Assembly: GCA_025450445.1 (NCBI GenBank) | Contig: JANWHN010000015.1 | Coordinates: forward strand, 1-46,109 | Length of the DNA stretch: 46,109 bases | Source of the DNA: Anaerolineales bacterium | Lineage (GTDB): Bacteria > Chloroflexota > Anaerolineae > Anaerolineales > UBA11579 | Direction of reading: 5' to 3' | In this document: positions 1-46,109 of the stretch, piece by piece | Layout of the letters: each line of letters starts with the position of its first letter | How positions within the stretch are numbered: the stretch's first letter is position 1 | The notes under the pieces: model-generated | What the model was told of the DNA's origin: nothing | The model's database searches: none | What the model saw: only the letters and a program-made list of their open reading frames with translations | Program-made: the position numbers and the translations under genes

Positions 1-194
1 AAATGGTGCAAATGACAAAAATTGGGGAAGAAGATATCCGCATGCTCGCATCGCCAATAAAAATCCCAACCGCCCCGGTGGCGCTGCGTTTTCCACCGCC
101 AGCCCTCGGGGAGCATACCGAAGAAATTTTAACTAAGCTGCTCAAATACAAGAAGACACAGATCTCTGAGCTCAGAGATGCAAAAGTAATTTGA
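1..194 (+). CDS. CaiB/BaiF family CoA-transferase, C-terminal fragment (5' end outside window)
   Basis: Translation ends ...SPIKIPTAPVALRFPPPALGEHTEEILTKLLKYKKTQISELRDAKVI, the typical family III CoA-transferase C-terminus (PPPALGEHTEEIL). Confidence 0.8.
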   Translation, partial: MVQMTKIGEEDIRMLASPIKIPTAPVALRFPPPALGEHTEEILTKLLKYKKTQISELRDAKVI

Positions 195-229
195 CGTCTG
201 GTTAGTGGCTATACGCAGGAGTTGGTTTT

Positions 230-1435
230 ATGGTTGATGCCGGCTTGCAACCGCGAAAAATACTTCACCTCGATTTGGACGCATTTTTCTGCGCGGTTGA
301 AGAATTGCTGGATCCCGCTCTGAAAAATAAACCGTTCGCAGTTGGAGGAAGTCCTGACCACCGCGGCGTGGTTGCCTCCTGCTCCTACGCGGCGCGCAAA
401 TACGGCATTCATTCGGCGATGCCGATGGCGCGGGCGGTGCGCTTGTGCCCTGAGCTGATCATCCGGCGCCACCACTTTGGGGATTACATGAAACTCTCGG
501 ACCAAGTTCGCGAGATCATGAATAGCTATTCCTCGATGGTGCAACCCATCTCAATTGATGAAGCCTTTTTAGACCTGAGCCATCTGCCAGATGACGGTGT
601 GGTGTACGCACGGAATTTGCAGAAGGATATTCGCAACAATTTGGGCTTACCCGCTTCGCTTGGCGTAGCTACTAACAAGCTTGTGGCGAAGGTTGCGACT
701 AACGTGGGCAAGGCCAGCGTGAAGACGGATGGCTATCCATTTGCCATTCAAGTCGTCCCGCCTGGGGAGGAAGCGGCTTTCCTGGCTCCCTTGCCAACGG
801 ATGCGCTTTGGGGCGTAGGACCCAAGACGGCTGAAAAACTGGCTGCGATCGGGATACACACGGTGGGAGAAATTGCGCACTTTCCGCTGGCTGAGCTGGA
901 ACGTATGCTTGGCCAAAACGGCACCGACCTGCACTACCGGTCTCTGGGTATTGACAACAGCTCCGTGCATATTTCTTACGAAACCAAATCCGTAAGCCAC
1001 GAAAACACCTTTGCGCGCGATACGCACGACGAAAAAGTTCTGCGCGTAAACATCAAAGAGATGAGCCAATCGATCGCCGACAGACTGCGCGATCTGGAAT
1101 TGTTTGGGAGTACAGTCAAACTTAAGCTGCGCTGGTCGGACTTCACGACATTCACACGCCAGCGCACGCTGCCGGAGCCCACCGATGAAGCCAAGGAAAT
1201 CGAAAGCATGGCTCTGCAGCTACTCAAGACCCATTGGAAGCCGGGTCGCAAAGTTCGGCTGATCGGCGTAGGTGTAAGCAAGCTCAGGCCGCCGAGCAAA
1301 CAGCTAAACCTGTGGGCGTGGAACCCGCGCACCTTTGAGAAGCAAGAGCGGTTGGAAAGCGCCATCAAGACGCTGCAAAAGCGCTACGGCAAAGTTGCCC
1401 TGCACCCAGCCAGCGAACTCAAGGTCGAGAACTAG
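230..1435 (+). CDS. dinB: DNA polymerase IV (Y-family)
   Basis: 401 aa; LHLDLDAFFCAVEE, CSYAARKYGI, ISIDEAFLDLS catalytic motifs; QLNLW clamp-binding-like motif near the C-terminus. Confidence 0.97.
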   Translation: MVDAGLQPRKILHLDLDAFFCAVEELLDPALKNKPFAVGGSPDHRGVVASCSYAARKYGIHSAMPMARAVRLCPELIIRRHHFGDYMKLSDQVREIMNSYSSMVQPISIDEAFLDLSHLPDDGVVYARNLQKDIRNNLGLPASLGVATNKLVAKVATNVGKASVKTDGYPFAIQVVPPGEEAAFLAPLPTDALWGVGPKTAEKLAAIGIHTVGEIAHFPLAELERMLGQNGTDLHYRSLGIDNSSVHISYETKSVSHENTFARDTHDEKVLRVNIKEMSQSIADRLRDLELFGSTVKLKLRWSDFTTFTRQRTLPEPTDEAKEIESMALQLLKTHWKPGRKVRLIGVGVSKLRPPSKQLNLWAWNPRTFEKQERLESAIKTLQKRYGKVALHPASELKVEN

Positions 1436-2146
1436 ATGGCGCGCAGCAAGCATATTGGCACCCTCAGGGAGCAATCGCTGCATGCTCAGATCAAGCAATG
1501 GCTGGCGCAACCAGGCGACCTGCTGGAGCAAGCGGTGGACGGCTATCAAATTGACATTTTGCGCGGAGACTTATTGATCGAGGTCCAAACGCGCAACTTC
1601 AGCAAGTTGAAAAGAAAATTGGTCAATCTGTTGGAAACGCACAAAGTTGTGCTCGTCCATCCGATCGCGCAGACGAAATGGATCATACGCAAGACGAAGC
1701 GCGGCCGCGTTCTAAGCAAACGCAAATCTCCCAAAACCGGTCGGCTTGAGCATCTGTTTGACGAGCTAATCTATATACCGCAGCTCGCCTCCCACCCAAA
1801 CTTGAGCATGCTCGTATTGCTAACTCAGGAAGAAGAGATCTGGCGAGATGATGGCAAAGGCAGCTGGACGCGCAAGCATTGGAGCATTTTCGATCGGCGG
1901 TTAGTTGACGTAGTTGGATCTTTTCGACTGAATAATCGGAAAGATTTTCTCGACTTAATTCCGGCGAGCCTACCCCACCCTTTCAGCCACAAGCAATTAG
2001 CCAGCGCAATCAAGGCGCCGATATGGATGAGCAGGCGCATGAGTTATTGCCTGCGCAAAATGGGCTATCTAGAAAGCGTCGGCAAGCAAGGTCGCTCGCT
2101 GTTGCTGGCGCCGATGAATGCCGCTGATACAATCACCGCGGCATGA
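1436..2146 (+). CDS. Conserved-hypothetical-like protein; predicted PD-(D/E)xK-type nuclease fold plus C-terminal winged-helix-like region
   Basis: ATG directly abuts the dinB stop (TAG|ATG) and the end overlaps the next ATG (ATGA). VDGYQIDILRGDLLIEVQTRNFSKLKRKL resembles the D...ExQ/K hairpin-helix of PD-(D/E)xK enzymes. The family call is inference. Confidence 0.6.
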   Translation: MARSKHIGTLREQSLHAQIKQWLAQPGDLLEQAVDGYQIDILRGDLLIEVQTRNFSKLKRKLVNLLETHKVVLVHPIAQTKWIIRKTKRGRVLSKRKSPKTGRLEHLFDELIYIPQLASHPNLSMLVLLTQEEEIWRDDGKGSWTRKHWSIFDRRLVDVVGSFRLNNRKDFLDLIPASLPHPFSHKQLASAIKAPIWMSRRMSYCLRKMGYLESVGKQGRSLLLAPMNAADTITAA

Positions 2147-3753
2147 GCGCCGAGTTTAGCCTTCCAGAATTAACTCTCAATTTAGATAAATATTCAGGCG
2201 CCTTTGGCCAGGCGCTGCAAAAAGCTAAGACCGACAAATTAGTCGAGCGCCTATGGGCGCACGATCACACGCTTTGGAATCCGAAACCGGGTGAGATTGC
2301 AAATCGGCTTGGGTGGCTGAATGTTGCCACCCGAATGCGATCCGAGATCGCGGAGCTTGAAAGTTTCGCCAAAGAAGTCAAAGATTTAGGGGATACAGAC
2401 GTGCTGCTGCTGGGAATGGGCGGATCGAGTTTGGCGCCGGACCTGTTTAGCAAAATTTTCGGCAAAGAAAATGGGTTGCAGCTGCATGTCTTGGACAGCA
2501 CGGACCCGGACGCGGTCCGCAAATTCAGTGAAGAGCTCGATCCCAAGCGCACAATCTATATTGTCTCAAGCAAATCCGGTGGCACGGTCGAGACAATCTC
2601 ATTTTTCAAATACTTCTACAATCAAGTCAAAGAAGTTGCGGGAGCGAAGGGAAAGCCCGGCAGCCATTTCGCGGCAATAACCGATCCCCGCAGTGGATTG
2701 GCTGAATTAGCCGGCAAGTATTCGTTCCGAAAAATCTTCTTGGCAGACCCAGAAATCGGCGGCCGCTATTCTGCGCTCTCCCATTTTGGCTTGGTGCCGG
2801 CCGCCTTGGTCGGCGTCGACTTGAATAAACTAGTTGAAAGCGCAGAGAAGATGGCCGAGAGGTGCAAACAGGATTTAGTCAACAATCCTGGCGCGCTATT
2901 CGGGCTGGCGCTCGGGAGCCTCGCGCTCGAAGGGCGCGACAAAGCCACGGTCGAGCTGGATGAAAAATTCGCTCCATTTGGTGATTGGATGGAGCAATTG
3001 ATCGCTGAAAGCACCGGGAAAGAGGGAAAAGGAATACTCCCAGTTGTTCATGAGCCAGCGAGTCCGAATAAATACTCAGCAAAAGACAGAGTGGTAATTG
3101 ACTTTAGCGACAATGCCGGACAAACACCGAACATTGGCGTTAGTTTGACTGATCCATACGATTTGGGTGGCCAATCCTTTCTGTGGGAGTTTGCGACGGC
3201 GGTGGCAGGGTATGTTCTCGAAATCAATCCCTTCGACCAACCAAATGTAGAATCTGCCAAGATTCAGGGGCGAAATTTTATTGAAGAGTACACAAAGAAT
3301 GGTAAGTTGCCAAAGGGCGATACCCAGCCTCTTGATCCAGATAAGCTCAACAAATTCTTGGACCAAGAGCGGCCGGGCGACTACATTGCGCTCCAGGCTT
3401 ATACAGCTCCGTCGCCAAAATTAGATAAGCTATTTGCGAAGCTTCGAGGACAAATACTGAAGAAACACAACGTCGCAACCACGTTTGGATATGGGCCACG
3501 TTTTTTGCATTCGACTGGACAGTTGCATAAAGGCGACCGCGGAAATGGGCTCTTTGTGCAATTCATAACCGCGCCACCCGCAAAGGATCAGCCCATCCCG
3601 AAAGAGGCGGGCTCGACCGAAAGCGAAATTACCTTCGGCGTACTGAAGGTGGCTCAGGCCATGGGAGACGCTCGCGCCCTGCGGGATGCTGGCCGGCGCG
3701 TGATCAGCTTTGAAATCGATAGCGATTTGGCCTCAGCAATCCAGGAACTGTGA
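2143..3753 (+). CDS. pgi: Glucose-6-phosphate isomerase (type related to the GPI half of transaldolase/GPI fusions)
   Basis: 536 aa; LLLGMGGSSLAPD, SSKSGGTVETISFFKYF sugar-phosphate isomerase motifs; start overlaps the upstream gene. Confidence 0.9.
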   Translation: MSAEFSLPELTLNLDKYSGAFGQALQKAKTDKLVERLWAHDHTLWNPKPGEIANRLGWLNVATRMRSEIAELESFAKEVKDLGDTDVLLLGMGGSSLAPDLFSKIFGKENGLQLHVLDSTDPDAVRKFSEELDPKRTIYIVSSKSGGTVETISFFKYFYNQVKEVAGAKGKPGSHFAAITDPRSGLAELAGKYSFRKIFLADPEIGGRYSALSHFGLVPAALVGVDLNKLVESAEKMAERCKQDLVNNPGALFGLALGSLALEGRDKATVELDEKFAPFGDWMEQLIAESTGKEGKGILPVVHEPASPNKYSAKDRVVIDFSDNAGQTPNIGVSLTDPYDLGGQSFLWEFATAVAGYVLEINPFDQPNVESAKIQGRNFIEEYTKNGKLPKGDTQPLDPDKLNKFLDQERPGDYIALQAYTAPSPKLDKLFAKLRGQILKKHNVATTFGYGPRFLHSTGQLHKGDRGNGLFVQFITAPPAKDQPIPKEAGSTESEITFGVLKVAQAMGDARALRDAGRRVISFEIDSDLASAIQEL

Positions 3754-3762
3754 CCTAATCAG

Positions 3763-4458
3763 ATGACGGATCAAGATCAATTCAAAAAGCGGGCGGCGGA
3801 AAAAGCCGTGGAGTTTGTTGAAACCGGCATGGTGCTAGGGCTGGGACACGGCAGCACAGTCCAATTCGCATTGGAAGCTCTGGCAGGAAGGCTAAAAGGC
3901 GGCGAGATCAAAGGCATCGTTGGTGTCCCTTGTTCACAGAAAACCGAAGACGAAGCCCGCCGGCTTGGCATCCCGCTATCAGATCTTAACGAGCACAAAC
4001 AACTTGATCTGACCCTCGATGGTGCCGACGAGGTTGATCGGCAGTTGAACTTGATCAAGGGTGGCGGCGGAGCATTGCTGCGCGAAAAGATCGTTGCGCA
4101 AGCCAGCCGCCGCGAAATTATTATGGTCGACGAAAGCAAGCTTTCGGATAGGCTTGGCACGAAACATTCAGTGCCAATTGAAATTATTCAATTTGGCTGG
4201 CAGCGCCAGGTCGATTTTGTAGCAGGTTTAGGTGGCAAAGCGACGCTGCGAAAAAACAGTACTGAGCCTGTATTGAGCGGCCAGTCGAATTTCATCCTGG
4301 ATTGCGATTTCGGCCCCATTAAAGACTTGGACAAACTGGCCCGCGCTCTTGAAAGCCGGAGCGGCGTTGTCGAGCACGGATTGTTTCTTGGCATGGCTAC
4401 CGATGTAATTGTTGCTGGGCCTGCGGCCATCCATCACCTGTTAGCAAAGAGGAAATGA
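3763..4458 (+). CDS. rpiA: Ribose-5-phosphate isomerase A
   Basis: LGLGHGSTVQFALEAL, LDLTLDGADEVDRQLNLIKGGGGALLREKIVA motifs. Confidence 0.95.
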   Translation: MTDQDQFKKRAAEKAVEFVETGMVLGLGHGSTVQFALEALAGRLKGGEIKGIVGVPCSQKTEDEARRLGIPLSDLNEHKQLDLTLDGADEVDRQLNLIKGGGGALLREKIVAQASRREIIMVDESKLSDRLGTKHSVPIEIIQFGWQRQVDFVAGLGGKATLRKNSTEPVLSGQSNFILDCDFGPIKDLDKLARALESRSGVVEHGLFLGMATDVIVAGPAAIHHLLAKRK

Positions 4459-5180
4459 AAATCCACGTATTTGAAAATTCGGAAGCGCTGGCAGTCGGCG
4501 CGGCCGCACATTTCGCCGCGGCGGCTCACGCCGCGATTGAAGCGCGCGGGATTTTCAATGTTTCGCTTTCCGGTGGAACCACCCCGCGAGAAACCTACGA
4601 GCGGCTGGCCGCCGAGCCGTATCAATCTGAAATCGATTGGGCGCGTGTACATGTCTTTTGGGGCGACGAGCGTGCGGTTCCGCCAGACCATGCGGATAGC
4701 GATTTCGGGATGGCAAAGCACGCTCTGCTCGATCATGTTGTGATCCCTGAGGCGAATACTCATCGAATGCAAGGCGAATTGGACGCCAAGGAAGCCGCTG
4801 ACCGCTACGAGACTGAAATTAGAAATCATTTCAACTCAGCCGGAATTCCAAGCTTTGATTTTATTCTGCTCGGACTTGGTGAGGATGGGCACACGGCGTC
4901 GTTGTTTCCGGAAACCCAAGCCTTGAAGATTGAAGATCGTTTGGTCGCCGCAAATCACGTCCCCAGTTTAGATACTTGGCGAATCACTTACACATACCCC
5001 CTCATCAATGCTGCCCATCAAGTCGCGTTCTTGGTTGCAGGCGAGCGCAAAGCCAAAGTAGTGCAAGAAATTATTGAAGAAAAAAATTCGGAATATCCTG
5101 CTACTCATGTTTCCCCCAATACTGGCGAACTGCACTGGCTGTTGGATAAAGCCGCTGCCAGTTTGCTGAAATCTAGCTAG
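4455..5180 (+). CDS. pgl: 6-phosphogluconolactonase
   Basis: FNVSLSGGTTPRETYERLA, VHVFWGDERAVPPDHADSDFGM, ILLGLGEDGHTASLFPET motifs; 4-nt overlap with rpiA. Confidence 0.95.
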   Translation: MKIHVFENSEALAVGAAAHFAAAAHAAIEARGIFNVSLSGGTTPRETYERLAAEPYQSEIDWARVHVFWGDERAVPPDHADSDFGMAKHALLDHVVIPEANTHRMQGELDAKEAADRYETEIRNHFNSAGIPSFDFILLGLGEDGHTASLFPETQALKIEDRLVAANHVPSLDTWRITYTYPLINAAHQVAFLVAGERKAKVVQEIIEEKNSEYPATHVSPNTGELHWLLDKAAASLLKSS

Positions 5181-8118
5181 CCAGCGCCTGCGCAATTAGC
5201 GTCACGGGGTGCAGCGCTTCGCGCTGGGTGCCGGTCGCAATCTGGGCGCGACAGGAGACGCCGGCCGCGACCACGTGCTGGGCTTCGTCAGCGGCGCGGA
5301 CGGCCGGGAACAAAGCGATCTCGCCAATCTGCATGGAGAGATCGTAGTGCTCGGCCTCGTAGCCAAACGAACCAGCCATGCCACAGCAGCCCGAATTCAC
5401 GACTTCAACTTCGTAACCAAGAGCTGTTAGCAGCGCAGCCGTGGCGGCTGAGCCGGTGGGTAAGCCGTCATCGGCCGGCGGCTGGGCTTTCTGGTAACAA
5501 TGTCCGTGCAGCAAAACTTTTTTCGAGTCTGCAGACGTTTTGGTTTTTTGCTTTATCCTTTCAACTGGCGAATGACCATAATCGGGTTTGCGCAACAAGA
5601 ATTCATCGAGCATGAATGTGCGCTTCGCCAGGACGGCAACCCCAGGCTCGGTGGGCAGCAGATCCATGTATTCATCTTTGAGTGTGTAGATTTCTGAAGG
5701 CTCGATCCCAATGACTGGGAGTTCGCCCTTGGGATCCATTTTTTGGATCGCCTTCAGCACGCGGCGGGCATGTGCTTGAGCTTCTGCCAGAAAGCCTTTT
5801 GAAATTAGCGTCCGTCCACCGCCAACAACTGGCAGGACTGCAACGCGTAAACCCGCGGCTTCAAGCACCTTAAGCGCGGCCTTTGCGATCTCGGGATAGA
5901 AAAGTTCCGTAAATGGATCACGGAAGAAAAGCACATCCGCCGTTTGGGCCGGAACTCCTCGCAAGCTAGAGCTTCGCTTGAAGGCTGGCAACCCGCGCTT
6001 CGCCGAAAGCCCTACCAATCGCTCGCCCAGACTTTTACCCAGTTCGCTATGCAACATCCAGGTTGAGATGGGCGCGGCGGCTTGCCCCAATTTGCCAAGC
6101 GAGCCAATGAAGGCGAATAAATAGTCGCGCAGGGGTCGCCGATGGTTTTCGTAATACTTGTTCAAGAATTCATACTTCAGCTTGGCCATGTCAACGCCCG
6201 AAGGACATTCAGCTTTGCAGCCTTTGCACTCGAGACAGAGATCAAGGGCCGCGTGAGCAGCCTTCTGCGCGCCTTTATCGTCCGGCAAGCCGGTTGAGAT
6301 CATGGCGCGCAACAAATTTGCACGCCCGCGGGTGCTGTGCATTTCTTCGCGAGTGGCCTGGAAAGACGGGCACATCACGCCGCCGTCTTTGCGGCAGACG
6401 CCAGCGCCGTTGCACATTTCGATCGCCCCACCCAACCCGCCTTGGACAGAGAAATCGAGAATAGGAATCCATGGATCGGATTCGTAGCTGGGGCCAAAGC
6501 GCAGATTGGCATCCATGCGCGGCGGATCGATGACCTTGCCGGGGTTGAGTCGACCGTCAGGATCAGCGGCGGTCTTCAGCGAATCAAAGGCGCGAATGAT
6601 TTCGGGTCCGAAGGTCTCATCGAGCCATTCGCCGTGCGAAAGACCGTCGCCATGTTCACCGCTCATTGCGCCGCCATATTGCTTGGCGAGGGCCATCACA
6701 TCGCGAGTGATGCCGCGCATTTGCTCCACGCCACGGGCGGTCTTGAGATTTAGCAGCGGGCGCACGTGCAGACAGCCAGCAGACGCATGGGCGTAAAAAT
6801 CGCCACCGGTGCCGTGTTCAGCGAGGATGCGCTCAAAACCGCGCACAAATTCGCCAAGGTTTTCTACAGGAACAGCTATGTCCTCGATAAATGGCAGCGG
6901 CTTGGCATCGCCCGCGCGGGACATGAGCAAGCCGAGTCCGACTTTACGAACTGCCCAGACCTCGTCTTGCTCGGACTGACTGATCGCCCACACGGCATCA
7001 GCCCCAAGCAGCTTCAATTTGGATTTAAGCTCGCCAAGGTTTTCGCCGGCGAATTCAATGATCAAGATCGCGTCCGGGTCGCCCTTCACAAAGCCAAGCC
7101 GACGCGCATAAGCAGGCACGCTGCGCGCCAAGCGGATCATTGCTTGGGGGATCAATTCGATGGCGGACGGCTCAAGTTTGAGCAAGCTCGGCGCAGCATC
7201 GCAAGCCTCAGCGATGCTCGGATAAGAGAGCACGCCCAAGACTGTGAGCTTTGGCTTGGGAACCAGGCGAACCTTGATGCGTTTGAAGATGGCCAGCGTG
7301 CCTTCGGAGCCGACCAGCGCAGGGGCAAGGTTGATGGAATCAGATGCGATTGGAGGGTAAATGTCGCCTGCACCAGCGCGCGCCCACAAAGGCGGGCGAC
7401 TGGCGGACCAGGGCAGGAGATAGTTGAGGCTGTAACCTGAGGCACGGCGCCAGGTACGCGGCCAGTTGGCTTTGATGGCCGGCTCATATTGTTCGCGAAT
7501 GCTAAGAGCTTGACGATAAAGCTGGCCTTCGAGCGTGTCGCTTTCGGCGCGATTCAAAGCATCCCCAATCTTCATGCTCTCTAAGCGCACCGGAGAGCCG
7601 TCGGACAGCAACGCATCGACGGCGAGCACGTTGTCTGAGGTCATGCCGTAGCTGATCGAGTGCGCGCCGGTGGAGTTATTACCCAGCATGCCGCCGAAGG
7701 TAGCCCGATCCGCTGAAGCGGGATCGGGTCCGTACATTAGGCTATGTCGAGACGCGGCGCGATTGAAAGCATTCAGGACGAGACCGGGCTGAACCCATGC
7801 CCATCGTTCTTCCGGATTAATTTCTAGAACTTGATTCAAGTGACGCGAAAAATCAATAATGATCGCTGGCCCGATTACCTGCCCAGCCAAGCTGGTTCCT
7901 GAACCGCGCGGCAAAATGGGAATACCGTATTGCGCGGCTAGGTTAACCGTGGCGATCAGATCGTCTTCGTGGCGCGGGAATCCCGCCCCAAGCGGTTCAA
8001 TTTGATAAATAGATGCGTCGGTACTGTAGATCTTGCGGGTGGCTGCGTCTAGACGGAGATCGCCCGCGGATTGCTTGCGTAATTCGGCGACGAACTGCGT
8101 AAGCAGTTCGGCAGCCAT
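5173..8118 (-). CDS. FAD-binding oxidoreductase / D-lactate dehydrogenase-like protein with C-terminal Fe-S and CCG domains
   Basis: 981 aa; N-terminal FAD_binding_4 (LPRGSGTSLAGQVIGPAIIIDFSRH), FAD-oxidase C, CLECKGCKAECPS Fe-S motif, C-terminal GHCYQKA...NSGCCGMAGSFGYE. Confidence 0.92.
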   Translation of the reverse strand: MAAELLTQFVAELRKQSAGDLRLDAATRKIYSTDASIYQIEPLGAGFPRHEDDLIATVNLAAQYGIPILPRGSGTSLAGQVIGPAIIIDFSRHLNQVLEINPEERWAWVQPGLVLNAFNRAASRHSLMYGPDPASADRATFGGMLGNNSTGAHSISYGMTSDNVLAVDALLSDGSPVRLESMKIGDALNRAESDTLEGQLYRQALSIREQYEPAIKANWPRTWRRASGYSLNYLLPWSASRPPLWARAGAGDIYPPIASDSINLAPALVGSEGTLAIFKRIKVRLVPKPKLTVLGVLSYPSIAEACDAAPSLLKLEPSAIELIPQAMIRLARSVPAYARRLGFVKGDPDAILIIEFAGENLGELKSKLKLLGADAVWAISQSEQDEVWAVRKVGLGLLMSRAGDAKPLPFIEDIAVPVENLGEFVRGFERILAEHGTGGDFYAHASAGCLHVRPLLNLKTARGVEQMRGITRDVMALAKQYGGAMSGEHGDGLSHGEWLDETFGPEIIRAFDSLKTAADPDGRLNPGKVIDPPRMDANLRFGPSYESDPWIPILDFSVQGGLGGAIEMCNGAGVCRKDGGVMCPSFQATREEMHSTRGRANLLRAMISTGLPDDKGAQKAAHAALDLCLECKGCKAECPSGVDMAKLKYEFLNKYYENHRRPLRDYLFAFIGSLGKLGQAAAPISTWMLHSELGKSLGERLVGLSAKRGLPAFKRSSSLRGVPAQTADVLFFRDPFTELFYPEIAKAALKVLEAAGLRVAVLPVVGGGRTLISKGFLAEAQAHARRVLKAIQKMDPKGELPVIGIEPSEIYTLKDEYMDLLPTEPGVAVLAKRTFMLDEFLLRKPDYGHSPVERIKQKTKTSADSKKVLLHGHCYQKAQPPADDGLPTGSAATAALLTALGYEVEVVNSGCCGMAGSFGYEAEHYDLSMQIGEIALFPAVRAADEAQHVVAAGVSCRAQIATGTQREALHPVTLIAQALAS

Positions 8119-9464
8119 TAGTCTGCCTCGGCCGCGGCCGGTAAAGGTTTGGAAGTAAAAGCTTTGTAGCGCGCCAACAGGCGACCAGGCAGACGGCCGC
8201 GCATATGCACGCCTTTGCGCGTATGTTCAACCAATTCGACTTGACCCTGCTCATGAAAGGCTGCAATCAGGGCGCCTTGCTCATATGGGAGCAAGACTTC
8301 AACTGGGGTCAGAGTTTCGTACAGCTTACGACCAACTGCTGCTAGCAGTTCATCGAGTCCGCGACCGCGGAGAGCGGAAATGGCGACGGCATCTTCGAAA
8401 TCCTCCAGTGCTTCTTGGGCAGCTTCTGGATCTTCCAGGCGGTCGATCTTGTTTAGCACGGTGAGGATGGGGACGTGCTCGGCACCGATGTCTTCAAGAG
8501 TCTCGAGCACTGCCTCGGCCTGTGCGTGAACATTGGGGTGAGTGACATCCACAACATGAAGCAACAGTTCAGCATCTTTTATTTCTTCAAGGGTTGCTTG
8601 AAACGCTTCGACTAAGGCGGTGGGCAACTTTTGGATAAATCCGACTGTGTCAGTGAAGAGGGCTTCGCGACCGCCGGGAAGTTTGACCTTGCGCGTGGTC
8701 GGGTCGAGCGTTGCAAATAATTTATCGGCGACGTAGACCCGTGAATCGGTCATGGCGTTGATCAACGTCGATTTGCCGGCGTTGGTATAACCGACGATGG
8801 CAACGACCGGAACGCGAGCACGCTTGCGCTGGGCGCGGTAGCGGCCGCGGTGGGCGCGGACTTTTTCGAGCTCGCGTTTGAGTTGGGATATGCGGTCACC
8901 AATTTGGCGGCGATCTGATTCCAACTGAGTTTCACCTGGACCGCGCAAGCCAACGCCACCCACTCCACCCGAGCGGCCACCGCCACCACCCGCTTGGCGG
9001 GCAAGATGAGTCCAGGCGCGGGTCAGGCGCGGCAGGCGATATTCGTATTGGGCGAGCTCGACCTGCAGCGCGCCTTCGTGCGTGCTGGCGTGCTGAGCGA
9101 AGATATCCAGGATCAAGGCGGTGCGATCAATGACGCGGCGCTTCTCGCCGAAGATCTCCTCCATCTCGCGCTGATGGCGAGGATGAAGCTCGTCATCGAA
9201 GAGGATGACGACCGCGTCCAATTCTTCGGCTAAGGCTTTGATCTCGTCAACCTTACCTTTGCCAACCAAGGTTTTTGGATTCGGTGTGTTGATGTGCTGA
9301 GTGGTCTGACTAACGACATTCAAACCAGCAGTTTTGGCTAAGAGAGCCAATTCTTCGAGAGAATCTTCAAGAGGCAGCAAAACATCCTCGCTCCCGATCT
9401 GCAAACCAACCAGAAGGGCGCGATCAGGAAGATGTTCGGATGTATACAGCTTGCCCTTAGCCAC
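8118..9464 (-). CDS. hflX: GTPase HflX
   Basis: GGRSGGVGGVGLRGPGETQLESDRRQI, VAIVGYTNAGKSTLINAMT, DTVGFIQKLPT motifs. Confidence 0.96.
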   Translation of the reverse strand: MAKGKLYTSEHLPDRALLVGLQIGSEDVLLPLEDSLEELALLAKTAGLNVVSQTTQHINTPNPKTLVGKGKVDEIKALAEELDAVVILFDDELHPRHQREMEEIFGEKRRVIDRTALILDIFAQHASTHEGALQVELAQYEYRLPRLTRAWTHLARQAGGGGGRSGGVGGVGLRGPGETQLESDRRQIGDRISQLKRELEKVRAHRGRYRAQRKRARVPVVAIVGYTNAGKSTLINAMTDSRVYVADKLFATLDPTTRKVKLPGGREALFTDTVGFIQKLPTALVEAFQATLEEIKDAELLLHVVDVTHPNVHAQAEAVLETLEDIGAEHVPILTVLNKIDRLEDPEAAQEALEDFEDAVAISALRGRGLDELLAAVGRKLYETLTPVEVLLPYEQGALIAAFHEQGQVELVEHTRKGVHMRGRLPGRLLARYKAFTSKPLPAAAEAD

Positions 9465-10640
9465 TTAGCCTCGTTTCTGCAACCAGCTTACCAAACGCTG
9501 GGTTCCTTCGCGCAGACGCTCAACATCGGTAACGAGCGAAATGCGGAAGTAACCTTCGCCGTGCTTTCCAAATACTACACCGGGCGTGGTGCTTACGCCC
9601 GATTCTTCAAGCATCTGGGCGCAGAAGTCCATGCTGTTTTCCTTAGTGGGCAGAGGGATCCAGACGTAAAGCGCGGCTTGGGGTGGCGCCACACGCAAGC
9701 CGGCGCGGTGGAGCCCGTCGACGACTGCGTCGCGGCGTTCCTGATAGATGCGGTTGCGCTCGTGAAGCCAGCTTTGGTCGCCGAGCATGGCCATTTCGCC
9801 AGCGGCCATGAGAGGAGCAAAGATGGCGGAGTCCTGCTGGCTCTTATAAGTATCGATGAACCTGATCGCGTCGGGATGACCAACGGCCATGCCCACCCGC
9901 CAGCCAGCCATGTTGTAAGTCTTGGAGAGCGAATTGAACTCTATGGAAACTTGTTTGGCGCCCGGGACCTGGAGCAGGCTGGGCGCGTGATAGCCATTGA
10001 AGCCGACATCGGCGTAAGGCGCATCGTGGGCCAGCAGGATGTCGTACTTGCGAGCGAAGGCGACCGCTTTTTCGAAGAACGGCATATCGGCGATTGCGCC
10101 GGTTGGATTGTTGGGATAGTTGAGCCAGAGGAGTTTGGCTTCCTTAGCGACGGATGCAGGGATCGCATCAAAGTCCGGCAGGAAGGCGTTCTCCTCCAGC
10201 AAAGGCATCAGATGCACTTTGGCTCCGGCGATCTCTGCGCTTTTGGCATAGACGGAGTAGCTAGGATCCGGAACGAGAACGCTATCGCCAGGATTGAGAA
10301 TGACCTGGCTCAATATAAAGAGCCCCTCTTTTGAACCGAGCAAGTCAACGACTTCAGTTTTGGGATCGACCTCGACGCCAAAGCGCTTCTTGTAATACTC
10401 GGCTACGGCCTTGCGAAATGGCATTGTCTGGCCCAACGTATATCCGTGGGTATCAGACTTGCTGGCCGCGTCGAACATGGTTTCGAGAATGAAACCCGGC
10501 GGCGGAAGGTCCGGGCTACCAATATCGAGGCGGACAACGTCTACACCTTTGGCGCGGAGGGCGGCGATACGCTTCGCTAATTCAGCGAAGAAATAAGGCT
10601 TGATGTGGGCGATGCGGTGAGCTGGTTTTAACATCGTCAT
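9465..10640 (-). CDS. Class I/II aminotransferase (LL-diaminopimelate/alanine aminotransferase-like)
   Basis: PLP motif SLSKTYNMAGWRVG, LNYPNNPTGA. The ORF extends to 10694; the ATG at 10640 (MTMLKPAHRIAHIKPYFF) is the likelier start. Confidence 0.9.
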   Translation of the reverse strand: MTMLKPAHRIAHIKPYFFAELAKRIAALRAKGVDVVRLDIGSPDLPPPGFILETMFDAASKSDTHGYTLGQTMPFRKAVAEYYKKRFGVEVDPKTEVVDLLGSKEGLFILSQVILNPGDSVLVPDPSYSVYAKSAEIAGAKVHLMPLLEENAFLPDFDAIPASVAKEAKLLWLNYPNNPTGAIADMPFFEKAVAFARKYDILLAHDAPYADVGFNGYHAPSLLQVPGAKQVSIEFNSLSKTYNMAGWRVGMAVGHPDAIRFIDTYKSQQDSAIFAPLMAAGEMAMLGDQSWLHERNRIYQERRDAVVDGLHRAGLRVAPPQAALYVWIPLPTKENSMDFCAQMLEESGVSTTPGVVFGKHGEGYFRISLVTDVERLREGTQRLVSWLQKRG

Positions 10641-10888
10641 AGTGTAAGTGAAGGAATTGCTTTTGCCAACGTCAGTTAAAGAACTAGTCATCATGACCCC
10701 CCATCAAACAGCAAGCTTTTGCTTCTCCGCCGCAACTGCGGGTGAGAAATCTCTCCTTGGTTGTACTTATACCGACGCCACACACCGCTTGCGGTATAAC
10801 GTGACAGCCCAATCTTGTGTCTAGGGACGATTACCCCAATTAATACACGGTTGGTTCGATTTTTGAACAAGAAGCTTGAAAAATCAAG

Positions 10889-11788
10889 CTATTGGACTAA
10901 CAGCCAAGCCAGGATCGTGTCTCCGACTACCTGCAAGCTTTGGGCGGAAATTTTATCGAGCGTATCGTCGACTGTGTGCCAGTATGGATAGTCGAAATCG
11001 ATAACATCGACGGCTGGGATGCCGCCACGCAGGAACGGGGTGTGATCGTCAAGAATGGAAAACTTCTGCTCGTTGATGAAGACGTCGCCGTAGCCCAGCT
11101 CGGCGGCGTGCTGCCAGATCTCGGCGGAGATTTGCGGGTCGGAGTTGGTTTCGAGGTAGATCTGCAAATCGGAATCGCCGATCATGTCCAGAACCACGGC
11201 TCCGTCTGGATGGATGTCCAGCGATTCAACAAAGGCGGTTGACCCGAGAATCCAATCCCAGCCTTCGATGCCACCGTTGTCTTCGGCGTCGAAGAAAACT
11301 AGCCAGATCTGGCCATTGATCTCTTCGGGAAGTACGCGAGCCAGCTCCATCAAGACTGCGACACCGGAGGCACCATCATTGGCGCCAGGGACGGGCTCGT
11401 CTTGACGTTCAATGTCGGGATCGCGATCGGCGACAAAGCGATTGTCGTAATGGGCCCCCACGACGACCCATGGAGAGCCGCTACCGCGCCTTGCGATAAT
11501 GTTTTGGACGGGATGGCTGAGCATTTCGGCCTCCTGGATTTCTACATCCCAGCCGTAAGTTCTCAAGGATTCGACCATCCAGTCTACCGCCTGGGCGTGG
11601 GCATCTGAACCCGGAAGCCGCGGACCAAGCGACATTTGATAGGCGGCGTCAACGTAGGCGCGTTCACCGTCGAAAGTGTCGCCGTAGTCAATGCGAGAAC
11701 TCGGACGGAAAATAATTGCGAGACCGACTCCAACAATGAGGAGGGAAACGACGGCGACGAAAAGAGTGCGGTTGCGGGGCACATTCAT
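10889..11788 (-). CDS. M28-family Zn peptidase, N-terminally anchored or secreted
   Basis: N-terminal hydrophobic segment; VVVGAHYDNR, GANDGASGVAVLMELARVL, FFDAEDNG metal-ligand motifs. Confidence 0.9.
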   Translation of the reverse strand: MNVPRNRTLFVAVVSLLIVGVGLAIIFRPSSRIDYGDTFDGERAYVDAAYQMSLGPRLPGSDAHAQAVDWMVESLRTYGWDVEIQEAEMLSHPVQNIIARRGSGSPWVVVGAHYDNRFVADRDPDIERQDEPVPGANDGASGVAVLMELARVLPEEINGQIWLVFFDAEDNGGIEGWDWILGSTAFVESLDIHPDGAVVLDMIGDSDLQIYLETNSDPQISAEIWQHAAELGYGDVFINEQKFSILDDHTPFLRGGIPAVDVIDFDYPYWHTVDDTLDKISAQSLQVVGDTILAWLLVQ

Positions 11789-11810
11789 TAGGAATCTTTT
11801 CGGCGATTAA

Positions 11811-13190
11811 TTAGAGTGTGGCCAGCTCAGCTGTTTGAGAAATGTTCAAATAATTATCCAGGTCTTGCAACGAGCGCTCTGCGTAAGCGCGGGCGCGGTT
11901 TCGGCGACCTAGCCGATCGCCATCGACCAATGGCGGCAGAATGCCAAAGTTGGCTTTCATCGGTTGGAAATCGGCTTCGATGGCGTGGGTCACGTAATGA
12001 CAGAGCGCGCCTAGCATAGTGGTGGCGGGTAACTCGAGCATCGGCTCGCCAGCGTGCAGGCGGGCTGCGTTCAGTCCAGCCAGCAAACCCGTCGCTACGT
12101 TGCCGATGTAGCCTTCGACCCCGGTGATCTGGCCCGCGAAAAAAAGATCGGGGCGTTCTCGGAACTGCAGAGTTGGATTCAGTAATTTTGGCGAATGAAT
12201 GAATGTGTTGCGGTGCATCTGGCCGTAGCGCTCGAAGTTGGCGTTCTCCAAGCCGGGAATCATGCGGAAGACACGTTTTTGCTCGGGAAATTTCAAATTG
12301 GTTTGAAAGCCGACGAGGTTATAAAGTGTGCCCGCTAAATTATCTTGACGCAATTGCAAGACCGCATGTGGGCGACGACCCGTGCGCGGATCGCGCAAAC
12401 CGATGGGACGCATGGGGCCAAATGCCAACGACTCGAGACCGCGATCGGCAATGATCTCGATGGGCAAGCAGCCTTCAAAGAATTCATGTAGACCGGCGCG
12501 AACGCCCTCTTTGAGCTGATGCTCAAATTCACGCAGCTCGATGCGCTCGGCGGTCAACAGCGCGGCGACTAAGGCCTCGTATTCTTCTTTCGTAAACGGG
12601 CAATTGATGTAGTCGCCGAGTTCCTCGTCTCCGCGGCCGTAGCGCGAAGCGCGGTAAGCGATGTCCATGTTGACGGAGTCGAGGCTGACGATAGGAGAAA
12701 TTGCGTCGAAGAAATAGAGATGCTCTTCACCGCTTAGTTTTGCGATAGCGTCGGAAAGTTTGGATGACGTCAACGGACCAGAAGCGATGATGGTTAAGCC
12801 ATCAGGGATCTCGGGCATTTCTTCGCGGATCAATTCAATATTGGGATGCGCCTCGATGTGGCGAGTGACCTCGGCGGCAAAGCCTTCACGGTCGACGGCC
12901 AGCGCGCCGCCGGCTGGCACGGCGGTTTCTTCGGCTACGCCCAGCAGCAAAGAATTCAAGCGGCGAAGTTCGTTTTTGAGCAGCCCGGAGGCGCGGTCGG
13001 GGAGGTCTGAGCCGAGGGAATTGGAACAGACGAGCTCGGCGAGGTCGTGAGACACATGGGCGCCGGTTTGAAGCTTGGGGCGCATCTCGTAGAGACCGAC
13101 CTGCAGTCCGCGTTCAGCCGCCTGCCAGGCAGCCTCGCTGCCGGCTAAGCCGCCGCCGACTACGGTCAGATTGGCTTTTTTTACGGGCAT
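11811..13190 (-). CDS. trmFO: Methylenetetrahydrofolate-tRNA-(uracil-5-)-methyltransferase (FADH2-oxidising)
   Basis: [50 protein letters not shown] motifs. Confidence 0.96.
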
Positions 13191-13213
13191 CGGAGCATTC
13201 TAACAAACTGCCG

Positions 13214-13228
13214 TGGCACAGAACTTGC
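13214..13228 (+). promoter_or_regulatory. Candidate sigma-54 (-24/-12) promoter of rpoN
   Basis: TGGCACAGAACTTGC fits the TGGCAC-N5-TTGC core with correct GG/GC spacing, 38 bp upstream of the rpoN ATG at 13267. Confidence 0.8.
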
Positions 13229-13266
13229 ATCGTGGAGGACACTTCTCTATACTTCAGGAGCAAAAA

Positions 13267-14670
13267 ATGGCCCTCTCACAAGGTTTCATCCAAGGTGCAA
13301 GCCAACGACCACAGACCACTGCCCACCTGGCGCAGACCATGAGCCTGTTGGGTTTGAATGCCCAGGAGCTTAGCCAAAAGATCGAGGCGGCGCTGGCAGC
13401 GAATCCGGCGCTGGAATTGCTGGAGGGGCGACACTGCCCCACCTGCGGACGGCATTTGCGCAAGGAAAGCTTTTGCTCGACTTGCAACAAGGGTGCTGCC
13501 AAAGGCGATGAGCCGCTTGTTTTTATTTCTCCGCCGGAAGAAAATTTTGGGCGACTAAGCCGCAGCGGCGAAGAGCTGCCCGAAGATTACAGCGGTGCGC
13601 AGCCCGAAAATTTGGCCGGCTATGTGCTTGGCCAGATCGCGGCTGAACTGAACGCAAAGGAACAAGAAATCGCGGCGCATATTCTTACGAGCCTTGACGA
13701 TGATGGCTTACTAACCATTCCGCTCACCGAAGTTGCGCGTTTCCATCATGTGACGATCGATGAGGTCGAAGCTGTCGCAGATCTGATCCATCACGCAGAT
13801 CCGCTTGGCGTGGGCGCAAGCTCCACGACCGAAGCATTGCTGATCCAACTAGAAACCTTGGCGGAGCAAGCTCCCAATCAAGAATTGTGCGCCAAGGCAA
13901 TTCGCGAAGGCATGGGCATTCTCAGCAAAAAGCAATATGCTGAGCTTGGTCTTTTGCTGGGGATCAGCAAGACCAAAGCTCAGCAGATCGCGGAATTCAT
14001 TACAAGCAACCTCAGCCCATTCCCTGCCCGCGCTCATTGGGGCAGCCTCCGCACACCGAACATGGATTCTCCGAGGGCTTATCAGAAAGCCGACATCATC
14101 GTGCGCCGGCAGGATGACGGCCGACTGATGGTGGAGGTGATGTGGCCTCTGCGCGGATTACTGCGCGTGAACCCGCTCTTCCAACAAGCCTTGCGCGAAG
14201 CCCCAGAAGATAAGGCCGAGGAATGGAAAGTTGACCTGGAACAAGCCAATTTGCTGATCAAATGCCTGGCGCAACGTAATCACACGATCGTGCGCCTGAT
14301 GCAGATCCTGGCTGTGCTTCAAAAGAAATTTATCTTAAGCGGCGACGCGCACCTCAAGCCATTCACTCGTGCTTCCATCGCGGATGAGCTCGGCGTGCAC
14401 GAATCGACCATTTCACGAGCGGTAGCAAGCAAATCGGTGCAGTTACCATCGGGCAAAATCGTCCCACTCGCGCAGTTCTTCGACCGCAGCTTGCATATTC
14501 GCACTGCCTTGAAGAAGATCGTGAAAGACGAACCCAAGGCGCTGAGCGATACCAAGCTGGCTCGCCTGCTGGCAAAAGAAGGCCATCGTGTTGCGCGGCG
14601 TACTGTCGCAAAATATCGCACAATGGAGGGCATTCTGCCGGCGCATTTACGCAAAGCGCACGCAGCCTGA
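13267..14670 (+). CDS. rpoN: RNA polymerase sigma-54 factor with Cys4 (zinc-ribbon-like) insert
   Basis: Region I (TAHLAQTMSLLGLNAQELSQKIEAALAANPALELLE), HTH (RASIADELGVHESTISRAVASK), RpoN box (ARRTVAKYR). ATG at 13267 has AGGAG 6 nt upstream; the longer ORF start at 13213 is a GTG lying in the promoter. Confidence 0.95.
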   Translation: MALSQGFIQGASQRPQTTAHLAQTMSLLGLNAQELSQKIEAALAANPALELLEGRHCPTCGRHLRKESFCSTCNKGAAKGDEPLVFISPPEENFGRLSRSGEELPEDYSGAQPENLAGYVLGQIAAELNAKEQEIAAHILTSLDDDGLLTIPLTEVARFHHVTIDEVEAVADLIHHADPLGVGASSTTEALLIQLETLAEQAPNQELCAKAIREGMGILSKKQYAELGLLLGISKTKAQQIAEFITSNLSPFPARAHWGSLRTPNMDSPRAYQKADIIVRRQDDGRLMVEVMWPLRGLLRVNPLFQQALREAPEDKAEEWKVDLEQANLLIKCLAQRNHTIVRLMQILAVLQKKFILSGDAHLKPFTRASIADELGVHESTISRAVASKSVQLPSGKIVPLAQFFDRSLHIRTALKKIVKDEPKALSDTKLARLLAKEGHRVARRTVAKYRTMEGILPAHLRKAHAA

Positions 14671-14675
14671 CCTAA

Positions 14676-16646
14676 ATGACCTTATCCGGCATCAGCGATC
14701 TGCCGCTGTTCAAGCGGCGCAGCCAATCGGCAGAAGAGTTCGAATCTCTGCTTGATTTGCTGCCCCACCCCACGCTGATCGCAGATAGCCGAACCGGCCG
14801 CGTATTGTTGGCCAACACGCGCGCCATCCAGCTGACCGCATATACACGCAAAGAATTTGCCGAGCTGGAGCTCAATACCTTGCTGCCAGATTTCCCGATC
14901 GAAGCCCTAAACAAAAAGAAGTCTCGCAACGGCGCCGGGGAAACGTTGGTAAAGCGCAACAGCCGGTCGCTGCAGGTTGCAATCAGCATTGACCCGCTCA
15001 GTGGGAGTGAAAACTGGGTAGCCATTTCGCTCCAACCTTTTTCCAATCTGGCCGAAATTGAAGACCGAGAAGCGCAGGACAAGCAGCGTTGGGAAGCCAT
15101 GCATATCCTATCACTTGCGATGCAGCAAGACGAGCTTTCTTCGAGCTATCGACAGATATTGCAAGCCGGGACCTTGCTGACGGGAGCAAAGCATTTATTG
15201 CTTTACGCCACTTCGGCGGATGGCAAACTCAAGTTAGAATCTGTGAGCGGAAGCGGGGTCGAATTCCCTACCGAATTATCGGAGGCTGACCTCGCCCATT
15301 TGCGCACACCGAAGATCTGGAAAGCCGGGAAGCCGCTGGACACTGCGCTGCACAAAGCCGCCCATGCAGCCAAGCTGAACTATTTGTCCAGCACTCCATT
15401 GGACCTCACGCAGCCAGAAACCGGGCTGCTGATCGCGGCGGACGAAGAGGCAACCCCACCTAATGATTTGTTGACCATGCTGCAGATCCTGGCGGCCAGC
15501 GCTGCTACTGCTGGATTGTCGGCGGAGGTGGCTTCCCGACTCAGTCAGCAGGTGGTTGGGCTGAGCCAGAGCGCCCAACTCGGGACAGCTCTCCAGCAGA
15601 ATGTCCAAGATGGGCTTGTCTTTGCAGACCCGAAGCTGAAGATAACCGGGATTAATCCCGCCGCAGCAATGATGCTTGGCTACAGCGAAGCTGAGGTGGC
15701 CGGGCGCCCGGTGGCGGATGTTTTGATCAGCAACCAAAGCCTACTGCCTAATTTAGAAAAGGCTGCACGGGACGGAAAATTTATTGAGCTCGGCGAGCTA
15801 AAACTTCATCGGCGCGATGGCGTTGAATTTTTGGCGTCATTGCGCCTGGCACCGATCACGCTCGACAGCAAGGTGGAGAAAGTAGCTATTTTGGTAAATG
15901 ATCTCAGCGAACAAGAAGCGCTCCACATCCGTAGCCAGCAATTGCAGCAGCGCGCCTGGCTGGGCGAAGTGACCGCAATCTTTGCGCACGAAGTGCGCAA
16001 CCCGATCTACAACATCAGCACCGGCTTGCAGCTAATGCAGATCAGCTTGCCGGAGCAAGACCCGATGCAGGAGCAGATCAAAAAGCTGCAGGAAGACTGT
16101 GACCGGCTCGAGCACCGGATGAAGTCAGTGCTCAGCTTCTCGCGCAGTTTAGATCATGACCCAGAGCCGATGGACATCGGCGAGTTTTGCAAACTGCAGA
16201 TCGAGCGCTGGCGGCCACGGATGGCTAGCAAGGGCATCAAGGACAACATCCAGGTCGCTGCGAAGACGCCGCAAGTTTACGGCGATCGACGCGCACTCGA
16301 CCAGGTCTTTACCAACCTGATCACTAACGCAATCCAAGCCATGGAAGACCAGGAGAACGGCTTTCTGGCGGTCAAGATCGCGCCGACGCCAGATGAACCG
16401 GGGCTTGTGGACATCCATATTTCCGACAACGGGCCTGGCGTACCTGAAGACTTGCGCAAACGCGTCTTCGACCCATTTTTCACGACGAAAGAAGAGGAAG
16501 GCACGGGACTAGGTTTGGCGATCACGCGCCGCATCATCATGGCTCACAACGGGAACATCGAATTGGAATCATTCCCCGGTGGAACTCTGTTCAAGATCCA
16601 GTTGCCAGTGGCCCGTGCCATCTCAACCGAAGGGACGAACGCCTAA
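14676..16646 (+). CDS. PAS/GAF/PAS sensor histidine kinase, no obvious transmembrane segment
   Basis: H-box FAHEVRNPIYNISTG; ATPase motifs NLITNAIQAM, DNGPGVPEDLRKRVFDPFFTTKEEEGTGLGLAI. Confidence 0.92.
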   Translation: MTLSGISDLPLFKRRSQSAEEFESLLDLLPHPTLIADSRTGRVLLANTRAIQLTAYTRKEFAELELNTLLPDFPIEALNKKKSRNGAGETLVKRNSRSLQVAISIDPLSGSENWVAISLQPFSNLAEIEDREAQDKQRWEAMHILSLAMQQDELSSSYRQILQAGTLLTGAKHLLLYATSADGKLKLESVSGSGVEFPTELSEADLAHLRTPKIWKAGKPLDTALHKAAHAAKLNYLSSTPLDLTQPETGLLIAADEEATPPNDLLTMLQILAASAATAGLSAEVASRLSQQVVGLSQSAQLGTALQQNVQDGLVFADPKLKITGINPAAAMMLGYSEAEVAGRPVADVLISNQSLLPNLEKAARDGKFIELGELKLHRRDGVEFLASLRLAPITLDSKVEKVAILVNDLSEQEALHIRSQQLQQRAWLGEVTAIFAHEVRNPIYNISTGLQLMQISLPEQDPMQEQIKKLQEDCDRLEHRMKSVLSFSRSLDHDPEPMDIGEFCKLQIERWRPRMASKGIKDNIQVAAKTPQVYGDRRALDQVFTNLITNAIQAMEDQENGFLAVKIAPTPDEPGLVDIHISDNGPGVPEDLRKRVFDPFFTTKEEEGTGLGLAITRRIIMAHNGNIELESFPGGTLFKIQLPVARAISTEGTNA

Positions 16647-17830
16647 TGGCCTTATCTGTACTGGTGGTCGATGACGAGAAGAACGCACGCGAAAACATTG
16701 CGGCGTTCTTGAAGAAAAAAGACTACGAAGTTCTGGAAGCAAGCAGTATCAAAGACGCAAAAAAAGTAATAGCTCAAGGCAGTGCCGACTTGGTGCTGCT
16801 CGATGTGCAACTGCTTGATGGGCTTGGCACTACCCTCCTTGCGGAAAGCGCAGGCGCTGCCGGTCGACCCCCGATTATTCTAATCACCGCTCATGGCGAC
16901 ATCGACATGGCCGTGGAAGCAATGAAGAACGGCGCCCACGACTTTTTGCAAAAACCGATCAAGTTCGACCGACTGGAGCAATCGATCAAGCGAGCGGGCA
17001 AGAGCGTAGCCATGCGCCGCGAGCTCAACCATTTACGCCAAACCCAGCAAGGCGACTTCGTGCTGGGCAACAGCAAGCAAATGAAGTCGCTACTGGCGCA
17101 AGCCGAACGGGCCGCGCAAACAGCCGTATCCGTGCTGATTACCGGTGAAACAGGCACTGGGAAAGAGGTGCTGGCGCAGGCAATCCATCGTATGGGCACC
17201 CGCGCGGATAAGCCATTTATTGCAATCAACTGCGCAGCGATCCAGAGCACAGTCATTGAGTCGGAACTATTTGGGCACGAAGCTGGGGCATTTACTGGCG
17301 CCGACAAGCGCAAGACTGGTTTGATGGAAGTCGCCAACGACGGCATCCTTTTCCTCGACGAAATATCGTCGATGCCGGCCGACATGCAGGCCAAGCTTCT
17401 ACGCGCGCTCGAAGAGCGCGCCTTCCGCCGCATGGGCGGAACCACACTGATCAAGGTGGACGTGCAGATCCTGGCCGCCTCAAACCGCAATCTGAAATCA
17501 ATGATCGAAAAAGGTGAATTCCGGGATGATCTTTACTATCGACTCAAGGTCGTCGACCTGGATATGCCGGCGTTGCGCGATCGCAAGGAAGATATTTCTG
17601 AATTGGTTGGATTCTTTATTCATCAGAATAATCCGCGCATGGGCTTGAACATTCAGGATGTAACACCAAAAGCAATGGAAGCGCTTGCAGCCCACGATTG
17701 GCCAGGGAACATCCGTGAGTTGCGCAACATAATCGAGCGTGCTATGCTGTTTTGCGATGAGGCCGCGATCGATGTTGCCCATCTACCCGCTGAGCTTTTA
17801 AGCAATCCAAAGAAAGCCAAGAGCACCTAG
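16646..17830 (+). CDS. NtrC-family sigma-54-dependent response regulator (receiver + AAA+; no C-terminal Fis HTH visible)
   Basis: Receiver LVVDDEKNARENI...LVLLDVQLLDG; AAA+ TGETGTGKEV, ESELFGHEAGAFTGADKRKTG, LFLDEIS; ends ...HLPAELLSNPKKAKST. Confidence 0.95.
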   Translation: MALSVLVVDDEKNARENIAAFLKKKDYEVLEASSIKDAKKVIAQGSADLVLLDVQLLDGLGTTLLAESAGAAGRPPIILITAHGDIDMAVEAMKNGAHDFLQKPIKFDRLEQSIKRAGKSVAMRRELNHLRQTQQGDFVLGNSKQMKSLLAQAERAAQTAVSVLITGETGTGKEVLAQAIHRMGTRADKPFIAINCAAIQSTVIESELFGHEAGAFTGADKRKTGLMEVANDGILFLDEISSMPADMQAKLLRALEERAFRRMGGTTLIKVDVQILAASNRNLKSMIEKGEFRDDLYYRLKVVDLDMPALRDRKEDISELVGFFIHQNNPRMGLNIQDVTPKAMEALAAHDWPGNIRELRNIIERAMLFCDEAAIDVAHLPAELLSNPKKAKST

Positions 17831-17921
17831 CAGATATCCACTAACAGGGGATGCAAGGACGAATCGCGTTCCCATGATCCAGCTGCGAAAAATTTTTAGT
17901 CCCCCACCCTTTGCGGATTAA

Positions 17922-20163
17922 GAAGACCGCCGGATCGCCCTGCCTTTAAACATAATCCTTTGGCTTACCGGCCTGGTTGTAATCCTTTTCATCATCGCGA
18001 CCGCGTTGCTGCCGACCAGCCAGTACTTAGCCCTACCAATCGAATTTTCAATATTGGCTGTAATTGCTATTTGCTTGGTCTTGATGCACCGGGGTTTGCC
18101 ACGACTGTCTGGCTACCTGTTTACGATCTCGCTGTGGTTGCTGATCTCTGTTGCCACACTGTCTTACACGGAAATCACTAGCACCGGGGTTAGCAGCTTG
18201 TACACCGTAATTCTGATTGGGGGAATCCTGCTTGGATCATCCGGCAGTTTTCTGCTCGCCCTGCTTAGCACAATCGGCGTAGTCGCCAATGTATTCCTAA
18301 TGAGCTCGGCCAGAGGTGAACCAAGCCCGCCGCCGGATGCATGGATGCCGGCGATCACGGTGATCACAAATTTTATTTTGGTGGCAGTGGTGGCCTGGCT
18401 TGGTCGAAGGGCGGTGCTGAGCTCAGTGCAAGATATGCAGAGCAGCCGCTCTCTGCTCACCCACCGCAGCGCCCAGCTGCAGGCCGCGGCGGATATCGGT
18501 GCGGCTGCCAGCAGCAGCAAGGACCTGACGACGCTGGTGGAGACGATCACCGACGTAATCGCTGACCGGTTTGGCTTTTATCATGTCTCAAATTGACATA
18601 TGGAAAAGAACAGAACGCGCTCACATCGATCAGTCAGGGTGGCAAGAGGATCGCAGCACCGCCTAGCGTGCGGGATCTACAAGAAAACAAGCGCAGCATC
18701 GTTGCCAATGTAGCTCGAACACGCAAGCCGTATCTCGCCCGAGATGTGCAGACACCCCCAGCTGGAACAAACGCGGTCCGAACTTGCCATTCCGATTGTG
18801 GCCGGCGAAAAGTTGTTCGGTGTACTGGACGTGCTCAGTAACCAGGAAACCCCGCTAGGCAATGATGAGCTCAACGCTCTGCTAGTGCTGGTCAACCAAA
18901 TCGGGACTGCAATCGATAACAAACGGTTGCTGGACTCAGCCAGCCGGCATTTAGAGGAGTTGATCGCCCTGCACGCGATCGCTGCGGCCGGAACCGAAGC
19001 TGAAAGCGAGGATGAATTCCTGCGAAGGGCCACCCAGGTGGTCGGAAAATCCCTTTTCCCGACCAACTTCGGGGTGCTGCTGCTCGATGAAAAACAAGCG
19101 GTGCTAACGCATCACGCTTCTTACACTGAAAGTAAATCCAAAATCTCGCCGCCGATCCCGCTCGGTGAGGGTATCACCGGGATCGTCGCGCTCACAGGGG
19201 AACCGATGCGGGTAGCAGATGTCTCCGTAGAGCGGAAATATATTTAGATAGACGCACGTGTTCGGTCAGAGTTGTGCGTTCCACTCAAATCCGGGGACAA
19301 GGTTTTAGGGGTGCTGGATGTTGAGAGCTATACCGTCGACTCATTCAGCAAAGCAGATGAGCATTTGTTACTGGCACTAGCCGGACAGATCGCTACTTCG
19401 TTGGAGCGCATGCGCCTGTTCGCCGGCGCGCAGCAACGCGCCGAGGAGCTGGCCAATACAATCAAACAGCAGGAAGAACTGGCTCGGCTACGCGATGAAT
19501 TTATTCAGAATGTCTCGCATGAATTCCGCACGCCACTCTCGATCGTAGGCGGCTATGTTGAAATCCTTGATAGCGGGGAGTTCGGGCCCCCTTCCAGACG
19601 CTTATCGGCAACCGGTGGGAATCATTGCCAAACGGGTTCGTTTGCTCAGCAAGCTGGTCGAGGACCTGACATCATTCCTGGATCTGCAAAAACGCGGCGA
19701 CTTCCGGCCGCTGCGGCTGGGCGAAATGCTTCAGCCAATGTACGGCGGTTATCGCACCCGCGCCCTGGCAGAACGGATCGAGCTAAACATGGAAATCGAC
19801 AATGGGCTGCCAACGATCCGCGGCGAAGAGACATTGCTCTCCAAGGCGATCGATAACCTGGTGGACAATGCCATCAAATTCACTCCCCCGGATGGCAAGG
19901 TCGACATCCGCGTGCGCAGCGAGAACGGCTCCGTAATGCTCGAGGTAACCGATACCGGGATCGGGATTCCACAAGAACAGCAAGAGCACATCTTTGAGCG
20001 CTTCTATCAGGTGGACGGAAGCACCACGCGCAGCTTTGGCGGCACCGGGCTGGGTTTGGCTTTGGTGAAAGAAATTGTGGATTTGCATGGGGGACAAATA
20101 AGCGTAGGCAGCGAACCCGAAAAGGGCACGACCTTCATGATCAGCTTGCCAGCACTTAACTAA
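17922..20163 (+). pseudogene. Membrane GAF-domain sensor histidine kinase, disrupted (frameshifts, in-frame stop, apparent gaps)
   Basis: Homologous pieces in shifting frames: 18006-18596 (TM region to ...RFGFYHVSN*), 18593-~18760 (NVARTRKPYLARDVQ), 18744-19247 (GAF; TRSELAIPIVAGEKLFGVLDVLS), stop TAG near 19246, 19249-~19595 (NVSHEFRTPLSIVGGYVEIL), then another frame to 20163 (HATPase). Confidence 0.85.
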
Positions 20164-20192
20164 AAAAAACCGGCTTGTGCCGGTTTTTTTTA
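20162..20192. terminator. Bidirectional intrinsic terminator between convergent genes
   Basis: AAAAAAAACCGGCttgtGCCGGTTTTTTTT: stem flanked by A-tract and T-tract. Confidence 0.9.
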
Positions 20193-22586
20193 GAAGATCT
20201 GCGGATAACGCCGCGGGTCTGCCTCGTGCATCATTTCATAAATCGCATAAATAATGTCGTCGCCATTGGGCTTAGACCAGTAGTTACCATCAGTGCCATA
20301 AGCTGGGCGGTGTGCTTTGCCCGAAAGCGTGCGGGGAGCTGAGTCAAGCCAGCGATAACCACCCTGGTTCTCCAGGACTTCTTGCATCATGTAGGCGGTT
20401 GTTCCACCGGGGACATCTTCGTCCAAGAAAAGGACGCGGTTTGTTTTCTTAAGTGATTCGACTATAGAGCCGTGCAAATCAAAAGGCAAGAGAGACTGTA
20501 CGTCGATCAATTCCATCTCGATCCCCAATCCGGCCAAAACCTCGGCCGCTTCAGCGGAGATACGACAGAGCGGTCCGTACGTAACGACTGTGACGTCATT
20601 GCCTTGGCGTAAAACTTCGGGGACTCCGACAGGTACAGTAAATTGATCGATGTTGTCGGGCAAACGCTCTTTGAGGCGATAGCCGTTCAGCACCTCGACG
20701 ACCAAGCCGGGTTCATCGCCAGCTAACAAAGTATTGTAGAAGCCGACCGCCTGGAGCATATTGCGTGGGACTAACACCAGCATCCCGCGCAGCAGGTGAA
20801 TGGCGCCGGCCATCAGCGAGCCAGAATGCCAGATGCCTTCGAGACGATGGCCGCGGGTGCGCACTATGATCGGCGCCTTCTGTCCGCCTTTGGTACGCCA
20901 GCTGAGCGTGGCGAGATCGTCGGAGAGAATCTGGAGCGCGTACAACAGATAGTCCAAATATTGGATCTCGGCGATCGGACGCAAACCGCGCAAAGCCAAA
21001 CCGATAGCTTGACCCATGATGGTTATCTCGCGTATTCCGGTATCGGCTACACGCACCTTGCTGTATTTCTCCTGCAATCCAGCAAAGCCCTGGTTGACAT
21101 CCCCAAGAAAACCTAAGTCCTCGCCAAACGCAACGACGCGTGGGTCGCGCTTAAGAATGGCGTCAAACCCCCTGTTGACGATCTCGAAGCCATTCAGTGT
21201 CGGTGACTTGTCGGAAAAGATTGGCTTTACGTCTGCTACGCGCTCGGCTGAGTGAGTGTAAAGATCAGAGCTGTAGCGCTCCGCCCCTGCTTGATCCTGA
21301 TCTTCCTTCCACTGGACCAGCAATTGTTTCGCAGGCAGCGCCTCGTCCTTAAGCAGGACCATTGCTTTGCGATAGGCGATCAGCATGTCCTGGCGCAACG
21401 GGTTTTGAGCGGCAAGCATATCTTTGATCATCTTCTCGAATTCGGAGGCATGCTTCGATGCTCCCGCGACTTCGGCCAGCAGGTCGCCAAAGGCTTCTAT
21501 GTCAGCGCGAATAGGCGCCTTATACGCCTCCCAGGCGCGGGCGCGGCTGGCTTCGACCTCGTGCCGATCCTCTTCTTCGGCCTTGTCAAGTTCCGCTCCA
21601 GTCGCTATTTCCTCGGCGAGGATCCAGTCCCGGAACTTCAGCAGACAGTCGTATTCTTCTTCGAATTTGAGGCGCTCGGCCGATTTGTAGCGCTCGTGGC
21701 TGCCGGAGGTCGAGTGGCCCTGCGGCTGAGTGAGTTCGTTGACATGCAAGATAGCCGGGACGTGATCTTTGCGGGCCGTGGCAGTTGCATCGGTATAGGC
21801 TTTGATCAAGGCTGGATAGTCCCAGCCGGCAACAGTGTAGATGTCAAAGCCATCATCACCGCCTTTACCGCGCTGGAAACCGCTAAGCAGGCGCGAAAGA
21901 TCGCTGGTGAGTTGGTATTCGTTGGGCACAGAGATGCCGTAGTCGTCGTCCCAAATCGAGATGACCGCTGGCACCTGCAGCACGCCTATAGCATTCACGG
22001 CCTCCCAGAACATGCCCTCAGCCGCGCTGGCGTTGCCGATAGTGCCAAAGGCAACCTCGTTGCCATTGTTAGAAAATTGTTTTGCGTCCTTGAAGTCTTT
22101 TAATTCCCGGTAAAGCTTGGACGCTTGGGCCAAGCCAACCAAGCGCGGCATCTGCGAACCGGTCGGCGAAATGTCTGAAGAAGTGTTGAACTGATCTGTT
22201 AGATTTTTCCAGCTGCCGTCGTCGTTAAGGCTGCGGGTGGCGAAATGAGCGTTCATCGCCCGGCCAGCCGTAGCCGGCTCCGCCTTCACATCTGTGTGGG
22301 CGAAAAGCTGGGCGAAGAATTCATCCAGCTTATGCTCGCCGATGGCGAACATGAAAGTTTGATCGCGATAGTAACCCGAACGAAAATCTCCTTTCTGAAA
22401 GACCTTGGCCATGGCGATCTGAGCCAGCTCTTTGCCGTCGCCGAAGATACCGAACTTGGCCTTGCCGCTCAACACCTCGCGTCGCCCTACCAGGCTGGCC
22501 TGGCGGCTGCGGTAAGCGACTCGGTAATCTGTTAGAACTTGCTCACGGCTAAATTGTTTGGACGCAGGCTTAGCTTTGGTTGCCAT
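20190..22586 (-). CDS. Fused E1 alpha-beta 2-oxoacid (branched-chain/pyruvate) dehydrogenase, TPP-dependent
   Basis: N-terminal E1-alpha-like region (GYYRDQTFMFAIGE, AFGTIGNASAAEGMFWEAVN, WDDDYGISV) followed by E1-beta-like region (VVAFGEDLGFLGDVNQGFAGLQEKYSKVRVADTGIRE). Start placed at ATG 22586 (MATKAKPASK). Confidence 0.92.
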   Translation of the reverse strand: MATKAKPASKQFSREQVLTDYRVAYRSRQASLVGRREVLSGKAKFGIFGDGKELAQIAMAKVFQKGDFRSGYYRDQTFMFAIGEHKLDEFFAQLFAHTDVKAEPATAGRAMNAHFATRSLNDDGSWKNLTDQFNTSSDISPTGSQMPRLVGLAQASKLYRELKDFKDAKQFSNNGNEVAFGTIGNASAAEGMFWEAVNAIGVLQVPAVISIWDDDYGISVPNEYQLTSDLSRLLSGFQRGKGGDDGFDIYTVAGWDYPALIKAYTDATATARKDHVPAILHVNELTQPQGHSTSGSHERYKSAERLKFEEEYDCLLKFRDWILAEEIATGAELDKAEEEDRHEVEASRARAWEAYKAPIRADIEAFGDLLAEVAGASKHASEFEKMIKDMLAAQNPLRQDMLIAYRKAMVLLKDEALPAKQLLVQWKEDQDQAGAERYSSDLYTHSAERVADVKPIFSDKSPTLNGFEIVNRGFDAILKRDPRVVAFGEDLGFLGDVNQGFAGLQEKYSKVRVADTGIREITIMGQAIGLALRGLRPIAEIQYLDYLLYALQILSDDLATLSWRTKGGQKAPIIVRTRGHRLEGIWHSGSLMAGAIHLLRGMLVLVPRNMLQAVGFYNTLLAGDEPGLVVEVLNGYRLKERLPDNIDQFTVPVGVPEVLRQGNDVTVVTYGPLCRISAEAAEVLAGLGIEMELIDVQSLLPFDLHGSIVESLKKTNRVLFLDEDVPGGTTAYMMQEVLENQGGYRWLDSAPRTLSGKAHRPAYGTDGNYWSKPNGDDIIYAIYEMMHEADPRRYPQIF

Positions 22587-22691
22587 GGAATTGATTCGAA
22601 GAAAATATAACATATCCCCCAATTTGGAATTTTGCCCATTAAAGCGACAAACGCCTAGGTGAGGGGGGCACCCAGACGTTTATCAATCGCT

Positions 22692-22719
22692 AGTATACAT
22701 AATGCAAAATGTATGTCAA
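22692..22719 (-). promoter_or_regulatory. Sigma-70-type promoter for the E1 gene
   Basis: Minus strand TTGACA-N16-TATACT (TTGACATACATTTTGCATTATGTATACT). Confidence 0.65.
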
Positions 22720-22734
22720 GCACTTTGACGTACA
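22710..22734. promoter_or_regulatory. Inverted repeat overlapping back-to-back -35 elements (candidate operator)
   Basis: TGTATGTCAA-gcact-TTGACGTACA, 9/10 symmetric; extends to 14-bp arms with 12 matches. Confidence 0.55.
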
Positions 22735-22793
22735 TTCTTGTTAAGAGTTTGATAAATTGTAAGACATTTGACAAATACGGCGTCCAACTCTGC

Positions 22794-23174
22794 ATGGGCA
22801 TGAAATCGGTTTCGGAAATTCTTGCCGGCCTAAAAACGCAGGACTACTGCTACCTAACCACCAAGGGCCGCGTGAGCGGCAAACCGCATCGCATTGAGAT
22901 CTGGTTTGGCGTGGATGGGGATTCGATCTTTCTTTTATCGGGCGGTGGAGAAGGGTCGGACTGGGTCAAGAATTTGAAGGTTGATTCAAACGTTCAAGTG
23001 CGGATTGCCAAACAGCACTTCACGGGCGTGGCCGAGATAGTTAGCAACGCTGACTCCGACGCGATGGCACGCCGGCTCCTGGCGGCGAAATATTACGGGT
23101 GGAGCGAAGGAAAGAAATTCAACGATTGGGCAAGCACCGCCCTACCCGTCAAGATTAAGTTACAACCGGCCTAG
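22794..23174 (+). CDS. PPOX/F420 (deazaflavin)-dependent nitroreductase-like split-barrel protein
   Basis: YCYLTTKGRVSGKPHRIEIWFGVDGDSIFLLSGGGEGSDWVKNLKVDSNVQVRIAKQHFTG pattern; start chosen at MGMKSVSEI (ATG 22794). Confidence 0.8.
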   Translation: MGMKSVSEILAGLKTQDYCYLTTKGRVSGKPHRIEIWFGVDGDSIFLLSGGGEGSDWVKNLKVDSNVQVRIAKQHFTGVAEIVSNADSDAMARRLLAAKYYGWSEGKKFNDWASTALPVKIKLQPA

Positions 23175-23956
23175 TTATCCTGCAGGCGAATGCTGAGCCC
23201 AGTGCCGCCAAATTCCTTGCAGACGAAAACAGGTGCGGCGGGCTGGCTCAGCTTCTTGACATAGTTGTAGCCGATATCGTCAAATTTATTTAGATCTGAA
23301 ACTTGTTCAATTCGATTGACGATGAGCCAGCGGGCGAAGGCGCCGCGGGCGATCTTGGCGTGGACAACGACGAAAGCTGGCTGGCCGGTTTTCGGGCTGA
23401 TAGTGAGGAAGCGCGGCGCAACTAGGCGAGCTTCGTCGACGAAAGGCGTGACGGTTTTCGAGTACTCATCAGCCGCCAAATTAAGTATCGGGCCTTTTGC
23501 AGGCAGGCAATCTGCGATCGAGCCTCCCCAGTATTTATAAAGATTTGCAAATTTCTTGTCGGGCAGCCTATAGCCCATCTCCAACCGATACGGATGGATG
23601 CCATCCAGCGGGCGCAGAATCCCGTAAAGACCTGAAAGAATATTCAGGGTCTTATCCGCGTGCGCCCGATCTGCAGCTGAGAAGCTGGGCGCCTGCATTC
23701 CGCTATAGATGTCGCCAATGAACGCGTCGATGGACGGCGTTTGATTGCCGGGTATAGCGTTCCAGTCGGCTATAAGTGTTCGAGTTTTCTTGGCAAGGGG
23801 AGCGGATAAACTCATGGAAGCAGCTAGTTGCGTCGCTGAAAGGGTATTGAGATAACCGGCTAACTCTTGCGCCTTTGGGAGCAACTGTGGAGCACGCAGC
23901 TTCTTGCCGACCGATGCCGGGCGCATCGCCTTGGAAGAATGGATCAGGATAATCAT
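23171..23956 (-). CDS. yaaA: YaaA/UPF0246 family peroxide-stress protein
   Basis: MIILIHSSKAM...LNILSGLYGILRPLDGIHPYRLEMGYRL family signature; start at ATG 23956. Confidence 0.92.
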   Translation of the reverse strand: MIILIHSSKAMRPASVGKKLRAPQLLPKAQELAGYLNTLSATQLAASMSLSAPLAKKTRTLIADWNAIPGNQTPSIDAFIGDIYSGMQAPSFSAADRAHADKTLNILSGLYGILRPLDGIHPYRLEMGYRLPDKKFANLYKYWGGSIADCLPAKGPILNLAADEYSKTVTPFVDEARLVAPRFLTISPKTGQPAFVVVHAKIARGAFARWLIVNRIEQVSDLNKFDDIGYNYVKKLSQPAAPVFVCKEFGGTGLSIRLQDN

Positions 23957-23975
23957 TAGGAGCAAGTCTAAATAC

Positions 23976-24001
23976 AAATCCCTCGGGTGACCGAGGGATT
24001 T
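23976..24001 (-). terminator. Intrinsic-type hairpin downstream of the 24004-24279 gene
   Basis: AAATCCCTCGGgtgaCCGAGGGATTT, 11-bp stem just past the minus-strand stop. Confidence 0.7.
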
Positions 24002-24003
24002 AT

Positions 24004-24279
24004 TTACTTTAGGCGATACGTCTCGGGCTTTGAACGCGTGCGTTCGATTACTTTCCTAGCTTCGAGATCGAGCTTCACGACCATTGTGTTCCAACCAACA
24101 TTACCAGAGAATTTGCCCTTCAATTTCTTCTTCAGTTTTGTCAACAATTGAGTGTGAGTCAATTCGTCCTTGCGCAAAGCCGAGACAATCGACTTTTTGA
24201 ACAACTCGTATACCGTTTTATCGATAGGCTTGTTGTGCTTACCAAGCGGATGTTTGGTCTGGACTAAATATTCGGGCAT
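24004..24279 (-). CDS. Small basic protein, DUF6958-like
   Basis: 91 aa; GNVGWNTMVVKLDLEARKVIERTRSKPETYRLK resembles DUF6958 from memory; stop followed by a terminator hairpin. Confidence 0.65.
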   Translation of the reverse strand: MPEYLVQTKHPLGKHNKPIDKTVYELFKKSIVSALRKDELTHTQLLTKLKKKLKGKFSGNVGWNTMVVKLDLEARKVIERTRSKPETYRLK

Positions 24280-24337
24280 AAGTTGATCGGAATTTTACGG
24301 CAGTTTCCATTTTTAAGGTAGGACGAAAAATTACAAC

Positions 24338-24495
24338 CTAACTAGTGAACTGAAAAGTTGCGAAAATCTCGTCCATGAGTTGAATATCTGGACCGTAACC
24401 ACTTAGTTCAAGATATTCGTCCCCCAGCACCGTGAGGAAAATAACTGACATGCAACCAGAATCAAAGCGATGAGAGAAACAATTAAATATTTCAT
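24338..24495 (-). pseudogene. Remnant of a small lipoprotein gene (lipobox signal peptide plus out-of-frame C-terminal tail)
   Basis: Frame A 24495-24403: MKYLIVSLIALILVACQLFSSRCWGTNILN*. Shifted frame ending at 24338: ...VIFLTVLGDEYLELSGYGPDIQLMDEIFATFQFTS*. Confidence 0.45.
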
Positions 24496-24581
24496 GTGTC
24501 AATATGACCATAAAATAATGTGTGGGTCGAATTAACGGCTTTGCATCAACAATAAATCTCCGACGGGCGGAGACTTGAAGG

Positions 24582-24653
24582 TGGCGAGGGAGAGATTCGA
24601 ACTCTCGACCAAGGGCTTATGAGTCCCCTGCTCTACCACTGAGCTACCTCGCC
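24582..24653 (-). tRNA. tRNA-Met (CAT anticodon; CCA not encoded)
   Basis: Minus strand GGCGAGGTAGCTCAGTGGTAGAGCAGGGGACTCATAAGCCCTTGGTCGAGAGTTCGAATCTCTCCCTCGCCA; cloverleaf with CTCATAA anticodon loop. Confidence 0.95.
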
Positions 24654-24671
24654 AAGTTTTAGGAAAAAACG

Positions 24672-24700
24672 AGTTTACTATTTGGGCTCGGGCTTGTCAA
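24672..24700 (-). promoter_or_regulatory. Sigma-70-type promoter of tRNA-Met
   Basis: Minus strand TTGACA-N17-TAAACT shortly upstream of the tRNA. Confidence 0.75.
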
Positions 24701-24712
24701 CGCGACCCGCGT

Positions 24713-25453
24713 TTACTCCAGCGTGATCGCTACAGTTGGAGTGTCCGTCGCAGCTGAAGTTGGGCTTGGAACCTGCGTTGACGTCAGACTAGGCTCGGGC
24801 GTTGGAGTGGCTGTCCAGGTTGGTGGCAATGTACGGGCTACAACCTGAGTGGCTGTGGGATTTGTGAGGGTGATGCCGCCACCCAATAGCAAATCGCGCC
24901 CAAAGTAAACTGCGGCAGCTAATACGGCGATAACGATCAAGGCGATGAGCAACCCCCGAAGCCTGCGTTTTGGTTTTGGATCCTGCGTTTCTTCAAATGT
25001 GGATTCGGCGCGCAATTCCTGTGTCGCTTCATGTTGCGGTTCTTGGGTATCAAAAAACGCGGCGCCAGGCCTTGGAGCGGATTGCTCACTAGCTGGCGGA
25101 GTCTTGGGTAGCGATGCGGTAGCAGGCTTGGGAGCTGGCGGCGGGATGGGATCGAATTTGGGCGGTGGTGCGGCCTTGATTGGGGGCGGCGTGCCCCCCT
25201 GCAATGTGATCAGGCGAATGCGGGCGCGCTCAAAGGTGGGATCGGCGCGCAACGCCTGGAGGACCGCGTACTGTTGGCGTTTTGGATCAGTGAGGGCGTG
25301 GCTGAGCAAGTACCAGGCCTGGGCATTGTTGGGCTCGTCACGCAGGAACTCAACCAACAACGGCTGCGCCTGATTTCTTTTTCCGGCACGAACGAGATCA
25401 GCCGCTTGCCTTAGCGTAATGCGGCCACTCGAATCCATCGCGGGATTATACAT
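24713..25453 (-). CDS. Single-pass membrane protein with N-terminal TPR-like region and Pro/Thr-rich tail
   Basis: ITLRQAADLVRAGKRNQAQPLLVEFLRDEPNNAQAWYLLSHALTDPKRQQYAVLQALRADPTFERARIRL; TM LRGLLIALIVIAVLAAAVYFG; C-terminal PTATQV...TPTPEPSLTSTQVPSPTS. Confidence 0.75.
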   Translation of the reverse strand: MYNPAMDSSGRITLRQAADLVRAGKRNQAQPLLVEFLRDEPNNAQAWYLLSHALTDPKRQQYAVLQALRADPTFERARIRLITLQGGTPPPIKAAPPPKFDPIPPPAPKPATASLPKTPPASEQSAPRPGAAFFDTQEPQHEATQELRAESTFEETQDPKPKRRLRGLLIALIVIAVLAAAVYFGRDLLLGGGITLTNPTATQVVARTLPPTWTATPTPEPSLTSTQVPSPTSAATDTPTVAITLE

Positions 25454-25475
25454 GTGAGCCTGAAGCGGCGCTTTA

Positions 25476-25503
25476 AAACAAAAATCGGGCCGCAGCCCGA
25501 CTT
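25476..25503 (-). terminator. Intrinsic terminator after the DUF1540-like gene
   Basis: Minus strand TCGGGC-tgcg-GCCCGA followed by TTTTTGTTTT. Confidence 0.8.
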
Positions 25504-25517
25504 ACTAGCTTAGCATC

Positions 25518-25781
25518 CTAGCCGTCATCCTCTTCTTCAGCTTCCACCTCTTCTTCGTCCTCTTCGAGGTCATCATCGTCTTCGCCTTCAGCGGCGAAAC
25601 CCGCTTCTTCCCATTCTTCCTCGAGCGATTCATTGTCTTCCCAAGCTTCTTCGGGGGATACCTCGCCGGATGGCGAATAGGTCAAGCAGCCTTCTTCGGG
25701 ATCGAGCTCAACGGCGGCGGCTGCGCAATAGCCTTCATCCAGAAACACGCAATCGACATAATGACAGCGTATGCGTGGCAT
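25518..25781 (-). CDS. Small Cys-motif protein, DUF1540-like, with highly acidic C-terminal tail
   Basis: IRCHYVDCVFLDEGYCAAAAVELDPEEGCLTY four-Cys pattern; 29 of the last 49 residues are D/E. Confidence 0.7.
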   Translation of the reverse strand: MPRIRCHYVDCVFLDEGYCAAAAVELDPEEGCLTYSPSGEVSPEEAWEDNESLEEEWEEAGFAAEGEDDDDLEEDEEEVEAEEEDDG

Positions 25782-25790
25782 TGGTCTCCG

Positions 25791-26210
25791 CTAGGCCTGG
25801 CTGAATGAGCGCTGTAAGCGCAGCCCGGAAAGGATGAGCATGAGGGTTAGTACCACCGCAGATAACACGCAGAAGGGGCAAATGGCGCGGATGACATAGA
25901 GTTCCAAATAAGTTAGGTACGCAGAATATAGCACGCCAATCAACGAAAGACCAAACACGATCATGGCGCCATTGAAATTGAAAAAATCGTTGCGCGGCTC
26001 GAGCAACAAGACAACCAACATGGCGATGTAAGCTCCGGCTCCGAGCATTGCGATCGGGATGCCAGCAATGCTGGCGTATACACTCGTGTTTACAACTTCG
26101 CAACCGCTACTGACGTTGCACACTCCGTCCTCGGCAAGCTTGATCCAGGTGAGATACAGCGAATCGAGCAAGCCTACCGCGGCGAGTGCGATCAGAATCT
26201 TACGAAGCAA
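25791..26210 (-). CDS. Vitamin K epoxide reductase (VKOR) family protein
   Basis: 139 aa, multi-TM; GVCNVSSGCEVVNTSVYASIAGIPIAMLG and RAICPFCVLSAVV redox Cys pairs. Confidence 0.93.
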   Translation of the reverse strand: MLRKILIALAAVGLLDSLYLTWIKLAEDGVCNVSSGCEVVNTSVYASIAGIPIAMLGAGAYIAMLVVLLLEPRNDFFNFNGAMIVFGLSLIGVLYSAYLTYLELYVIRAICPFCVLSAVVLTLMLILSGLRLQRSFSQA

Positions 26211-26221
26211 TCATCCTCCAA

Positions 26222-27448
26222 TTACAACGGCCAAATCTCAACTTGTGAACCAGATTTTAATTCTTTGACGCCGGCAGGCACAATCATCAATGCATCGGCT
26301 TGGACTAACGAATAAAGATTACCTGAACCCTGATGGCCTGTCAAATAAACCTCCACACCGTCCTTAACATGGACGCGCAAATAGCTTTCACGTCCATCGG
26401 ATTCAATACGTTCGGTTAAAGTGCCGAGAACTGAATGGCGCTGCCAATTTTTTACACCAGCCATTTTTTGGAGGGCGGGACGTACAAATACTTCGAAGCC
26501 AACGAATGCGGATGCTGGATTGCCTGGAAGCCCAATGTAGGGAATTTTGCGATAGCTGCCAAACGCGAAAGGCCGGCCGGGGCGCATGTTAACCTTCCAA
26601 AAATCCATTTCGCCGCGGCTGGTAACAGCCTCGCGCAAGTAGTCGAATGCGCCGACGCTTACGCCAGCCGACGAAATGATGAGCTGGGCGCCGGAATCGA
26701 TAGCGCGGTCGAGATGTGCTTGAGCATCGGCGAGAGTGTCGCGGGCGACGCCGAGCAAGATCGGGTCCGCCCCACAGCTTTTAACCAACGCCGCCAGCAT
26801 GTGCGAATTTGTTTCGCGAATCTTGCCAGGCGTAAGCGGTTGATCAACGCCAAGCAATTCGTCGCCAGAAGAGAAGATGGCGACGCGCGGTTTCTTGTAC
26901 ACCTTAATATCGGCTTTAGCTTGCATGGCGAGGAGTGCGAGATCCTGCGGGGTTAAGCATTTACCTGGCTCAAGCAATACATCGCCTTTGCGAAAATCTT
27001 GCCCCGCAGGACGCACGTACGCGCCGGATTTGAGCGGAGCGCGCACCTCAACTTGAGCCGGGAGCGGAGCGCCGGGCTGAGCTCCTGGGGCATCGGTATC
27101 CTCAACAGGAACGACCGCATCGGCGCCAGCCGGCATCGCCGCTCCGGTCATGATGCGCATGGCCTCGTCCTTACCAAGTATCCGATCAATGAAAGCGCCA
27201 GCCGGAATATCGCCGACTACTTTTAGCGTTTTCGGTTTTCCTTGCCCCGCCCCATTCAAATCACCGGCTCGGATAGCGAAGCCATCCATGCTTGAATTAT
27301 CGAACCGCGGGGAATCGGATTCAGCGATCAATTGCTCAGCAAAAACGCGGTCGCCAGCTTCTGATAGCGAAACAGATTCCTTACCAGTAACCGGCAAAGC
27401 TTTAAGCAAACGCTCGCGAGCTTCGGAGACGCTCAGCATCGAGATCAA
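26222..27448 (-). CDS. moeA: Molybdopterin molybdenumtransferase
   Basis: FDNSSMDGFAIRAGD, IMTGAAMPAGADAVVPVEDT, ISSAGVSVGAFD, GLPGNPASAFVGFEVFVRP motifs. Confidence 0.95.
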   Translation of the reverse strand: MISMLSVSEARERLLKALPVTGKESVSLSEAGDRVFAEQLIAESDSPRFDNSSMDGFAIRAGDLNGAGQGKPKTLKVVGDIPAGAFIDRILGKDEAMRIMTGAAMPAGADAVVPVEDTDAPGAQPGAPLPAQVEVRAPLKSGAYVRPAGQDFRKGDVLLEPGKCLTPQDLALLAMQAKADIKVYKKPRVAIFSSGDELLGVDQPLTPGKIRETNSHMLAALVKSCGADPILLGVARDTLADAQAHLDRAIDSGAQLIISSAGVSVGAFDYLREAVTSRGEMDFWKVNMRPGRPFAFGSYRKIPYIGLPGNPASAFVGFEVFVRPALQKMAGVKNWQRHSVLGTLTERIESDGRESYLRVHVKDGVEVYLTGHQGSGNLYSLVQADALMIVPAGVKELKSGSQVEIWPL

Positions 27449-29646
27449 CCTGGTCGCACACGGCGTGCCTCGAGGACGTTCGGGAGGCTCTCGACGCGGG
27501 TTAGCACGCGGCTCAATTGACCAATATTGTCTACGTTAAGAATTAGGTCGAAGGTGGCTTCGTTGCTTGGATCAACGTCAACTTTTACCTGGCTCATGCT
27601 AATGCCCTCGTCCGCGATCACGGTGGAGACGTCTCGCATCAGACCGCCACGGTCGAACGCCAATATGCGCACGGCAACGGGATAAGTGTTTTTTGCCTCG
27701 CCCCAAGAAACCTGCACCAAGCGCTCTTTATCCTTGACTCGCAAGACGTTAGGACAATCCTTGCGGTGAATGGTGGCGCCGCGGCCGCGCGTGATGTAGC
27801 CAACAATCTCGTCTCCAGGGACGGGTTTGCAGCACTTGCCAAAGCTTGTTAGCAGGCCTTTTACGCCTACGACGCTGATCGTATCATCGCCGACCTTGAT
27901 CTCTTTGCGAGGTGCAACGATTTCAGCAAATTTCTGATCACGATCGCCGAGGTTGAGCCGCGAGATTAACCGACTAACCGAAACATCCCCGGTCCCAATA
28001 TCCTCGTAAAGCTGCTCGGCGTTCTTTAATCCGGAATCCTTTGCTAACTTGTCGATATCCAGATCGGCCAGGCTCAGCCTGCGCAGCTCGCGCTCTAGCT
28101 GGGCACGGCCGCTGGTTACGTTTTGCTCCTCGTGCTGGCGTTTGAACCAAGCACGTACTTTCGAACGAGCCCGTTCGCTGTTAACCAGGCGCAAATTAGG
28201 GTTAAGCCAGTCGCGGCTCGGCCCGCCGCGTTTGGTGGTCAAAATCTCAACCTGGTCCCCGGTTTTCAGTTGATGATCCAACGAAACCAGCTTGCCGTTC
28301 ACTTTGGCGCCGCGGCAGCGGTGGCCAACATCTGTATGGACATGATAGGCGAAGTCGAGTGGAGTGGCGCCCGTGGGCAAATCGATTATGTCGCCGCGCG
28401 GAGTGAAGGTGTACACCCGATCGCTGAAAACATCGGTCTTCATCGTGTCGACGAAATCGCCCGCGTCGTCCACGTCCTGCATCCAATCCATCAGCTGGCG
28501 TAACCAGACCACGCGGCGCTCGTATTCCTTGTCTTGAGGCTTGCCTTCCTTATAAAGCCAGTGGGCTGCGATGCCGTACTCCGCGTTCTCATGCATTTCT
28601 TTCGTACGGATCTGGACTTCGAGCGGACGGCCATCGTCGAAGATCACCGCCGTATGCAGGGATTGATAGAAATTGTCCTTGGGAGCGGCGATGTAGTCAT
28701 CAAACTCACCCGGCACCGGACGCCAGTGCGTGTGGATCAGGCCGAGGACTTGGTAACAAGTTGGGATATCGTCGACGATGATGCGCACGGCGCGCACGTC
28801 GGTGACATTGTCGAATGCCACACCCTTTCGCTGCATCTTTGAATAAATTGAGTAAATGTGTTTGGGTCTACCTGAAATTTCCCCCTTGATGCCATCTTGA
28901 GCTAGTAATGCTTCCAGCCGCTTATCGATCTGTTCGACCTGCTTCTCCCGTTCGGAGCGGCGTTCGGCGAGATTGGCTGCGATCTGCTTATAGGTCTCCG
29001 GATCCGAATGCCGAAAAGCCAGATCTTCGAGCTCCCATTTAAGTTGCCAGATACCCAGGCGGTTGGCCAAAGGTGCAAAAATATCGAGAGTTTGTTTGGC
29101 GATGCGGGTACGCTTTTCCTCAGGCAAATAGCCGAGGGTGCGCATGTTGTGCAAACGATCTGCTAGCTTGATCAGCACCACACGCACATCCTCGCCCATA
29201 GCGAGGAAAGTCTTGCGCAGAGTCTCAGACGCCATATCGGCGCTGCGGCTGCGGTTTTCTTCGTCCCCGTCTTCGGCATTGAGTTTGCGTTTGCCTTTGC
29301 GCCCCCCGCCCGTCATACGCGAGACGCGCGGGAGCTGGCTCAGCTTGGTAACGCCGTCGACCAGCTTAGCGATCTCATCGCCAAATTCGGCCTGCAAATC
29401 GGCCAGGGTGACGCTGGTGTCTTCGACTGTGTCGTGCAGCAGGCCAGCGGCTACTACGACTGGGGGCACGTGCATTTCGGCCAGGATGATGGAGACGGCA
29501 AGGCAATGGTTGATATAGGGCTCGCCAGAGACGCGCTTTTGGCCCTTGTGCGCCTTGGCGGCAAAGCGATAGGCTCGCTCGAGCAATTCCTGATCGGCGG
29601 GCGTGTAACGCTGAGGAAGAACCTCAATGAGGCTGGTCAGCTCCAT
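27445..29646 (-). CDS. rel: Bifunctional (p)ppGpp synthetase/hydrolase RelA/SpoT
   Basis: HD region HCLAVSIILAEM...GLLHDTVEDTSVT; synthetase RAVRIIVDDIPTCYQVLGLIHTHWRPVPGEFDDYIAAPKDNFYQSLHT; TGS; ACT. Confidence 0.96.
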   Translation of the reverse strand: MELTSLIEVLPQRYTPADQELLERAYRFAAKAHKGQKRVSGEPYINHCLAVSIILAEMHVPPVVVAAGLLHDTVEDTSVTLADLQAEFGDEIAKLVDGVTKLSQLPRVSRMTGGGRKGKRKLNAEDGDEENRSRSADMASETLRKTFLAMGEDVRVVLIKLADRLHNMRTLGYLPEEKRTRIAKQTLDIFAPLANRLGIWQLKWELEDLAFRHSDPETYKQIAANLAERRSEREKQVEQIDKRLEALLAQDGIKGEISGRPKHIYSIYSKMQRKGVAFDNVTDVRAVRIIVDDIPTCYQVLGLIHTHWRPVPGEFDDYIAAPKDNFYQSLHTAVIFDDGRPLEVQIRTKEMHENAEYGIAAHWLYKEGKPQDKEYERRVVWLRQLMDWMQDVDDAGDFVDTMKTDVFSDRVYTFTPRGDIIDLPTGATPLDFAYHVHTDVGHRCRGAKVNGKLVSLDHQLKTGDQVEILTTKRGGPSRDWLNPNLRLVNSERARSKVRAWFKRQHEEQNVTSGRAQLERELRRLSLADLDIDKLAKDSGLKNAEQLYEDIGTGDVSVSRLISRLNLGDRDQKFAEIVAPRKEIKVGDDTISVVGVKGLLTSFGKCCKPVPGDEIVGYITRGRGATIHRKDCPNVLRVKDKERLVQVSWGEAKNTYPVAVRILAFDRGGLMRDVSTVIADEGISMSQVKVDVDPSNEATFDLILNVDNIGQLSRVLTRVESLPNVLEARRVRPG

Positions 29647-29709
29647 TTTGATTAGTATACAACTGCGAAACTGCGATTGTCTTTGCTCAACTCCAGGTTT
29701 AGCCGCGCA

Positions 29710-29738
29710 TTGACCTGATTAATTGCGGATGGTAAACT
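29710..29738 (+). promoter_or_regulatory. Sigma-70-type promoter of tRNA-Asp
   Basis: TTGACC-N17-TAAACT, 12 bp upstream of the tRNA. Confidence 0.75.
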
Positions 29739-29750
29739 CGGCGGGTTACT

Positions 29751-29826
29751 GGTCTCGTGGTGTAGCCTGGCTTAACACGCTGCCCTGTCAAGGCAGAGAT
29801 CGCGGGTTCAAATCCCGTCGAGACCG
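29751..29826 (+). tRNA. tRNA-Asp (GTC anticodon; CCA not encoded)
   Basis: GGTCTCGTGGTGTAGCCTGGCTTAACACGCTGCCCTGTCAAGGCAGAGATCGCGGGTTCAAATCCCGTCGAGACCG; acceptor pairs, loop CTGTCAA. Confidence 0.95.
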
Positions 29827-29837
29827 CTGAGCAAAGC

Positions 29838-29866
29838 AAAATCCCGGCAAGCCCCGGGATTTTTTG
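29838..29866 (+). terminator. Intrinsic terminator after tRNA-Asp
   Basis: AAATCCCGGcaagcCCCGGGATTTTTT. Confidence 0.8.
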
Positions 29867-29869
29867 TTA

Positions 29870-30622
29870 CTAGTCTTTAGCCAGCCACGCTAAATATTCT
29901 TTAAAGTTAGCGACCCAGTAAGTGTAGGAATGGTCACCATCAGTAAACACAGATTCATAATCAACTCCCCAGCCGTCGAGGATAGCTGTAAAGATCTGAG
30001 CACGTTCAAGCATGTATGGGTCAGCGAAGCCCGTGTTGAAAAAGAAACTAGGTTGCTGGGATGCAGGTATTGCGTCCAGCCAAATCTGAATCTGCTGTTC
30101 TTCGCCCGCGATTGCACCACTTCCAAACAAGGCGGCGCTGGCGAACATATCTGGATGCTGAAGGGCGAGCCGATATGCGGGCGCTCCACCCTGTGAAGCC
30201 CCGGCAAGGGCACGGTGTTGGCGTTCTGCGAGCACCCGATAGTTGGCTTCGATGTAAGGCAAGACTCGCAGCAAGAAATTCTCGCCCTGCATGTCATTGT
30301 CAGTGTTATCTAAGCCGATAAGGATAAGGGGCGAGATCTCGCCTGAAAGAATCAGGTTGTCGGCGAGTTCGGCAACACCTGCGTTGAACGAATCGCTGGG
30401 TCCGCCGCTGCGTCCGGGGAATAAGTAGATAGCTGGATACAAGCGTTGGGGCTCATCCGCATAACAAGGCGGCAGATAAATTGTGAAGCGATGCGCTAGG
30501 CCGTTCTCGTTTTCAACACGAGCGGACTCGAGTATGCCGGGTTGATCGCAATGAACATCGCGACTCAAGACCTGATCTTGACAACCGGTTAGGAGCAACA
30601 CTAGAAGCAACAATCGCTTCAT
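29870..30622 (-). CDS. Putative lipoprotein alpha/beta-hydrolase (enterochelin esterase-like)
   Basis: LLLVLLLTGC lipobox; FTIYLPPCY, ALAGASQGGAPAYRLAL nucleophile elbow; FTDGDHSYTYWVANFKEYLAWL His region. Confidence 0.85.
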   Translation of the reverse strand: MKRLLLLVLLLTGCQDQVLSRDVHCDQPGILESARVENENGLAHRFTIYLPPCYADEPQRLYPAIYLFPGRSGGPSDSFNAGVAELADNLILSGEISPLILIGLDNTDNDMQGENFLLRVLPYIEANYRVLAERQHRALAGASQGGAPAYRLALQHPDMFASAALFGSGAIAGEEQQIQIWLDAIPASQQPSFFFNTGFADPYMLERAQIFTAILDGWGVDYESVFTDGDHSYTYWVANFKEYLAWLAKD

Positions 30623-30650
30623 TGATGCAGTTTAGCATGCAGGCTGAATG

Positions 30651-30656
30651 TATAAT
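30651..30656 (+). promoter_or_regulatory. Perfect -10 (TATAAT) 11 bp before the GcvT-like ATG
   Basis: TATAATTCCCGCGCCCCATG; no convincing -35 at standard spacing. Confidence 0.5.
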
Positions 30657-30667
30657 TCCCGCGCCCC

Positions 30668-31870
30668 ATGCCCATCCCAAGCCCATTACACAGCCGCACC
30701 GCCCCACTGTGCATTACACAAGAGTGGCGCGATTGGTCGGGCTATCTTGCAGCGATCACGTATCAGCCCGCGCACGAGGTTGAATATTACGCTGTGCGCA
30801 ACGCGGCCGGGCTGCTGGATGTTTCGCCACTGTACAAATACGAAGTGACAGGCCCCGACGCACTGCGACTGGTGAACCGGGTCATGACGCGAGACATTGC
30901 CAAATGCCGTGTTGGGCAGGTGATGTATTCGCCGTGGTGCGATGAAGATGGCAAGGTGATCGATGATGGCACGATTGCACGGCTGGGTGAGCAACACTTC
31001 CGATTGACCGCCGCTGATCCGAATTTGCGATGGTTCCAAGATGTTGGGTACGGGATGGACGCGGACGTACGCGATGTATCGACCCAATTGGCTGCGCTAG
31101 CACTGCAAGGACCAAACAGTCTGCCGATCCTGAAGATTCTTTTCAAAGAGGCCAAGCTCGACGCGCTGAAGTATTACTACTTGCTCCAAAGCGAATTCAA
31201 TGGCACCCCAATTACGATCACGCGAACGGGGTACACCGGCGACCGCGGTTACGAGCTGTGGATCGCTCCTGACAAAGCGGCCCCATTGTGGGACAGGGTG
31301 ATGGAGGCCGGCAAAAGTTACGGAATTATTCCGTTTGGTTTGGCGGCGCTAGACATTTTGCGGGTAGAGGCCGGATTGCTATTGATCGAGGTGGATTACA
31401 CCTCCTCGCAGCACGCAAAAATTCCCGCGCAAAAATCCTCACCGTATGAGATTGGGCTGGGCTGGGCGGCCGACCTAAGCAAGGATGAATTCATCGGGCA
31501 GCGGGCTTTGCAAGCGGAGAAAAAAGCTGGCTCCCCGCGCAGCTTTGTCGGCCTCGAGGTCGACTGGAAAGATCTAGATCGTTTGTATGGCGCGGTCAAT
31601 CTGCCGCCGCAGGTAGCGGGCCGCGCTAGCCGGATCGCAGTGCCGCTGTACGCGAACGGCAAACATGTGGGCCAAGCGACCAGCATGGTCTTCTCCCCGA
31701 TTTTGAAAAAGTATGTGGCGCTGGCAACCGTTGAGAGTAGCTATGCACAAATGGGCAAGGAAATAGAGTTCGAGGTCACCGTTGAGTATGTGCGCGTTCG
31801 AGCTAAAGCAAAGGTGACCAAGTCGCTTTTCTACGAACCGCCACAAAAGAAGTCGGTCGCGCGTGGCTGA
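30668..31870 (+). CDS. Aminomethyltransferase-like (GcvT family, folate-binding) protein
   Basis: EYYAVRNAAGLLDVSPLYKYEVTGPDALRLVNRVMTRDI, ITITRTGYTGDRGYELWI, GLAALDILRVEAGLLLIEVDY; conserved GcvT pattern. Confidence 0.88.
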   Translation: MPIPSPLHSRTAPLCITQEWRDWSGYLAAITYQPAHEVEYYAVRNAAGLLDVSPLYKYEVTGPDALRLVNRVMTRDIAKCRVGQVMYSPWCDEDGKVIDDGTIARLGEQHFRLTAADPNLRWFQDVGYGMDADVRDVSTQLAALALQGPNSLPILKILFKEAKLDALKYYYLLQSEFNGTPITITRTGYTGDRGYELWIAPDKAAPLWDRVMEAGKSYGIIPFGLAALDILRVEAGLLLIEVDYTSSQHAKIPAQKSSPYEIGLGWAADLSKDEFIGQRALQAEKKAGSPRSFVGLEVDWKDLDRLYGAVNLPPQVAGRASRIAVPLYANGKHVGQATSMVFSPILKKYVALATVESSYAQMGKEIEFEVTVEYVRVRAKAKVTKSLFYEPPQKKSVARG

Positions 31871-33452
31871 GACCAAGCGCTACGACGCGATCGTCATCGG
31901 CGGCGGGCACAACGGGCTGGTGAACGCAGCTTACCTGGCAAAGGCCGGGCTAAGCGTCCTGCTTCTAGAGCAGCGCCCGATGGTGGGCGGCGCCACGGTG
32001 AGCGAAGAGATCTATCCTGGCTTCAAATTCACCGTGTTCTCCTACGTAGTCAGTTTGCTGCGCCCGGAGATCATCCGCGAACTCGAACTGCCGCGGCATG
32101 GCTTAGCCATCCTGCCACTCGAATCGACGATCACTCCTCTGCCCGGCGGCGACTACATTTACCGCGGAACCGATCCGCACGAAACCTTCCGCAATATCCA
32201 GCGCTTCTCGCCGCGGGATGCAGAGGCGTATCGCGAATATGGTCACGCTATGTACCAAATGGCCAAGGCGGTCAAATATATTCTTAGTATCCGCCCACCT
32301 GACCCGACCTCACTTCATCCGAGAGAGTTGATGGCGCTGCTCAAGCTAGGGAAGCATTTCCTCAACTTGGATGAGCAACACATGTACACGCTAGCCAAGT
32401 TAATGACAATGAGCTCGGCTGATTTTCTGGAGGAGTGGTTCGAGTTCGATCCGCTAGTCGCCACACTTTCGGCGAGTGGGATCATCGGAACGTTCTTAGG
32501 ACCGCGCTCGCCGGGTAGCGCTTATGTGTTGCTCCACCATTACATGGGCGAGATTGACGGCGTGTTTCGCGCCTGGGGCTTTGCCAAGGGCGGGACGGGT
32601 GGCGTGGCAGAAGCGATCGCCAGCTCTGCGCAAGAGCTCGGCGTTGAGATCCGCACGAACGCGAAGGTTGCCAAGGTCGCGACCCGCAATGGACGCGCCA
32701 CCGGTGTGGTTTTGGAAAACGGAGATGAGTTCGAAGCCAAGCAGGTCGTGTCCAGTTTGGACCCGAAGCTCACCTTTTTGAAATTATTGGATCCAAAAGA
32801 GTTACCTAGTGACTTGGTTGGGTCAATTAGTAAATTTGAAACACAAGGTTCGTCGGGCAAAGTCAACCTGGCGCTGGATGCACTGCCGGATCTGGCCTGC
32901 CTGCCAGGCGAGGGCGTGCATTTGAAAGGCGCGATCTCGATCAGCCCAAGTGTGGCTTACATCGAGCGTGCATACGACCAGGCCAAGTACGGGCAGTTCT
33001 CAGAGAAGCCCTACATCGACATCATCATTCCCTCGATGATCGATCCGCAGATGGCGCCGCCGGGCAAGCATGTGATGAGCTGCTTTGTGCAATATGCGCC
33101 CTATCATCTTCGTGAAAGCGACTGGGAGGACCAGCGAGAAGCTTTTGGCGACGCGGTGGTCAACACGCTGAGCGAATACATCCCCAATCTAAAAAACATT
33201 ATTTTGAATCGGCAGGTCTTGAGCCCGTGGGATATCGAACAGAAGATCGGCTTGAGTGGTGGGAATATTTTCCAGGGTGAGCTGAGCCTGAGCCAGCTTT
33301 TCTTTTTGCGCCCCAGCCCGGGTTACGCCCAATATCGCACCCCAATCCGCGGCTATTACCAATGCGGCTCCGGCACGCACCCCGGCGGCGGCATCACCGG
33401 GGCGCCGGGACGACTAGCCGCGTTTGAAGTCTTGAAAGACGCGCGCAAATGA
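31863..33452 (+). CDS. FAD-dependent oxidoreductase, phytoene desaturase/PYROXD2-like (copy 1)
   Basis: N-terminal Rossmann YDAIVIGGGHNGLVNAAYLAKAGLSVLLLEQRPMVGGATVSEE; C-terminal GYYQCGSGTHPGGGITGAPGRLAA. GTG start overlaps the upstream gene by 8 nt. Confidence 0.9.
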   Translation: MAETKRYDAIVIGGGHNGLVNAAYLAKAGLSVLLLEQRPMVGGATVSEEIYPGFKFTVFSYVVSLLRPEIIRELELPRHGLAILPLESTITPLPGGDYIYRGTDPHETFRNIQRFSPRDAEAYREYGHAMYQMAKAVKYILSIRPPDPTSLHPRELMALLKLGKHFLNLDEQHMYTLAKLMTMSSADFLEEWFEFDPLVATLSASGIIGTFLGPRSPGSAYVLLHHYMGEIDGVFRAWGFAKGGTGGVAEAIASSAQELGVEIRTNAKVAKVATRNGRATGVVLENGDEFEAKQVVSSLDPKLTFLKLLDPKELPSDLVGSISKFETQGSSGKVNLALDALPDLACLPGEGVHLKGAISISPSVAYIERAYDQAKYGQFSEKPYIDIIIPSMIDPQMAPPGKHVMSCFVQYAPYHLRESDWEDQREAFGDAVVNTLSEYIPNLKNIILNRQVLSPWDIEQKIGLSGGNIFQGELSLSQLFFLRPSPGYAQYRTPIRGYYQCGSGTHPGGGITGAPGRLAAFEVLKDARK

Positions 33453-35005
33453 CGGATTTCGATTTCATTGTCATTGGCGGCGGGCACAACGGCTTGACCG
33501 CAGCGGCCTGGCTAGCGAAGGCAGGGCGCAGAGTGCTGGTGCTGGAGAAACGAGCGACCTTGGGTGGTGTTGCTGCGACTGAAGAATTGGTTCCGGGGTT
33601 TCATTTCAATATCGGCGCACCGGATGCGAGATTGTTGTCGCCTGCTGTGCTCGATGGGCTTGATCTCAAGAAGCACGGACTGGAATTTATAGAGAGTGAA
33701 ATTGCGGCTTTTGCGCCGCAAGCCGACGGCCGCGGGCTGACGCTGTGGAACGGCGCGGAAAAAAACGCCAGCGAGATCAGCAGATTTTCCAAAGACGACC
33801 AGGCTTGGAAAGAATATTCTCGGCAAACCTCGCGCTTCGCCGGAGTGCTAGCAAAAATGGCCTGCTTGCGCCCGCCGACGATCAAAAATAATCCGCTCGG
33901 GCTGATGCTTGCCTGGGGACGGCTAGCGCTGCAGGTGCGCGCCCTTGGTGGACGCGACATGATGCAATTTATGCGCGTGCTGCCTATGAGCGGATATCAA
34001 TACTTGAACGAACATTTTGAGACCGAGGCGCTCAAGGGTCTGCTTTCGGTGCCGGGCGTAACCGGATCAACGCAAGGACCGCGGGCAAGCGGCACTGGGT
34101 TTATGTTGTTCTACCAACAGATGGGTGCCGCCCGCCAGGTTAGTGGTGGCGTTGGCCAGGTCAGCGCGGCGCTTGCCAAGGCTGCGCAAGCGCGTGGAGC
34201 ACAAGTAAGAACGAGCATTGGAGTAAAAAGGATTCTTAGCGAACGTGGTCGGGGCATTGGGGTTGAGCTGGATAGCGGCGAACAGATTAGCGCCAAAGCA
34301 GTTTTGTCAAACGCGGATCCGCGCACAACCTTCATGGACTTGCTTGGCGCCCCGCAGCTCGAGCCGCGCATCGTGCGCCGCTTGCGCGGCCTGAAGCTGC
34401 GCGGCAGCACGGCAACGGTGCATCTGGCTCTCAGCGGCCTCCCCGATTTCCCCGCGGCTGGCGGTGACCAAGCGCGGTTAACCGGCGATATCGTAATTTG
34501 CCCCAGCCTTGATTACGCAGAGAAGGCATTCGACGACGCCAAGCATGGGCGCATTTCTGCGTATCCGATCCTGATAGCGCGCATCCCCAGCTTGCTTGAC
34601 CCAAGATTGGCTCCGACCGGCCAGCATACGATGTCAATTATTTTCCGATATGCGCCTTACAAGCTTGCGGAAAGCAATTGGGACGCTGAACGCGAGCGGT
34701 TGGGCGATTTGGCCGTTGAAACAATGGCGAAGTACGCCCCGAACTTGAAATCACTGATCTTAAATCGACGCGTGATCACGCCGCTGGATTACGAACGCGA
34801 ATACGGACTCGCCGAAGGCAGCGAGATGCACGGGCAGATGGGCTTGGATCAGTTGCTGTTGCAGCGTCCGGTGCCAGGCTTTGTGGGCTACCGTAGCCCT
34901 GTGGACGGCTTGTACCTGTGCGGTGCGGGTGCGCACCCCGGTGGCGGAGTTACAGGCCTGCCAGGGTTGAACGCAGCCAAGCAGGCGCTAAAAGAAATTC
35001 GTTAA
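33449..35005 (+). CDS. FAD-dependent oxidoreductase, phytoene desaturase/PYROXD2-like (copy 2)
   Basis: FDFIVIGGGHNGLTAAAWLAKAGRRVLVLEKRATLGGVAATEE; GLYLCGAGAHPGGGVTGLPGLNAAKQAL; ATGA overlap with copy 1. Confidence 0.9.
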   Translation: MTDFDFIVIGGGHNGLTAAAWLAKAGRRVLVLEKRATLGGVAATEELVPGFHFNIGAPDARLLSPAVLDGLDLKKHGLEFIESEIAAFAPQADGRGLTLWNGAEKNASEISRFSKDDQAWKEYSRQTSRFAGVLAKMACLRPPTIKNNPLGLMLAWGRLALQVRALGGRDMMQFMRVLPMSGYQYLNEHFETEALKGLLSVPGVTGSTQGPRASGTGFMLFYQQMGAARQVSGGVGQVSAALAKAAQARGAQVRTSIGVKRILSERGRGIGVELDSGEQISAKAVLSNADPRTTFMDLLGAPQLEPRIVRRLRGLKLRGSTATVHLALSGLPDFPAAGGDQARLTGDIVICPSLDYAEKAFDDAKHGRISAYPILIARIPSLLDPRLAPTGQHTMSIIFRYAPYKLAESNWDAERERLGDLAVETMAKYAPNLKSLILNRRVITPLDYEREYGLAEGSEMHGQMGLDQLLLQRPVPGFVGYRSPVDGLYLCGAGAHPGGGVTGLPGLNAAKQALKEIR

Positions 35006-37434
35006 GGCAAGTACTCAGCAAGGTTAGTGCGAACGGTTTCAGCTTCAGAGACTTCTCCCCGCTCATCGTACAAGTAAGCCAACGTTAATAACCGTTCCGC
35101 AATATTCGGTGAAATGTCAGCGCGCACCAATTGGGGCAAAAGATCCTCGGGAAAGGCGCGGCGTTGAAAAACAAACCACGCATACGGGGTCCAGTCATAC
35201 GAACCCCAGCCATAACTGCTCTCTGAAAGATATGAATCATATGCCTGACGATAAAGCGCCACAGCTGCCTGCTTATCGTCCCACATTATTGCAAGCTCGG
35301 CCCTGAGCAAGACGGCTTCCACCTTCGGCTGATTGCTGGCCGATTGCACCCAGATTGCTAACTTTAAATATTGATCAGCAGCAGTTAAATTTCCTTTTGC
35401 TATCGAGAGCTCGGCCAGGGCAATGTAAAGTTTTACGTCTTGGTCATTTAACTGCCGAGCTAGGCCAATTAGGCTTTCGGCCTGTTGCAACTCACCAGCT
35501 TGAATTAATTCACGGGCATGCGCAATCATTGAGCTGGCCGTTTCGCGGTCGGTTTCCGGTGTGGAAAGGTCAAGGTCAAAGTTATTGCGAACCTCCTCGC
35601 GTAGCTCGTTTTGGTTCCAAAAAACCGAGCCGACTATTTCAGGATTTAGCTCTAGGGTGCTCTGGTAAGCGGCCTTGGCCAAATTGGGATTCTGCTCCTC
35701 CTCATAGAGACCGCGGTTGAGCCAAAAAAGCCAAGACTCTGGAGCTAGATCTGTCGCGCTGAAAATGGCAGCCAAGGCTTGTTGCGATTCGTCGGCTTCA
35801 AAGTACAAACCCGATAAATTCGCCATGTTCAATGCGTATCCCGGTTCAAGCTCGATGCCGCGTTGATACGCGGCTAACGCTTCATCCAAGTAATTTGGAT
35901 CCGCGACGGCGAGCCGCCCATACGCGTAGCCCGATTGCAGAGAATAGAAAGCCAGGTCGGGATCGAGTTGCGCGGCTGCCTCCATATGCTCAGCGGCAGC
36001 CAGCCAGTTACCTTGGAGAGAGTAGTCCACGGCAGCGTTTGCTTTTGCGTAGCCGCGCAAGGGATTTATGCTGAGTGCGGCACCCAAGGTAGCGGGAATC
36101 AAGAGCCAGAGTGGGTTAAAGCTGGCTTGTTTTTTAGCTGGCCGCGGCGAAGCGAGGAGTATTGCCACCATCACCGCAACAATTGCCCCAGCCGACAAAA
36201 AAGGGAGAAAGTGATCCACGAGGGAATGAGCACCGAACCCAACTAAGCTTGCCGCCAAAGCAGCGAATCGCGCCCGGCTCGCAAAGTCTAGCTTTTGCAA
36301 CCTGGTCCAAGATTGGCGAATGACGGCCACAACCAAAAAGACGAACCCTCCAAAACCGATCAAGCCGCTTTCTGCGGCGAGATGGAAATACGTGTTGTGC
36401 GCATGCAAAAAAGGCCGGGCTGGTGGTGTCGACCAAATTTTCATCAAATAGGTAGGGTAGATCCCCGGTCCAGCCCCAGTCAGAGGATCGGCAGTAAAAG
36501 CCTCAAGCGCTGCCTGCCAGTAAATATCGCGTGCGTCCAACGTGGCGGCATGGGTGGCATCTCCCTGGAAATTGATCGCGCGCCAAATAAAAATCCCCGC
36601 GACCCCACCCAATAGCGTTACTGCCCCAAAAAAGAGGGTTCGCCGCTTCCACAAGGCCGCGAAAATTGCGCGGACGCGTTTCTTTGCAGGCTTTGAAACA
36701 ACAAGCAGCCAAGCAGCTGCGAGCGCCATCAATCCAGCGCTCAAACCCAAAAGACCGCCGCGCGAACCTGTGAAATAGAGAACCAAAAAACTTGCCAGCA
36801 AGTAGCCCGCGATGAGAACGCGCGAGGATTTGTGGTTGGTCGTTAAGGCGCGGACCAGAGCTATCGGGACAAGTAGATTGATAAAGGCAGCCAGCAGATT
36901 CGCGTCCCCAAAAACACTAAACAATCGCTGTTTAAAACTTGGAGTAACGGTGAGTCCGTTTGTTAATTCGCGCCACGACGCCAGCAATTGCCACAGATCA
37001 GCCATGGCAAGCGCAAGAACGATCGCCCCGACAATAAGAAGGCATTTCTCAATTAATTCAACCGGCCAGCCTCGATGCAGAAGGTCAAGGGCAAAGTAAA
37101 AGATCAGCGCATAGACCAGCCACAAACTTGTGGGCGCCAGGCTGCGCCTTGGGTCATCCGAAAATACCAGGGCTAAAACCTGGGATAGCAGAAAAACGAC
37201 GAGCGCGATCTCGATGCCAGAACGCGGCAGCCCAGCCCTCTGCCACAAGCGCCACAGCAACCAGCCCCCAAGTAACATGGTTCCAAGGATTGCAGATGCG
37301 ACCATCAACTGAAAGCTGAGAAATCCAGTAAAGGTGCCCGCAACAAGAACCGCATAGGTCCACAGAAAAAAAAGGGCGACTTCTCGCCCTAAGTAAATCC
37401 AATTGGCGCGTTTCAAGTCGTCCTCAAAAAGCAC
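35002..37434 (-). CDS. O-antigen ligase/polymerase (Wzy/PglL-like) membrane protein with C-terminal TPR domain (copy B)
   Basis: Many TM segments; GAGPGIYPTYLM...FLHAHNTYFHLAAESGLIGF; TPR-like repeats AAEHMEAAAQLDPDLAFYSLQSGYAYG, AYQRGIELEPGYALNMANLSGLYFE. Confidence 0.88.
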   Translation of the reverse strand: MLFEDDLKRANWIYLGREVALFFLWTYAVLVAGTFTGFLSFQLMVASAILGTMLLGGWLLWRLWQRAGLPRSGIEIALVVFLLSQVLALVFSDDPRRSLAPTSLWLVYALIFYFALDLLHRGWPVELIEKCLLIVGAIVLALAMADLWQLLASWRELTNGLTVTPSFKQRLFSVFGDANLLAAFINLLVPIALVRALTTNHKSSRVLIAGYLLASFLVLYFTGSRGGLLGLSAGLMALAAAWLLVVSKPAKKRVRAIFAALWKRRTLFFGAVTLLGGVAGIFIWRAINFQGDATHAATLDARDIYWQAALEAFTADPLTGAGPGIYPTYLMKIWSTPPARPFLHAHNTYFHLAAESGLIGFGGFVFLVVAVIRQSWTRLQKLDFASRARFAALAASLVGFGAHSLVDHFLPFLSAGAIVAVMVAILLASPRPAKKQASFNPLWLLIPATLGAALSINPLRGYAKANAAVDYSLQGNWLAAAEHMEAAAQLDPDLAFYSLQSGYAYGRLAVADPNYLDEALAAYQRGIELEPGYALNMANLSGLYFEADESQQALAAIFSATDLAPESWLFWLNRGLYEEEQNPNLAKAAYQSTLELNPEIVGSVFWNQNELREEVRNNFDLDLSTPETDRETASSMIAHARELIQAGELQQAESLIGLARQLNDQDVKLYIALAELSIAKGNLTAADQYLKLAIWVQSASNQPKVEAVLLRAELAIMWDDKQAAVALYRQAYDSYLSESSYGWGSYDWTPYAWFVFQRRAFPEDLLPQLVRADISPNIAERLLTLAYLYDERGEVSEAETVRTNLAEYLP

Positions 37435-38806
37435 CGCGCCCGCTTAATACGGTCCATACCGTTTTGAGCAGAATGAAAAGATCTAGCCCGATCGAGTAAT
37501 GATGAACATAATAAAGATCATCTTCGGTGTTCAAGTGCATCGGCCGATCGCTTCGCCCGTTGACCTGCCACCAGCCAGTAAGCCCTGGTGGAACTGCAAA
37601 ACGCTTGCGCTGCCAGGGTTCATAACGTTCGACGAGTGCTGGTAGTTCGGGACGCGGGCCGACCAAGCTCATCTCGCCTTTGAGCACGTTCCACAGCTGG
37701 GGCAGTTCATCCATGCTGCTGCGGCGCAGGAAACGGCCCACATTGGTGACGCGGTGATCCTCCTTACGTTTGTGGAGAGTATTTTCATTCTTCAGTCCCA
37801 GGCGGCGAGATTTGACATGCATCGTACGAAACTTCAACATCGTGAATACGCGGCCGTTCTCACCCACGCGCGGCTGAACGAAGAGCGCAGACCCTCTATC
37901 CTCAAGCCAGATCGCCAACGCCATTAGGAGTGACAGAGGCAAAACAAGCGGCAATAACAGGACGACAAGCAAGATATCGAACCCACGCTTGAGCAAACGC
38001 TGATAATCGTTTAGTGCGGGGGCACGCAAATCAAGCATCGGCAAGCCGACGAAAGTGTCAATTTGGGCGCGATGAAGGGCGATGGAGAAATAATCCGGAA
38101 TCACCCAGGTACGCACAGGCAGGTCATGCAGTTCAGCGGCAAGCAAATTCACGCGTTGGTAATCGCGCCCTGGCAGCGCAAAGACCACATCATCGACACG
38201 CTTGCGCCGAATAATCTGGCGGGCTTTATCCAGGCCGCCAATTACTCGTTTACCCTTCAGCCGATCGTCCACGAAACCGATAAAGACGAGCCCAAATGGG
38301 ATGTGTTTTTCGATCTGGACGCGCACGTCTTCACCCAGCTGCCCGCCGCCGACAACCAGGACGCGACGGGGCGAGGCACTAAAACCTCTTACGCGCTGCA
38401 GTGCACGCACAACCAAGCGCGCCACGATTAACCCGAGAAACGCCAGGCCAACAAATGTGATAAACAGCAGACGGGAAACATCACGAAAAGATAAGAACAA
38501 GGCTCCGGCTGAGGCAATAGCCGCCAATCCGCTCCCAAGCGTGAGGCTGCTCAATTCGTCGACGATACGCAAGTTGCGGCGTCCATCATAAACCGCAAAA
38601 AGCAACAAAACTGCCACCCAAAACAATGGGAATAATAAATACAAGACCAGCGGTGTTTGAGCGCTGCCCTCGGTTAGTGTTTGGGCAAAAGGCAATTCGT
38701 TCAGGCGCGGGCGCAACTCAACTGCAAGAGCAAGGGCGGTAGCTACCAGGACGGCATCTAACGCTATGGAGAACAAAGCGAAGTTAACAGAAAAACGCCT
38801 AAGCAT
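37424..38806 (-). CDS. Polyprenyl-phosphate sugar-1-phosphate transferase (WbaP/WcaJ-like initiating glycosyltransferase)
   Basis: [57 protein letters not shown]...[33 protein letters not shown]...[19 protein letters not shown]. Confidence 0.96.
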
Positions 38807-38807
38807 G

Positions 38808-39575
38808 CTAGCTGCTCTTTTCTAGCGGATAGCTACGTAATCCAAGAAGTTGGCTGAGTGCAAGCGCGACAAATAAAGGATAACCGCTATATCTTCTCCA
38901 TAAGCGGCGTGGCTCGCTGATCAAACGGAAAAGCCACTCAAGGCCAACGTTTTGCATCCATTTTGGCGCCTGGGCCTTGTTACCACTGATAAAGTCGAAA
39001 GCGGCCCCTACCCCCACCAAGATTTTCGAATTCAAGCTCGCCCGCATTTCGGCCATCCAATGTTCCTGTTTGGGGCTGCCCAAACCTACCCACAGAAAAT
39101 CTGCGTTGCTTGCGTTGATTTCGCGAGTCATCTTCTCGATCTCAGCCATCGTCATGTTTCTAAAAGGAGGAGAAAAGGTGCCTGCTACTTGAAGGGCCGG
39201 AAATTTAATCAGCAGATTTGCTACCAATTGCTGAGCCACTTTTGGCTCGCCCCCGAAAAAGAAATGCCGCCAGCCTAGCAATTGACCTCGCTCGCAAATT
39301 TTCAGCATCAGGTCAGGCCCATAGACACGTTCAGTCTGATGGCCGCCTAGGCGAATCATCCAAACCGTGCCCATCCCGTCCGGAACAGTAAGCAAGCTTC
39401 GATTGAAGATGTCACGCAAGCGGCTATCGTCCCGGCAGGCCATTATGTTGTGCGCCGGCGCCAAGCAGACGTAGCCATTGCGCCCTTCCTCAATACTTTC
39501 TGAAAGGATCTGCACAGTCCTGTTCATATCGACTAAATGAACACCCACACCTAGAACACTAACGCGCTCCGCCAT
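38808..39575 (-). CDS. WecG/TagA/CpsF family glycosyltransferase
   Basis: VCLAPAHNIMACRDDSRLRDIFNRSLLTVPDGMGTVWM, FLWVGLGSPKQEHWMAEMRASLNSKILVGVGAAFDFISGNKAQAPKWMQNVGLEWLFRL. Confidence 0.95.
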   Translation of the reverse strand: MAERVSVLGVGVHLVDMNRTVQILSESIEEGRNGYVCLAPAHNIMACRDDSRLRDIFNRSLLTVPDGMGTVWMIRLGGHQTERVYGPDLMLKICERGQLLGWRHFFFGGEPKVAQQLVANLLIKFPALQVAGTFSPPFRNMTMAEIEKMTREINASNADFLWVGLGSPKQEHWMAEMRASLNSKILVGVGAAFDFISGNKAQAPKWMQNVGLEWLFRLISEPRRLWRRYSGYPLFVALALSQLLGLRSYPLEKSS

Positions 39576-39576
39576 A

Positions 39577-40389
39577 TCAGGACAAAAGAGTCTTGTAATC
39601 TACTTTTTCAAAAACATCGCAAGCCCCGTTTACCGTCGCATCAAGGATTCGCCTACCATCCTTTTCGAAGGCTTGCCGCGCAATAGCATAGGCGATCTCG
39701 GAGCGATGCAAATCCGGCAATTGCCAGCGGCTGCCAACCGGAAAATAATTGGGGACGAAGTGATCCTGATCAGCTCCCTCTCTGCGAACGGCCATGTTTG
39801 GCATTCCCTGGGTTGCGAAGCGATGATCCAGTCCGATCAATACAACTTCCTTAAACCCCATATAGTAGGCTAGCTGCAATGCGACATAGGTAACCGTACC
39901 GCCGCTTGAGATGGGCCGGGTCAAATCCCTCTGGAATTCGTCCCGCAGATTGAGGCGAGTGCGCAAATAAATTGAAGCCTTGGCGTTTTGAAACAGCAAA
40001 CGGTGATTCCAATTCAGAAACTTTGGAATAGGGAGCTGACTGATTTCAGCCGCAAATTGGCCGAGGACGAGATCATTGATGGCCGCGTAGTAAGTAGTGG
40101 AAAAGCCCATCTTCTGGAAATTCAGGTAAATGCGGTTCATGCCAATTGTGATTTCCTTGGCCAAATGACCCAAGTCCATGTTCGCCAGACTGGGACCATT
40201 GGCGACAATTACACACCGTCCCTTTTTGTGAATGCTGCGAAAAGACTCTAGGTGGGCACGATTTTCCTGGGCCTCACTCCCGATCCGCCAGGCTAAGGCA
40301 TGAGGCAGATCAAAGATCCTCCTTTGTACCGCTGACAAAATCCGACTAGAAGAAATTTCGCCCGGGCGAAACCGTTCTGTCGAATTCAT
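39577..40389 (-). CDS. DUF115/MptE-like or sialyltransferase-like protein (possible glycosyltransferase)
   Basis: KGRCVIVANGPSLANMDLGHLAKEITIGMNRIYL N-terminal motif; SSGGTVTYVALQLAYYMGFKEVVLIGLDHRF. Confidence 0.65.
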   Translation of the reverse strand: MNSTERFRPGEISSSRILSAVQRRIFDLPHALAWRIGSEAQENRAHLESFRSIHKKGRCVIVANGPSLANMDLGHLAKEITIGMNRIYLNFQKMGFSTTYYAAINDLVLGQFAAEISQLPIPKFLNWNHRLLFQNAKASIYLRTRLNLRDEFQRDLTRPISSGGTVTYVALQLAYYMGFKEVVLIGLDHRFATQGMPNMAVRREGADQDHFVPNYFPVGSRWQLPDLHRSEIAYAIARQAFEKDGRRILDATVNGACDVFEKVDYKTLLS

Positions 40390-41927
40390 TTAGTGTCCTG
40401 CCTGACCCGGTTAGCTATTATCGCAAGAATCTGCTTATCCTCCGGCTCGAGCCCCAGCAACACTAGGACTAGTGCGAAGACTGCGTAGGCAGCAACTCCC
40501 ATGGCGCCGATTTGCAATATTGGCCCCCCGAACTGCCAATTGCTTAAAACCCATAAAACAACAATCATGGCAAAAGTGGCCGCGGCTCCTTTGAAGTAGT
40601 TACGGTCATATGGCCAAATTTGAACACGGCTCTTAACCTGGACCAATGCAAAAACGGACATCAAACTAAACGTGACCAATGTAGCGATTGCCGCGCCCGG
40701 TAAACCTAATGTAGGGATGAGCAAAAGATTTAGGACTATATTTACAAAAAATGAAAAGCCGGAGATCGCAAGCCAGCTTCGCTGGTTATTGGTCATGATC
40801 AAAAAATGCTCAATTGCTCCGGTCGCCGAGTTAGCCAGTTGCGCGTAAACAAGGACCGTAAGGCTTAATGCTCCGGCAACGTAGCTTGTTCCGAATATAA
40901 ATCCGAGCGCATTTTCAGCAGTCAGCAGAATTACAACTGCGGCTGGCAAACTTAAATACAACACCCAGCGGGTGCTTACGCGAAATAAATCTTCCAAGCC
41001 CTTCCGATCATTGTTGGAATGCAGTTTGGCGATCATGGGAGCAACTATGATCTTAAAAGCGCTCAGAATAGTTACAAAGAAAACCGAAAAGAGCGAGATT
41101 GACTGATAAATGCCGGCGGCTTCCTCGGATAGGAAGTAACCAACAAGGATTCGGTCGACAATAAGAATCGCGGTGGCAAAGATTGTGGCCGCTCCAACGG
41201 GAAGCGAATTGGCAAGCAGCTTGCGCGCTTCTGGAAGCCGCTTGTCGGCGGCGAATAGGCCGAAGCCAAACAGCCTCCCCACAGACAAGATGGCCAGCCC
41301 AAATCCGACTACAAAAGAAACAACGCTCGCCATTACCGCTCCGGCAAGCTGCAGGCCGGTAACAAAAAGCAAGGCGATCAAAAGCAAATTGACCAAAGGC
41401 TGAGCTATCTCTTCGGCCAGGATGCCATAGCGCATCCACTGAGTAACGCGGGTCGCGGAGGCAGCCACTTTCAATCCGCTAGCGAAGGGTATGGCGTAGG
41501 CTAAACCCTGCAGCACGGGCGCAAAATCCGGTTTGCCAAAGATAGACGCGATCCACGGCGATGCTAAAAAGACAACCGCGCCAGCAATCGCCCCGACGAG
41601 GAAGGTTATGACCAATGAGGTTGTAACTAATCTACGCGTGGCAACCTTATCGCCCGGCCATTTTGCTGACGCAGCCTGGATGATCCCGTTGTCCAAACCA
41701 AGGGGCAGCAAGATCGTCGCTACGCGAAGGATATTCCAGCCGATGGCGTACAAACCAAAAAGCGCCGGCCCCAACCAGCGGGCAAGCAACACCTGGCCAA
41801 GGACGTGCAGTGCGCGACCGAAAAGCTTGCTCAGTAAATTGATCCCAGCTCCTTTGCCGAGGATTCGCGCCTGTTTCCGTTGTTCAGTTGTTCGGTTTTT
41901 CATTCCAACCCGGAGGACTGCAACCAA
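40386..41927 (-). CDS. Polysaccharide biosynthesis flippase (Wzx/MATE-like)
   Basis: Many hydrophobic TM segments; GAGINLLSKLFGRALHVLGQVLLARWLGPALFGLYAIGWNILRV typical N-terminus. Confidence 0.9.
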   Translation of the reverse strand: MVAVLRVGMKNRTTEQRKQARILGKGAGINLLSKLFGRALHVLGQVLLARWLGPALFGLYAIGWNILRVATILLPLGLDNGIIQAASAKWPGDKVATRRLVTTSLVITFLVGAIAGAVVFLASPWIASIFGKPDFAPVLQGLAYAIPFASGLKVAASATRVTQWMRYGILAEEIAQPLVNLLLIALLFVTGLQLAGAVMASVVSFVVGFGLAILSVGRLFGFGLFAADKRLPEARKLLANSLPVGAATIFATAILIVDRILVGYFLSEEAAGIYQSISLFSVFFVTILSAFKIIVAPMIAKLHSNNDRKGLEDLFRVSTRWVLYLSLPAAVVILLTAENALGFIFGTSYVAGALSLTVLVYAQLANSATGAIEHFLIMTNNQRSWLAISGFSFFVNIVLNLLLIPTLGLPGAAIATLVTFSLMSVFALVQVKSRVQIWPYDRNYFKGAAATFAMIVVLWVLSNWQFGGPILQIGAMGVAAYAVFALVLVLLGLEPEDKQILAIIANRVRQDTK

Positions 41928-44275
41928 AAAACAATTTCTTCGGAGTTAGAATCAAGACCTTGGTTTTCGTAATAATTCGCCAGCCAAATGAAACCGTCGC
42001 GCATTTCTTTGGTGCAGTCTGGCCTGAGGAACCCGGGAATCAAGTCGAATGGCAAAAAGCTGCGATGGTAGACGGTAATGTAATAGTCCCTTGAGAATGT
42101 TGGGGAGAGAGCCCAAGCGGTAAAAGCGCGTTCGCGCCAAATCCTTGCGTCATTTAGCTTCCCAAGATTCTCAGCCACAAGCGCAGCCCAGGCCAGAACA
42201 CGGGGAGATTCACCATCAAGGAAGACGGCGGTTCTGGCAGAGATCCAGGCGCGTTCAAATTCGCCCTGTCCTTCCAAGAGCATTGCCCACAGCGCGTAGA
42301 ACTCGGCATCGGCTCGTGAAGCGGCTTGTGCGGTCACCAAGTGGTCTTCGGCCAAATCAAGATCGCCTTCAGCCAGAGCTTGATAAGCTTCCAGCTTGTT
42401 TAATTCGATCGCGTCCAGCTTTGACAGGTCGATATCCTCCCAAGCGTTTTGCAGTATTGGAGAGTCTGAGAAGTACGGGCTTATAGAAATCCAAGGATCA
42501 CTTTCAAGAGCGCTGACAAGGTTTTGGTGGGAGGATTCAGCTTTGCCCATTTCATCAAATAGAACACCGAGGTTCAAGGCGAACAGTGCATTTCGAGGCG
42601 CGGCGTCCATTGCCGTCTCAAATGACCTAACGGCCGCCTGGCTGTCCCCAAGCTGCAGCTGCATGGCGCCAAGATTAGCCCAGTGCAGCGGCCAATATGG
42701 ATCATGCCTAAGTCCATTTTGCGCGACCTCCACTGCGATGTCCACATTGCTTGGATCACGTTGCATATATGCCAGATAAGCTTCGGAGAGTCCACACTGA
42801 AAATCGTAGAAGCTTTGAGTCTGCGCGAGTTCGGACGCCAGACAAATTTTTTCGCTGCCTGAGTGAAGATCTCCACCGGCCCAAAGCTGTAAACCTTGCT
42901 GAAACTCGCTGCGCCCCTTTTCAACGTAAGAAGCCCCGGAGAGAAATAGCACAACGCCAACAAGCAATAGCACTAAAGGAATGACATTACTTTTACCTGC
43001 CCGCCTGGATACGGACTCGTGCCCAAAAATGAGGGACAAAAGTATTAGCGCGCAGACCGAATATAAAGGATTGCGAAATAAATAATCAGCAAACCCGTGC
43101 GCTAATATGGCCGCGCTGGCCCCAGCATAGCTTGCCAACCTAGCTCTTTGGGTCAAGTTAGTTGCATTGGATCGCCAGGCGCGAAGAAATACTCGAACAG
43201 CCATTACGACGAATGCGGCTGTCAAAGCGAGACCTACTGCTCCCGTTTCCGCGCCGAGCTGCAGCCAAAGGTTGTGCGCTTGAGGCGGCAGCCAGCCGGG
43301 TGGCGCACCAATTTTCTGCGCGTAAAAGACTGGGAATGAATCCACTCCGTTTCCTACCACAGGGGATCGTCCCCATATATCTACTGCGCCCGCCCATATA
43401 TCTTGCCTGCCTGAGAGCAAGCCTCTGTGCCCCGGAGTATTTTGAGCCTGACGCGTAAAGAGAACTACAAGCAACACGCTAGCCACTGCGCCTAACAAAA
43501 TAAGGTATTTTGTTTTTGGCTTTTGGATCACCGTCAGGATCCGTTTTGGCTTCGTTGCGATTTGGCGCAACTGGGGTATGAAGTAAAGGAACAACGTCAC
43601 CCCGATAGCCGCGATCCCCGAAATCCATCCGGCCCGCGAGGATGTGTAGTACGCGACTGATAAGAAAAAGATGCCGAGAGCAATCCACCCACCCTTTTGC
43701 CAGGAGCCGCTTGCTCTCAGCCCGCGGACTAGAGCCAGTGGGATGATCAAGTTGACGAATGCAGCGACATGATTCGGCCCGCCTAGCAGAACACCTGGCA
43801 GCCTCATGCCAATGGGAGAAACAGAAAAAATTGATCCGCTTATCTCCAACCAGCGTGCATAGAACAAAAGCACCGGAATTAATTCAACCAGTGCAAAAAA
43901 GGTAATTGTGAAGAGAAGGGCATTTTCCCAGCCCACAAACGCATTCGCATTTACCAAAGAGAGCGCCACAAGCAGGAAAACAAAGAAAAGCAGGAGGCTG
44001 ACCAGCACACCTTCAAGGCTATAAATAGCCAAGGGAGTTACATAGAGAAGGCCTGCCAGATAAATCACAAAGCCAAAAGGAATGAGAGATTGGGGTGCGT
44101 AGAGACGTGAACTAAACCCGTTACGCCGGGTGTTGAAAAACGCCCAGCCGGCTAAAGGTAGCAAGCCCATTGCTTTTATGTAAAGCGACGTTGGAGCTAG
44201 CGTGCCCCACAGCAAAGCGACATAAACTAATAAGAAAGCCCCGGCAACGAAATTTGCTGTACGCGTGAATCCCAT
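41900..44275 (-). CDS. O-antigen ligase/polymerase-like membrane protein with C-terminal TPR domain (copy A)
   Basis: GNGVDSFPVFYAQKIGAPPGWLPPQAHNLWLQLGAETGAVGL; TPR-like NPLGAMQLQLGDSQAAVRSFETAMDAAPRNALFALNLGVLFDEMGK region; similar architecture to 35002-37434. Confidence 0.88.
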   Translation of the reverse strand: MGFTRTANFVAGAFLLVYVALLWGTLAPTSLYIKAMGLLPLAGWAFFNTRRNGFSSRLYAPQSLIPFGFVIYLAGLLYVTPLAIYSLEGVLVSLLLFFVFLLVALSLVNANAFVGWENALLFTITFFALVELIPVLLFYARWLEISGSIFSVSPIGMRLPGVLLGGPNHVAAFVNLIIPLALVRGLRASGSWQKGGWIALGIFFLSVAYYTSSRAGWISGIAAIGVTLFLYFIPQLRQIATKPKRILTVIQKPKTKYLILLGAVASVLLVVLFTRQAQNTPGHRGLLSGRQDIWAGAVDIWGRSPVVGNGVDSFPVFYAQKIGAPPGWLPPQAHNLWLQLGAETGAVGLALTAAFVVMAVRVFLRAWRSNATNLTQRARLASYAGASAAILAHGFADYLFRNPLYSVCALILLSLIFGHESVSRRAGKSNVIPLVLLLVGVVLFLSGASYVEKGRSEFQQGLQLWAGGDLHSGSEKICLASELAQTQSFYDFQCGLSEAYLAYMQRDPSNVDIAVEVAQNGLRHDPYWPLHWANLGAMQLQLGDSQAAVRSFETAMDAAPRNALFALNLGVLFDEMGKAESSHQNLVSALESDPWISISPYFSDSPILQNAWEDIDLSKLDAIELNKLEAYQALAEGDLDLAEDHLVTAQAASRADAEFYALWAMLLEGQGEFERAWISARTAVFLDGESPRVLAWAALVAENLGKLNDARIWRERAFTAWALSPTFSRDYYITVYHRSFLPFDLIPGFLRPDCTKEMRDGFIWLANYYENQGLDSNSEEIVFWLQSSGLE

Positions 44276-44356
44276 CTATCGACTCAATAATTGTATTCTG
44301 CTTGTCTGTTCCACCCTCGAATTTAGAGCTACTTAGTTCAGCGAGTCGCTATCTGG

Positions 44357-45496
44357 TCAACGGCTCTCGAGCGGGATCCAGTGTTTATCGGTTTCACCGA
44401 TATATTGCGATTGCGGGCGGATGAGCCGAGCCGCGGCGCGCTGCTCGAAGCAGTGCGCTAGCCAGCCCCCGACCCGCGCCACTGCGAAGGTCGGCGAGAA
44501 AATGCCGGTTGGTAAACCGAGGCCGTGGAGCAAGAGCGCGGTGTAAAACTCCACGTTGGTTTGCAGATTGCGGCCGGGTTTGTGCTCCTCGAGCATGCTT
44601 AAGGCAACCTTCTCTACATCGAGAACAAGATCATAGAATTTCATATCGCCGTCGGCTTCGTAGAATTCACGTGCCGCTTTGGCGAGAACATCAGCACGCG
44701 GATCGCGGACTTTGTAGATGCGATGGCCGAAGCCCATCAGGCGCTCGCCGGCGGCCAGCTTTTTGCGCAACACGGCCTCGGCTTTGCTGGCATCGCCGAT
44801 CTCGAACACCATGTCGAGGGCGGGACCAGGCGCCCCGCCGTGCAGCGGGCCCTTGAGCGCTCCGATGGCGCCGACAATAGCTGAAACGAAATCGGACGCA
44901 GTAGAAACAATCACCCGCGCCGTGAATGTGGACGCATTGAGACCGTGATCGATCACGGTGTTGAGATAGGTTTCGAGCCCTCGTACGCGAGCCGCGCTGG
45001 GCGCTTTGCCTTCAATCATGTACAAATAATTGGCGGCATGGCCCAGCTTGGGATCTGGGGCGATGACGCGCTTGCCATGCGAGAGGCGCCAAGCTGCGGC
45101 GACAACCGTAGGGAAGGCAGCCAGCAACCGCTGCGCAAGCCACTGATCTTGATTTTCCTTCGGCGAATTCAAACCCAATGTGCCGACCGCTGAACGCAAT
45201 GCATCCATCATGTTGAGCTTTTCTGTTGCGATGGCTTTGAGTAATTTGAGAGTTGGTTCGGGAAGTTCACGGAGTTTTGCGAGGGACTTGCGGAAGTCTT
45301 TGAGTTCTTTTTCGTTGGGCAAGCGTCCGTTCCAGAGCGTAAAGACCATTTCTTCGAAACTGGCTTTGTTGGCAATGGTTTCTAGCTTGAAGCCGCCGAT
45401 AACGAGCTCGCCAGCCAGGCCATCGACTTTGCTCAGCTTGGTTTGGGCGGCCACGATGCCTTCGAGGCCGGGCACATATATGTTGGGTGTAGACAT
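44357..45496 (-). CDS. Citrate synthase (short form; citrate/2-methylcitrate synthase family)
   Basis: GALKGPLHGGAPGPALDM, GFGHRIYKVRDPRADVLAKAA, NVEFYTALLLHGLGLPTGIFSPTFAVARVGGWLAHCFEQ. Confidence 0.95.
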   Translation of the reverse strand: MSTPNIYVPGLEGIVAAQTKLSKVDGLAGELVIGGFKLETIANKASFEEMVFTLWNGRLPNEKELKDFRKSLAKLRELPEPTLKLLKAIATEKLNMMDALRSAVGTLGLNSPKENQDQWLAQRLLAAFPTVVAAAWRLSHGKRVIAPDPKLGHAANYLYMIEGKAPSAARVRGLETYLNTVIDHGLNASTFTARVIVSTASDFVSAIVGAIGALKGPLHGGAPGPALDMVFEIGDASKAEAVLRKKLAAGERLMGFGHRIYKVRDPRADVLAKAAREFYEADGDMKFYDLVLDVEKVALSMLEEHKPGRNLQTNVEFYTALLLHGLGLPTGIFSPTFAVARVGGWLAHCFEQRAAARLIRPQSQYIGETDKHWIPLESR

Positions 45497-45561
45497 TGAG
45501 CTCCTGAAAGTGAAGACTGGTTTGGAATGATTCTAATCCCAAGTGCACTACAATGCGCGCC

Positions 45562-46109
45562 ATGAAACCTCTGTCTTGGGCGCGATTGATGGCGCTGACC
45601 GCGTTCGGGTTTGCGCTCACGTTAGTGAGCAACACGCTCGACCCAGCCATCTACGGGCACACCATTCTTGAGATCGCGCCCGACAATCCAAATACGATTC
45701 TAGGTTACGCAACCGCGGCTGGTTCGATCCTGTCGATCTTTCTCGCGCCCGTCATCGGCGCGATGAGCGACCGGACGAGGTCGCCGTGGGGCAAACGGGT
45801 TCCGTTTTTCATTGCCGGCGTCCCGATCATTGCGGTCGCATTGCTCGCGATCGGTTTCGCGAACAGCGTACCGATATTCGTAGCAGGAGTGCTGCTTTAT
45901 CGCGTAGGCGATTATCTGATCTTCCCGATCTGGGAAGCACTCTATCCTGACCAGGTTCCCAGCCAGCAGCGCGGTCTTGCGGGCGGAATGAAAGCCTTCT
46001 TCGATATCCTAGCCCTTGTAGCTGGGCGGTTAGCACCCGGCGAGCTGATGGCGCGGGCTGTAGAAGGCGGTGAGAGCTACGTGTTTGCGGCGGTCGCATT
46101 GCCCAGCGT
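45562..46109 (+). CDS. MFS transporter (SLC45/GPH-like), N-terminal part, truncated by window end
   Basis: Open frame from ATG 45562 (an in-frame ATG also at 45553) to the edge: MKPLSWARLMALTAFGFALTLVSNTLDPAIYGHTILE...IFLAPVIGAMSDRTRSPWGKRVPFFIAGVPIIA. Confidence 0.85.
   Translation, partial: MKPLSWARLMALTAFGFALTLVSNTLDPAIYGHTILEIAPDNPNTILGYATAAGSILSIFLAPVIGAMSDRTRSPWGKRVPFFIAGVPIIAVALLAIGFANSVPIFVAGVLLYRVGDYLIFPIWEALYPDQVPSQQRGLAGGMKAFFDILALVAGRLAPGELMARAVEGGESYVFAAVALPS

Follow-up and report, generated by a model that had tools for sequence, protein, structure and literature searches.

How the level of sigma-54 is set, and which form of RNA polymerase transcribes its gene, are questions raised by the rpoN locus of an Anaerolineales bacterium, which lies in a contig stretch of 46,109 nucleotides (hereafter the window, meaning the whole stretch of DNA analysed). 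Sigma-54 is usually a shared platform that is read by many DNA-bound activators, and the closed complexes formed by its holoenzyme (E-sigma-54) do not open without an AAA+ activator. A first-pass annotation of the window had proposed that rpoN is transcribed from its own sigma-54 promoter. A 2025 comparison of sigma-54 regulons across 33 classes leaves Chloroflexota unmentioned in its main text (PMC12316311), an earlier survey recorded sigma-54 in some Chloroflexi (PMC3162934), and our literature search on sigma-54 in this phylum gave no study of the rpoN-kinase-activator system described here.

The rpoN gene (13267..14670, forward strand) encodes a sigma-54 protein of 467 amino acids, recognised by its Pfam activator-interacting, core-binding and DNA-binding domains (AID, CBD and DBD), by matches to sigma-54 structures in the PDB, and by the RpoN box ARRTVAKYR. 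Since the Pfam activator-interacting domain begins at residue 12 when numbered from ATG 13267, and the congeners share the same start point, this ATG is the start codon; it is preceded by an AGGAG ribosome-binding site (13256..13260, forward). The longest open reading frame begins further upstream at GTG 13213, on the promoter, as the first-pass annotation had pointed out, and this codon is ruled out as the rpoN start by the relatives and by Pfam. Within the protein, residues 57-73 (CPTCGRHLRKESFCSTC, window 13435-13485) form a CxxC-x9-CxxC pattern between the activator-interacting and core-binding domains, possibly a zinc knuckle. The pattern recurs in 67/67 rows of the order (one of them a duplicate) and at 25 of 32 other loci of the class, and the best-matching solved sigma-54, 8f1i, lacks cysteines at this position.

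Upstream of the start codon lies the sigma-54 -24/-12 element TGGCACAGAACTTGCA (13214..13229, forward), a perfect match to TGGCACRNNNNTTGCW. Its core, TGGCACAGAACTTGC at 13214-13228 (forward), has GG at 13215-13216 and GC at 13227-13228, which is the exact -24/-12 spacing, and the ATG follows 38 bp downstream, so that both the core and its position before an ATG with AGGAG agree with the first reading of this DNA. The sigma-54 transcript is predicted to start near 13240. No other perfect match to TGGCACRNNNNTTGCW occurs in the window. With up to two mismatches, 22 matches were found against 16.2 expected, which is not an enrichment; thus, only near-perfect matches are informative, and counts at this tolerance, being close to background, were set aside. 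The earlier impression that no other intergenic region holds a comparable element stands for perfect matches, and a one-mismatch site at 12915 is antisense within the divergent gene. That gene, GidA/TrmFO-like (11811..13190, reverse; open reading frame and Pfam PF01134), starts 23 bp upstream of the element, and hence the usual enhancer zone is coding. A role of the element in serving the divergent gene is excluded by its orientation.

The genes rpoN, a PAS histidine kinase and an NtrC-like sigma-54 activator follow one another in this order as a tightly packed operon, the third gene of which supplies the activator left unnamed in the first-pass annotation. The kinase (14676..16646, forward) carries Pfam PAS, HisKA and HATPase_c domains and the H-box FAHEVRNP, and looks soluble, with no strongly hydrophobic segment. 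The activator (16646..17830, forward) possesses a receiver and an AAA+ domain with GAFTGA, as in FlgR and CtcC, and, like these, has no C-terminal DNA-binding domain: judged by Pfam and by comparison of its C-terminus with relatives, the protein stops after the AAA+ lid. About 4% of sigma-54 activators are without a DNA-binding and/or signal domain, CtcC and FlgR being the named cases without the former (PMC3162934). In every locus of the order with a complete activator gene, an activator of 385-410 residues without a helix-turn-helix (HTH) is found in the same operon. The window's activator is the only protein with a strong PF00158 match in its assembly (1.64 Mb, 68% complete), and five congeners, 93-96% complete, have exactly one strong match apiece; their other PF00158 hits (about 20-34 bits, in long open frames mostly above 800 residues) look like unrelated AAA+ proteins. 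Among six further order mates, five yielded one strong match and G203 a second one. Directly after the activator gene, at 17840-20163, a sensor-kinase-like region is broken into several open reading frames by stops or frame changes, with 31 stops in one frame, and is either a decayed gene or an assembly error.

To follow the element beyond the window, rpoN loci were collected across the class and the order, the order set comprising 66 distinct loci from ten families, and elements were scored in the roughly 140 bp that precede rpoN by a matrix approximated from the published consensus (cut-off score at least 12.9). The element is present at 64/66 rpoN loci of the order, compared with 1.3% of random 245-bp windows from the same loci, and is missing from two. 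Conservation of the two dinucleotides among orthologues had been named as a check in the first-pass annotation, and in the 64 aligned loci GG never varies and the positions of GC are 98-100% conserved. In most of these loci the element lies about 40-65 bp before the rpoN start. Its near-consensus form at the fixed spacing and its conservation upstream of orthologues strongly support a sigma-54 promoter before rpoN, and the element is almost certainly genuine and under selection. Beyond the order, element and HTH-less activator occur together in the f57 pair, and f29 and f37 combine the element with an activator whose HTH looks degenerate by eye, while sampled loci of f5, f9 and f28, whose homologues of the activator bear a Fis-like HTH, are without it. 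The element and activator labels cluster strongly when placed on a tree comprising 61 RpoN proteins. The pairing of element and HTH-less activator is an association that involves few independent events and is not causal proof.

When the promoters of the order were aligned on the element, a second conserved feature emerged, TATAAT or TATACT. In the window's family (f1), and in f3 and f66, this hexamer stands 17 bp (rarely 16, once 21) after TTGCAn, so that its TTGC belongs to the -12 element and at the same time takes the -35 position. In the window, TTGCAT (13225..13230, forward) would be both the shared -12 element and a putative weak sigma-70 -35 box, and TATACT (13248..13253, forward) a putative -10 hexamer, with a predicted sigma-70 start near 13260. 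Across 39 promoters of the three families, conservation reaches 82-87% in five of the six columns of the hexamer, and the spacer is nearly information-free. TATACT is thus conserved at 17 bp, but the -35 box matches TTGACA at just 3/6 positions and a sigma-70 consensus scan reported no promoter; for this reason we infer the sigma-70-type promoter and derive its -10 from conservation alone. In f63 the distance from the element to the hexamer is mostly 28 bp, and a separate TTGCnn-like box lies about 17 bp before the hexamer; in f70 the hexamer is mostly 5 bp from the element and, where counted, 16 bp from TGGCAC. The spacing of the hexamer differs between families, and overlap or abutment with the element stays, so the element would overlap or abut a weak sigma-70-type promoter. 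Outside the order, f47 has a plain TTGACA-17-TATACT.

A -10 hexamer follows the element at 50/64 rpoN promoters, at 9/43 other sites and at 3/34 sites in related genomes before the small membrane gene, the core sigma-54 target (Fisher p 1.6e-11, an overstated value as the loci are related), and 14 of the 64 rpoN promoters have no clear one. In the window, a sigma-70 start near 13260 would fall inside AGGAG and a sigma-54 start near 13240 would retain it; relatives vary in this respect. At the flavin-reductase-like gene (L004; congener loci L342, L345, L351 and L359) the element is followed by TACAAT (gTTACAAT), and overlapping promoters may therefore not be confined to rpoN.

The further sigma-54 promoters of these genomes appear to be few. 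The pattern TGGCAYRNNNNTTGCA occurs 41 times in six order mates, compared with 5 for a reversed-pattern control, and 23 times in five congeners, compared with 3. Seven f2 genomes without an rpoN match hold 0-1 sites in four cases and 5-6 in three, so that a regulon cannot be defined by the pattern alone. Three f2 genomes without an rpoN match have a single FtsZ each. The whole assembly of the window (1.64 Mb, 68% complete) contains six perfect TGGCACRNNNNTTGCW matches, and for five of them congeners have a site at the orthologous gene; about 4-10 strong promoter matches are found per genome. The conserved targets, recognised by sequence only, are rpoN itself; a two-helix membrane protein of about 110 residues, usually encoded just downstream of the activator gene; an operon of a protein of about 430 residues (no Pfam match) and a second FtsZ, with an upstream site in 7/7 genomes examined; a flavin-reductase-like protein, named by eye; one protein that combines SH3 with SnoaL-like domains; and another that begins like a receiver, also named by eye. 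In the window's assembly the small membrane gene lies on another contig, behind CGGCACACTTCTTGCA, and in the order its element is mostly 42-59 bp before the start codon. Many of its promoters (e.g., L328, L331, L335 and L336) carry an inverted repeat CCTCC...GGAGG between element and start codon, the second arm of which is the ribosome-binding site; by our count the first arm would coincide with, or barely precede, the predicted start of the transcript, which makes an RNA hairpin uncertain. The operon of the second FtsZ and the protein of about 430 residues was observed behind a sigma-54 element in L264 (own contig C70:2000-12000, at 4814-7280) and in six order mates, and in several other families of the class (G072, G025, G060, G024, G100, G225 and G273) rpoN and a second FtsZ share one contig, about 14-24 kb apart.

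In view of this arrangement, we consider it probable that E-sigma-54 and the sigma-70 holoenzyme compete at a dual promoter of the rpoN operon. Because the sigma-54 promoter overlaps a putative sigma-70-type promoter, the two RNA polymerase holoenzymes should be mutually exclusive. Basal RpoN would be supplied by the sigma-70 holoenzyme. Once RpoN is present and the activator is unphosphorylated, E-sigma-54 would occupy the element in a silent closed complex and, by occlusion, lower basal transcription. Upon a signal, the co-encoded kinase would phosphorylate the co-encoded activator, which could then open the closed complex from solution, so that sigma-54 drives the operon and, with it, the small number of further sigma-54 promoters in the genome. 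Since the activator has no DNA-binding domain, it needs no enhancer, and for the same reason promoter choice via enhancers is impossible. More tentatively, this one activator may open all sigma-54 promoters, including that of rpoN, throughout the order, the -12 doubling as a -35; the operon would then flip between a self-limiting sigma-70 state and a self-amplifying sigma-54 state, and would launch a programme with a second FtsZ and envelope proteins.

Simpler accounts have to be weighed against the dual promoter. That the element is a chance match without function would fit the failure of looser matches to be enriched in the window, but its order-wide conservation in the same place and orientation, together with the excess of exact matches over the reversed control (41 to 5 and 23 to 3), makes this scarcely credible. 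Simple positive autoregulation is a more serious but still unlikely account, according to which the sigma-54 promoter drives the operon when activated, TATA[A/C]T is no working promoter, and basal RpoN comes from elsewhere. The strong element, the weak -35 and the promoters without a clear -10 are in its favour, yet several families have conserved the hexamer, with spacings that depend on the family, and pure sigma-54 promoters of the same clade seldom carry it; moreover, a promoter used by sigma-54 only would be unable to set the loop going. At the other extreme, the element might never fire and just let silent E-sigma-54 block the sigma-70 promoter. Such pure negative autoregulation accords with the overlap of the element with the -10/-35, with the repression of overlapping promoters by E. 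coli sigma-54 (PMC4551910) and with the negative autoregulation of rpoN in R. leguminosarum (PMC3538637). Nevertheless, the near-consensus -12 and the start-codon spacing resemble those of presumably productive promoters, the spacing being like that of the small membrane gene and thus as expected of a productive promoter, and any closed complex should be opened by an enhancer-free activator that the operon itself encodes; we regard this account as even less likely than positive autoregulation. The proposal that rpoN has its own sigma-54 promoter is accordingly upheld as to the element and its conservation, whereas its sole use, in view of the conserved -10 hexamer and the dual look of the promoter, and the positive sign of the control are not established.

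Several known systems share parts of this design. The Chlamydia CtcB-CtcC pair and Helicobacter FlgR likewise rely on an NtrC-kind sigma-54 activator without a DNA-binding domain (PMC3162934), and CtcC is the sole activator used with a sigma-54 regulon (PMC7482065). In contrast to these, rpoN, kinase and activator here form one operon behind a sigma-54 element, and in the literature we found no report of a self-controlled rpoN in either genus. In rhizobia, rpoN is controlled by its own product, as is predicted here: that of R. leguminosarum is subject to negative autoregulation, and in Mesorhizobium loti a potential NifA-regulated promoter located upstream of prxS precedes rpoN2 (PMC3538637). 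Those cases involve DNA-bound activators or an unstated mechanism, whereas the present one combines an overlapping promoter with an HTH-less activator in the same operon. In E. coli, sigma-54 polymerase represses sigma-70 promoters that it overlaps, a competition demonstrated in vitro (PMC4551910); there, the sigma-54 sites lie over sigma-70 promoters of scattered genes and the proof is experimental, while here the arrangement concerns rpoN itself, is conserved order-wide and is known from sequence alone. Within the open-access literature, we found no account of an rpoN operon that controls itself throughout an order and includes an HTH-less activator.

The sequence suggests a minimal form of sigma-54 control in a phylum in which this factor has been little studied, consisting of one kinase, one enhancer-free activator, few promoters and a sigma factor placed within its own loop. 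An rpoN promoter common to both forms of polymerase would explain, in a concrete and testable way, how the level of sigma-54 is determined and, if the autoregulation is true, it predicts a self-controlling, genome-wide switch. The second FtsZ and the two-helix membrane protein among its targets suggest a role of this switch in cell shape or the envelope.
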